From the NCBI GenBank assembly GCA_021234155.1, contig JAJEKV010000085.1:2676706-2740705 (forward strand): DNA of 64,000 bases. The letters run 5' to 3'. A model generated the notes under the pieces. The model saw only the letters and a program-made list of their open reading frames with translations, made no database searches and had not been told where the DNA came from. How positions within the stretch are numbered: position 1 is the first letter of the stretch; the number at the start of each line of letters is the position of its first letter. This document shows, piece by piece, positions 1 through 64,000 of the stretch. Position numbers and translations under genes: made by a program. The DNA is from Isoetes taiwanensis (taxonomy: Eukaryota; Streptophyta; Lycopodiopsida; Isoetales; Isoetaceae).

Positions 1-299
1 TCCGTAGAAAATTTTTCGATATGGATCAAGTTTTGCCACCGGGTAGTTTGTAAAATCCAGAAGTAAGAGGACATGAGCCTCTCTCTTCTGTTGCCATTTG
101 TGAAACATATTCAGGAAGAAAGGTCGGAGATTATTGTGTCTCCATGCTTCAGGCTTCTTGAGAATCTTTTTAAGTGCAGATGCATGAATGACTTCCTGTT
201 AGCTGAATAAAGATGTCTTCCTCTTCAATTCTTGGAAGATTTGAGTCCTCACTATCCGAGTCTTCTGCTACTCCCATTCCTCTATCATCAGCTCCACAC
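1..299 (-). mobile_element. probable 3' continuation of the LINE
   Basis: The minus strand keeps short coding-like stretches that continue the LINE described to the right, but every frame is interrupted. No poly-A tail (poly-T on the plus strand) is seen, so the element probably runs out of the window. No separate gene is supported here. Confidence 0.35.
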
Positions 300-1240
300 C
301 TATTGAGTCTCTTCATGGCATCTGTGTAACATATCATCATCAGCAGTTAGATTAAGAACAAAGAATTCATAATTACCCTGAAATCTACCAAAGGCATTCC
401 ATCCTTTATCATAATTCTTTCCTCTCAAGGACTTGTGTGCCACTGCTGAGTTAGCCAATTCTGCTAAAAATGTTTGTTTAAGCCATATGAGATTGGGATT
501 CTTGTTTTCCATTGCCACCCTGTTTCTGTGCTTCCACAACGCCCCTTGACTCAAAGACCTTGTTATACATAATATTCTGTTATCTGTATTGAGAAAGTCT
601 ATAAGACCCTGTTCCCCAATTGTTGCTTTGTTAATCTGAGTAGTCCAGTTCCAAAATTCTGTAATAACCTGATACTGAAACACATGATTTGAAGTTTCTA
701 TCTCTCCACATCCCATTGGACAATTCTGTGAGATATTAGGATCCATCTTATGTCTTCTCGAATTTGTTGTTAACCCTTGATGTAGTATGAGCCACCTAAA
801 TGTCTTAATTTTGTTTGCATTATAACTTTTCCATCCTTTTTTGCAGACTGCTGCCAAAGTCTCTTCTTCACAATTCCATAACAAAGTTGCCTTAGAGGGT
901 TTATGATTGATTAATGCCCTATAATTTCCTTTACCGAATATATTTCTTTATCCTTTAAATGCCACTGATTAGTAGTACTTGCCAATTCATCCACATGTCT
1001 AATTTTCTCCAGTACTACATTGTAGATCTTCCTGTCTAGATGTGACCCTTTGGTTAACTCAGCTACTTTATCCCAAGGTTTCTATCCATGTGTTTCATCC
1101 CAAAGGTCACCAATCTGTCTTATTCCAGCCTGGTACCATTGCATATACTTCTTAGGATGCATTAAAGCCAAGCAATCATTCTCATTGTTTACAATACCTG
1201 GATGCCAAAAGAAATTTACCTCTTTAGATTTGGTGTCAAT
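300..1240 (-). pseudogene. LINE ORF2 C-terminal part, zf-RVT-like zinc-binding region
   Basis: This is the tail of a LINE ORF2 protein, downstream of the reverse transcriptase. A 194-residue open frame (884 to 300) holds the pattern usual for the plant zf-RVT domain: a K.FRWLILHQ stretch, a CPMGC pair, then ET..H and a Trp-rich end. The second half of the zinc site is poor because the Cys expected after the His is a Tyr. A second stretch near 1230-1050 (NFFWHPGIV, QIGDLWDETHG) precedes it but is out of frame. Stops and shifts separate the pieces, so this is a decayed copy. The link to the reverse transcriptase at 2350-3525 is inferred from order and strand; about 1 kb of unrelated DNA lies between. 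Confidence 0.7.
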
Positions 1241-1244
1241 CAAG

Positions 1245-2240
1245 TATCCCATCGATCCGAGACATCGGATCGCCATTCTAGAATGGGACGAGCATGCAGG
1301 TTTTGCATGCATGCGGGCGGCGCATGCCCGTTCTGGTTGGGAGTTCGCTATTTTAGGCGTGTTTCTGCATCGACGTCTCATCGGCGCTTCCTCTTCTCTC
1401 AGCAGTACCTATTTCTCTTTGAATTGTTTTCCAGGCAGGGGAGGGGCTTCTTCCTGTCTGGTTTGGCCAATTTGGCGTTCTTTCATGCTGTCCTTTCCGG
1501 CCTTTAGCCTTCGTCCTATGACCTTCGTCCTCGATCTTAGTTTGTAAGGAAGTCCTTTGGTATTCGGCAGTTTGTTGGTTTCATTGCGAGTCCCATTCTA
1601 GAATCCCATCGATCCGAGACATCGGATCGCCATTCTAGAATGGGGACGAGCATCTGCGAGTTTTGCATGCATGCGGGCGGCGCATGCCCGTTACGGTTGG
1701 GAGTTAAGCTATTTTAGGCGTGTTTTACGCATCGGCGTCTCATCGGTAGCTTCCTCTTCTCTCGGCGATTACCTATTTCTCTTTGAACCCACCCTCCCCC
1801 TTCTTTGTTTTGTATTTTTATCGCGTGGCGCAGCGTAATCAACCCCTCCACTCACGGGAGGTTTGTTTTGTCTTGTTGTTTTGTTGGTGATGTGCGGTGC
1901 GGGTTAGCGGCGGCATCACGTTTTCGACTTCTCCATCCATTAGTGGGTTTTGGGGCGATTTTTTATGCCTTCACGTTTGTCTAAGCCCCTTGCGAAGGCT
2001 TATCACTAGGGTTTTCCTCGAAAACCCGAAAAGTGAGGTTTTTAATCCGGTGATAAGCTTTCGGCAGGTACACTAGCCCAATCTCTATTAGCATTGTATT
2101 TTGTTGGGGTCCAAATGATATAATTGGATTTTCCCTTTATTTTTTTGTGGGTAGTTCGCATGTGTGCGACTACCCATTATCCACCATTGTAGAAAATCTG
2201 CTGAGATGAATGAGAAGCAATTGGTTTCATGCGGGTCCCA
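1245..2240. mobile_element. insertion splitting the LINE, with an internal ~175-bp direct repeat
   Basis: Sequence unlike the LINE separates its reverse transcriptase from its zinc-binding tail. It holds two near-identical segments, about 1249-1424 and 1605-1785, each starting with a ClaI-like ATCGAT and an ATTCTAGAAT palindrome. They differ by many small indels. The motif CCATTCTAGAAT recurs at about 1575, 1632 and 2240, close to both edges. A hairpin (GGGTAG...CTACCC) lies at about 2152-2178. I find no primer site, terminal CA/TG or clear target duplication, so the class of element is unknown and the boundaries are approximate. Confidence 0.45.
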
Positions 2241-2349
2241 TTCTAGAATTGGAGGTTTATAGCATAGGGAAGCCGAGTTCCAAGCCTGAAACATTCTTCT
2301 CAAGATGGAGGATGTATTTGGACAAGGATTGAATTGGAAGTATGCAGAG

Positions 2350-3525
2350 TCAGGTATGGGCTGGGGATGGGGATTTATTCTGAACAGCTCTCCAAATCAT
2401 CTTAGCAGCCAAAGCTTGTGCCTGTAGGAATAAATCTTTGCATCCCATCCCTCCTTCTTTCCTAGATTTGGTTAGATCATCCCAAGCCACTTTATGTACC
2501 CCTTGCCAAATAGATTTCCTGATGGCTGCTTCAATCTTACCATATGAGGCGTTATCACCTATAATTGCAGAGGAGAAGTACACATGAGTGCTCCCAATTA
2601 CAGCATTAGCTATCTGAATTCTGCCTGCCAAGGACATGGAGGAAGAGCATGAGCCAAGCTTCTTTTTTATCCGAGTCACAATTGGATCCCAGAGTCCTTT
2701 GAGAGAATAATTTAATGCTAAAGGAATGCCCAATATTACTGTACCAGCATCCTTGTTTAGAATCTTAATTCCTTGCATAATTTTCTTTACAGACTCCAGT
2801 ATAATGGCACTTTTGTTTTTATTTAGACACACCCCAGATATCATACCAAATCTTTCCATTGCTGATAAAAAATTTTGGAGACTCTCACCTTCCTTCCTCA
2901 AAAAGACAAAAGTGTCGTCAGCATACTGCATTATTGAAAAAGTACCTTCCCCTCCTGGTAACTGCAGTGACTGAATGTCCCCTTTATCTTGCATATGTAA
3001 TACCAGTTTTTTCAATGCTTCTGCTACAATCAAGAAGAGGTAAGGGGCAAGAGGACAGCCTTGCCTTACCCCTCTTCTGCAAGGGAACTTATCAGTAGAG
3101 GATCCATTGATAATTAAAGCTGAAGATGCTGTTATATTGAATCCAAAAACTTTTTGATAGACCTTTTCAGATAATCCCAAATGGGCCATGGCTTTCTCCA
3201 ATAATTGCCAGCTGATTGTGTCATATGCTCTCCTGAAATCCAGCTTGAGCAACAAACATTCTTGTTTAGACAGTTTATTCCAGTGGAGTCCTTCAGCAGC
3301 CCCAATGTAATTGTCTAGGATGTTTCTTTGGGGGAGAAAAGTAGACTGACATGGATTAATTACATTGATAAGACAGGACTTCAGTCTGTTAGCAAGGATC
3401 TTAGCCAACACCTTGTAAGTGGTGTTTGTCAAGGAAATTGGCCTCCAATCACCTATATTTATTGGGCATCCCACTTTAGGTATCAAGGTAATGTAGCCAG
3501 CATTCATATCTACCTGGCTTGCCAT
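2350..3525 (-). pseudogene. LINE ORF2 reverse transcriptase domain
   Basis: RNA-directed DNA polymerase of a plant non-LTR (L1-type) retrotransposon. The 391-residue open frame carries the usual blocks in order: LIPKVG and DWRPISLTN, motif A (LDFRRAYDTISW), motif B (RGVRQGCPLAPYLF), and the catalytic QYADDTF box, followed by the thumb and a K..GG.G.KD motif. The catalytic Asp residues are present. The frame overlaps the endonuclease frame at 3510-3525, and the peptide reads naturally across the joint, so a small frameshift separates the two halves of one ORF2. It ends at the insertion near 2340. The element is therefore dead, although this domain is well kept. Confidence 0.92.
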
Positions 3526-4610
3526 GCACCCTGAATAAAAGTAATGAAGTCATCCTTCATGATCTTCCAAAATTCAACATAGAACTCAAGTTGGAATCCA
3601 TCTAGGTCTGGGCTCTTCTCATGTGCCATTGACTTTAGAGTTTCAATTATCTCCTTCTCCTCAGGTGTTTTCAGCATGTCTTTGTCTTTAATTTCTAACC
3701 CCTTGGGCAATTCCTTGAAGAAGTCATCAATTATTTTACTCTCTACCTCATAACTGCTGAAAAGGACTTGGTATTCCTTATGGAAGAATTTCTGTATCTC
3801 TGATTGGGAGACCAGGAATTTCCCTTGCTCATCTACCACCTGTACTATTCCATTATTTAGTATTTGACTTTTCGCTGTCCTGAAGAAAAAAGCTGAGCCT
3901 GCATCATCCACCTCATTTAGATATTTGCACCTACTCCTAATAGCCAAACTTTTAGCTTCTTCCTCTTCAATTTTCTTGACTTTTACCTCCAGTTCTGCCT
4001 CCTTTTCCTGCCAGATTCTGTTATCTTTGTCCTGAAATAACAATTTCCTGATCTCCCTCATGGCTTCATAGACTTCCTGCTTTTCCTTTTTCTTTTTCTT
4101 ATTCCACTCCTTTCCCCATACCTTGACCCAATCTTTAATCTTCTTAAGTTTGTGGACAAAGGAATTCATTGATTTAGTAAGGATGACCTTGGGGAGCTGA
4201 TTATAGAACACTGTGAAATCTTCATATAACTTTTTGTTTTGAAGCATCCCTGTATTAAATTTGAAAGGAGTATTAAAGCCTCCTTTCTGTGGAGTTGCCA
4301 TATTCTCTAGGAACTGAGGAAAGTGATCCGAGATGGAATTGCCAACATCACAAGAAGTAATTAGATTATCCCAGTCTTCTAGATCATTATTGCTTAAATA
4401 AAACCTGCCACCTTTGGTTCCATCTGCTGGGGTCCAGACATAATCTCCATTAGGTATGATCCAATTCCCTAAATTTGATGCTTCAAATTCAGGTAACCTG
4501 TGCTCCTGTACTAGGATGATATCTGCCTTCATCTCTTTTAATGCAATTAGAGCCCTTTTCCTTTTGAGAGGACCTTTAATTCCTCTCAGATTCCATGTTG
4601 TAATTCTCAT
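3510..4610 (-). pseudogene. LINE ORF2 N-terminus: AP endonuclease with internal deletion, plus linker
   Basis: Start of ORF2: MRITTWNLRGIKGPLKR is the usual opening of a plant LINE apurinic endonuclease, followed by ILVQEHRLP. The frame then jumps from DGTKGG straight to a RFYLSNN and SISDHFP block, which normally lies near the end of the domain. The middle, including the usual GDFN catalytic strand, is missing, probably 130-160 residues. The rest is the charged Lys/Glu linker leading to the reverse transcriptase, ending with the EKSPDLDGFQLEFY stretch that normally precedes it. The protein keeps its frame over 366 residues, so the deletion was in frame or is seen across a compensating joint. 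Cleavage activity would be lost. Confidence 0.88.
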
Positions 4611-4647
4611 TGGGCAACTAGTTTCTTTTTGCCTTGACTTCTCAAAT

Positions 4648-6751
4648 TCAAGGCAGGGCTATTTTCAGAGAAATGGACAACTTTAACTCCTTTTTTCCTT
4701 GTATGGGGGTATAGAACTTCTCATTTTCTCCCCTCCTAGATAGGCTTAATGGCCTACTATTCAATCCTGAATTAGTTTCAAGGCCATCTAGCAGGAATTG
4801 ACCAGGTGGACTTATTGGTCTATTTACTCCAATTCCCAGGCCACCTGGAGATGTTATCCCTTCCTTTCTTGGTGTAAAAAAAATTCTCTCCATCCTTAAC
4901 CTTACTCTGCTGCTTTTCTGTTAGCTCAGTCAAGATTTTCCTAAATGGACTTAATGGCCTATTGTACTCAATTTCCAGGCCATCTAGCAAGGGCTGACCA
5001 GGTGGACTTATTGGTCTGTTTTCATCTATTCCCAGGCCATCTGGAGATGTTATCCTACCTTTCGTTGGTGTAGAAAAATTCTCTTCCTTATCTCCTTTAC
5101 CATCTACAGCCAAATTCAATTTTTTTCCCAATGGACTTATTGGCCTATTGACACAGTTGTCAATTTCCAGGCCATTGGGATGCATCATCTCATGTTGGCT
5201 ATTGTTGACTACCTCCTGGCCCGTAGGACTTATAGGATCAGTGGTCAATGTGTCTTCGTCTAAGGAAAACTTGATCTCCTCAGTCCCTTTGTCCATACTG
5301 TCTTCCAGATTGCTTTCAAATTCCATAGGAGATTTGGTGAAGAATTTGTATTTTCCTTCAAGTTCACCACAGTTCGAGGAAGCAAGAGGAGTATTTGGCA
5401 CAACCTCCTTATCCATATCCTCTTGTCTCTCTATAAGCTCAAGCAATATATCATGCATTTCCTTGTCCTCCACAACATTTTGTCCCTCTGACTGTTTTGG
5501 GGGAGAGAAATGTAAGTTAATTGGGCTTATATATTCTCCTCTGGAGCAGTCTCCTTTAAGCAACACTGTCCCCCCTGCTGAGATCTCTGAATCAGAAGAT
5601 TCAGGGTAAGCATTGATTGGTGGGAATGTGGGTTCAGCAATGGTCAAGGTATTACTCCTTAGCAAATGAGCAGGAGTAATACAAAGACTACCTGGTTGGA
5701 CCAGGTCCTTCCCTTTAATTTCATCACTGTTTACAGCCTTGACTAGGACCTTGACTTTTTCTGCCATTTTAACATTATCATTTTTCTTCTTCCACACTTT
5801 CCTAAGTTTACCTGCTTCCATTTTGTCCTTTTCCATTTCTTCCTTTAATTGTTTGGCCCTTTGCTTTCTTGCTTTTTTATAAGCACTTCCATTCTTTTTC
5901 TTTTTCCAGGTTGATAGGGTCCAGCTTTCTTTAGCAATTGTTGACCCAGTTTGTTTCAGGTTGGGCTCGGGAAGTTCATTATATATTTTGTTAATCCTTT
6001 GTCCCCCGACAAACTCCCCCAATGTAATCTCAATCCACATATACCACAAGGAATGGGCAGACCAGACCATTGAAGCTTTAGAACTTTCTCCCCTCCATAA
6101 TAATCTTTGTAGTTAAGCTCCTTAGGAATATCTTTTAGAATGTCTAGTTGCACCCATATCCTAGGAGCTCTTTATGGGATTGCCTCCCATCCAATGTATT
6201 CCCCTATCCCAAAAATAGGGTCTTGAATATGTCCTCATGCCGATTACATAGGGACCCAGACCACAAGCAGAGCATGAAGCCAGGTGGAATAGTTCCTTGA
6301 GATCATTTGGGTCGAATTTAGCATTCCACTTTTGAAAGTAGAATTGAGTATTGGCCTTGAATATGGTTGCTTTCTTTAACAAGAATTGGACTGTCCGTGT
6401 GTCTCCACATTCTACCACAAAAAAAGGAAAATCAAGCCAAAACATATTTCTGATACTCACATTCTTCCCCATCTTAGTTAATTCCATTCTTATGTCACAA
6501 AGCCGGACACCCTCATGCCTTATGCACCCAATTACTGCCTTCGATTCTAGCTCCTTTAACCTCTTAGGTACAAATTCATGCTTTAGAGAAGGAATACCTC
6601 TGAATTCCGGTTTGGCTCTGTGCTCCTGTTTCTACAGCATTCGCCTTTGTTCCCGATTGACCTCGTCCAGGAGAGGCTGCACCAGGTGGCTTTGCATTTG
6701 GATCGGAGAAATGGTTTGTGATCTGGTCCTTCTTGCTGAGCTCTCTGCCAT
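4648..6751 (-). pseudogene. LINE ORF1 (gag-like, DUF4283/zinc-knuckle type), frame-broken
   Basis: First ORF of the LINE. The likely start is the ATG at 6751 (MAESSARRTRSQ). Frames then break several times: 6487-6161 holds a DUF4283-like region (FPFFVVECGDTRTVQ, KWNAKFDPNDL), 6153-5956 gives a hydrophobic stretch with CGICGL that resembles the start of the CCHC_4 knuckle, and 6070-4820 gives a 416-residue charged tail. The tail has Lys/Glu-rich segments and then a repeated proline motif, RPISPPGQ.LLDGLE, present about four times between roughly 4.75 and 5.25 kb. ORF1 proteins bind the LINE RNA. Order, strand and spacing to the endonuclease ORF at 4610 support one element. The exact number of lesions cannot be settled by eye. 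Confidence 0.75.
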
Positions 6752-6998
6752 GGTAGGAATCAACCAGTCGCCACAAACAAAAAATGGCTTTTCATCTTTC
6801 TGCATACCTTTTCCTGTCAACATCTTGATCATTTTCATGAGATGTGACATCTCCCGAAAAAGTTATGCCATAACAGACCCTAGATTCACATTCCCAATAT
6901 TTCCTGTACCATGTACTGCTAAATCTGACCCTGCACCATTATCCCCTTTGGTCGTACGTCCTGTCCCCTGTGTTCCCTGCATAGGTCCCACTGCTGGA

Positions 6999-7157
6999 TG
7001 TAACAGGCCCATGGTAGACCGCTCGAGTATTCGAACCTTGAATGTGCCTGTGGGGCGTTCCCGAGACACCGGCATAAATGGGTAGAAGCGACTACTCATA
7101 AACGTCTAAGCGGTTTTGCCCAGTTGGTTTACGGGCATGTCGGTTAGGAACGTTACA
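6999..7157 (+). repeat. TRIM 5' LTR
   Basis: Starts TGTAACAGGCCC and ends GAACGTTACA, that is TG...CA. It matches the right-hand copy at 7347-7506 nearly end to end. Confidence 0.82.
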
Positions 7158-7159
7158 GT

Positions 7160-7171
7160 TGGTATCAGAGC
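7160..7171 (+). promoter_or_regulatory. primer-binding site (tRNA-iMet) of the TRIM
   Basis: TGGTATCAGAGC, complementary to the 3' end of plant initiator Met-tRNA, placed two bases after the left LTR. This placement is diagnostic of an LTR-type retroelement. Confidence 0.88.
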
Positions 7172-7284
7172 AGGTCTCGAGTTCAAGTCTCCATGGGTGC
7201 CTATATGCATGGGTAATTTGCAAAGACTTGGTAATCATTGTGACATGGTATGACATAGACATGGTATGGCCTTGGATGCTCGAG

Positions 7285-7356
7285 GACGAGCATAGTTCTA
7301 GTGGGAGAGAGTGTAACGGGACGAGCATAGTTCTAGTGGGAGAGAGTGTAACGGGC
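7285..7356 (+). repeat. tandem duplication of the TRIM polypurine tract and LTR start
   Basis: A 36-bp block (GACGAGCATAGTTC... to GTGTAACGGG) is present twice head to tail, so the element has two consecutive polypurine tract/LTR-start junctions. Only the second is followed by a full LTR. Confidence 0.85.
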
Positions 7357-7506
7357 CCATGGTAGACCGCTCGAGTATTCGAACCTTGAATGTGCACAGT
7401 GAGGCGTTCACGAGACACCGGCATAAATGGGTACCGAAGCGACTACTCATAAGCGTCTAGGCGATTTTGCCCGGTTGGTTTTGGGCATGTCGGTTAGGAA
7501 CGTTAC
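7347..7506 (+). repeat. TRIM 3' LTR
   Basis: Starts TGTAACGGGCCC after the polypurine tract. It is nearly identical to 6999-7157 but ends CGTTACC rather than CGTTACA, so the last base has changed. Confidence 0.8.
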
Positions 7507-8930
7507 CTTTGGACCCTCAATTCGATTCACCATCTTGACTCACCTTTCTTCCTTTCTCTACCAAGATGGCGCTGCTAGTGCCATCCCCCATCTATTCCCC
7601 TACTTATCTCAAAGGCTGCAATATCAAACAACATTTGCATTGATGATTTTGAGCCATGTTAAAAGCATCCCTAGGCCTTCGCGGTTAGAAAGTTACATTA
7701 CTCAAAGTCACTTGATGAGCTTCCCGAACAAAATTTTTGGAAAATTGTATCATCGTATTGTTGCTTCTTTCTCATCATACTCTTTGCATAATGTCAATGT
7801 ATAAACCTAACAAAATGTTCACTAATATAGTAAACTATCTCATGTTCATCACATGAAGCATTTCAGTTAGATTACAATAAATTTACACTCACTTGAACAA
7901 ACAACTATTGGCCTCACACAATCTCTAAATAATAAGAGACTTATATATGACACATATATAAGTTTATGCATTTTGACACCTGTTGAATAAATTTGATTCA
8001 AAGTACATCACATAAAGTTGAAATCTCTACGTGCATGCACATGCAAGTCATGTAAAATTGCTCTACATGTGTCATGTACCAAGACTTTATTCCATTTATC
8101 TCAACCATCTACTTTATGCATTCTTTGGATCACATATAAATGCACGTTGTACAAGTTTGGCCTAACTTGTATTATAACTCCTTGTGATTTACAATCTAAG
8201 AATGTACATAACCTAATTCCCTCGTGCAAGAATTTAATGCTGCATATGCATATTATAGATCAAGTCAAACACAAAAGTGCGAAATGACATGGACACATTG
8301 TATTAGATATACAGATATGTTATTCATTAATTAATTATGTGCTATTGGACACCACATATCTCCTAAAGTAAGCATGATGGCTTTTACCGTCATAATCGTG
8401 GTGGTTTGTGTCTAATTATAACTACAAAACCTCTTTATACAATTTTTGATGACACTAAAGCATTAAGTAAAGGTCTATGGGATGTCAAATTGGTTAAGTG
8501 GACTGCTTAACAAAACCCAGTTTATGCTAGGGGTAGGAGCAGTTGATAGTACTAGGAAAAGAGAACTTGATGGTCAGAGCATATGGCCCCAGTTGTTTTG
8601 TCCAGGGTCCTGTATGTAGACGAGGGAATTATTCCTTGCTTTCGAGAAGAAGATAGATAGATAGAGAAGAAGGTAGATAGATAGATAGAAAGAAGAAAAT
8701 GAAAGAATAGATTTTTAAGAACATATACTAAAGCCAAACCGAAGCCTATATACTTGATATATTGAGTAAACCTACAAGGATGGGATAGTATAGTTGACAC
8801 ATATACAGGCGAAAAAAGACCAGAGAAAAGAAATAAAATATTTGAAAAGAACCCAAGAAAGAGAAAAAAAATAAACCGAGTTGCATTTCTAAGCCTTTTC
8901 ATCCTCCCCTCTTCCCTTCCGGTCGCCGCC
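7507..8930. other. AT-rich intergenic spacer with a GATA microsatellite
   Basis: No supported gene. The open frames here are short and have plant-spacer composition. An (AGAT)n tract with interruptions lies at about 8648-8692. Confidence 0.6.
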
Positions 8931-9492
8931 CAAGGCCTGTAGATCTTGCACAGATCCGTTCTAAGCCAGTTCTCTGATCCCCATTCCTTATCTTGGACCC
9001 TTTTCGCCATATCTACTTCCCCCAGATCACACCATCGCTGCTGTTTTTTTTTTATCTGGCTCGATCCGGTGCTTCTCGTCTCAGTCTTCAGTAACCACTC
9101 AGCATCTCTTCTTTACCCTAAATCTTAGCTGTTTTGGCGTTTTGGGTCTTTCTCAGAATCCTTTGTAATGCAAAAAAGAAATTTTCGTTGCCCTAGATGG
9201 TTTGTGGATTTGAAGCTTTTCGGTAATTCTTTATGGTGGGATTGGACACTTGGAGCTGTGATTTTCTAGTGGCGGATTCTAGATAAGTTCAAACTTGTTG
9301 CAAATTACCAAATGCAGGAACCTGGTTTATTGACACTGAAGAATAGTGGCATAGGGTTTGTTTATTGTCTTACTGGATTAGGTTGGAAAGCAAGTGAAAC
9401 GGATCACATCAAGTTTTGCGTGGTGCCAGACCCTTTTTAAGAGCAGGCAGTATTACTTTCTTCTTCTTGGCAGAGTATATGAATAGTTTGAT
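8930..9492 (+). promoter_or_regulatory. promoter and 5' leader of TBCCD1 (probable)
   Basis: A pyrimidine-rich tract at about 9030-9130 resembles a plant 5' leader. A possible leader intron runs from a GTAATT donor at about 9222 to an AAATGCAG acceptor at about 9324. There is no convincing TATA box at a fixed distance, so the start of transcription is not placed. Confidence 0.4.
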
Positions 9493-12400
9493 ATGAGGGA
9501 TATGAGCGTTGCTATACCAGGAGCAAGTGAAGTGACTACAACTTCTGGAGAAGAGGATCCCCCATGGTTGCAAGTCCGCCGCGAACCCTTTGAACATGGG
9601 TTGCTTCCATTGCCAAACTTAGTTCACTATGAGACTGTTGGACATTTACGAGCTCTAAGAGAGAAACTTTTGGAGTATTCTTTCTCTTCCCCACAATGTC
9701 ATTCTGCAAATGACGTGTCTGTTTCAGAAACTGGACAGTTATCAGCACTGCTAGCATCCTCCTTAGGGAAAAGAAGGGTCGGCACAGCTGGTATTGCTGC
9801 TAGTATTGGAATTTCAGAAACACACGCCCAGCTTCTTCTTGACACGTTAGCATCAATTCTTCCAAATGAAGAATTAAATGCAGACCTGCTAGCAAAAGCA
9901 CCAGTAGATGAAATCGAGTCTGTTGGCCGCAGATGTTGATGATATCCTTCTTTTTCTTTATCTTCAAATTTATCGGAAAGTCCCTCCAAGGCCGCATAAA
10001 GATGCTGCAGCTGTAGCAGATATTTGGCCCTCGACATCTGCTTTTGATGGATTCCTTCCTGCTCTCTCTCCTTTGCAGGTGACTTCTAGATCCTCTGTGT
10101 CTACTTCTTCAAGGAGAACTTTCGATTTTGTTATTGGTTTATGTAAGATATCCAGTAATAGGTTTTAGTGTGCTGTAGTATATCTATAAACTTACCAGAT
10201 CTGCAATGTCTTGGCATCCCTGCAACTTATTGCAGAAGCATCACAGCATTGCTTTTAGATTTTGAGAGGAGATAGTGAATGAATAAAGACTTTATGTTTA
10301 ATTTAACAAACCATGCTAAATTTAATGATTTGGACGAGAATTATCACAACTTTTCAGAGCATGGAGAAGATGAAAGCAAACTTACTATGAGAAAGGCTGG
10401 AATGCTAATGCCTTATGATTAGTAAATTCAGTGACAAAACTACATGGCAACCATAATTGGGACTTATTGCACAAGATGGCATGGCTTGTACAGCTTCAAG
10501 GCGTGGGCGGCAATATATAACTTTTGAATGTACAATGGATGCAAAAACTTAAATTCTTATATCCCTGCAAAGACTAGAAGCCTGTGTTTTAGGGAATAGA
10601 CTCATAAATGGGGGCATGTGCATGGAGTGAGTAATTTGATTGACTTCTTGAGTACCTAAGAGCCCGGGGTTGAAGGTACATCCACAGTAGATTTTGATTC
10701 TTGAGATTTTGAAACTTACAAGGAGGACTGGGCCTCAATGACTTCAACAAGAAGAAGAAAGTAAGTTTTGGGCACCGTATAATAAAGCCTTAGTTGACAG
10801 CTATTTGTTAAAATTATTATGCATTTGGCTAGTTGGATATTACAAACAAGTGAATATCTGTGATTACTGATCATAGAATGTTCTCAGGTTCGACCATCTC
10901 GGCGGTGCCTCCCAGGCCAAGCTGAAGAAGAGGCCCATCAATTAGCTTTTGTGCAGAAGCATCTCCCTATGTTGCTATCGCTGTTATCTGACATAGCCGA
11001 AGAAGACGGACTGGAAGTTAAGGTAAGATTAAATTATGTCCAATCTAAGATCTATTCATCACATGTCTTTTAAACTTATGTTGGCTGGAAGATTGTTCTT
11101 ATCAGTGATGTTTATGTTGATGTTACTGTCTATGTTGCTTGTGCTTGTGATAGTACTTATTATCATTTTTGCTAGTATTTTCACTTCTCCTATCTATGCA
11201 TTGGACTCTGTGCCATAAGAAGCCATCCAATATTTGGTAGAACCCAGTCTACATTTTGAAGCCTGTTAGCATCATTGTTAGGATGTGGAGAATCACTGTA
11301 GACCTGATACATGTATATAACTGTATAATGCCTAGCCAATAAAGGCATATTTCAGCTTATCTGTTACTCTGCAACCATCCCTATAGCATCATAGTCGCTC
11401 CCCTGCAAAGATGATAGTAAGATGTTTTTGACACATAATTAGTCTTCCGGCTGAAACCTTAAGAATATAACAGAAAATATACATGAGAAGCATATGGTAA
11501 TGATGGTTTGGTAAGCAGGGAAAAGCAATACCCCAGCATTGTCAGGATGTGGAGAGCCACTGTAAACCTGATACATGTATATAATTGTATAACGCTCACC
11601 CGATAAAGGCATATTTCAGCTAATCTGTTACTTTGCAACCATCCCTATAGCATCATACATTGGTTCGCTCCCCTGCGAAGGTGATAGCAAGATGTTTTCG
11701 ACACAGAATTAATGTTCTGACTCTTCTGAAACCTTAAGAATATAACAGAAAATATACATGAGACTCCCCTGCAAAGATGATAGTAAGATGTTTTTGACAC
11801 ATAATTAGTCTTCCGGCTGAAACCTTAAGAATATAACAGAAAATATACATGAGAAGCATGTGGTAATGATGGTTTGGTAAGCAGGGAAAAGCAATACCCC
11901 AGCATTGTCAGGATGTGGAGAGCCACTGTAAACCTGATACATGTATATAATTGTATAGCGCTCACCCGATAAAGGCATAGTTCAGCTAATCTGTTACTTT
12001 GCAACCATCCCTAGAGCATCATACATTGGTTCGCTCCCCTGCGAAGGTGATAGCAAGATGTTTTCGACACAGAATTAATGTTCTGGCTCTTCTTGAAACC
12101 TTAAGAATATAACAGAAAATATACATGAGAAGCATATGGTAATGATGGTTTGGTAAGCAGGGAAAAGCACTACCCCAGCATTATGTCATTGTCCTGTAAA
12201 TACATCTGGGCAAATGCATTATACAATCGCAGTATCACTAAAACATGGTGACAATGCCCTGGACGTGCTCTTTTCTGACTATATATGAATTAACCATTGA
12301 ATAAGATAAAACACTACTATCAGAGACCTATCATAAGCACTGCTTCACAAGGGTTTCCATTTCTGAAATTTGTGCTGTGGTTAGGTTTATTAATGCTCTT

Positions 12401-15400
12401 GTTTTATTTTGCAGGTCTTGACTCCAGAGAGATTTACGCATTTGAGTCTTTTATTTAGAGTAAGGGAGCTGAATGGAAGCATTGTGCCACTAAACCAAGC
12501 GGCTCCATTTTTTGCAAACTCAGATCCTGATATGCCTGCAGCTGCTGTACCACTTCCTCAAGTACTCGATTGGCTATCACAACATATATATTCTTGCCCT
12601 GGCCATGCTTATGAGAAGTCTACAGTTAAGGAAAATGGACCAGTGGACCATGGTGCACTGGAGTCTGACATTACCATGGTGGATGCGTCCATGGGTTTTG
12701 GAAGCACTTCTGTATCACAATCTGGAATTCTACCAAATGGGCCTGCTCGCATGAAAAAGGAACGGCTGACATTTGTGGATGGCTTGACAAGGACTTCAAC
12801 TCTTAAAACTGAGGCTGACATCAGGGGTGGAACTGTGAAGGTTAGCTTTACTAATCATTATTATAATATCAATTGAAGAAGCACAGAAAACGAGGCAGAC
12901 TTAACTTTACACGTTTTGACCAAACATCATTGTCTGTTTTTCAAGTTGATAAACTGATTTGCCTGGTTGCATCAACACGCATTTGATTGATTGTTACAGC
13001 ATGCCTATGCTGGGATGCACTCTACCCTTTTTTGAGACAGTGAATGGCACATGGAGGGCAGATTGTAAGCTATTTTTAGTTCTTTGGTTATAGTAAAAAC
13101 TGAAAAGCTTTGGCTATAGGTGTGATGGTTGTTGATCATCAAGCATTTCTCTTCCAATTTTAGCAGGCCTGAAACTAACTAAATCTGTAAATTGTCATTG
13201 AAAGCCAATCGACTTTCTTTGTGCCATTGCCTTGTTTAGTTACATTTGTCTGATGTGTTGTCACTAAATAAAATGCCCTCAAATTTTTTTGTTAGTCTCC
13301 CAAGCAAATTAACTTGGTGCAAAGCAGGTAAAAATAATAGTATCATCCTATTAGAAGGCAGTGCTGTTTGTCCGGGCCATTTTCCCTTACCAAAGTGTCA
13401 GTTGTCTTTGCGTTATATTGGAGAGTAAGTTTATAGATATATTCTCATAACTTCTGCATATCAGCAAAGTCTGCCTAGCGTCTAGGATATCTAGTCGTTT
13501 TTGCATCATTTGAAGAAGAAAAAGCATCTTCAGAGTCCAAAGAAGTAGCATCTGCTGGGCCCAAATAGTTTATCTAATGCACTTGGGTCACTTGGTATCT
13601 TTCATCCAGTCCAAGTCGATTTGATTTGATGTATAGCTAGTTGGTCCACTCTCGTCATTGCAAATTTTAGATTTTCCGATTGATTTGAACTGGATTGAGC
13701 CCTGTCTAATTTTCTCAGTTTTTTAGTTTGAGGCAGACTGCATATTACATGGAAACATGTTCATTTTTCATTATTTAATTACAAGCGCAAAAGTGTGGTG
13801 AAATTTCCTCATGATTCATTGCAGGTAACAAACTGTCACGACTCTATGGTCTACTGTTTGGCACCATTGAAATATGCAACTGTGTCTGGATGTTCAGACT
13901 CAATTGTGGTGCTTGGGGCTGTTGGAAAGGTATCTATGCTTACTCTGGATGAATGGTTTAAGTTGACCATGTAATATGGTATTGGTTGATCCATCCAGTA
14001 GACTAATAGGGATGCAGCAGACAATGGAAAAACCACGTAACTGCTTTGTGATCAATGTTGTGTCATTGCTTGAGGTGCGTTTATGTCATTACGTGGCAGG
14101 TCCTGGAAGGAAGACATGCTTTTAAATATGTACTGGCAAATATAAATTAAGAGAGATGAGTAAGGTTGAAATAGTAAATGATCTTGTTAAGTCCTAAACA
14201 AAAATTTTTTGTCATAAAATATGTAGCTGGGATAGCTGAAAATTCTAAATTGTGTCAAATGCACCATGGGAGATTATCTTTTGAGCTATATATAATAGCT
14301 AATTGTAGAGAGATGCTGACAAGACATTCAAATAGTTCATGGTCTCCGACTTGAAAGGATTTTCTATGAAAATGTACAGCTGATTTTTGAAGTTGTCTAA
14401 GCCAGGCAAACGCAATGGGCTTATATAATTGAAATATGGTCATCTTATAGATATGTCTATTTTTGTCTGGACCCATCTCTGCTTTGCTGTTTAACTACAA
14501 TATGTTTACAAATTACTTCGTATGAATGGTAGAATACTGTGAACTCAGTATCATTTGCAAATATCTGCATCTAATGTGAATCTGTGACCGAACACCCTTA
14601 ATACCAGAGGGTCCTATTTAAAGGTTAGAAGATGATCTTAAAGAATGGGAGCTTGGTGTTTAGCCTTGTCCTTGTGGATAGGACACTCTAAACATGGAGA
14701 AGTTGTCCTACAAAATGCCTAGAATGAAGAAGAAATGAAAACACTATTAACAAACTATTACCAGCACCTTCTGTTTGAGTAGCCTGTAGAACAGATTTAC
14801 ACTATTCTCGCTAGAAGGTACATTGGAGGTAATATGCGCTTCACTTTTTTCCAATGCAGGCAGTGAGGGTGGAACATTGTGAGAGGGTGCAGTTGATTGT
14901 ACCTTGTGCACGTATTTGCATTGCTAATTGCCGCGAGTGTGTGTTCTTTCTTGGGGTGAATCAGAGACCTGTTATTTATGGGAACAATCACAATTTGCAG
15001 GTACATATACTTTTCTTGTATGCTGTGCATTCAGGTCTTCACTGGGATCATTTGAATGCTGTTTTATGATATTGGCTTTTGCAAAAACTGACATGAAGTG
15101 AAGATGTGTCTTTTTTCTTACCCAAAATGATACTAATTGATGGGTTTTCTCTTACGTGTATAATTTAGCTAGCATAGGGTGAACAACATTTAGGTTCATG
15201 AATGCGTTTTAGGGACTTGCTGAGACATTTATATCTGCCATTACTAACTGTAATTTTCTACCCCGAATATGGCTTAAGAAGAAGAAAGCATTTTTAACAT
15301 GCACTGTTAGAATCAATGACGTGGCACAATTAATTAGCATTTAGACGTTAGGATAGGAATATCTTAAAGTGTGTTATGAAGGAAAGCATGTATTTGCTCA

Positions 15401-16957
15401 TGTTCAAATGAATTCAGCCTTCTGCTTGGTTGCTTGGACATCTCAATCTTCAATAACAGACCCCGGGGCATTAGAACATTTGATTGGGCTGCGAAGAAGC
15501 AAATTCATTATCTAGTGACCTCTTGAGGTCACGCTAAAGCCGAGACTCCAGATTGTGATGCCTGAGGTAAAATCCGGTGGTTAGTACCTGGTTGCTGCAC
15601 TGGAAGAATTGGTGGTGGTTTGGTGTGGAACCGTTTTTGACATTTGGTTCAGATTTGTGATGGAGAAATAGTGGAGGGTATCTTTGTTACCCGTATTGAA
15701 CTCACTTGAAGGCACCTGGAAGAATGAGCACGAAATTGCGTACTTGCATGTGGCAACTGTGGCAAATGTTCAGGAAGATGACGGAGCACATCCACTGGGG
15801 CTAAATGTTTGGAGTCAAGCAATATCCTCTTATTTGTTTTAGAATTGAGCAGTTCTTGGGTTCTCAAGTTTTAATGCAGAAGGTGAAGTTGCAAAGCAGC
15901 CACATTTGGATACTCTTAAAGGTTGCCTTCTATTTGGAAATGCTCTGCAGTTTAAGGAAGGAGAAAATTGCACTTTAGTATGTTACAATTTGTTTGGTAT
16001 CAGCATTAAGTTGGGATCAATGAATGGCACATTAGGATGGGTACAGTTATCTTAAGGTTATTAGAGTTAGTTATGTAGGACACGCTCATCTGCTCTTTCT
16101 CAAGCGAATTCCGCCTCTGCTTGCTCCATGCCCTTTTTTGTTTCTTGCCTTGCGTCTTGTGCTTCTTGCTGTCTAGACATCTCAATTTTCAACAATATCT
16201 TCCAGAACTTGCTGATGAAAAATTTGGCCAATTCTAGGTGGCACCATACAACACGTTTTACCCACGCTTGGAGGCTCATCTGGTGCAGACAGGAGTTGAT
16301 CCACATGTCAATAAATGGGATAAAATCCTGACCTTAGGTGCGGTTGATTCCCATGATTCACTGCATCATCCTGCTGGTATTACTGATGCACAAGCTGAGG
16401 GTGCAACTCTTGTTCTGCCAGATCGCTTCACAAATTTCATGGTGAGTTGCAGCGCTGTCTTTTCTGAGTATCCGATACTTACTTTGAATAGGTTTGGGTG
16501 TCATGGTTTTACATTTCATAGATTCCAAGGTGGGATGACGAGGAGACTGACCAGCAGTTACAAACTCATGCAAATCCATTTGTGCTACCAAAGAACTACT
16601 TGTTAGCACAGGAACAACGGGTAGTTTGAGATACATTGTCCAATGGTTTTATTTTTCTGTTGAAATTCCTCAGTTGCAAGATTATGCTTCCATACAGGGC
16701 AAGGCTGTGGAACACTTGAGGAGCATGCTGAAGAATGTGCCTCTGGATGAAGCTCGAAAACGTGAATTGTCACATGCGATTCATGCAAACTTTAAAGAAT
16801 GGCTATATGGTATGTAAAATGGGAGGTAATTGTAGCTTTGCAGATTTTCGTGTAACAAGAGTGTAAACAAATGCGTTCCTTTATGACAGCATCCGGCAAC
16901 ATACGCCAGCTCTATGACTTCCAAGGTTCTGAAAAGGAGACAAGGGAAATGGACTAG
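9493..16957 (+). CDS. TBCCD1: TBCC domain-containing protein 1 (TBCCD1), nine coding exons, one frame break
   Basis: Plant homologue of TBCCD1, a relative of tubulin cofactor C and RP2. In animals and green algae TBCCD1 positions centrosomes or centrioles and the Golgi; the plant role is unclear. Coding exons by sequence: 9493-10078, 10888-11022, 12415-12840, 13825-13929, 14860-15000, 16238-16441, 16522-16620, 16674-16809 and 16890-16957. All introns are GT-AG. The predicted protein is about 632 residues. RREPFEHGLLPLP near residue 30 and WPSTSAFDG with LSPLQ mark the N-terminal region. The C-CAP/cofactor C-like beta-helix spans about residues 383-500 (NCHDSMVYCLAP, CSDSIVVLGAVGKAVRVEHC, NCRECVFFLGVNQRP, YNTFYPRLE). 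The C-terminus ends SGNIRQLYDFQG. One extra base at about 9921-9930, in GTTGGCCGCAGAT, shifts the frame between VDEIESV and ADVDDILLFLYLQ. Everything after it is intact, so the gene is otherwise healthy. Confidence 0.93.
11280..12181 (+). repeat. tandem duplication in TBCCD1 intron 2 (three copies, ~264 and ~366 bp)
   Basis: Units starting AGGATGTGGAGA at 11280, 11544 and 11910 repeat head to tail. Each runs through CTGATACATGTATATAA, GCAACCATCCCTA and GCAGGGAAAAGCA. The middle unit is longer because the segment CTCCCCTGCAAAGATGATAG to ATACATGAG occurs twice within it, at about 11663-11762 and 11765-11853. The second of these matches the first unit better than its own neighbour, which points to unequal exchange. 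The array lies wholly inside the intron 11023-12414. Confidence 0.88.
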
Positions 16958-19157
16958 ATATATGCAAATCATCTTAACAGCAATTCTTCTCCACACTGTA
17001 ATGCCATCCGATGGCTTCATGCTGCTGTCATTCAGATACCTTTGCATGAGGAATTCCTCCTGAGCACGAGCTGTTTCGGTTAGTTAAGCAATGCTTCCCC
17101 ATGAAACGTTCTTGCATATTTGCAAGATATAAATCTTTCATGTATCATTCAGTGGAGTATAATATTTTATTTTCTTTACTAATTCCTGTGTTGCTGTTAT
17201 GCTCTTTCCCATTTTCTGGTCTTCAAATGTCTCAAGGGAAGACTATGCCCCGTCGCTTTCCTTTTGTTTTGTTAATGCTTTGCCTGCACTGAATTTTGAA
17301 CATCTCAAGAACTAAGCAGAATTTCCTGTAATTTTGATGTGCCTTCAAAAGGTTGATAAGAGGTTTCATCATCTTATTTTATAAGCCAATAGGCTTATGG
17401 ACTATTATTATATGTTCAAACGCCCTGCGCCTTTCAAGAAAAGTGCTGCTCGTACAATCATAATGAGGTCAAGGCCTAGGATATCGGATTATGGATAGCA
17501 TCGGCTTAGTTATTCATTGCACTCCAGGCTCTGATGTTCCTTGGCTCTATTGGAGTGCTCTTTTTGTGTGATACAGCAATCTTTATGACGAAGCTTTCCA
17601 GTACCAATCCTTTAAGAAGTCCCGTTCTGATTGTAATGTAATTTGTTCGGGTAAAAACATCTTTTGAAATGAGGTTCCTCTCAGAGATTCTGGATTGTAA
17701 CCTTTTTCTTTGAAAAGAAAGGACAGTGCCTGGTTTTGTATGCTAGTGTCCGACTTGAAAATGGACCTGGCATGAAGATGGCCAAAGCAAAGTAATGTTT
17801 TACTGGGATACACGATAATGCAATGGTGAGGAATTTCAAACAAGAATTGCAAGATTCCGGTTCTTAAAGTTACTATTGCTAACGTAATAATTACAAGTGC
17901 TATAATGACACTTTGTTTCTGTTTGCTCTTGTTGGTTGGTTGCTTTTCAGTTAAAAGAGTCTTCAAAGGGTTAATTATCGTCATTGTCACTGTTAGTAGA
18001 GAAACCCATAGGTAAGAACTAGTTCGAAGAGAATCCTCAGCTTCCTTTGGAATTGCTCATAGATGCAAGAACTAGAGCCACGATTTTGATACCATGGAAC
18101 ACAAACAAATCGATCTAGAATTGTCCTTTACTCCTACATTTTCCAGAGCTCAGTTCATCCGACACCTCTAAATAAATTGAGATGAATACTGTTCTTTTGT
18201 GGTAGCACACTCTTACTTGAGAACAACATAGATGCTCTAGAATTTGCAAAGAATATCCGACCTTGTTTGGGAAGGGGGGACTTAAATAAAAGGCTTAAAA
18301 AGCTGTATTTACACGTATGCTTCTTTAACATTTAAATACTAATATAGATGGATTGCTAACCGCAAAATCAATTGAGAAAGCCTGAAAGCAAGATTTGTAA
18401 GCTGATCATGCAGAATGCTATTTCAAACATTAAGAAATTCAATTTTAACAACATGCATGGGAATGGAATAAGGCATTTTAGCATGCATGGAAAATATGAT
18501 GAGGCTGAAAACCCTTAAAATAATTAATCTTCGTGTTGGTTGGCATTGCTTCATCCTAGGCATCTGATGTCATATGATTGGGGGACAAAAAGGATGTTAG
18601 ATGGCTAAAATATAGTACTAAATAAAGTTAATTAGCTAGAGTATAGTACTAAAAAGGGTTCACATGTACAATCTTAGGGACAAGAAGGTGTTTTATGGTT
18701 GTAGCAACAGATTAGAAATATACCATCCATCAGTCTCGTCTAGAATCCTGTTGCTCCTTGTTGCAAATCTGACCTACTAACTGCTAACTCGAACTGAATT
18801 CTTGCAACATGTGCAATCATTTGCGCATATGCCATATAGCATGGATTTTGCAGAAGCGCATGGATCCGGAGCAAAATGAAAAAATACCCTCAATAATATG
18901 CAAAAAGGTAACATTATATTTTGAGCTTGTACAAGCCTTTTTAGCGAGATCTTGCACTAGAACCTTCTTCTAAAATTAATAACCAGGCAAAATATTTCAA
19001 AGCTGCAATATTATTATTAGAAAATTAGGGCAGAATGAGTTCTTCCGATCAAAAACTTTTTTGGCATCGAAAATGCCAAAAGTACCCAAAAAAAAAAAAA
19101 AAAAAAAACACAACACCCACCACCGAAAAAATCAGACTATAAAGGGCTCTCATCCCC
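16958..19157. other. TBCCD1 3' region and AT-rich spacer
   Basis: The 3' untranslated region of TBCCD1 probably occupies the first few hundred bases, but no clear AATAAA-type signal fixes its end. Further on there are only short, unconvincing frames. A poly-A tract of just over 20 bases at about 19085-19108 may be the tail of an old retroposed copy or simple sequence. Confidence 0.45.
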
Positions 19158-19590
19158 CTAGATGCAATTGACAAAACTTAAATATTTAATGACATGCGTT
19201 AATGAGTTAAGTTGGCCTTGAGAGACACGAGAATGCATTGCTATAAGGGAATGATATGGTATTGTCTTAAGGACATGGGGAAGCTGCATCACAGATATCA
19301 CACGAAGAATGTGACAGTAGATCAAATTGAGAGGAAAAAAAATCTCTATGCTCTGCACGTGGCTGGAGATATTAGGAATTGTGTGACCCTTGATAACCGT
19401 AACCTATTTGCAAAAGCCCAGCATTTCCACACTATCATGGAAGGAGGCATCTAACTGCTTCCCCTTGTTCAGACCGTTTGTAGGATGCTACAGACGGAGA
19501 AATTCGTATTTAGTGGATCCTAGGCACTACCAACAAATACAACCTTCATCTCCCAGCAGCGTTAATGAGGCTTTATACTATTTGGACATG

Positions 19591-19945
19591 TTATTTAGCC
19601 TTATGACTCCTACATTGGGGCATCCTTGCTGTTGCGTAGGTGTTTGATAGGGAAATAACATCACTTAATGTGGGCACTAGCTGGTATTCATTCTTATTAA
19701 ATCTGTATTCGCGTATAAGTGTGATTATTGGATCACACAACAATGGTGAGCATATGCCAAATAAAGGGCGAATGATTTTACACCTCAGACCCCCGTATAT
19801 CATGATGCTTCCCATACATCATAAATATGTATGCATATACAGATGTAATAAGAATGAATACCAACTAAGGTGCCTACATTAAGTGATGTTATTTCCCTAT
19901 CAAACACCTACGCAACAGCCAATGCAGGAGCTGTGAGGCTAAATA
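19591..19945. mobile_element. fold-back element with ~80-120 bp terminal inverted repeats
   Basis: The segment 19629-19710 is repeated in inverse orientation at 19838-19919 with few differences (GTTTGATAGGGAAATAAC on the left, its complement on the right). With one ~10-bp gap the match extends outward to TTATTTAGCC at 19591 and GGCTAAATA at 19937. The loop is about 127 bp. This fits a MITE or fold-back transposon. No clean target duplication was found. A nearby fragment at about 20280-20320 is the inverse of 19560-19595, so the wider locus is a nested dyad. Confidence 0.75.
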
Positions 19946-20359
19946 GGCTAAGCAATCAGATTATAAGAGAGTAAAGTCATATGAACAAAGCAATAGAGGT
20001 GACAGAAGCACATTTGGAAATAAGGATGCTCTATATATTATAATGCCGAAAATACAACTGCAATACAAGTGGAAGGCTGCATGGGTGCTGCTTCTCTCAC
20101 AAGCAGTATATGATAAAAGACAATTGTAAAAGAGAAGTCCGCTCAATCTAGGCCTGCATGGTTCGAAAAGCTGCCCTGCCAAGACGCTCCAAAGCATTGA
20201 GATGCCTTGTGAGCAAGGCCCTCATGAGATTCATGTGCCCTCGGAATACCCTTCGCTGCCTCAAGGATACTTTGAGGCCATCCATGTCCAAACAATGTAA
20301 AGCCTCATTAAGGCATTGTATACTGTGTCCAAGAGCTGTCCTGGATTTTCAAATCGACA

Positions 20360-21000
20360 TCATGGCTCCTTGGCTAACAACTCCACATCCACATGCAAAT
20401 GAAAGCATTCATACCTGTTGCCACCAACAACATGACCACCTACAATCTCTTCTTCATCAGAATCAATGTCCACATTCACAACCAACCTAAATATCCCATT
20501 CGGATCTGTCACTCCATCAGTCTTCTCTACCTCATTATGTGTGCCTACAAAAAATAGCATGTACATAAACACCAAACGCCCCTTATGTACAAACACAGGA
20601 GCTTCAGTGGCGACACTAGGAGAAGGGCTGACTGGTTTAGGAGGAGAGCTCACGAACCTGAACACATGATGCTCTACTGCAGGATGCTGAAGACTACAAG
20701 CTAGTTGCACCGCACAAGGCATAGGCTTTGGTACAAAATCGTGACTTCATGCAGAAGGCCCCTGACATCTACAGGGACAGATTGTTGCACTTCCACAAAG
20801 GAGCTCTTGTGGAAATTCGTATCCTTTGCAAGGGTGAAATCCTTCCACATACCCCTACTACAGGCAACAATACTACTCTCTCCAAGCCTTCCCTTGCATC
20901 CATTGGCATTGCCACACAGGAGGCCGTTTACTGCAAACTGGGCAGTCTTATATTGATCTCCATCTGTCGGGCTGCTTTTAGCAGCCCCCATGAAGACCAA
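20360..21000 (-). CDS. unrecognised coding-like tract in two overlapping frames
   Basis: Two minus-strand frames, 21000-20701 and 20722-20360, look like one protein broken by a single-base deletion at about 20735. The first gives KGRLGESSIVACSRGMWKDF, then KSSFVEVQQSVPVDVRGLL. The second continues with PCAVQLACSLQHPAVEHH and an acidic stretch (DIDSDEEEIVGG). Composition and continuity across the break look like real coding sequence, not a shadow frame. I do not recognise the family. It has no clear start or end and may be an exon of a gene or transposon ORF. Confidence 0.45.
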
Positions 21001-24000
21001 TCTTGCCTTCTGCGACCATGCATGTGACGCTCCCTGAACATATACGGCGCTCCGGACATATACATACAGGGACTTCCCCCTCCCATGACAATCAGCTCAC
21101 CATGAGTAGGGCCCTCCGTCTAACTTGGACCATCCATAGAAAGATGCCCGGGTGAAGGACACAGAGGTGTCATTCGGCCCACGCCTTCAATGGGACTCCT
21201 AAGTCGCGGAAGCATGAATACATGTTAGCACACAGCATAAATCATATATATAAATAACCACCACGAAGGATGGCACATCCATCCAAGTACTAACGGCAAA
21301 GAAGATGCATCTAATCCTAAGGAAAACACCCCAAACCCGGGTTCTACCCAGCTCGGACTCTGTGAGGATGGACCCACGGCTTGGTCTCAAAGATCGATGG
21401 CGGTATAACTGGCGTTATTAACATAGATCGGTGGCTAGGGTAGTCCACTCCATCCGCCCCTCACATTGCACACTGCGGATGAGCTGAATTAAGCTATGAA
21501 GCCCATTGTAGCCTTCGGGCGCAATCCCAAGGCATCACCCGCCGGGACTACTCGGGTTACATCTCCCCGTTCGATGGGCGGTCGGGAGAAGTGTCCCTTC
21601 AATTAAGCGGTGAATCCATGGGTGAGCTAAGAATCACGTGCATCAAGCGACCCCGCATCCATTACCCAACTTACTCCCTAAATCTTCAAAGTACGGGGTG
21701 ATCACACAACTATACCCGAGGGAGTGTCGGACCCATACCGGCCTAGTTCCTTTGGGCGGCTGTTAAAACCTAGCTCAACTGAAGGAGTCCCCGTAGCCTT
21801 TTATGCCGGTGAGACCCCACCCACACTTCATCACTCACGGCCCCTTATCGGTGCTTCAATCATGCCATAGATTCCCGCGGCTTTCGGTGGGATCTTGTGC
21901 CGCGCAGCATCAAATGGGAATAATCTGAGGGGCTCTATCTAGGGCATACTACAATACATGGGCTCGAGGGTCTCTACCCCGTAATCCCCATCTCTCGAGT
22001 GCTAACTAGGCAAAGAACTACTAACCATCAACCAAAGCACATCTGAAACTAGAGATAAGAATACTCACCATATCAATCAAGGGTTAGCCTAACGGGTAAA
22101 CCACGAGAAAAAAGCAGAGAGAACACACCACAAAGAGGCGCTACGCTATAGATCAACAAAGAAGCCTAACAGAGGCGCTAACCTACTAGAATCACAACTA
22201 AGCTAACTATGTACTAACCGGAACCATATCTAGCTCCACTATCCCTCTGGGTCGCCATCCTTTTGGCTGGAACAGGGTCGAACAACATCTCCGGGTTGAG
22301 CAGCATCTCCTCCATCTCCAATTGCCCCAAATCGAATTGGGGCAAATTGGGGTGCAACCCCCAATTTGGGTGTCCCAAATTGGAAACTCTGCCTTGCCCA
22401 ATCGATTTGGGCCAGGTGGCGACTTTTAGTTGGTTAATATTAGCTAATTTGGTATTTTAGCCCTTTTTAATATTAGGTTAAGCCCTAAATTCGAATTGGG
22501 GTTTTAGGTTAGGTTTCCACTTTAATAATGAATTATTAACATAGCTAACCTTAGCTTATGAATAATTAATGTGCCATTAATTATTCATAATGACGTGTCA
22601 TGTATTTATACTCAAAAAGACGTATAAATATGTGGAACGTCACAATGCAGACAGGCGAAAAAATGTGGGTCTCCACAAACCATAGGGAGGAAAAAAATAA
22701 CAATTAAAACCCACATTTTTCACCTATCCTTTACCCAAATCTAGGCAAACGGTCGATTTGGGGACCTAATGGATCCTCCTAGTGCCTTGGCACCTTGTTA
22801 AGTTATAAGTTCAAACTTACACCTTGTTAAGTTATAAGTTCAAACTTATTAGTTTATGCCATATCGAAATTTCCTCTTGCATCATCGGTCTTTTTGCATA
22901 CTCTATCCCTTTTTTGCATTTTTGCATTTTTTTATTGGAGCCTTTGATTGACAAAATATTCCATGTTGTATTTGACATCAAAGGCTATTAGACTTTTAAG
23001 AATAAAACTGCATGCAAGCACCAATTGTGCAAAACAAAGTATTCAAAATATAGTAAAGCTCTCAAAACATCATGCTAATGGTATAAAAGCTAGAGATGAA
23101 GCGGATGCACCGCCATCTTGGGAATGACATCATAGAGCAGCGATAACTATTGGTCGTGAAGGAAATAAGAGAAACCCCAGAGAGAACTAAAAACTGAAAC
23201 AAAGTACTGAAGATCGAACTGAGCAACCCTAAGGGCTGAAAAAGTTGTGAGAAATAGCAAACGTAAAAATTGGGTGTCCCGTTTTCTGCCCTATCCGCCT
23301 ATTGTTTTTGCCCACGTGGCAGGCATTCTTTCCCAGAATCACTCATTCTCAAACGTTTTTTTAGTGTGTATTTTTGCAGTTTGATCAGACCGAAATCAAG
23401 AAGATTACAGAATTATTTCATCGTTATTTCATCAGAGATATTCATCATTATTTCATCAGAGATACACAGGTAAGTTCGCATAATCATAAGACTTTTGCAT
23501 TCATAAAACTTAACAGATCCATTAAACAAGTGCCATAGCTGCTGCTTGGCTGCAAAGACAAGATCATAGGATAGCTAAAAAAGAAAAGACTTTGAGGATG
23601 CTTCCAAAACCCATTTGAAATCCTGAGCTTCACTACCAGGAACACCAAAACTACTGCATGCATCCTATAAAACTACTGCGAAACCCCAAAAACTGAGTCT
23701 GCTACAAAAAAAAGCAGGGACTGCGAAGAAGATAAGCCAAGATTCGCAACTAAGAAAGCCAAGATTGCGAACCTATCTCCTCCAAATCCTCTGCATCCCT
23801 TAAAGATCTCCCTGACCTGCATACACGCAACAACACACGATTAAATACAAAGAATACATGCAAATAGTGAAAAAAATCATGGGACGGCAAAAAAGTCATG
23901 CAAACTGCGAAAAAATCTGCGAAAACAGTGGTCCATGCAAGAAAACAATCGTTCTAGCACTCTGAATACCTGAATCTGTGAAGAAAATGAGAAAACCGCC

Positions 24001-24230
24001 AAGAATCTCTGCTTAAAGACCAAAAACGGCCTCCAAGAACAGTGGCGCTGCACTTAAAAACTACATCAAATTGATGCTATGGCCAAGGGGCTCCAGAAGA
24101 GCTCAAGAACGACGCCATCGCCCTAAGCAAGTCGCTGGGCGCCAAGAGGTCGCCATACCTAGGAGCTCGTCGCAAACAGAAAAGAAAATGCCAGGTCAGC
24201 CGAAAATGGGACACACCTATTTTCACGTTA
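21001..24230. other. noncoding, repeat-derived stretch
   Basis: No convincing gene. 21.0-22.2 kb has balanced composition with no usable frame and looks like noncoding transposon DNA. At 22310-22400 the motif CCAATTTGGG and its inverse recur several times. A 29-bp unit (CACCTTGTTAAGTTATAAGT...) is duplicated in tandem at about 22791-22848. Confidence 0.45.
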
Positions 24231-24233
24231 CAC

Positions 24234-24332
24234 GAATGTTTAGGTGTCTCAAATTCCGGCCAGAAAATTGGCCCCCGCGCATCCGCGCGTCGGCCAATTT
24301 TCTAGGCCGGAATTTGCTCCACCTAAACATTC
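24234..24332. repeat. strong inverted repeat (40-bp arms, 18-bp GC-rich loop)
   Basis: The left arm 24234-24273 (GAATGTTTAGGTG...AAAATTGGCC) and right arm 24292-24332 are reverse complements with only a few mismatches and one bulge. The loop is CCCGCGCATCCGCGCG-like. It could be a tiny MITE, a snap-back relic or a small-RNA hairpin. There is no coding context. Confidence 0.85.
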
Positions 24333-24339
24333 CTGTATA

Positions 24340-26800
24340 CTGAAAACCTAACACCTCTGCAAATGAAATGGCACCGCTTTAGAAAATCTATAGACATGTC
24401 TATTGCGCCTCTCCCTATCCCGCTAAATCGCATCTTTGCTTCCTACATCCCCTGCCCCGCTGCCTCAGCTATGGATTCTGTCCTAAGCCTTAGTGAATTG
24501 AACTTCGAGGCTCAATGGTCTCACCAAAACCCTCATTTGTTGGCTTCTGCACAAGCCACATAATCACTGTTGTAAATCGAAAACAAATACATAATTTGCA
24601 TGAGAGCCCTCACTCTAATATCTGGCACAACAGACATAATCAAAGGAAACAAAGGCAAGCAAGAAAGGGTCAGGTTTTCAGACCACAGACGCATCCTCTC
24701 ACTCTAAAAGCCATCGATAAAATTTTTTAGAAAGAAAGAAATCTTCTTACCTCAGCCCAAAAAATATACAATTGAACCTATAAAAAGGACAAAAATCGCA
24801 AAAACCAAAAAGCTGTAATAAAATAATATTAATAAGTGTCAATTCAACACAAACTTTAGTAATTTTCATGCTCAAACTTAAGTAATACCACAAACTTAAA
24901 AACCATCATTGTAATGATCATATAAGCTTTATTCATACATTAATAACACATATAAGCTTAAGCAATAATTTCACATGTTCTATCTTTCAAACAACTTCGC
25001 ATCTCCACTTCTAGGCCTGATGTAAGTGTAAAGATAAAATTACACCAATTCAAATTCAATATAATATTTAATCACTGTAGCTTGGATTACTGTACATTTG
25101 GCATTGATAGTGTTCCTGAAGCAGCATTGATCATTTCACAAATAATGAAAAATGCCTCGAATCAACTCATTGTTATCGATTGATCGCTATATATTATTTC
25201 TCTGTTCACATTGTGTTTATACATGCAGTTCCAATGGTTTTGGAACCGCCAAATTCTTCATGGCCCGATCTCACAAGAACTGAGTTTTTCAAATTTAGCT
25301 TGGCTCCATTTATTGGATCGATGCTATTTTCCCCTTTTGTTTTTAAATATAGAATAGAATACATTTGTGTCTATGTGGCTGTGAGGTCATTAGAATTGTA
25401 TAGCATTGGCGAACGCCGCCCCCAAGGGGTTGTTACGAGCAACAACAATCAACAATAGTGTAGCCATCTTGTGGGTTTAGCTTGATTCATTTTATATATA
25501 CTAGCACATAGCTTTTGGTTGAAATCATGGTCATGCGAGTGGGCATTGTTCAGTCAGCTTTGAGCTGTACATTGTGGATTCCATTGATGCACATTTTCTT
25601 GTGCTATCAAATTATGAACCCTTTCTCTTTGTGCACCTCCTGGTGTCTGTTTATCATTTCTTCAATGGCATCTGCTAAATCTGTGATCGCGCTGTCTTGC
25701 ATATGAACATCGAGAATGGGTATTCCCAACCGACCTTATTGAATTTTACTCTTATGTCCGTGTATATGGGACACCCTTTCTGCATGTGATTTTCATCTCC
25801 GATTTTTCCAGTGTCACATAAGCGGTCTTCCCTGTCAAACCTGCATAAGCGTTCTTCCCTGTCTATCCTCCTCCACTGGTCTTTCTCAATCCGTAATTCA
25901 TGGCTGCCCATTCTGAATCTCGCTATGGTGTCCCTCTTAGTTTTCCCTATCCTGCTTCCCTCTATACCTTTTAGCCTATTCCCATTCCCGAGTTGAACAT
26001 ATCTAATAACCACTGCGTCTTTGGTCTGGTCTGGTCCTTCCTTGCCTTTAGCAACGACTATTCGTTCAAAGTATAACCTAGGTTAAGCAACCATTAAGCT
26101 AGTTGTTCTTTCCATAATAATTTGTCTAGGTAAACTTGCCAATGCACCATAAGGAGTTTACCTAGATAATCTTTTTGCAGTAGTCTTGCCTTCTGGAATT
26201 AACCTAGGTAATTTTCTACAACAATCATATCTTCTGCATGATGTATCATTCAACTTTTCTCAGAGATAAATTATGATATGAACATTTCTAACCAAAGCAC
26301 CTCACCATGTCACAAATGTACAATTTTCAATACCATATAGACCAACATTCCTAGTCATAACCTACAAAAACACTAATTGTGGAGACTTTATGCTATACCT
26401 AAACTATGACAACTCTTGGTTCATTTTAAACTTCCCTTTTATATGAGGGATGTAATAGTAGCATGTTTTCCCCTTCTTTTGAATGTATTATACGATCTAC
26501 ATTTCACCCCAAGAAAAAAAATAAATAAAATGGAAGTGTATGTGGGTAGGATTCATAAAGCAATATTGATGTTGTGCGCACATCTTATGGTCCATATGAC
26601 TTTTAATGGACTTAAAAGTGCTTGTCCCTACTCAAACAAATTAGACATATCCTTGTGCAATTATGACTATTTAACAACAAAATAATTATCACCATCCAAT
26701 TTAGACTTTATAATAGATGGAGAGCCCGAGACCATTAAAACCAAAGATGTACTACCTAAATTTGGTTTTGAGGAAATTTTTTGAATTGAAACTATTGATA
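24340..26800. other. AT-rich spacer
   Basis: No supported gene or clear repeat family beyond a short tandem duplication (CATAAGCG(G/T)TCTTCCCTGTC) at about 25820-25862. Confidence 0.5.
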
Positions 26801-26808
26801 AAATTACA

Positions 26809-28025
<1,217 letters not shown>

Positions 28026-28068
28026 GCTGAATGTTTGAGTGAAATGAGCGCTTTGAAATGTGGGTTCG

Positions 28069-28075
28069 ATTTATA
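28069..28075 (-). promoter_or_regulatory. TATA box of the peroxidase gene
   Basis: The minus strand reads CCTATAAATCG, 44-50 bases upstream of the ATG at 28025. That leaves a leader of only about 10-20 bases. Position and sequence fit a plant core promoter. Confidence 0.65.
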
Positions 28076-28162
28076 GGCGACAGGGCCAGGTGGGTCAGAG
28101 CTAACGCACCCAACTCCATAGTCTTCTTTCCGGTCCATGGTCCAGGTCTACGCTGCTCACCT

Positions 28163-28350
28163 ACTGCTTTTGTTTTTATTTCTCAATTTCAGTCTTCAAC
28201 ATCTCTGTTTGAGGAGTCTATTCTCGATATTTGCTTGGACCAAATCTCTCAGTCTATCTGCTTTTGTTTTTATTTCTCAATTTCAGCTTCCACCTCTTCA
28301 GCATCTCTGCCCTTCTGCTTCATTCGCTTGGACCAGATCTCTCAGTCTAC
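28163..28350 (+). repeat. ~95-bp tandem duplication upstream of the peroxidase
   Basis: CTGCTTTTGTTTTTATTTCT, a variable centre, then GCTTGGACCA(A/G)ATCTCTCA occurs twice head to tail. It lies about 90 bases beyond the peroxidase TATA box. The open frames through it are low-complexity Leu/Phe/Ser and not convincing genes. Confidence 0.7.
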
Positions 28351-28399
28351 CTATTCTCAAATTGGTCACCACATTTCTGGAGATTGCAGTTTTATGGTT

Positions 28400-30590
28400 T
28401 GCCCTACGCTTCCGCATATTTTCTGTTTTTGGAGTCATTTTCCCTACTTGTATTGTATTATAGAATTGCAGATCGTATTACGTTAAAGCAGTCAATAAAT
28501 ACAAAAGTCAATAAATACAAAGTATGGACGATTTTGAAAGATGAAGCATGCATTCATACGAGGGCAATCTAGTTTTAACAAATTTTTGTAAACAAATATT
28601 CCTTACACAAAATATATTGCCTCCTATGCAACAACCCTTCCTTTATAATCCTTTAGTTCTTTTTGGGTTGCCCAAAGGGCAAACCCTAGGGATGGGGCTA
28701 ACCCTAGGGGTGGGGCTGTGGTTGTGGGATATGCCCCTCATATTCTAATTTAAAGGTGTAGATGTCGGGAAAGTTATGATTTGAGGGCTTAGATTAAAGC
28801 TAGAGCTAAGCTAGATTGCACATGGCTTACTGTGAACATTAACATCAGTTTCCTGTAAACATCATGCACCACCACCATCCACATGATACCTACTTTATGA
28901 GCAAACAGCAATGGGCTAACCATACAATACCTTATCTCTACAAAATTCTCTACAAAGTTCAGCAAAATCCAATCAAATGCCCAAAAATCCTAAAATTTCC
29001 TGTCCAAATAATTATGGGGATGGTAAGATATACCCTGCATAGTAGCGCTCTGCAGATTTTCACCTGAAAGTACACATCCTCGCAAGCTCGCACCATTGAA
29101 TACCGACCTATTAAATCCTTGCATTAGACATGGAACTCATAGGCCAAATATAGAAACTATTTAAATGAATGCATGGAATCTCACTCGCGCAGTATTGCAT
29201 TGTGAAAGTTTGCACTATCGGCATCTGCACACTCAAATATGTTGGATTCAGTGACTGATATGTTGTGGAAAATAGAATGAGGAATATAGGTACAGATACA
29301 TGGAATTTTGCAGCCTGCAAGTTTGGTCGAGAGAAAAATGTTTTGACAAGATGTGAATTACTGAAATCTACACCAGACATATCCTGCATAAATTATATCC
29401 CTTACCACAAAATGTAACTTTGTTAAAAACAGCCCTACATATATATGTTGAAAGCATATGAAGGGCTTCACCCGATTCTTGATGAGGATGGGCAGCTAGA
29501 AATTAAGGAATCAAAACAACATAACTAGCAGTTGAAGAGAACTATAACTCTTGTATTTTCAGTATAACCAATTTATTGTATAGTTCACCTTTTGCACATT
29601 TGTTTTGTAGAATGATAGATTCTTTTTTCGTGGTATACATTTAAAACTTGCAAAAAAAGAAATTTCTATATTTAAGAAAGGCATCATTAAGAATTTCTAT
29701 GTAGAAAAGAATTGCTCGGCATCATCAAGAAAGGTGCCATTCAAATCTATGTTAAATTGCACTGCTTGCAAAACGGGTAGTTTAGCCTTCTCATATCAAC
29801 CTGAAAATTGAGATAGAACCAGCAGCCAGGCTGCTCATAAAGGCTTTATGGCATAGCAATGCAGGAGGTTAAGCTTGTATAATGCTTGACTTTAATATGT
29901 CCTGTGCCCTATGGAATCTTGCCTCTTCTAAGATGCCATATCCCTATGAACCGTATTTGCAGATAAAAAATGGCATGCACTATATATCTAGAAAATAACA
30001 CAAAAGTGAGGGGAGAAAGCAAACGATGGTGCATTTCCAAATTGAGCTCCATCCAAAGGCAGATAACTTCTCCATCCGTTGCAAATTTTTTAACACCAAA
30101 AGCACATCAAACCATATTTACAAATGGTTCAGTGCAACCAATTTGTAAATAGGAACTTGCAACACATATTCTGAGGCCTTGAACTGGATCCAGTGTGATG
30201 GTGAGATCTGCTAATAAGAAAACATAAGCATTTCCTCACAAATAAAAAATCTCGTTTGTTATGATCGAAGGAAAAGTAGCAGAAACAGCAGCATACGACC
30301 CGAAAAAGGCTCTAAAACAGGCAACCCGAAAAGATAGCACCATGGCGGTGCCGGTTAGCCTGGTTTGCACAGCTGCCGCCCAGTGACAATGATGACCGCC
30401 AGTTTAGAGGTAACAACAAGTTTGGAGCAGTTTCCAGCATATTCTAGGCATATTCGAGCATATACTTAGAATATGTCAAAAACCCACATAAGCAAGGGTT
30501 TTTCCCCCTAAAGCACAATTTCATTAAAATGAGAAATTTCGTGATTCCAATTAGGAACGAAAATCCTTTTTAGTCAATTTTATGCCATTT
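28400..30590. other. AT-rich spacer
   Basis: No supported gene, RNA or repeat array. Confidence 0.5.
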
Positions 30591-30833
30591 TTACGAGCAA
30601 TTATGGCGCCATTTAGAAAAAAAATGCACCTGAAGTGCCATTTATTGGCGCCATTAAAAATACTAACAGTGCATATAATGAAGCTAAAGAAACATGACAT
30701 CACAAAATTAGTTAAAATTTCTAAATTCATAGATTTGTATATCAAAAAATTTGCCACAACAGGCAAGGACTCGGAAGAGGGAGTCTGTTTACAAAAGTAT
30801 TATTGTACAATTTACATTACAATCACACAAAAT

Positions 30834-33800
30834 TCAGGGTTCCGCATCAGGATCAGGTTCCACAGTAGGATTCTGCAGTGCCAGTGCCATGGCTAGAAGA
30901 AGCACCCATAGGATCTCCTTGAAAGCTCTCGAACGCTGTGGCAGTGAAATTGGGATCATCAAGAACATCCAGATTGAATTGTGTGTTCTTTGATCACTTC
31001 ATAGTCCACATCGGGTTGAGCTTGGTATCATTTGGATTTGGTGGATCTACATCTTCTTGAAAACATCACCTTGTCTCTCTGTCCACCGCGAACCGTAGCG
31101 ATTAGGATTCAAGAGGTCAAGCCTACCAAGAATGCCCTACGCAGTCTTTGCCCCTAACCGGTCACTTTTTCGAACACAATGCAAAATCTCTTATTCATCA
31201 ATGGAGCCTGGCCAAACGAACCCACGGAGAAGTAATCAAACACTCCTTTTCTGGCCGGAACCATTTTCGCACGCGAGGTAGGAGCATGTGGCGACCCGGT
31301 TTGGTTTCTCATGATTATGTCCCCTGGCAAGCTTTGCCGGTATTACTGAATCTCTTTGTTTGAGCTTCCGACCATAGCCTCGGTCTCCGTCTGCGTCTTC
31401 TTCATTAGGTCACGGAACTTCCGCGGTTCTTGAGGATGATCGGCAAAAAAGCGGGGAATCGAGGTCAATTTCATCGACAGGAGGACTGCGGTGGCGCTGA
31501 ATTTTGTGGCGTACACTAGTGCATGGACCTCCCGAACTCCACAGGGCAGGTAGTTCTTGTATTCGTCCTCATACATGCCAATAAAAACTCGGATTCGGAA
31601 TCGGATCATCCAACACTGAATGAAATCAAAAAGTTATGCTCGGCCTTGCAAAATACACTATCGAGAAAAGAATCACCGTGGGTGTTCTTTTTACACCGTT
31701 GTATCAAAGAATTTAGATAGTGTGGTTTTGTCCCACATTAGAGTTATGCCTCTAGTGTCTAGGGCTATCAAGGATGCTGGGTGCAGAGTGCAAACAACTT
31801 GCCCCTGGCTGTCGATTAGTTCAACCGCCTTGAAGTCTTGATATCCTCTCTCTGCAAGACAAGATTACAGTATAAATCTTGCCAAGGCAGTGGCACGTTA
31901 CACGAAAACTCCTTTCTTGGTCACTCCAACTTCAACCCACTTACTATGCAAGGTGGCCATGGAAATCAGGGTCGGTATCCTCGAAAACCGCCCGCAGCGA
32001 TCTTTGGGATCGATGAAGGATTTGAACTTCCTCGGAAAATTATCCTTCACATATTCAAAAATCTCCTTCTTCAAGAACGATATAGATCATAGTGTCTTTG
32101 CCCTTGTCTTGAAGAACTGCTTACCTGTATAATCAGTGGTGACCTTCACGAAGGTCTTTCCATCCAGCACTTCCTGGAACAAAATCCGACAGTCTTCATA
32201 GTCGAGACCCCTCATGCACCTCAGGTAGGTCTGACTGAAGTAGTCACACTCTTTTGCCCAGTTACAGGTAATAGTTTGTCTCTTATTATCTGTTAGCTTG
32301 CAAGATTTCCACAAGTTCCATAGGGACATGAATAGCTGAAAAATATCCTCTGGCATGAAGACCCACTGGTTGAAATCTTTCAGTTGCTTACCACGCATGG
32401 TAACTTTAGCCAAAGCCAGATAACGCTGGAAACAAGAAGAAGTTAGTTTTGAATGCAAATGAATATGAAATGGCGCCGTGGCGCCATTTGTTGAGGAAAT
32501 GGCGCCGTGGCGCCATTTGCTAATCTTGCAAATAATTAAAGTACGATGTACCTTGTACGGTTCTGAGCGTGATTGCCCACGTCCAGATGGATCAGGCTTT
32601 CCGCAAAGAGCATATTGTTGCCGCAGGTGGGATATTTTGTCAATGAAAGGCTCCTTGAAGATAGTCTTGGCAGCGATATCATTGACTTCACAACTGAGCT
32701 GCAACCACTCTTGCTCGTTGACAGTGCCAGACAAGACTCGGCAATTCCGATACTCATAAATCTTTGCCATTTGTTCTTGGGACTTTCTTTGTCTTGCGAG
32801 TCTTTTACATACAAGGCGGCGGCCATAACGTATCGATTGCCATTCACTATGTAATAGTGCATCCCCATGAGGTCATCCTCGCCTTTCCAAGGGGTGTAGT
32901 TTCTTTGTGAGGGGATTGAATGGAATCCGTCCGCATGAGTAAAACACCCGGATGTGGGTGCTGTTTTGAAAGGATTCCACTAAGGTCTTCCGTGCTCCAT
33001 ATTTCTTCCTAGATGTCGATTTGCGGGCCCTTGATATAGGCTGAACCGTTTATTCGTTTTATAAATGTGATGCCCGGAGGAAAAAAGATGGCGGTGCTCA
33101 ACGATCTTACATAGCGTGTTCTCTGCCATCTTCTCCTCTTACGATCTTTCCACCTTAAGATTTGCGGGCACCTCGAGCAAGTCTTTGAGCTATTCTTAAT
33201 GTAAGCTTACGCTCAAAGCTTACGAATGGTGACCCTTTTTGGCGGTGTGCCCGAGAATCTTGGATATGTGATGGGCTTGGAGGAACTTCACCACCATACG
33301 GCTGCTTTCGTCGGCTCCTCTCGATTCAGTCTTGGACTTCAGCCGGGACTTGGAGTCAGGAGTCTCTCTCCTCTTGTTTTTAGGTGTCCTCTCCTTCTCG
33401 GGTCTACGCTGTGTTTCTTCTTCTTCTTTTTCCCTTCTATTTCTTCTGGCTCCCCTTCCTCTCCCTCCTTTTCCTGCCCCGCCTTTCCTTCCTTCCGCCC
33501 TTTCCCGTCCCTTTCTTTGTCTTTCTTTTCCTTGTCTTTCTTTTCCTTCTCTTTCTTTTCCTTTTTTTCCTTCTTTTCTTTCTTTTCTTTCTTTTCCTTC
33601 TTTTCCTTCTCAGGATCTTCGTGATCCTTTCTCTTAACTTTCCCCTTGTCCGCCCCCTTTCCTTGCTCAGCTTCCTGGCCAACATCCTCGATGCTTGGAT
33701 GAGGAGTCTTTTCATTTGCAGTTGCCGCTTGCCCCTCCCTAGTTTGTCTTGTCTTCTTCCCGCTAATTGTTTTTAGCCAGGCCGTGTCCACAATGACGGG

Positions 33801-34124
33801 TAGTTTCTGCTGGGCTAATGCCTTGACAACGAATGAAGCCGAGTTTTTCGATTCATTCAAACGATTGCAAAGAATCATAAAACCCCTCAAGATTTCTTGT
33901 GGACCTTTGATGTCAGCTTCTTCAAAGCTGTTGTATGATGGCAGCGCCCAGCCTTGCTTCCTCGCCGAACCAGCTACATTTGCGATACTAGCAGACATTA
34001 CAGTGGGATCATAAAACTTCCAGTCCACATAGTAGACAATTATTCTCTGCTTCACGGTGTCCTCCACGGACCACCCGGATCCAATCATGTGGCCGCTCTT
34101 GCTAACTTGCCTCATGTTTACCAA
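30834..34124 (-). CDS. unrecognised multi-exon gene, possibly of a mobile element
   Basis: A run of coding-like minus-strand segments in order. 34124-33339 is a 261-residue N-terminal frame. Then comes about 32960-32552 (GFHSIPSQRNYTPWKGEDDL, VNEQEWLQLS). 32425-32125 follows (FNQWVFMPEDIFQLFMSLWN, RCMRGLDYEDCRILFQE), then 32086-31898 (EIFEYVKDNFPRKFKSFIDP), 31849-31697 (QDFKAVELIDSQGQ, VCTLHPASLIALDTRG) and about 31605-31343. A last piece ends DPDAEP at 30834. Plausible splice sites are AAG/GTACAT with TTCCAG/CG (32551-32426), a GTAAGC donor at 32124, and a TTGCAG acceptor near 31852 with a GTGTAA donor at 31696. A TGA at 32087 and a shift near 32770 interrupt it. I know no family with this architecture. 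It may be a host gene, but the surrounding palindromes suggest an element. Confidence 0.5.
33339..34124 (-). CDS. N-terminal exon of the unknown gene, with Lys/Glu-rich linker
   Basis: Open frame of 261 residues. The first ~130 residues are of mixed, globular composition (VEDTVKQRIIVYYVDWKFYD, GPQEILRGFMILCNRLNES, LPVIVDTAWLKTISGKKTRQ). From about residue 150 it turns into a highly charged tail dominated by KEKKEKK and KDKE repeats, ending with KKKKKKHS. The DNA behind the tail is a near-pure CTTTTCCTT-type tract, so the length of the tail will vary between alleles and the opposite-strand frames over it are artefacts. The globular part is unknown to me. The charged tail could be a flexible linker or a nucleolar or DNA-contacting segment. 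Confidence 0.55.
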   Translation of the reverse strand: MVNMRQVSKSGHMIGSGWSVEDTVKQRIIVYYVDWKFYDPTVMSASIANVAGSARKQGWALPSYNSFEEADIKGPQEILRGFMILCNRLNESKNSASFVVKALAQQKLPVIVDTAWLKTISGKKTRQTREGQAATANEKTPHPSIEDVGQEAEQGKGADKGKVKRKDHEDPEKEKKEKKEKKEKKEKKEKKEKEKKDKEKKDKERDGKGRKEGKAGQEKEGEEGEPEEIEGKKKKKKHSVDPRRRGHLKTRGERLLTPSPG

Positions 34125-34722
34125 GATACCCGGTGGTAAATTCCGGTGATTATGGGTGCCGTCTCCTTTATAGCGGCCAGGCTCTCTTCTCTGATCTCCT
34201 TTCGAGCTGTAGCGGTGGAGGGCTCACCGCATTATTTCCATGCACCCGTTACTTTGTCTATGCGGCATCATAGTGCAGTCGGATTGAAATTGTATTTCGG
34301 GCGTAATATAAGCTGCAACAAAGAGGCATCCGGTAACAAAGAGGCATCAATAACTCTCGGTTTGAAACAAGCGGCGCAGACCCGGGCGACTAAGCAAATG
34401 GCGCCATGGGCGTTATTTGTATCTGGCGATGCATAAGCACATGGAAGCAGCTCTCTATTGCATTTCCACTGCGTTTGTTCGCGAGGCCTCCGACCAGGTT
34501 GAGCCCCTCCCCGCCATAAATTCGAGGGAAGATGGTTCGGGAGTGGCCTGGCCCCGGGTGGAGGGCACTGAACTCGCATGCACTCTGAGCGTAAGACAAT
34601 GAGAAGCAATCTACCAAGCAAATGGCGCGATGGCTTCTTACTCCTAATGCATATGCTTGAATCGTCCCATTATTATTTATGGACGACTCTGATACAAATG
34701 GCGCCATGAAGCCATTTTAACA

Positions 34723-34951
34723 ACAAGACTCTAAAGTAAGCTACTTCGGCATCCAATGGCCATAGCGCCATTTACCAGAAACAAGACCCTAAAGTAGACT
34801 AAGACATCCAAATGGCGCGGTGGCGCCATTTACCAGAAACAAGATCCTAAAGTAGACTAAGACATCCAAATGGCGAAGGTGCCATTTCACAAAACAAGAT
34901 CCTAAAGTAGACTAAGACATCCAAATGTGGGGCGGTGGCCCATTTAGAACA
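34723..34951 (+). repeat. tandem array of ~58-bp units carrying the GGCGCC palindrome
   Basis: Four units begin ACAAGA(C/T)CCTAAAGTAGAC at 34723, 34781, 34839 and 34894 (spacings 58, 58, 55). Each ends with a copy of the AAATGGCG...GCCATTT dyad, increasingly degraded to the right. Confidence 0.88.
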
Positions 34952-36089
34952 AACAAAGTCAATGCAAGTAGATTACATACTGCCTTTTCCCTGCTTTCAT
35001 TGTCTCCACGGTGAGGAGCTCCAGTCTCCAAGGCTGACTTCCATTTCGAGGAAAGATGATTTTTGCCCTTGTTCAGGTTTCCCGGACGAAGAGGTGAGGC
35101 GCTGAACCTGAGGGAAATGGGCCAACAAAACACTAAAACCGAGGAGGCTAAAAGAGTTGCTCGAGGCGGCCATCGCCATTATTATTTATGGGCTAAGATG
35201 ATCGAAAAATGGCGAACAAATGAGGTCCTCGGGCAAACATTGAGGCATAACTAACTTTGCCGTAACGTGGTATTGCATCAAAGGGGCCAACTAGGACTAA
35301 GTTTAGCCCAGCGACATGTCTGCCCAGTCAGTATTGCATGCGTGGCGATCTAAAGAAGACTAAGCATCATGCCCGGCGGTTCAGCGCCCATGCAGCCAAA
35401 TTTGAACTTTCTTTCGAATATTTCCTCCACCGATTCCGCCCGAGGAGCCAAATTTGAACATAAAATTCAAAAAATCCGCTTGATTTTTGAAAACTTGCCA
35501 CACCGCAAGTGACATAAAATTCAAAATTCCCGCAGAAATTGAAATTTGGCCGCCACTGGCCAAATTTGATGGAAACCCTTTAAAATTTGTACTTTGTGCA
35601 TTTAAAAACCCTCTTTTGTCGCCGTGCTCCCCTTAAAGCGACCATGCCACGCGGTCGCAGACGTTTTTGTGCCGCGATTCGGTGGCTTTTAAAATCCGCT
35701 GCTTCGTCTGCCATTAAAACCAGCATAAAGTTTCGCTTCTTTTCTCGGCGCTAAGGCGAAACTTTGCAAAAATTCAAATGCATCTTTGTCGGTAAACTTT
35801 CTTCTTGCTTAAATCCCCAGATTGATTATTGGCTCACGAAATCCCAGGTGATTCTTGGCTTTCTTCTTAATGCTCAGTTCTCTCTTAAATTCATCTGCTT
35901 GGATCAAAAGCTTTCCTGTTTCTATCTTGCTCCCGTACATACCACTATGGATACATCTAATATAAAAGTAAGTCAACTATTTACGATAGGAATTATGTTC
36001 TATTGCTGCCGTGTATAACGTGTTCAAATGTTGATATTCATACTGCTAGGACACTAAGAACCTTAGTTTCAATTGCCAAGTTGGCATGG

Positions 36090-36165
36090 GGTGCCCATGT
36101 TATGCATGCCTACTCTTATTGACACATATACAGCAATGGGAGCAAGAATGCATAACATAGGCACC
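36090..36165. repeat. imperfect inverted repeat
   Basis: GGTGCCCATGTTATGCAT on the left is matched by the inverse ATGCATAACATAGGCACC on the right, with further pairing inward to a 12-14 base loop. It lies at the right side of the palindrome district. Confidence 0.75.
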
Positions 36166-36325
36166 TCGTGTAGATTTTGTGATGGAGCTAAGCCAAATCG
36201 CCCCATGGCACCCACTTGGATCAAATGGCGCCGAGCCATCAAATCCCAAATACAATAAAATGGGGTTTTGATGCAGATAAGCCATAAGCGCCATTCAGTT
36301 GAAATGGTGTACGGTCGAAATGTAA

Positions 36326-36359
36326 ATTTGGAGCTAAATGGCGCCATTTAGCTCCAAAT
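36326..36359. repeat. perfect 34-bp palindrome centred on GGCGCC
   Basis: ATTTGGAGCTAAATGGC and its exact reverse complement meet at 36342/36343. A further copy of the right half with extended flank (CATTTAGCTCCAAATTTAC) follows at about 36391-36409, making a larger inverted arrangement with the left flank at 36322. Confidence 0.92.
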
Positions 36360-36742
36360 CCAAGTGTTCACCATTTCTACCAAATGGCGCCATTTAGCTC
36401 CAAATTTACACCAAAATTTATTCTTTTGTACTAAATGGCGCCAATTTTGCTTGTTTAGTGCTTATTTTTCGTCTAATTCATATGTTCTAAAAAGTAAAAG
36501 CTTGCTTGATTGAAACGGGTTCAATTTTCCCTGTACAACCTATTAAATCGGAAGGACAATTGTTGCGGGGCCATATTTTGAATAGAACCACTCTTCATGG
36601 GAGGAAATAGATCCTTTAAATGTAGCAATTGAGGTCCGAAGTCCACGGTTCCCATCGTGAGCTTCCGGTCCCTGCCGGAGGCGGATAACATTGGTGAAGC
36701 GGTGAGGCACATTCATTCGATGGCCTATGAGGGATGTAAAAC

Positions 36743-39700
36743 ATGTTGAGTGCCCCAAGTGAAGATCGTCTTGAGATCCCTCAATTTGCCCTCTTGGAAG
36801 AGGATTCATCTAGTAGTCCATCACATTCGTTGGCCGCCACAGGACATCGGTTTCACTTTGCTCATTGTGGTGAACCAAGCAACACGGCAACAAAAAAGAA
36901 GAGGCGAGATAGTAGAGGAGATTGGAGGTCATGAGAATCTGGCTGCCCGTCTTGGTCTCGGGTTGTTTAAGCACGAAGATGAGATGATCTACTACTCGAA
37001 ACGGATCTACTAGGTTTGCCATGCTACATTCTTCACTCCTGCATTGGATCTAAGTATTGGGAGGCGAATATAGTCTTTAGTGATCCTCGGGATGCTATAG
37101 GCGATGAGTTCTTGGGTGAATCAAAGGTCGGGCTTTGGGTGGATAACATAATAGATCCAACGGAAACCAAAATATCAGGTCATGTCATGCTTGTCTTTGA
37201 GAGGCCTCTAGCTAACAGATCTAGTAACACGGAAGACCCATGATGTTTTGCTTCATGATGGTAGGACGGTTTCACAACATTTACAAGCTCGAGCTGCTCT
37301 CGAGCGAGGATGACTTAGAAGGTGAGTGCTTGGAAGGCGATGTTGAGAAGCAATTCAAGAGGGAAAAAAATATACATATGTGAAGAGGGTCGGGGAGGGA
37401 ACCAAAGGGGGATAGCAAGGAGGAGAGGATGTGCGCTTCAAGACAATCAAAGGTGCTCTAAAATCAACATCTTTGCAAGGGCGAATGTGTCAAAAACTGG
37501 CCCGAGAGCAAGTATGTGCCTTAAGAAAAAATTTTATTCTCAATCAAAGCGGTGCGAGTTAAGCTTGTTTTGATGTGTTGAGTGTAACCTATGAGGCGGG
37601 GAGGCCGAAAGTAGTGGTCTCTGGGTGGAGTCACTTTTCCAATTCGCATGGCGGCGTGGCTTTAGGAGTTGCTCGGGTCGTTTTATAGTTGGAGGAAGAG
37701 GTTCGAGTTAGGTGGAAAAGCGGGCGACATGGTATCTGAGCTCTAAGAAGCCTAGATGCGTGACACTAGCTTCTGACGGAAAGTGTGCTTGATACCTTTA
37801 TTAGTGAGAATCGCGGAGAGCATTCCACATAGAAACAAAAAGGAAAGGATGATATAAGGGAGAATGTTAGCAAACTTCCTTCTATCCTTAATAAGAAGAG
37901 CATACATAAAGGAAGTGGGTGCCATGGTGGAAAGAATTGGCGGAAAGAGTGTAACCTTGCCCTCTTTTACAATATTTGGAAGAAAGAGTTTCAGGGCGTC
38001 GACATAGCAAAAAAATCAGCATTCTCCAAGTGTAACATATGTGTAGTCATCAAAGCGAAATGGAAAAGAACAAAAGATACAAGGGAGAGGCGCAACCTTT
38101 CAATTCAGCGGCGGGCAAAGATGTTGGAACAACGTTCTGTAAGTCAATATTGGCATTGGCGTGCATTATCACATCGTTTGCGAGAAAGTCACCTTTGCAT
38201 AATACATGATAAGATGGATCAGGTCAAAACACTCACACCAAGAAGTCACCATCTACTTAAAGTGTTTTTGGAGAGGAGATCGCTTGAAGAAGCGACTTGG
38301 CGGGAGCATTGACACATGGTCATGGTGGGCCGGGCTTATGGCCATTTCTCTCTTGATCTTTGGAAGGATGACTCAAACTTGCATGTTGGATCACTTTCTA
38401 GGATCCTACACTATCTTGAGTTCTTGGGAAGAAGACAAGTGTGGTGATACCGTGTGGAAGGCGAGAACTACAGTTGCAAATTGATGCAAGCCTAAAAGAT
38501 ACTCGACCACTTTGCAGCATAGGCTAAGCCTTGACACACAAGAGAAGATGCCTTCATCTTCTAGTGCCTACTTAGAAGGCTTCAATCCTCTTCCTCGAAA
38601 TCTCTACTTACAGGTTGGACAATGCATCGGGTCAAAATAAAAATAGATATGTGTTCTCCTACCTCTCTTATTTGACATGGCTTAAGGTATTGATGAGATT
38701 CAGGTTGGCTTCATGATGGTTGGGCACACTCATGGCGATATTGATGCATTGTTTGGGAACTTTTCGGCGTTAATGAGTTCATCGGATGCTCTAACTTTGC
38801 ACGAGTTGCTTTACTTGTTTAGCAAGTGCAATGCAAAGTCTCCTGTTCCATATTTTGTGGATGAAGTTCAGTTGGAAAGGCTTTGTCAAGGGATATATCC
38901 CTGATAAGACCAACGTCTAACGAGGCCATACCGACCCATTGCTATTCCGATTTAAAATGGATGGGAAATGGCCAACCCATAAAGAGTGGATTCGGAAAAT
39001 GGAATAAGAATGTGGAAGGAGGATGAAAATGGTGAGCCAGCGTTACCAACGAGGGGTGCCTAAAATATCCCTCAAGGAAGACATTGAAAGATCTCCACGG
39101 CCGGCGCGGACAACATCAGCAAGTACATAGCATTATGGAATTCCTTACGCAAAAAATCAAGAAGATAGTGTGTTTTTGCCGGCCGATTACAAAGCAACTA
39201 TGGATTCTTGGAGCGAGATTCTTTTGTGTTTTGGAAGATGTATCTCCGGGGCGACCTCAAAATGATAACTTTTGGTTGCGTTACAAGGCAAGAACCTCTA
39301 CAAAGTTTGCATTTACTCCGGAGGTCGATGAAGCCGCGTGCTTGTAAGACCTTTGCCTATGTATTGTGGGACGGCGGATGGGCGTCGGTGTTACCTATGG
39401 ATGAGTTTGATCCTCATGCACATATTCACGAAAGGTATGTTCGTTTTAGTCCGACACAGAGGCGATGAAACTCCAACGTGGTTGGGCTTTCTGAGAAAAA
39501 GATGCCATCCTAGATCGAGTCTACCAATTATGGTCACATTTATGTATCATGGTGGATGCACATTTGGTGCGTTGACTATCTCGAGGTTCGCGTAACTAAG
39601 CGTTGGCGACCCAATCCATCGGATCCATCAAGGTATGAAGTTAGATGCCATACATTATGCATGGGATGCAAATGGCAAAAGACCGAAGGCTGTTCCGATT

Positions 39701-39846
39701 CAAAATACATTGTTGACATGTGGGGGGACATAGCATTAGCTAAAGCTCTCAATCTCAGTCATGTTCTCGATAATCATGTATGTAATTTCTTTTGCTATAA
39801 TCTGATTGCATTTTGGACAATTAGTACCGGTCGATACATCAATTAG
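36743..39846 (+). pseudogene. DUF7869-like transposon-associated protein, heavily frame-broken
   Basis: Plus-strand segments in changing frames spell a large protein of the DUF7869 type, a family seen in plants and animals and linked to repetitive elements. Recognisable blocks are FYNIWKKEFQGVDIAKKS (about 37965) with a K.CNICVVIKA pair, SHLCIIHDKMDQVKTLTPR (about 38190-38245), YGHFSLDLWKDDSN (about 38340), LDNASGQNKNRYVFSYLSYL (about 38613, needing frame changes), and VGHTHGDIDALFGNFSALM (38722 onward). A downstream part has YEVRCHTLCMGCKW and DSKYIVDMWGDIALAKA (about 39630-39760). The VGHTH..ID core and the DNA..NKN box before it are the strongest family marks. There are many single-base shifts and stops. 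The biochemical role of the family is not established. Confidence 0.62.
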
Positions 39847-40189
39847 TTTTCATTATGCTTATACTACATCCTTACATCTTTTATAATAGGTGTTTAATAC
39901 ACATCATTACATCGATGCACACATTATTGATGGCATACATATAATTTAGATGCACATATTATTGATGGCATTATAGAGTCGATGATTCACTCATCTTCAA
40001 TCCACAACTAGCGTGATCCCATTCAGCTTTCGTAGGCATGGCGCTCGGGAAGCCAAAGAAGATGGATCACAACCACGATGGACCAAATAATGGTCTCAAA
40101 CCGATCTTCATAAATATTATAAGCCATGGGGAATGAATGACTTCTACCCTTAGTCAATGGAGCTCATTTTATAATCCATTGTAGAATTA

Positions 40190-40800
40190 TTGGTATAATA
40201 CTTTCAGCATTATTGGTATTATACGTCAGCATTATTGGTATTATACTTCAACATTATTGGTATTATACTTCAACATTATTGGATTCGTAGCTTTAAATTC
40301 TTTCACCTTGCTTTCACTTCTCACTTTTCACCTTGCTACTTGATCTTGATCCTTGCTTCTTGCTCCTTCATCTTCCTTGATCTTCTTGTTACTTGATCTT
40401 CCTTGTTCCTTGATCTTCTTGCTACTTGATCTTCCTTGTTCCTTGATCTTCTTGCTACTTGATCTTCCTTGTTCATTGCTTCTTGCTACTTGATCTTGAT
40501 CCTTGTTCCTTGCTACTTTATTCCCGTGCTCCTTGCTACTTAATCTTGTTCCTTGCTCTTGGTCTTGCTACTTTATCTTGTTCCTTGCTACTTGATCTTG
40601 ATCCTTGCTTCTTGCTCCTTGATCTTCCTTGTTCCTTGATCTTCTTGGCACTTGATCTTCCTTGTTCATTGCTCCTTGCTACTTGATCTTGATCTTTGTT
40701 CCTTGCTATTTCATTCCCGTGCTCCTTGCTACTTGATCTTGTTCCTTGCTCTTGGTCTTGCTACTTTCTCTGCTCCGCTCCGTGTTCCTTGCTCCGTCTG
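40190..40800 (+). repeat. minisatellite and CTTGATCTTC-type simple repeat tract
   Basis: 40193-40275 holds about four copies of ATTATTGGTATTATACTTCA. 40320-40770 is built from CTTGCTACTTGATCTTCCTT and related 11- and 33-bp units, with larger blocks repeated (for example 40380-40450 resembling 40612-40680). Leu/Ser-rich frames across it are by-products of the repeat. Confidence 0.85.
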
Positions 40801-41500
40801 TGATCCTTGCTTGCTTTTGCAAATGATTGGACCCAATCCCCCCTGGGCTACTCCAGAAGGCCTGCAAGCATGCCCCAGCCATTCTGTGCGGCCTAGAACT
40901 GATGAGCTATTTGACCATTTCTTGGGTGGAGGTTGCGCCTGATCCCACCAAAGAGCTTACAATGGAGTTGATCAACTTCATTACAGGCGATTTGATTGTG
41001 GTCATGAGCCCTTTGATGGAAATTAATCCATCGAATGTTATAGGAGACTTGCAATGAGGGGAATTCTTGAACCCCCTCCTTTTTTGGGCCCGAGATGCTA
41101 CGACAATTGAGGCCTCTTCTTCGTCTTTGGATATTTAGCACACTCTGCGGATCAATACATATCGAGTTCATTCATGAAATTTGTAAAATGCGGATGTATG
41201 GCCTTATTAGGGGCGTACTACAATGAGTACAACAGTTTTGTGGAGTTAGGTCCGGCTCTTCTTCCATGAGTATCATCCTGTGGAATTACTTTTTTGCAAT
41301 GACTAGATACCCCATATGGTGGGAAAGAATCCCGGTGGGATATCGTGAGCTCTGGTTTCCTAACCCGGATGCATGGGTTAGACCTGTGAGGAAGGGAAAG
41401 GGGAAGGGGTTAGGAACTTGGGAGAAGGTTACTAGGGACATACATAGTTCATGCCGGTCTCTATTGTGTTTGGAAGTTGGTATATGATCACAGGTGTTAT
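40800..41500 (+). other. weak coding-like remnants, unknown
   Basis: Short plus-strand stretches such as LTMELINFITGDLIVVMSPL look coding, but no frame exceeds 100 residues and no family is recognised. They may be remains of the element to the left. Confidence 0.25.
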
Positions 41501-41538
41501 TATGTTCTCTAAATATTCATGTATATGTATGATACCGC

Positions 41539-41672
41539 GTGCTGCGTGTATACAACCCCACGAAAAGGTCTATGATCTGAGTCTTGTACGTGTATACAAC
41601 CCTGCATAAGGTCTATGATCACAGTCTTGTGCTACGTGTATACAACCCTTGCATAAGGTCTATATAACCCCA
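41539..41672 (+). repeat. ~54-bp tandem repeat, about 2.5 copies
   Basis: CGTGTATACAACCC followed by AAGGTCTATGATC and AGTCTTGT repeats with small indels. Confidence 0.7.
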
Positions 41673-41699
41673 TAAAAAAAAATTCCAGTTTACTAAAAT

Positions 41700-44330
41700 T
41701 TTTTCCATTATAATGAAATTGTGCTTCCCTAGGGCAACCCAAAAGCACACATTAGGAGTTTTTTGTAAGGTTCTCTAGCTTTGTCCACTGAAGTGGAGCA
41801 TCCTTCTTTATCTGCTAGCATGGGGAATTGGTGCGGATTCCTCACCGCAAACCCTCCAGAACCTCTCTAGCATGTTGGGGTCATCACCGTGCGCTAACAA
41901 AAGCGTGAATGCAACCTCACAAGGTGGTCAACATGAATAGGATGTGTAAAAGATTGGCCAAGTCGTGTAGTTGTCCATATACTTGACCCGACATGTGCAT
42001 TGCCTCTAATTGCAATTTCTTTTTGCCTTCATTTTTCGATATCCTTCATATCATTTAGATGTTTCCAATTACTCGGTAGCACCTAGAGAGAGGTCCTTAC
42101 ACCCCCCCTCACTTATTAGCCTTTGATTGATGGGAATATCGATTAGAGCATTCATATGTGAGGCATGACTTCGGCCTCGAGTCCATTTTCACGCCATACT
42201 ATTTTGTTTATCTAGGTGGGTTAGGAGACTTCGGGTTTATGCATCCTGCTTTCATCCCCATAATAGATGTCTCATGTGTTATCACCGAGAACAATGAGGG
42301 TATGTCTGTATAATTCCGCAGTTTAAACTAGAGGTGTGAATCTTTGTTTATCAATAGATGACCTAACATAAATGAGAGCTATCGCGATGATAAACAACAT
42401 GCAAAAATTAGAACCATAGCATTCCAAGACTAATCATATTCGCACCACCCCTGAGGTCCCAAAATGTGAACCAGCGATAAAGCAAAACTAGGTAGATAAG
42501 ATCGAATCGTAAACCACGAAATATACTTTATCGGACAAGCAAAAGCATCGGAAAAGAACTACAGGGCAGCCAATCCCGTCTTATAGAAGCCTATAAAAAA
42601 AGCTTTCGGATGTCCGCGGACCAAGAATGGCTATGGCTATGGAAAGAGCGATGCCAAAACCTCAAAAGACCCACAAAAGAGATTCCTGCAATATATCTCA
42701 TCATCAGGAATAGAGGCAAACACCACATCACTAACAATATTATTACGTAATGCGAAAGAATCAACAAAGGGGCAAAAGATGCGCATCCATTCTAGCATAT
42801 GTCCAACATTATAAGCCCACATTGTCCCTCAATAACACGCAAATTATAACAAAGTGAATATGTTCTAATAGCTTGGCCCATCTTCCAATAACATAAGACA
42901 TAGCTAGATAATCCACGTTTGAGATAGAATTCATCACAAAGATAGCATAGGGCATACCAACTACCATATTTGGCAGTTAGTTCTTAGGAAGATAACATAG
43001 ACATTATCTAGGACCCTCGCTAACATCTAAAACAAATAGCGGATGTTAAATTAAGCCTTCACATCGTTTGCTTCCAAAGTGGAGCGATAAAAAGATGCAC
43101 AATGCACGACTTGTATTCGATTTTCACGGCCTTTTGAAGGGCTTCTATCTCAAACCTTATAACATAATAACATAAATATAAGAGTTGCTTTTACAATGAT
43201 GGGAGGAAGATTGAAAATATAAACAACTAATAAAAGTCTAAGTTTAAGAAACAATGATAAAAGCAAATCCTTCACACACACCAAGTTGGATCCGGATCAT
43301 ACATCGGGCATGAAGTTTGTTGTAAGGCATGCATGTATGTCACAAAGGCATGCTTATAATGAGGAATCCTTGAGTATATTGAATTGAATGCTCTTGTCCC
43401 TTCCATGAAATTTTGTATTTGTATATCTGTTTTGAGATGCCTATAAGCATACAAAAGATTGAATTTTGGATAGCGATAGAATGGAAGAAGATATGGGCGA
43501 TTAATGTTACCAAGTAAAAGCCGATTTAGTAGCGGATATGAGCATAAGCCAAATTATAGAATAACCCACAAGATTTTAAACCCCCTCCGTTGAACATTGG
43601 AGCTATAGGTGGCCAATAATTCAAATGGGACCACGAAGCGATCCACACTATCGCTCACATCCTTTTATGCGTCATTTAGGAACAAAGCGGGAGGGCGGCC
43701 GGGCACAAATGGCATGTAATTTCCAAGACATTTTCTATTTTTATGGTAGTTAGATTAAAATTAGGAATCCAGCGTGCTCATCGGTTTTAGTGATGTGTCA
43801 TGTGATGTGATGTGGTGATGTGTCATGTGGCGTGGATAGGCCCAAATTTCGGGGAATCGTTGTAGGGGAGGTTTGGCAAGCCTACTAAAAAATGTGTTTA
43901 GCCCTTTCTAAAACAAAGCCGTAGAAGAGAACATTTTGCAAAGCGTAGATCTTCCGCCTTAAGTGAATCCTTGGGTAGGGGTGTTAAGGGGCGATAAGCC
44001 CTAGCCCTCCAGAGCATTCTTGCAAAAACTTCTTAGGCCATGTGACCCATGACCACACACCCCCTCACGATTTGCCCATGGCCACATGGCCCTCAATTTT
44101 TTTTTTTTTTCCCGTAATTGCCCAGCCAGGGTTGTTATGTACAACATATTCTTGAATATTGTTTTGAGTAAATAAGTATGAACGTTGGCTGGTGGTGATG
44201 TTTTTTTTATTGGTTTGTAGAATTGTGTACACTGTTTGGCATGCAGATCTAAAATCACGTCAGAAAATGGGAATCAGTCTGCACTAAATTCGCTGTTCAA
44301 ATGGGTATGGCGAAATATAAAAACAAGCTG
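41700..44330. other. intergenic stretch without supported genes
   Basis: Only short, unsupported frames are present. A poly-T run lies at about 44096-44110. Confidence 0.45.
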
Positions 44331-44341
44331 CAAATGGACGG

Positions 44342-45496
44342 ATGGAGGAAAAAATGGAAATGATTGTTACAGTGATGGCAATGCAGATGCTGGCCATTCA
44401 ATCTACCAAAGCCAGCTGCTGCCCAGGAATTTACAACACAGAATGGCAACGGGCTGGGGCAACATGGTGCGGGCGAGCCCCAGGGCGACGGAACGGACGG
44501 TGCGGATTCATCCTCCTTAATCATGATTAGGACCTTCATTAGCACTCTAATCTCTCATTAATCTTAATAATGGCGTTCTTGATTTTCCTTAACAGCTGGA
44601 GCTTGTGGCTATGGCGACCTCGCCATTTCCGCCTACGGCAGCCGCATGAAAATCCGCCAGGCGCCCCTGTTCAGCAAGGCCATGGCTGTGGCGCTTGCTT
44701 TCAGATCAGATGTACCCTTCCCTTTGCCGCCCTGATCCTATCCCGTCGTCATCACAGATAGAATGCCCTGGCGGTGATTTTTGTGGCAATAATCAGATCC
44801 ATTTTGACCTCAGTGGTACCGCCTTTGGCGATTTAGCCATTACAGGACGAGATTCCGATCTCAGAAACGTCGGCGTCTTGCCGCTGTTGTACAAGAGGTT
44901 AATTTCGTTCGGTTTCTTCTATTCAGTCTAAAAAATTGTTCGTTTTTTGCTGAAGATTAGTGTAATTTCAGGATTCCGTGTTCGTATGGCGGAGAAAATG
45001 TTACAGTGGAGATTGATCCCGGGGGTTCTACTCCTCATTTGGCTCGTGGTGAGATATCAAGGAGGAGCTGGAGATTTAAGATCGGTAGAGATTCAGGCCA
45101 AGATTAAATTTTTCTTTTTCTTGTTTTGCACATAATGAATCCAATGCACATCAAGAAGGTAATTTTAGAAATAAACAGGGATTTAACAAATTTTTCTGTT
45201 TCTTACATGAAAATTCTATGAAGCCAATGAAGGGATTAAGAAGCTGAATTGTCAGGATTAAACAGTGATTAACAAGAATAGCATACTGCTTTGTGCAGGC
45301 CCAACAGCAGTGTTTGGCAGCCCTATGAGCCATGGTGGGGGCAAGCTGGGATTTTTGACGGACCCATTATCGCTCCGGTGTCCTTGAGATTTAAATCTGG
45401 AATAGCGGGAAAGGTGCTTGTGGCCCCAAATGCTATCCTTCAAAGCTGGCGCCAGGTCGAACTTATGATACTGGCGTACAATTTCCTACTGCATAA
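44342..45496 (+). pseudogene. beta-expansin-like gene with at least five frame breaks
   Basis: Secreted wall-loosening protein of the expansin superfamily. A likely signal peptide starts at 44342 (MEEKMEMIVTVMAMQML). Domain 1 shows WQRAGATW, then EPQGDGTD in another frame, an intron 44500-44595, GACGYGDLAISAYG, CGACFQIRC, VVITDR, CPGGDFC, and the HFDLSGTAFG box typical of beta-expansins. A second intron runs 44898-44971. IPCSYGGENV and GGAGDLRSVEIQ begin the grass-pollen-allergen-like domain 2. A third intron ends at 45298, and the last exon has WQPYEPWWGQAG and ends YDTGVQFPTA at 45496. Breaks occur at about 44474, 44667, 44760, 45040 and 45460, with at least one more near 44725. The donor of intron 3 cannot be fixed and the GTGCGG donor of intron 1 is weak. 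It is a decaying copy or a locus with sequence errors. The beta-class call rests on the HFDLSGTAFG box and the C-terminus. Confidence 0.8.
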
Positions 45497-45499
45497 TGT

Positions 45500-48400
45500 A
45501 AACTACAAAAATTAATTATTCATTTACATCCGGGAAAATTTCCAGTCAATTTTTTATGCCCTACACTATAAAAGGGAAATGGTGTTAGAGCACATCAAAA
45601 TAATTGAATTGTTCTATGAAGATCAAGCAAATCTATGGGACTCAATATTAAAGCATAATAGCGAAATTCTTTAAAAAAGGCCCTTGTACTCTCGTGTATT
45701 TGTGAAGATGTCTTGATGCTTTGAATGGTTTTGAAATTGGTATTGTTTTAGTTAAGCAGTTTGGGGAATTTAACCCTCTCAAGCCCAGCAGTATTGAGAA
45801 ATAATTAACTTGGAGCTTGGCAGCGCCTTCATTTTGGACACCCAAATCATTTGGACTTGTTACACAAATTGCAATAATGCATTATATACATCTCGAGGGT
45901 AAAGTGCAAAGATTCCCTTATTCAGACTCTGAAAAAGGGATAACATATTCATTTCAATATGAATGTGGAGTAAAATATTAGGTTGATGGTTGTCTTGCAT
46001 TGTATTTAATTTTCTGAAGAGTTTCTAAAGCGTATTGTTATACATCAAGTAATAAAATTTCTACTATAGTTAGATTGAGTTATTTTTGTAAATTGATCGG
46101 TTTCAATTTGTTACTTCTATCACTAACACTATAGAACAAAAAGCAATTGTAAAGATTTCAAAGTTACATTTATATTATTTCCATTTAAAAAAATTCCAAC
46201 ATTGTGCATATTTATTGTTGCATGAATCCTACATCTTTAGTTTGATAATTGCCATAGAGTGGCAATAGCTTTTGAATTACTCAATTGCGCCTGAAGGGAC
46301 AATTATTCCGTGCTACAAAAGAACCTTCGAGTGGGACAATTATTCGTGCTACAAAAGAACCTTCGAGTTTGCAATGACTGTCACACTATCTCAAAAAGCT
46401 ATTTCAAAGATTGAAGGAAGGTAATGTTGATATATAGTCAGCTCCATCTCATCATCGAACCCGTTCATGGAAACCATTTTTAGCCAGTTGAAACAACGTT
46501 GGACCTAGAATAAGCTGCTGATTATTTTTATTCAACATTGCTTGGTTCATGGCGTGCGGTGAGCTGATGAAATTTGGGCTTAGCTGATTCACCGCTTAAT
46601 TTGCTGGGACGATTCAGCCGGATTAAACAAGTTGGATCATATGAACCCTCCTAAAACTTCAGAATCGGTGTCAGCTAACAAAATCAAGACAGTCATTTTG
46701 AAATTCCAGACGAAATTTGGGAACAAGTTGGGGGTTTTGCATTACTAATACGATCCAAATCTTGCCCTGTTCAGGAATCCATGCCCCTCTTCTTGTTTTC
46801 TTTTAACTTTTAATACCATTTGGTATTCATCTAAAAAGTATATAGAGTGACATGCGTGAGAATTCACGTATACATGGATTAACTAACACTCATTGAGGCA
46901 ATACGTTAGTTTCAAAATAATTTAATGCATTATGCACATTATATATGGGTTACCTAGGAATTGGGAACTCTAAGGTCAAAATTCAAAGTCAGGCTAATGC
47001 TTTGAATACCTATAGCATATACTTTCCATTATTTGTTCTCATTTGACACCATAGGGAATTTCTTATTACTTACTTTAACTTTCAAAGAGACATAAAGTTC
47101 TACATCTTTAAATGCACATGTGATCCAAATCTATAAGAGTTCACTCTTTTGCATGCATCTTTAAAGAGCATGTTAAGCACTTGGCATTTAGCATTACCAA
47201 CGTTGGTGCCTCCATGAAAGGCTCATAGATACGATTTTTCTTGACTCTGCCCTTAGGGACCCTAGGCAATATATGCATGAAGATCTTGAAGCCGTGGGCA
47301 TCGATATTATCGAGAATAGGTCTTGGATGAAGGTGCAATAAGACACTTGAGGGATAGAGACCATCCATTGGCTTGCCCATTGGGCACAAGACAATGATTG
47401 AGATACGCATAACATTGAAACTATGGGCTGTCTTGCGGAGATAAAGTAGGGTCTCTCGGCCCAAATATAAGCCCCGAATCAAAAATATGCTCGATGAAGG
47501 AAACATATATCGTGCAAAAGAATGATGGAAGAATTTGGAACCCAAAATAGAGTGCAAGTAAAACTCTCTGAAAAAGCAGTCGTAAAAATAGTGTTTGGGG
47601 CTTCAAAAGATGTTGCAAAAATATGTGGAAGAGTCACTTTAAATGCGTTCTTGCTTGCTAAAGCAAGGCTATACCTAAGGAAGAAGAAGAACTAGAACTC
47701 CAATAAGGAAGAAGAAAAGAACTAGAACTCCGTTGTTGGAGCAGGTGGAAAAATATCGAGAAATAAAAGCCAGAGAAGTATCGATGTAGAACTAAGCAAT
47801 ATTTTACGGACTTTTGGAAGATACCCTACGAGGCCGAAAGGGCCAGAAGCATAAAGCATAAAGTGTTGAGTTTGAGGTTCTTAGCATACACCTCGCGGCT
47901 TAACCAGTCCATGGCCCTTGAGGATACTACAAAGGCTGCCACAAATGCTCATGAATCAACCAAAATAAGGTGGGAAGAGAATCCAGAACGGGGAACAAAT
48001 GAAAGAATGAAGAAAACTCAATCATCATATTGATGCTCCAAAAGGAGGTGTTCCAAAGCGTGAGCAAAGCCTAAACTTGAGGAGGAAATGCTCTCTCTCT
48101 AAATGATAGAGCAAAACCCAACCCTAATTAACATCTCATCTACCATAGATCAAGGGAGCTAAATCTGGGCCATAGATGGTAGGGTCGAATATGATACATA
48201 CATGTGGCCTGCCATTAATACTTTGTTTTATTACGGGGGCCTAACGGAACAAAGATGCCCCTCCACCTAGAGGTGCACTGGTGGGTGGGAAGGGGAGGCA
48301 GGGGCCGAAAGAATGGGAAGGAGTCCATGCAAATTGTGAAGTGCCCAAATTGTGAGAGTTGACACGGAGAATAGAAACGTGAGAGTATCCTAGAGTGGCA

Positions 48401-48850
48401 TGTTTTAAAATATCAAAGCGTAGGAAAGGATTTATCCTTTGGGAGTGGGTTTGAAATAAAGGTAGACATCTTCAAGATGCATCAAGCCCACACCAAACAT
48501 GACTTGCGGGGTCATGTCATCTTGAGAACATGTGGATACATTTTATGACTCCTTCATTGGTATGTATATGCATCCACCATGTGCATGGCCCGTGCTATTT
48601 AGTGGAAGAGAACAAAATGATTTGAATAATGCTAAAATTGGATAGTGAATGGAAATCACACTACAACCATTGCTCAAATCCTTGTCAGCCGGTCTTTAGA
48701 ATGGTCTCCACGGAGAAAGCATTTGAAAGACACTTATTTTATTCTTCTACCTTTGAAAGAAAATGTAAATACTAGCAAGAAACATTTACAAGGGAATATG
48801 TGAAAGTCAGCCCGAGGAAACCAATGCCATCACAAAGGGGGCAATTCATG
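45500..48850. other. AT-rich intergenic and repeat stretch
   Basis: No supported gene. A 39-bp unit (GACAATTATTC...CTTCGAGT) is duplicated at about 46297-46370. A 138-residue minus frame at 47557-47141 has mixed composition and could be a transposon remnant, but no motif is recognised. Confidence 0.4.
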
Positions 48851-50640
48851 TTGATGTCTTCTTGAATAGATTCAACTTGACGAGGAGTCAATGGGAGCCA
48901 TATGGCAAGCTCAAAAGGATGCATAATTCATCGGGGAGGCGCGCATACTCAATAAGCAGCACCGATGTTAGCCCTCATCTCCAATCACCGGCACCACCCC
49001 ATCTACTTCAAATTGGGGGCGCCCAATTTAGAAGCGTTGATACGCTTGCAAAAGAACTACCGCGTCAGCATATCCTTACAATGCGTAAGCGAAGCGCCCA
49101 ATTTGAACCCTTCCCCATCCCCAACATATTTACTTATATTATACCATCACCTCCATGATGCGCACAGTACATTATATCTTACAAGAATTGCTCTCCACGA
49201 ATTACCTTGATATATACATACCTTTCCAAATTAGGCCCAGCCCAATTGGAACACTTTAATTCTTAACTCAAGTCCTTTGGCTGGTCTGAGTCAAACATAC
49301 AATATCATCCAAATTTGCTCCAAAATTGGATGTGGGCATGTACCAATTGAACCCTTTCATGCTTGGCTTTCGGATCTAATAGTGACCTAGTCAAATATGC
49401 AACATGATCCATTGCTCCAAATTGGGTGGGAGTTGAATTTAGGATAGCACAACAATTTGCCTTTTTGTATTTGCATCTTGTCCCAGCCATAGTGACATAA
49501 GCTAAGGAAATCTAGCATCACGGGGACTATAATTATTTTGTTTATCTTGATGAACCGAGGTTGGAATATGTGCGCATAAAGTTGCTCCTTTCTTATATGA
49601 GGACCAATTAAAAGGATGAGAAGGGTGAAATAATAGAAGTTAAAAGACACGGCCAAGGATGTCCACAAAAATTCACGGAGGCCTTTAGCGTCTATGCATC
49701 TTGGACTTCGCGAGAGATCATAGCCAGGCACCATGCTCATCAAGGCCATAGAGGCTTATCTTTGGCGGGGAGCATGTTAACTTTCGAGTCTTGAAGTTGA
49801 AGAGATTGGCACCATTGAGTGTGCCTTCTCTCAAATACACGAAGGAAGTGAAAAGAAACCAAAGTAGATAATATATATGGATGAAATTGAGACAAGCTCA
49901 TCATATTCCGCGGAGGAACACGATGCCCATGTTAGCTACTTGGTGTTTTGTGCCCTAGGCGAGGAAAAAGAAAGAGAGAAAAAAAGTTGAAAAGGAAGAA
50001 AAAAAAGGCCAAAAGAAGCGGAAGGTGAACCCAATATCTTCATGGACTAGTTAAGCTGAAATGCGTGCCAGGTACATAATAAGTGTAGTCCTCGAAATTA
50101 GGCCTTCACCCATCTTTGCGAGCTCCTGGACCTGCGTTCTATCCACCCACTAAGAACAAAATGGCTGACATGGGCGTAATTTTCTTTGCCTTTGCGTCCG
50201 GTATAATACATGTCTGCGATACAACCAACCTCACCGGAAACACTCGACCCCATCTTCATTTTGGTGGTCTCTTGGTGCGTGCTTTCATTGTTAGTGATAT
50301 TGTTTTTTCTAAAAGTTTTTGTCTCATTAATCCTTTTAAGATAGCACTTGACCTGTCAATGTGTCGCACCGGAGCCTTTTGAAGTACCGGAGACTCCTCG
50401 ATTGTCCAGGCCTTTGTGGTTTTGAATTTCTTGGCGACTGCGTCTTCACAACCCAGGGGCCTTCCTCTTCACCCTTCCCCATTACTGCCTCTTCCTCCTC
50501 CTTCTCCCCTCCTCCAAAACGCTCTCCGTTCTCCGTCCTTCTTGCTTGCCAGCCTTTGACCATAACTCTCACCGTCCGCGAAGAGTCGAAAACAGGGATG
50601 TCTACTATATTACGGTAAGGAAGATTAATTAGTCCATTTG
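48850..50640. other. repeat-derived stretch with CCAATTTGGG-like motifs
   Basis: Between about 49000 and 49440, CAAATTGGG/CCCAATTTG words recur in both orientations (49011, 49020, 49095, 49240, 49310, 49420). A 120-residue minus frame at 49749-49387 (SLCHYGWDKMQIQKGKLLC) looks like a degraded transposon protein, but I cannot name it. Confidence 0.35.
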
Positions 50641-53320
50641 TCGGTATAAATTTATCTGAGGAAGAAAGGGAAGGAGTAGTGCACACTTACATAACCAAGC
50701 TTGTTGTTCTTTGAGATGTACGTATTATTATGGAGCATCCTTTGGCTTACTTTTGCATGCTGATTGAAACATTACAACTGTTCAAAATATACTCTCTCGT
50801 CACTTTCATAGTTCACACAATTCATTAGTATCTCATCCTCATTTTACGTAGGCGTCCGGACTTGTCATTTTGCTGCGGATTGGTAATCCCAGGGCCTAAA
50901 CTTCCCTTCTGTCTTGTTGCCTGATGCGGTAGGCTTTATCGATGGGGTAGCATTCTCTGGCTCCCACATTACTTGCGTCATATATAACATCCTTAAGTTC
51001 ATTAGGATTGTGGCTTTGTAGAAGCCCCGTTGACCTTTGCTTTTAAGGACAATCTTGGGGCTAAAAGTCGTAAAAAACAATGCACTTAAACTTCCACGAA
51101 AGCGAGATTTATCTCAAATTCCGAACTACTTTAATCCTAGAAATGGTGCCTTAAAGACCTCAATTTGGGGTTGTGTACCCTTTTTCTGTTGGCTTTAGCC
51201 ACTAAAATACACCATATTATTCTAAGCGTATGATTTCATACCATTATTTAGGTTGAGCGGCGTGAGGTATAAAATTATACGATGATGGAACTCTCCTTGG
51301 TATAGATTTATCTTTGCGAGGAGTTACTATATAAATTTATACCAAAAGAACGCGGGCAGGGATAAATTTATCGACAGATATTCAAGCGATATAAATTTAT
51401 ATGGCCACGTGCTCCATGGGGTCCTAAATTTATCTGGATTAGAACTCATGGGTAGAACTTAAAACTTCTCGTGTCCTCACTTTGTTGCCGAAGGTAGTAG
51501 GATAAACTAGCTAGTCTGTACAAGATTAGTCTAGTATGGACCTTAAACAAGCTCTAAAAAAATCAATGGGCCATGGATGGAAGTTGTCTTCTGGCGCTAT
51601 GGTGCCCCAACTTCCTAAGGTGGAGTTTATATCCCTACCTACAAAGGGTGCATGTAAGGCAAAAGTTTGCTTAGCGAGGATGTGTGGTGAGTTGGTATAG
51701 GCTAAGTAATGCCAAAATAAGTGTGCATTTGCTCATGGGTTCAAACCTTGTCAATGTATGTTTGTATCTTTGGGAGTTATTCTTTGGGGGTATCTGATGG
51801 TGATCCCAAACGTGGTAGAACTTAAAAGCCTTCTCGTGTCCTCCACTTTGGGTGGCGAAGGTAGTGGGATAAACTAGCTGATGCGTACAAGATTAGTCTA
51901 GTATGGACCTTAAACAAGCTCTAAAATCAATGGGCCATGGATCGTGGGTTGTCTTCAAGCGCTATGGTGCCCAACTTCCTAAGGTGGGATTATATCCCTG
52001 CCACCACAAAGGAGTGCATGTAAAGGCAAAAAGTTTTTGCCCAAGCGGATGTGTGGTGAGGTTGAGCATAGGCCTGGTATGCCAAAATAAGTGTGCATTT
52101 GGTCATAGGTTTTCAAACCTTGCCAATGTATGTTTTATCTTTGGGAGTTATTCTTTGGGGGTATCATTGATGGTCCCCGGCGTGGTAGAACTTAAAAGCC
52201 TATCACGTGTCCTCCACTTTGGCTCTGCAAGGTAGTGGGATAAACTAGCCTATCGTGTCCTCCACTTTAGCTCTCTTAGAAGGTAATGGGATAAACCTAG
52301 CTTTGATGCAGCCCATAAGATTGATCTAGTATGGACCTTAAACAATCTAACAAGCTCTGCGGTTTATAATCTTTATTACTTTGTTTTGGGTCCGCGCAAA
52401 CTAATCGCGCTAATCTTATCCCAACGCCTTATCCAACAAAGTGGAGGACATCTCAAACTTTAAGACCTACCATACAGGAGATCTATACCCCGATGATAAC
52501 CAGCTCCCAAGATAAACGCTCCCATTGACAAGGTTGAAGACTTATGACAGCTCGCACATTGTGGCCAAACATACCCAGCTTCACCCTCGCCGAACAAACT
52601 TTGCCTTACTATGCACACTTGTAAGCGAACTAATCCATACCCAGAAATACGAGTCTACAAAGAACAACTACAGGGCATGAAAGCACAGCACTAAGCCATC
52701 CTAGTGCCACCTACTATAGATCCCATTGTTTTTTTATTACTTTGTTGAAGGTCCATACTAAGCTAATCTTGTACGGTTAAGCAAGCTTATCCCAACACGC
52801 CTTGCGGCGACAAAAATGAGAGGACAGGTATAGGCTTTAAGTTCTACAGCGTCGGGGATCATCATCATACGCATCGGTATAAATTTATACCATGTATTTT
52901 ATGGGCTTCCGGTATTAAATCATACCAATAGACCATCTATAGAACCGATAAAAAAGATTGAAAGAAATGGAGAATTAAAAAAGGTCAGGGTTGGAGACTT
53001 ACATAGCCATGTCAGGTATAGAATTACTTATATAAGCTTTTGAAGGAAAAAATAGGCGAGTATATATAAAAGGTAGGATCCTTGAGCACCTTGAATCAAA
53101 CAAGCTTATCTGGCGAGGAAATGGATCGCCCCTACAAACCTTAAGTACTTCGATATATCGCTTTAGTATAGCGAGTTTTCTATAGCGGTTAGTATCACGA
53201 TATTGAACTTCGGTATAAATTTATCTGATCTACGTATAATTTATATCATCTGTAAATTTATACCCGGTCGAGTACGTGTTGTACTTGCCACATTTTAGTA
53301 TAAATTTATCACTTGCGATA
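50640..53320. repeat. cluster of TATAAATTTAT(A/C) near-palindromes
   Basis: GGTATAAATTTATC or GATAAATTTATC-type words occur at about 50641, 51330, 51364, 51388, 52873, 53210, 53250 and 53298, with weaker copies between. They flank the 360-bp units described next on both sides. Confidence 0.7.
51450..52860. repeat. ~360-bp units in direct and inverted orientation
   Basis: Direct copies start with TAGAACTTAAAA...CGTGTCCTC at 51452 and 51818, with a partial third at 52187. They carry TAAACAAGCTCTAAA, AATGGGCCATGGAT and GTGTGCATTTG. Inverted partial copies lie at about 52400-52560 and 52735-52850. Copies differ mostly by single-base indels. Confidence 0.75.
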
Positions 53321-53689
53321 TAAATTAATCAAATGCGAGTCTACTTGCTCATAATGGCCGGGAGAAAAAAGCGTCCAAAGTACCGTCCCTTTCATGAGCT
53401 CGGTTTTCACACCATCAATGCCGCGACTAATCCCTACTACAAATATTTGCCTAGCCCGGGGATACCATTTCGACGATCAAATCCTCCAACCCTCCCGTTT
53501 GTATGGAAACGGCTTCCACCACGGTCGCAGTTCCTCCACCACCTCACGAGCGTCATTTGCCTCCGCAGTAAAATTGCTCCACCACGGTCCCACGAGAACA
53601 TACTTAACTTTCCTCCACACCCATTCAGTTCACTCGGCACGAAGAGCGAGCTGAGACTCCCTCCCTCCGATTCGTTTTAGTCCGTCTCC

Positions 53690-54383
53690 TTAGCAGTACG
53701 TAAGCTGACCTTCACGGGCGTAAATCCTCCATCACCACCTATCTGCGCTACTCGATACTTGTTTTGGGTCGGGCTGGGATACGCTGAGGACGGATCTGCA
53801 ATGAGATCCTTGAAGTCCGGCAGGGGCAAATCACGAAGACACTCTCTTGTCACATAGCGGGATTTTTTCTTTAACGAGAGGAAAAGAACAAGAAAAACTT
53901 CGATAAAAGCGGCAATTGCAATACACAATGAAACACACAAGACACTTGTGGAGAACCGCGGCAATCCATTGATCAAAACAAGTGTACAATGAAGGCTCAA
54001 AAAGCTGTGAGGCGACGGCATATGCGCTCTGTAGTGACACAAAAGAACACTATGAACCCTCTTTTTGAAGGAGCAAAAAATGCTACAATATATAGAACAC
54101 GGAGTGGCCCTCACGGGCCTGAATCTGATCCTCTCATCATGACAACGTGCTCCACTACTTGGGCACTTTCGAGCGGGGAATCCCCGAGCTGTCGCTAAGT
54201 GCTATGAGACAAGTAGTGGCCGTATGGGTCCTACCTTTGGGTCTTACAGCTTCTTGGAGGAGCTTTTGACCCGCCCGTGGCTCAACTGTAGATCCCTCTT
54301 CTTGGACCGGCGGCGATGGGGCCTGCGCCCTCATGCGACAAGTATAGACACATTATTATACATTGAGGCCGCAGGGGCTAACA
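53690..54383 (-). repeat. 3' LTR of the Ty3 retrotransposon (inner end approximate)
   Basis: On the minus strand the sequence reads GTAGGGGGAG (polypurine tract, 54393-54384) followed directly by TGTTAGCCCC, the classical start of a plant LTR. A TATA-like CTATATATTG lies about 300 bases into it. The left end near 53690 is not defined by a clear CA terminus. Confidence 0.6.
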
Positions 54384-54393
54384 CTCCCCCTAC

Positions 54394-57300
54394 CAAACTA
54401 CACTTATTGGCTAGAAAAGGGGGCATGAATTAGGAGGTGGGAATCCTGTTCCTCTTCGATCTTGAACATAGAGATGAGGGAGGCTCCGACTTCTTGTATT
54501 CAGCGAGTGTTGTTAGTCTCTTTTCCAGATTTGCTTAAAGTCTGGATGCAAACATTGGCTGCTCTATAGAAAGCCTTCCAAATCATGTTCTCGGTGGCGT
54601 GGATCTCGGATGGAAGATTTGTGATCTCCATGTATAAGACAAAGTCAACCCGAACTTTCCGGCATTTGCATTGGGGTTGCAAAAATGGATCGGCACTTGC
54701 GTTTACATACTACGGAGTATGGTCATGAGTCTTTGCGAAATTACGCTTTAGAAATCTGGGATGGATCAGCTGAAGTTTTGGCCTTGGCAAAGGAAGGTTA
54801 CAAGACCCGAATTGCGTGCAGGCGATCTTCCGAACAGCATTGGGCATGTATATCCGGTTGTTGGTGTTGTCAAAGTTTCATCCTCCGCCATTTCGTCTGC
54901 GGATGAAGCGTGGGTCCCAACGTTTGTGCTGCTGCAATTGCGGTGGGTGTCAATCGCATGTTCTTTGACTTGATGGTCGAATTCTTGTCTCCATCTTTGG
55001 GAATTGACCTTGATCGGTGGGCATCAAAGCTTGCTAGTGTACTTTCGGTTGTTTGGGGGTTAGTGCCGGTCATCCGCATCGTTCTTGGAATTCAATAATA
55101 TCTTCTCGGGTAGCTGTTTGGTAGCTGTCTCCCATGCACTTGGAATGTACATGTCATCCGCAGTCTGAGGGTCCCACTCATCCGGGGAGGGCGTTACATT
55201 TTCATTTCAGTGTGCGACTGTGCAAAGGAAGCATAATGTTGTAAGAACAAGCTGTGCAAGGTCAAGTTCTTGTTGAGGTTGTATAGTGTCTGAAAGGAGC
55301 GTGCCAAGTTCGGCTAGCCATAGCTCCACTTCTTTTGCGTAGAAAAGAGCATGTATTACGAGGTAGCGGTTTGCGAGAAATTTTGTGTCTTGGAGGTACT
55401 TGTTCTTCTTGGTCAAAAGAACACGGCTTGTGTATCTCCTTTACAAAAGTTCTCAGTCGCGTTTATCCAGATGAGCACGAGTAACGTAATGCCGGTGAAG
55501 TCATTGCATGACATAAGCCAGAGGGGCTATGGTCTTTGAAGCCGAAATGGTGAGATCGCAGCTTTGTAGGATATCAAAATTGCCCGAGAGCACAAAAGTG
55601 TGCCTCGTTCATGGACGAACATGAAGGGCCATTGTGGATTCGATGCTCGGCTACGGTCGGGGGACTTGTGGTATCACCTTGTTTCTCGGCGGAATAAAAA
55701 GAAAAGTGTTTTTCCTTGCTTGCACATAGTCATGGTAACTGGCGCTGGCCGGATAGTCGGGGAATAGCGAAAGCAAGCTGATAGGTTGTTCTGCTTTTTT
55801 ACGCATCATCTGTATGCTGCTTTCGGCTATCCCGGAAAGCGTATCTTATGTCTGCAATGATATCTTGTTGCTTTCGGAGAAGCTGATGCGATTCAGTGAC
55901 TTTAATGTGAGTGTTGGGACTTGTCCGGAGAAGTTAGGAATCGGAGGAGCTTGAAGTGGGAGTGAAACACAAGTGCGGTTTGGAGTCACCCGGCTATTTC
56001 AAAAGCATCTGCGGCGTGTGTTAGTGAGGCTGGTCTAACTTGCCTTGGAGATGCGATGTGAGCATCCTTGCTTGATACGCAAGGTGGTTTTAGAAAGTCG
56101 TGACCTTGGACTCCAAGAGTATCAAGTTGGGTATCACAGTGTAACATTCTCGGTCGATAGCATTATTAAATGGCCCGACCCGGTGTTGTAAGCGTGTCTC
56201 AAAGATCGGTGTACTTGGTGTCGTTTTGTTTGAGGACTCCTTGAGTTCCTTGACAATTTCTTGGGATTGATGAAGGGTTTCTCGATGGATCATGAATTGA
56301 TTGTGCAAAGGCTTCTTCTCTACGGCCTCCGCGGTCGGTAAATCGTCAGTCTTGATGTTGTGACTTGACAGGTTGGTCCACCGGACTCGTGTGGAGTGCC
56401 TGGTAGCTGCTATGAAGGGTCACAGTGATGATCACGGAGGGCATCAAGGCGGTGAGGACAGCTTCAACTGTAGGTATCCACGTGTGAGGAGGTGGATGGG
56501 ATGGCTTTGCAATCACCCTTGTTTATAGATCCTTGGTCATTCTTTGTGAGTGTCCTTGTGAGTACTCATTGAGATCAATGGGAGTTTTTTGTTGTCTTCT
56601 TTGTTGTTTTTGTTGGTCTTTGTTGCTTGCGAAAAGTGGAATTATTTACTTGGTTAACTGGTTGTTCGGTGGTTGGTTATCAACAGAAGGAATAGGTTTT
56701 AGGGTGGAATTTCTGGGGAGGTGGAGGCGGTGGTTGTGAAATATTTTAAATGCGGGTTGGTGAGATTGATGGTCTTGAGAAGGAGGAGAGTTTGGTTGAA
56801 GACCTTTCAAAGCATCAATAAGGTCCCGGGATGTTGGCTTGGTGGAGAAGGGGGCATGATGGTAGCGTGGGGGTGCGATGATTAATGAAAGCACGGAAGT
56901 GGGCTCCCATGGGGCGGTCAGAGGAAAGAGTTAGGATTTTTTACGAGTCAATCAAGTTCTGTTGAAATCCTATCTGAGGAGTTGGAGTCAATTGATTGTT
57001 TGATGGTGTTGGTGAGGATATGAATACGGATGGTAGAAAACATCGTTAATAGAGGTATTCTTCATGGGTAACCCAAAAAATTTCCTCCAAAGAAACTTGG
57101 TAAAAGGCATCATGTTTGCTTTGGAAAGGTGGGCAGACTTAGTTTGTGCAGCATTATAAGGGAATAAGCAGGGAATTTGGAAATATCATATTTACCAATG
57201 TCAAAGGTAAGACAAGGCATTGGGCGGTTGGGTAGAAAAAGCGGAGGCTATGGTTTGAGGTTTTAGGAGTATAGGGTTTCCATCGACTTGGGAGGCATAT

Positions 57301-58205
57301 CCATCTTACGCCTTCACGGGTTAACCACAAATTCTTTGTAATTTGTTCTTGTTGGGAGCCGGGAGTTCACATTGCGAGAAAAATGAAACAATCAGGAACT
57401 CACCCGGGGAGGTTATAGGTGATGCGGATGTAGGGGCTGGTGCGAGATGAAGAAAGCGAACTTGATTTTTTGAATGCTTGGGATCCATTGAATACTGGAT
57501 CGGCGTTGAGTGTTGAGTTCTTGGAGGTAGAAGCCATCTTGAAGGTTAAGTCGCGGGTCTGAAGTCGGAAGGGCTGGTGGAGTATGAGTGAAAAAGTGAG
57601 GAGTGGAAGTAGCCGGTTGGGAAGGGTTTTGAGTGGGTGGGAGACCGCGTGAAAGATCGTGGCGATTGAGAATCTCAAGAGGCGACCTTGAACCAAGATG
57701 CGTGAGAGTTCTGGCGGGAGAATAAAACTTTAATGGCGGACCGGTATTAGCTGGCGTGATTGTCGAATATTAAAAGAGAATTCGAAAAGTTTGAAAATAC
57801 AAAAATATATACTCCGTGGGGAATGATTACCGGAATATACGTGAGGTGACACTTTGAAGGCGGCTGCTAGGTTGGTATTAAGCCTATAAATTGGAAGTTG
57901 GGTTAGAGTCGAGAAGAACCAAATTAAAGAAGAATGGAGAACTTCGATAACGGCCCGGTCCGGTGAGCTTCAGCGGCCCAGATTACATACAAGATGGGCG
58001 GCGTCGATCACATGGCGTCGTAGAATCGCCGGATCCCTATGGATCCTTGGTTGGAAACAGCGGCCGTCAACCCGGAGATAAACTTCGATAAGCGGGGAGG
58101 TGATCGTTCCGGTGGGTGAATTGCATTTGTGGGGCTTCCGCATCCTCAGTGGAGTGCCCCAGTAAAAGCGATAGCGACATGATAGGGGTTTTCCCAATTT
58201 TTGTT
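54394..58205 (-). mobile_element. region between Ty3 integrase and 3' LTR, with extra-ORF remnants
   Basis: Nearly 4 kb lie between the end of integrase and the polypurine tract, more than most Ty3 elements need. Minus-strand coding-like pieces occur: a possible start MASTSKNSTLNADPVFNGSQ at about 57536, a tract at 57100-57000 (TKFLWRKFFGLP), a frame at 56308-56090 and one near 55079-54870. All are short and broken. Athila/Tat-type elements often have an additional ORF here, and this could be one. No domain is recognised. Confidence 0.4.
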
Positions 58206-59467
58206 TTAGTTTAGGACTTTTGGGTGAAAAATCCCACGGTAATTGTAGCCGGGCAATTTTGTACATAATAGAAAAGTGTTTCTCATAAATTTGTACAAGT
58301 GGTATCTTGTTGTAAATTTTGTTCTTGAGCTAAGGATTACTTTGAGGGGTTTGAAATTTCTTGAGTGAAATCCATTGACTAATGTAGGAAATGGAGTGCC
58401 ATTCAATTCTTGTAATTGTAAAACTCGAGGATGTGGTATCTCAGGAAATTTTGTATGGTCTGACCATCGAGGCTTGAGTTTGCGGGATGTTGTTGATATC
58501 TCTATATTAAGTAAAAGAACTAAGTAAGCCAATTTGAAAAGTTTTGTTTTTGATGTGTTTGTCATGCCATTGTTTTTGTAGTTGTTTGCCTTGTTGAAGT
58601 CTAAGAAAAGCATCTCTTGAAGTTCATCGGTTGTTCCAGTTGATAAACTTCGTTCTTGCAAAGGCTGTGATGGATTATGTTACATTTGCTAACTGAAATT
58701 TGAGTGAGGTAAAATGAACTCAAAAGGCATAAGAGCCTCTTGGCCATACACAAGTCGAAAAGGTGTTTGACCGGTTGCTACTTTGTATGTTGTATTGTAA
58801 GCCCATAAAAGCGTAGGTAACTTATCTTGCCAATCTTTTCTTGTAGGATCACAAATCTTCTTGGAATGTGGATAAGCACCTTGTTTGTGCTTTCGGCCAA
58901 ACCATTACCACGGGGATAGTAAAGGCGTGCTTTTACGTGATGAATATGCGGATAGTTAGTGAGTTCGGCAATAGTGTGATTGATGAAATGAACTCCCGCG
59001 ATCACTAACTAATTCTAAGGGACATCAAATCAGCGTGATGATGTTCTTGTAGAGAACCTTATTTGTACTAACGGCCGTGTTGTCGGTAAACTGCGCAGCT
59101 TCACCCATTTGGTTGCATAGTCCGTGAAGACTAGAATGTAGCGTGCCCTAGTGTTGATTGCGGTGGGTCCATGGGACCAACAAAATCCATACCCCATTTG
59201 GCAAAGGGAGGCGTGGCTATTGGCGTGGCGGCGAGGCGTCCGCGGGCGTGGGTCTACCAAGCCTCGACAAACATCACCGCGTCGCGTGTGTATTTGTGAG
59301 CATCTTTGGCGTGGGCGGTAATACCCGGCAAGGAGGAGTTTCCTTCTTTGTTGTCTCATTTGAAATGACCAGCTGCCAAGTCGCCGTGGGCTTGTTTGAC
59401 TAGATCGAGGGACCCCCTCTGAGGGAAAGAACACATCGTCAATGGAGCACATTGTCTTTTTACACAT
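58206..59467 (-). pseudogene. Ty3 integrase (core and C-terminal region), frame-broken
   Basis: Minus-strand pieces in order give the zinc-binding region (RRGDVCRG, about 59290), the core start ARYILVFTDYATKWV (about 59140), VHFINHTIAEL and HVKARLYYPRGNGLAEST (58995-58880), the following WAYNTT-like stretch, then KTKLFKL and KLKPRWS near 58550-58450. The last is the usual integrase C-terminus. No chromodomain is seen after it, which with the sequence style favours the Athila/Tat side of plant Ty3 elements. Integrase joins the cDNA to host DNA. Many single-base shifts make it inactive as written. Confidence 0.82.
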
Positions 59468-59779
59468 TTATAGAGATGGCGGCAACCATGCATTATAATC
59501 TCGTACCGAGAGGAATTTGTTGTTTATCGCGAAGTTGTCTTTACGGAAGGCGTGGGGTCACTTGGCGGGGATGCGGCGTGAGGAAGCGTTGATAGTCATG
59601 GGTACCAATGAAACGCGTGGCGGTGACGGGGCGGTTTGAGCATCCAGGAAGGGCATCGTGAACTCCTTAGGGGATCATCCGGTGTGTATCGTGAAAGATA
59701 GTGGGGGGCCGTGTGGCGGCGTCGGCTTGTGAATAATGTCAAAAGGGGCAAACTCTTGCAATATCAATATCCATCCCGA

Positions 59780-60000
59780 ATGATTGGCCCGTGGGGTTTG
59801 GCTTATTGATTAAATATAGAAGAGCTTGATGATCCACATAAAGCGTTTTGACTACCAAGAAGATAATTAATGAAAGCGTTGTACACAAAAGATAAGGCCA
59901 AGGGCTTCCCTTTCAGTGGCCGAATAGTTGCTAAGTTCAGCCCGTTGAGTTTTTCTGGCGTGTCGATAAGGCTTGTCCTGATTTGGTGCATACTCTTGAG
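59780..60000 (-). pseudogene. Ty3 RNase H region
   Basis: Minus strand: the NYSATEREALGLIF motif (about 59930, one shift) and YLLGSQ then VDHQALLYLI (about 59860-59810) are hallmark blocks of Ty3 RNase H. It sits between reverse transcriptase and integrase as expected. Confidence 0.7.
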
Positions 60001-60386
60001 CTAGAACGACTCCAATGTAAAGCACGAAACATCAACATGGACATGAAATGGTTTGTCCCATTGAGGTGGTACTAGCACGGGGGGCTTGTGAAGGCTTGAC
60101 TTTGGAGTTCTTTAAAAGCGATTTGCATCGGATGTCAAGTCCATGTGTATGGATTTCGGTCGGTTTGTAGATGGATGTGGCGGTCGGTGCCAATCACGGA
60201 ATAAAGGTGGCATAGAAGTTGACTTTGCAAAGAAAGGCGTGTGTCCTTGATATTGTGGTGGATATATACTCGATGACCTGACTGATTTTTAGGTTTGGGT
60301 CCGTTGTAATCTTGAGTAATGGAAGCTCACGACATGTCCTAGAAGTACACGAGGTGACCACAGAAGGTGCACTTTTCGGATTGAGG

Positions 60387-60860
60387 CTAATTCAATTCAT
60401 CACGGCGTTGAAAAACTAGTTCAAGTTTTACCAAATGGTCCATAGCGTGGGTGTAAAGTGGAGAAGTCATCACGAAGAACTTGCGAGAAAGGGATGAACT
60501 TGCATGTACTCTTGAAAAGCAGCAAGCATAATGTTGTCCCACGTTGGGAAATGTGGATGGTGGTTTGACAATCAAAAAAAGGAGCGACTTTGTAAGCAAA
60601 AAGGTACCCCATGGAGTAGTGAAGGTAGTCTTTAGTTGATCTTCTTCTACCGAATGGATATTTGATTATAACTTGGGAGAAGCCGTCCATGAAGGAGTAC
60701 ATCTATCTGGCACGCTACATCTTCCAACACTTGATCAGGTGAAGGGGAGAGGAAATGATCCGTTCAAGTGGCCCGATTGAGTTTTCTATAATCCACACAA
60801 GCGAAATTTTCCATTATGTTTGAGGGGCAATAACAATAGGACTTACCCCATTACTGAATG
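60387..60860 (-). pseudogene. Ty3 reverse transcriptase, frame-broken
   Basis: Minus strand: a KHNGKFRLC block (about 60815) followed in another frame by DYRKLNRA-like sequence, then YSFMDGFSQ (about 60700) and FAYKV (about 60600), the order and spacing of Ty3 reverse transcriptase. The YVDD box region is replaced by VLRDDFSTL in the open frame near 60460, so the catalytic box is altered or shifted. The following FGKT matches the expected sequence. Confidence 0.75.
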
Positions 60861-61273
60861 TTTGACCTATTATAGATAAGTCCAATCAAAAAGCTTGTCA
60901 ATTTAGGCTTTAACCTTTTCACGGTAGTTTGGGTTAAAACTCCATTCTTCGATCGTTGCTAGATGGTCTCTCATGCGGCTGTGGTGGGAATCGAGAGTTG
61001 TCCCAATTCTTTCTTGATACCTCGGAGGGTCTTTAGTAGCTCCAAGCAAAGATGTGCTTGAAAGCGTTTGAATAGCACAATGGCTTTGCTCCCGAGAATC
61101 TTGGCGTGAGGGTGGCGTGCCAATCGGATTAGTTGATTTGTTCCAATATCAATTATGTCCTCTGCGGGAGTTTGAATGTGGGAATGACTTGATCATCACG
61201 AGCGGTGTGGGCTGGCTCCGAAGTAGGGCCGGGATGTTCATGTTGACAAATTTTGAAAAATAGTGGCGTGCCA

Positions 61274-62860
61274 CTAGGAGTTGGTGTGTGTCTTCTTGAG
61301 GGAGGGAGGGCTGGGGTACGTCTCCTCATGTGGAACCAATGTGACATTGTTACAAGGTGTCAAATAGGGGTCAACCAGCGTTGCTATGCCTTTATCAATA
61401 TCCATGTCTTCCCATGGTTGATTGTGATTACAGGTAAGCGTGGTGGCAAACCCTTGGCTTGTAGCCCGATAGGTGTTGCAAACTTGTTCGAGTCCTTTAT
61501 GCGATTCGAGCGTGATCTCTGAAATGATCTGGCGGGTAATTTCCGGATCCATGCGTTAACTGATGAAGCTTGCCATGTGATAACAAGTTGATGCAGCCCG
61601 GCCCGATGGTGAATGCTTTTAGCTTGTCTCAAAAAGGTCGATCCTACCTAACATTTCATAATCTCAGGATCTTCTCACGCTCTCCAAACACAGATTCCAT
61701 GGTAAGTGTAGATCTCCAATATTGGTATTGGTTGTGTAACTCCTTGTGAACCTCATTGTGATATGGCCGTTGCCAAGCTTGATGTCATAAGGGAGGCGAT
61801 ATGGAGCTCCCTTATGCCCAATTGTCGTCGAGATTATACAGCCAATAAGATTATTTCTTATTTTGCCACCATGATCGAACATGGTGGCAACCTTTTTTGT
61901 ACGTGTGCATGCACCGTGGGTGTTGATGTCTTTTGCGTGCGGGTATCTACCTGGTTTTGTAAAATGTGCTTTCGTAGTCTTTGGACATAGTTGTAGGATA
62001 ATCGTAAAATTTTGAGAGAATTTTGATTTTAGCAAAGTTCTTGTTGAAGTTCGGGGGGGATTGCGGGTGGTTGTGGTGGATCCGTGGGTTGTTGTTGCTT
62101 CCGGCAATAGATGTAAGCTACCTTGTTGAGGGAGGTCGACTTCAGCCGGCAATGTTAGTGGTGGTGTTCTGCGGATAATACGTGGCATTAGTGGTGGTGG
62201 CTCGGTCGTGTGGTAGCATTGAGGACTTGAGTGCCTTACCTTACACTTACGCGTTCGATGAGTTGAAGCCGGACTTTTGCGAAGTTTAGGTTGAACATGA
62301 GGAAGTAGTTGATCCGGATTGGGTGCAAAATGAGCGATTTGGTTGATGAAAACAAATTTGAGTACGAATGTACCAAAACTTGGTTGGTGCGGGGTGCTTA
62401 TGGCGTGGGGAATGAGGGAGAACCTCAATCCCGGTTGGAGGATTCAAGGCTGGTGGTGATTGCATGGTAAATTTCTTCTTGGAGTTGATCATCAATTGTT
62501 TTTTGAGTTGTTTCTTTGTTGGCGTGGTTGTTGTTGTGGTGGCCCGTGGTGGTGTTTAGAACGAAGGCGTGGGCCTTGCCTTCCCTTGGCTTCCCCATAC
62601 CGCGAAAAGGTGTAAGAGCCTTTGTCGTGGTTTTGATTGGTGCGAGGAATTTGTATTTGAACTTGAGGAAGGAAGTTGAGGACAATCTATGGGGCCGATG
62701 ACCCCATTGGTCCACAGTTGAAACATTGGGACTTACTTGGATCAAAAGTGGAGCGAGGAGGTCCGCGTTGTAGTTCTTTGTTGTTCTTGGGGTTGTTGTT
62801 GTTGTTGGGTGGTGGCGTACTGTGTCATGTGTAGTTGAGTTCATTGGGTACCTTATACGC
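61274..62860 (-). pseudogene. Ty3 gag and protease region, frame-broken
   Basis: Minus-strand frames 62844-62425, 62428-61664 and 61552-61274 have the Asn/Gln/Pro/Thr-rich composition of a gag C-terminus. One DQWGHRPHR stretch (about 62700) resembles a zinc knuckle with its first Cys pair lost to a shift. Position upstream of reverse transcriptase fits gag-protease. No DTG/DSG protease box was identified with confidence. Confidence 0.5.
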
Positions 62861-64000
62861 GCTTGGTGAACAAGGCGTTGTCGATCTGGCCGGTTTAATG
62901 GGTGGTTTGTACATTCTTAGGTGGTGTGGTTACGCATGTTGCGGCGTTTGCAATGGATCATGCTATCCTGCGAGAGTTACACTCATTAGCCGGATATCAC
63001 GATCTTGGCAAATAGTACACCAAATGTTATTTCTTGGGAAGCTGGTGGAGGCGTCGAGGTCTTGGCGATGGGTGTAGCGGGAAATGGGAATATCGTGAAG
63101 CGATCATCCGTGAGGAAACATGAGCAGTGATTGACTAATTCAATGGCTTCTTATGTAATGTCTTGGGGAAACAAATACCGGTCTCATAAATGGATGTGAG
63201 AGGGTAAGCCTTGGAAGAAACCACACTAGAATTTGGCTTTGGGTTGGAAATTCCTTCAACTTGTTGACTAAGATCTAGCGATCGGTCGCAAAGTCTGGCG
63301 AGATTCTCACGGGTTACGCTTGAGGTGTGTTGAGGTCGTTCGGTGATTGTTGATCATCCCTTAAAGAGATGCCAGTAATGGGAAAAGAAAAAGGTCTTCA
63401 TGTGTATCCAATCTTGTTTCCAGTGGCTTTTGTTTGCCATCACCATTAGGTAGGGTGCTCCGCGAGATGCGTCGAAAAGATGTGGAATTTTTAGTTTTGG
63501 ATCCGGGTGACCATTGAAAGATCACACAAAGTGACTCAAATTCATCCATGTGAGCTTTGAGCACTACGGTCTATGTGTTTACCTTTATCATTTCAAGAGT
63601 GGATATGGGAGTTTTAAAGCATGTGTGGAATCGGCGCATGAATGGGTGTTTACATTTGTGGAAAAAAAAATGGGGGTGTTAGTTCTTTGCATGGTCAATT
63701 TTTGGCATAGGTTGTGTGAGATTAGTAAAAAAGTCTTGAAGCGGTTGTAGTAGGAACAAAAGGTTGTAGCCGGCATGAGCAGCGTGTAGAGGGAAACGAT
63801 TAAGGGAAACGAGCAGTAGGGAATTGACAAAAGGTGGAAAGCGGTGGTGCGAAGTTCCTAAAAGAAAAGATTACCAATAGAAAACATTTTGCGATGTTCG
63901 AGAGAAAATTCGCGGTGGATTCATGGGATCTTGAGTTGGGGATTCGGTGGAGTAAATTCAAAGAGTACGTGTTCGCGGCCTGCGCATGATAATGGCGAAA
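62860..64000 (-). mobile_element. 5' part of the Ty3 element, running off the window
   Basis: Minus-strand coding-like pieces (for example 63564-63361) suggest the gag N-terminal half, but no frame is long and no LTR or primer site is found before the window ends. Confidence 0.35.

Follow-up and report, generated by a model that had tools for sequence, protein, structure and literature searches.

The palindrome cluster is part of one decayed copy of a large DNA transposon that has short inverted repeats and carries two genes or more, and this element is present in hundreds of copies in the Isoetes taiwanensis genome. The copy lies in a window of 64 kb, the whole stretch of DNA that was analysed, and its features are listed in Table 1.

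Table 1 Features of the transposon copy in the window
Feature	Position	Strand	Remarks
Target site duplication CCCTA, low side	30506..30510	.
Whole transposon copy	30511..41726	.	11,216 bp; inverted ends, target duplication, ends common to other copies
Terminal inverted repeat, gene B side	30511..30531	+	20/21 bases match opposite end
Palindromes near gene B-side end	30602..30655	.	Roughly 100 and 140 bp in from that end
Gene B, accessory protein	30834..34223	-	Two parts flanking a Lys/Glu-rich linker; frame disrupted here
Predicted GT-AG intron of gene B	32426..32551	-	126 bp; holds four GGCGCC (two palindrome dimers)
Two palindrome dimers	32467..32519	.	Within predicted gene B intron
Palindrome cluster upstream of gene B	34395..34952	.	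Includes tandem array 34722-34952
Palindrome cluster upstream of gene A	36222..36446	.	Includes 34-bp perfect palindrome 36326-36359
Gene A region, decayed transposase gene	36512..39790	+	Limits approximate, by eye from frames
DUF7869 (PF25273) match	38584..38844	+	E 1.6e-16, 60.9 bits, stops read as X
Decayed region, possibly third coding region or final gene A exon	40430..41341	+	tblastn, 274-aa frame of L007 copy
Terminal inverted repeat, gene A side	41706..41726	-	21 bp
Target site duplication CCCTA, high side	41727..41731	.

Ends and extent of the element

The element was identified as a DNA transposon because its copies share sharp ends, 21-bp inverted repeats and target duplications, and because of the number of terminal words in the genome. 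The termini (AAGCACAATTTC; AAGCACAATTTCATT) are common to copies, and the terminal words were counted 413 and 439 times in the Isoetes taiwanensis genome, compared with 0 for the reversed controls. The copy in the window has a 5-bp target duplication, as against 4 bp in other copies. Alignment of copies, as proposed by the first-pass annotation, gave common ends, with a perfect 4-bp duplication flanking 19 of the 20 other copies examined (14/14 long and 5/6 short), whereas agreement was seen in 4 of 182 mismatched flanks. Among the 30 gene B matches on contigs covered by the listing of ends, 18 had the gene A-side end, exact and in the expected orientation, no more than 25 kb upstream, and two had it in the wrong orientation.

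The first-pass annotation had suggested that the cluster could lie in a mobile element of about 6 kb. Mobility is borne out by the inverted repeats, the target duplications, the hundreds of ends and the linkage of motif and gene, but the size is not: two-ended copies span ends equivalent to window positions 30511 and 41726, which rules out a six-kb element, and the half containing the gene for DUF7869 had been missed.

Gene A encodes a probable transposase

Gene A, which belongs to DUF7869 and is decayed in the window, probably encodes the DDD transposase. The domain was found in the L015 copy with an E value of 4.9e-42 (144.1 bits against a curated cut-off of 26). Aspartates 309, 348 and 351 were listed as invariant among 16 DUF7869 sequences, and the first aspartate (175 or 178) was aligned in most of the rows reaching that point, with L073 as an exception. 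When the profile of gene A was run against viral contigs, 54 pattern matches were returned, none of which was confirmed. In the collection of papers covered, there was nothing on DUF7869 or GHTHEDID-type words and nothing joining ATGGCGCCAT with transposon and plant; among the matches listed for the motif or end words, none was about transposons.

Gene B encodes a conserved protein

Gene B is oriented divergently to gene A, and its limits are those of frames running from stop to stop, which were paired by eye with the frames of other copies. The coding-like minus-strand gene of the first-pass annotation is present, and it is repetitive, with at least 143 matches (133 of 38,761 candidates scored). 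Its first part is open over 581-603 aa in seven of eight fetched copies and over 453 aa in L001. Both exact splice words of the predicted intron occur in three of the eight (L001, L003 and L006); the exact words were not found in L004. The protein is conserved: dN/dS for exon 1 was approximately 0.35 over 36 pairs of copies picked for open frames.

No Pfam family matched gene B above the cut-off, and a weak listing of HTH_Tnp_Mu_2 (best E 0.053, 4/14 members) was below reliance. A ParB-like protein, suggested by eye from a resemblance of YYIVNGNHSVMAA to the ParB GERR region, was not supported by hhalign, which gave a probability of 0.3% twice in a weak test with two small, very thin ParB/Spo0J profiles; the second comparison aligned the YYIVNGNHSVMAA stretch over 19 columns. 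Part of gene B, searched against phages and plasmids, gave best E values of 6 and 0.4, which are at chance level. The structures predicted for gene A (mean pLDDT 37.7) and for gene B (35.3) were too poor to use.

Palindromes are clustered within the element and mostly linked to it at sampled places in the genome

The motif cluster described in the first-pass annotation is real. Allowing at most one mismatch, ATGGCGCCAT has 14 matches in the window, all within 30603-36444, compared with a mean of 1.67 and a largest value of 6 in shuffled sequences. Of the core TGGCGCCA, 10 copies fall at 30.6-36.4 kb and one outside, at 45447 (0.68 expected), so that the reported absence of the motif elsewhere holds nearly, and not entirely. 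The reported dimers, tandem array (periods 55-58) and perfect 34-bp palindrome were all located. The palindromes lie upstream of gene A and gene B, in the predicted intron of gene B and near one end; in full copies the 5 kb next to the end on the gene A side contain no TGGCGCCA, unlike subterminal sites.

Across the genome, 507 palindrome places were listed and the first 50 were sampled, of which 49 were looked at: 43 were in or adjoining the element family and six had no link. Ten of the linked places were counted by DNA similarity, three of these on matches of 72-130 bp only. All eight fetched gene copies carry between 4 and 25 TGGCGCCA within 10 kb of the gene. In these samples the motif is neither spread evenly without a link to the gene nor missing from gene copies, the two outcomes that the first-pass annotation had named as speaking against its reading.

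TGGCGCCA is the commonest palindromic 8-mer in five full (90) and six short (44) elements, and its flanks are mostly AAAT/ATTT. Convergent half-site pairs number 7-18 per sequence in eight sequences, against 0.01-0.04 expected, and spacings of 2 and 10 bases recur between the inverted AAATGGC half sites. In local alignments of repeats, motif columns were 87% identical compared with 79%, the motif being higher in 18 of 20 directed comparisons and reversed in two; for CpG positions alone, six of 20 were reversed.

The palindromes are most likely cis sites read by an element protein

Non-autonomous elements of approximately 2.9 kb keep the ends and the palindromes, while their interiors are mostly different. 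Among the matches listed, what short and full elements have in common is mainly their end regions, together with a single stretch of some 170 bp and words the size of the palindrome. The short elements carry 4-9 core sites, which are about as dense as in full copies or denser, and two that were tested had no gene A or gene B match. Three other DUF7869 loci, compared over 10 kb each rather than between element ends, contain no gene B and no TGGCGCCA. A further locus, L058, carries a diverged gene B remnant and ten TGGCGCCA; its ends were not recognised, and gene A was not recognisable in the 16 kb read. Since short elements keep the palindromes, DUF7869 loci without gene B have none and ten accompany a gene B remnant, these motifs most likely serve as cis sites for a protein of the element. 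That protein is probably the product of gene B, which would resemble TnpA of Spm/CACTA in function.

The reader could instead be the DUF7869 transposase itself, with gene B acting otherwise (in export, anti-silencing or chromatin). Retention of the palindromes by short elements, which need the transposase, is in keeping with this, but we consider it unlikely: all three other DUF7869 loci are without TGGCGCCA, palindromes persist at L058 although no gene A could be recognised in the 16 kb read there, and the sites of full copies are mostly at promoter-like and intron positions rather than at the ends.

Binding by a host factor through which the element is transcribed seems just as improbable. 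The clusters upstream of both genes and in the predicted intron would suit such a factor, and the core resembles E2F-type GGCGCC sites. E2F sites have a T-run flank, however, in place of the AAAT/ATTT seen here; the short elements equal or exceed the site density of full copies; and 43 of the 50 sampled places are linked to the element family. Satellite-like amplification or hairpin DNA with no specific reader is very unlikely, for although some copies are tandem arrays and divergence is rapid in the intergenic DNA around them (three bins of 500 bp are 71-73% identical), the word tends to persist while its surroundings diverge, spacings of 10 and 2 recur, and the word is common to elements of mostly different interior.

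Comparison with known transposon groups

Passages on Sola elements describe 4-bp target duplications, inverted repeats of 11-1124 bp and three invariant aspartates, with a report from a moss (PMC10741241), and Sola2 duplications are described as AT-rich in two amoebae (PMC3627910). The element resembles this description in its 4-bp duplications, its inverted repeats (20/21 bases, above the 11-bp minimum), its size, which is in the reported range, and, less certainly, the three aspartates of the candidate gene A transposase. Duplication length, inverted repeats and aspartates are compatible with the Sola superfamily, compared by description and not by transposase sequence. The passages on Sola in these sources (PMC10741241, PMC3627910) make no mention of a gene B or of arrays of palindromes.

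Spm/En, as outlined in PMC2613891, combines a transposase, a DNA-binding partner, a repeated motif and non-autonomous derivatives that keep cis sites. The first-pass comparison with Spm/CACTA holds for the layout of two proteins, repeated motif and short derivatives, which serves as a working model in which binding would be a feature of the present element also. It does not hold for identity: CACTA is ruled out by the AAGCACAATTTC/AAGCACAATTTCATT ends, a duplication of 4 and not 3 bp, and DUF7869 in place of tnp2, which Pfam did not find in the scanned frames where DUF7869 was found. In further contrast to Spm/CACTA, the sites are mostly promoter-proximal or intronic rather than subterminal, and gene B lacks a Pfam match above cut-off.

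Ginger and Mutator are likewise plant DNA elements with inverted repeats. Ginger is described in PMC10741241 as having TG...CA ends, repeats of 40-270 bp and duplications of 4-6 bp, and Mutator as having duplications of 7-12 bp. The 4-bp duplication falls within the Ginger range (PMC10741241), but Ginger is ruled out by the lack of TG...CA termini, and the 21-bp repeats are shorter than its own; a Gypsy-like integrase match was absent from the frames scanned. Mutator is ruled out by duplication length.

Proposed mechanism and significance

The explanation favoured overall, with moderate confidence, is that gene A cuts and joins DNA while gene B reads the palindrome arrays and regulates. We infer these roles from sequence and by analogy. 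Gene A (Asp 175 or 178, 309 and 348 in the L007/L015 copy) would be the cutting and joining transposase. Gene B would be its DNA-binding partner, reading arrays of AAATGGC half sites in inverted orientation, many of them separated by 2 or 10 bases; AAATGGCGCCATTT and the palindrome dimer are candidate targets for its protein. By analogy with Spm TnpA, the gene B protein may build a complex on the element's DNA and adjust the activity of the two promoters, and the short non-autonomous elements may depend on its supply in trans.

We tentatively suggest, at somewhat less than an even chance, that DUF7869 marks a large plant transposon group, undescribed or unrecognised under that name. One branch would have an Spm-like two-protein system in which a new DNA-binding family (gene B) recognises paired AAATGGC half sites. 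These would be arrayed throughout the element instead of being confined to its ends, and non-autonomous elements would have to copy them to move. A concrete role, that of probable transposase, is thereby offered for DUF7869, which is abundant in the Isoetes taiwanensis genome. The element would also be a second, apparently unrelated case of a transposon with its own control-site array and candidate reader, the best-known being a maize transposon. Whether two-protein array systems evolved independently, and whether gene B controls transposition, silencing or both, become directly testable questions.

Element boundaries and copy number

The host genome (1,658,258,908 bases in 1,110 contigs) holds at least 143 matches to the minus-strand frame at window positions 33339-34223, which lies within the accessory gene B (133 candidates scored). 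Eight gene B copies, selected for long open frames, were fetched and aligned. All of the copy alignments end sharply at one point, position 30511 (the gene B-side end), and an inverted copy of this end lies at 41726 (the gene A-side end). The first-pass annotation had proposed an element of about 6 kb; the true span between these ends is 11,216 bp.

Both ends were recognised in four of the eight fetched copies; L002, L004 and L005, with one unrecognisable end, and L008, with two, were excluded from the duplication count. Paired end searches gave 13 further candidates, of which 10 were fetched and three long ones (20.9, 25.7 and 28.9 kb) excluded. Aligning copies, as the annotation had advised, yielded sharp ends and a perfect 4-bp target duplication in 14/14 long copies tested, the duplication of the window copy being 5 bp; in a control that paired flanks across copies, 4/182 pairs agreed over 4 bp.

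The exact end words occur 413 and 439 times genome-wide (reversed controls, 0). Among the first 100 listed of each end, paired at a limit of 30 kb, 56 of 100 gene A-side ends had a gene B-side partner. Pair lengths fell at 2,767-3,104 bp (13), 7.2 and 9.5 kb (2), 10,187-12,713 bp (27) and above 16 kb (14), the last perhaps representing nested insertions or mispairs.

Features of the window and of the element
Feature	Window position	Strand	Detail
Reverse transcriptase frame	2350-3525	-	391 aa, RVT_1 E 5.4e-35; separate retroelement
Gene B	30834-34223	-	divergent accessory gene; limits approximate
Terminal-repeat near-copy	34283-34297	-	15 bases, in 5' coding part of gene B
Gene A	36512-39790	+	DUF7869 (PF25273); limits approximate
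Imperfect CTTGATCTTCTTG-type tandem repeats	40331-40811		dense, within element, adjoining third coding region
Third coding-like region	40430-41341	+	close to gene A-side end; L007 copy has an open frame of 274 aa
Tandem repeat	51451-52249		371 bp, 2.2 copies
Palindrome sites			upstream of gene A
Palindrome sites			upstream of gene B
Palindrome sites			inside predicted 126-bp GT-AG intron of gene B
Palindrome sites			~100 and ~140 bp from gene B-side end

Distribution of the palindrome

The motif cluster is genuine and greatly exceeds chance expectation: allowing at most one mismatch, all 14 ATGGCGCCAT words in the window lie within 30603-36444, against a mean expectation of 1.67. Its reported confinement holds for 10 copies of the palindrome core TGGCGCCA, all within that interval, and fails for one at 45447; by the true element boundaries, 10 fall in 11,216 bp and one in the remaining 52,784 bp. 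None was found less than 5 kb from the gene A-side end in five full copies. Among palindromic 8-mers, TGGCGCCA ranks first both in five full elements (90) and in six short, non-autonomous elements (44). Both splice words of the predicted gene B intron recur in L001, L003 and L006, while one or both exact words were not found in the other five of the eight fetched copies.

Convergent AAATGG/CCATTT half sites at most 40 bp apart form 7-18 pairs per sequence in eight sequences (block shuffles, 0.01-0.04). Among full elements the most frequent gap is 10 (12/18, 11/17, 8/15 and 10/14; window 4/10). Across the six short elements gap 2 occurs 19 times and gap 10 occurs 13 times; the former predominates in four of them and the latter in two (L082, L084).

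Genome-wide, AAATGGCGCCATTT is found at 507 places and the reversed word at one. At 27 of the first 50 places listed, a gene B match or element end is no more than 13 kb away. For the remaining 23, 19 loci were fetched: 10 resemble the full element at the DNA level (reversed controls, 0), over just 72-130 bp in three of them; two, holding five sampled places, lie inside short elements, and one adjoins a diverged gene B. The expected co-occurrence of motif and gene was therefore borne out, with 43/50 sampled places linked to the element family, six without a link and one (C778:860753) left out; likewise, each of the eight fetched gene copies carries 4-25 TGGCGCCA in 10 kb. At the six unlinked places (C18:64880, C107:185725, C266:105702, C354:84475, C423:143508 and C667:201674) similarity to the full element was unrecognisable in 1.2 kb; these are perhaps short elements, like those on C127 and C690, or diverged families sharing the site.

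On contigs of the end listing, an exact gene A-side end lies upstream of 18/30 gene B matches, no farther than 25 kb away and oriented as expected; for 13 of these the distance is 5.9-9.1 kb. In 2/30 such an end is present in the wrong orientation. Gene B copies in one orientation at steps of about 7 kb were seen on host contigs C1049 (11516466, 11523470, 11530386) and C812 (349076, 356130), a spacing that suggests the gene B half may be arrayed in tandem.

Short elements

The six short elements read (L057, L059, L081-L084) form one related family. The 4-bp duplication is perfect in five and one base off in L083. Among the matches listed, they share with the full element about 150 bp at the gene B-side end, about 140 bp at the gene A-side end (with weaker similarity out to some 250 bp), a single block roughly 170 bp long around 5.0-5.2 kb in full-element coordinates, and words some 23-75 bp in length that mostly coincide with palindromes. 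Each of the six short elements carries 4-9 TGGCGCCA. In L057 and L059, the two searched, tblastn detected neither gene A nor gene B.

Gene A is a putative transposase

The DUF7869 domain of gene A scores E 4.9e-42 in the copy L015 and 1.6e-16 in the decayed window gene (stops read as X). The domain is abundant in the genome (9,908 first-look candidates; 150/150 scored exceed the cut-off). Invariant residues listed for 16 aligned DUF7869 sequences of the host are D309, H345, T346, H347, D348 and D351, and D175/D178 lie upstream of this block. D309 and D348 are 39 apart, a spacing found in many DDE/D enzymes. Because of this aspartate pattern and its place in a mobile element, gene A probably encodes a transposase. 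Its dN/dS is 0.49-0.77 (six pairs of copies). No mention of DUF7869 or the GHTHEDID motif was found in the literature searched, which was covered in part. The third coding-like region, matched by tblastn in 5/6 other copies searched (none in L002), may be a gene of its own or the last exon of gene A.

The proposed likeness to Spm/CACTA transposons extends to layout and stops short of membership. Spm carries repeated subterminal sites bound by TnpA, and both proteins are required (PMC2613891); our element is laid out alike but is not a CACTA member. Duplication length, inverted repeats and three candidate aspartates fit published descriptions of Sola (PMC10741241, PMC3627910), to which the element may belong.

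Gene B as the predicted reader of the palindromes

A Pfam search of gene B gave nothing above cut-off. Its dN/dS, biased downward because the copies were picked for open frames, is 0.25-0.55 with a middle value of about 0.35 (36 pairs, nine open-frame copies). Compared with L007, values in exon 1 are 0.10-0.37 for the C-terminal part and 0.16-0.39 for the N-terminal part, and in the Lys/Glu linker 0.35-0.55. The terminal-repeat near-copy, with at most two mismatches in 6/8 fetched copies and three in the window, is probably a coding coincidence.

In this small sample, the palindrome tracks gene B and not DUF7869 at large. At three further DUF7869 loci, which belong to a different branch and were each read over 10 kb with ends undefined, no gene B match and no TGGCGCCA were found. 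At L058, a decayed and diverged gene B (identity of the best-matching pieces, 38-56%) is accompanied by 10 TGGCGCCA, and neither gene A nor element ends were recognisable in 16 kb. The intergenic DNA is the fastest-changing part of the element, at 71-73% identity in three bins, with 89-95% in the gene A half. Within it, motif columns are 87% identical, compared with 79% elsewhere, and are higher in 18/20 directed comparisons, which are non-independent; at CpG positions alone they are higher in 14/20. Since the palindrome tracks gene B and its columns are conserved amid fast-changing intergenic DNA, these sequence comparisons favour a specific reader of the palindromes, most simply the gene B product, for which binding is predicted.
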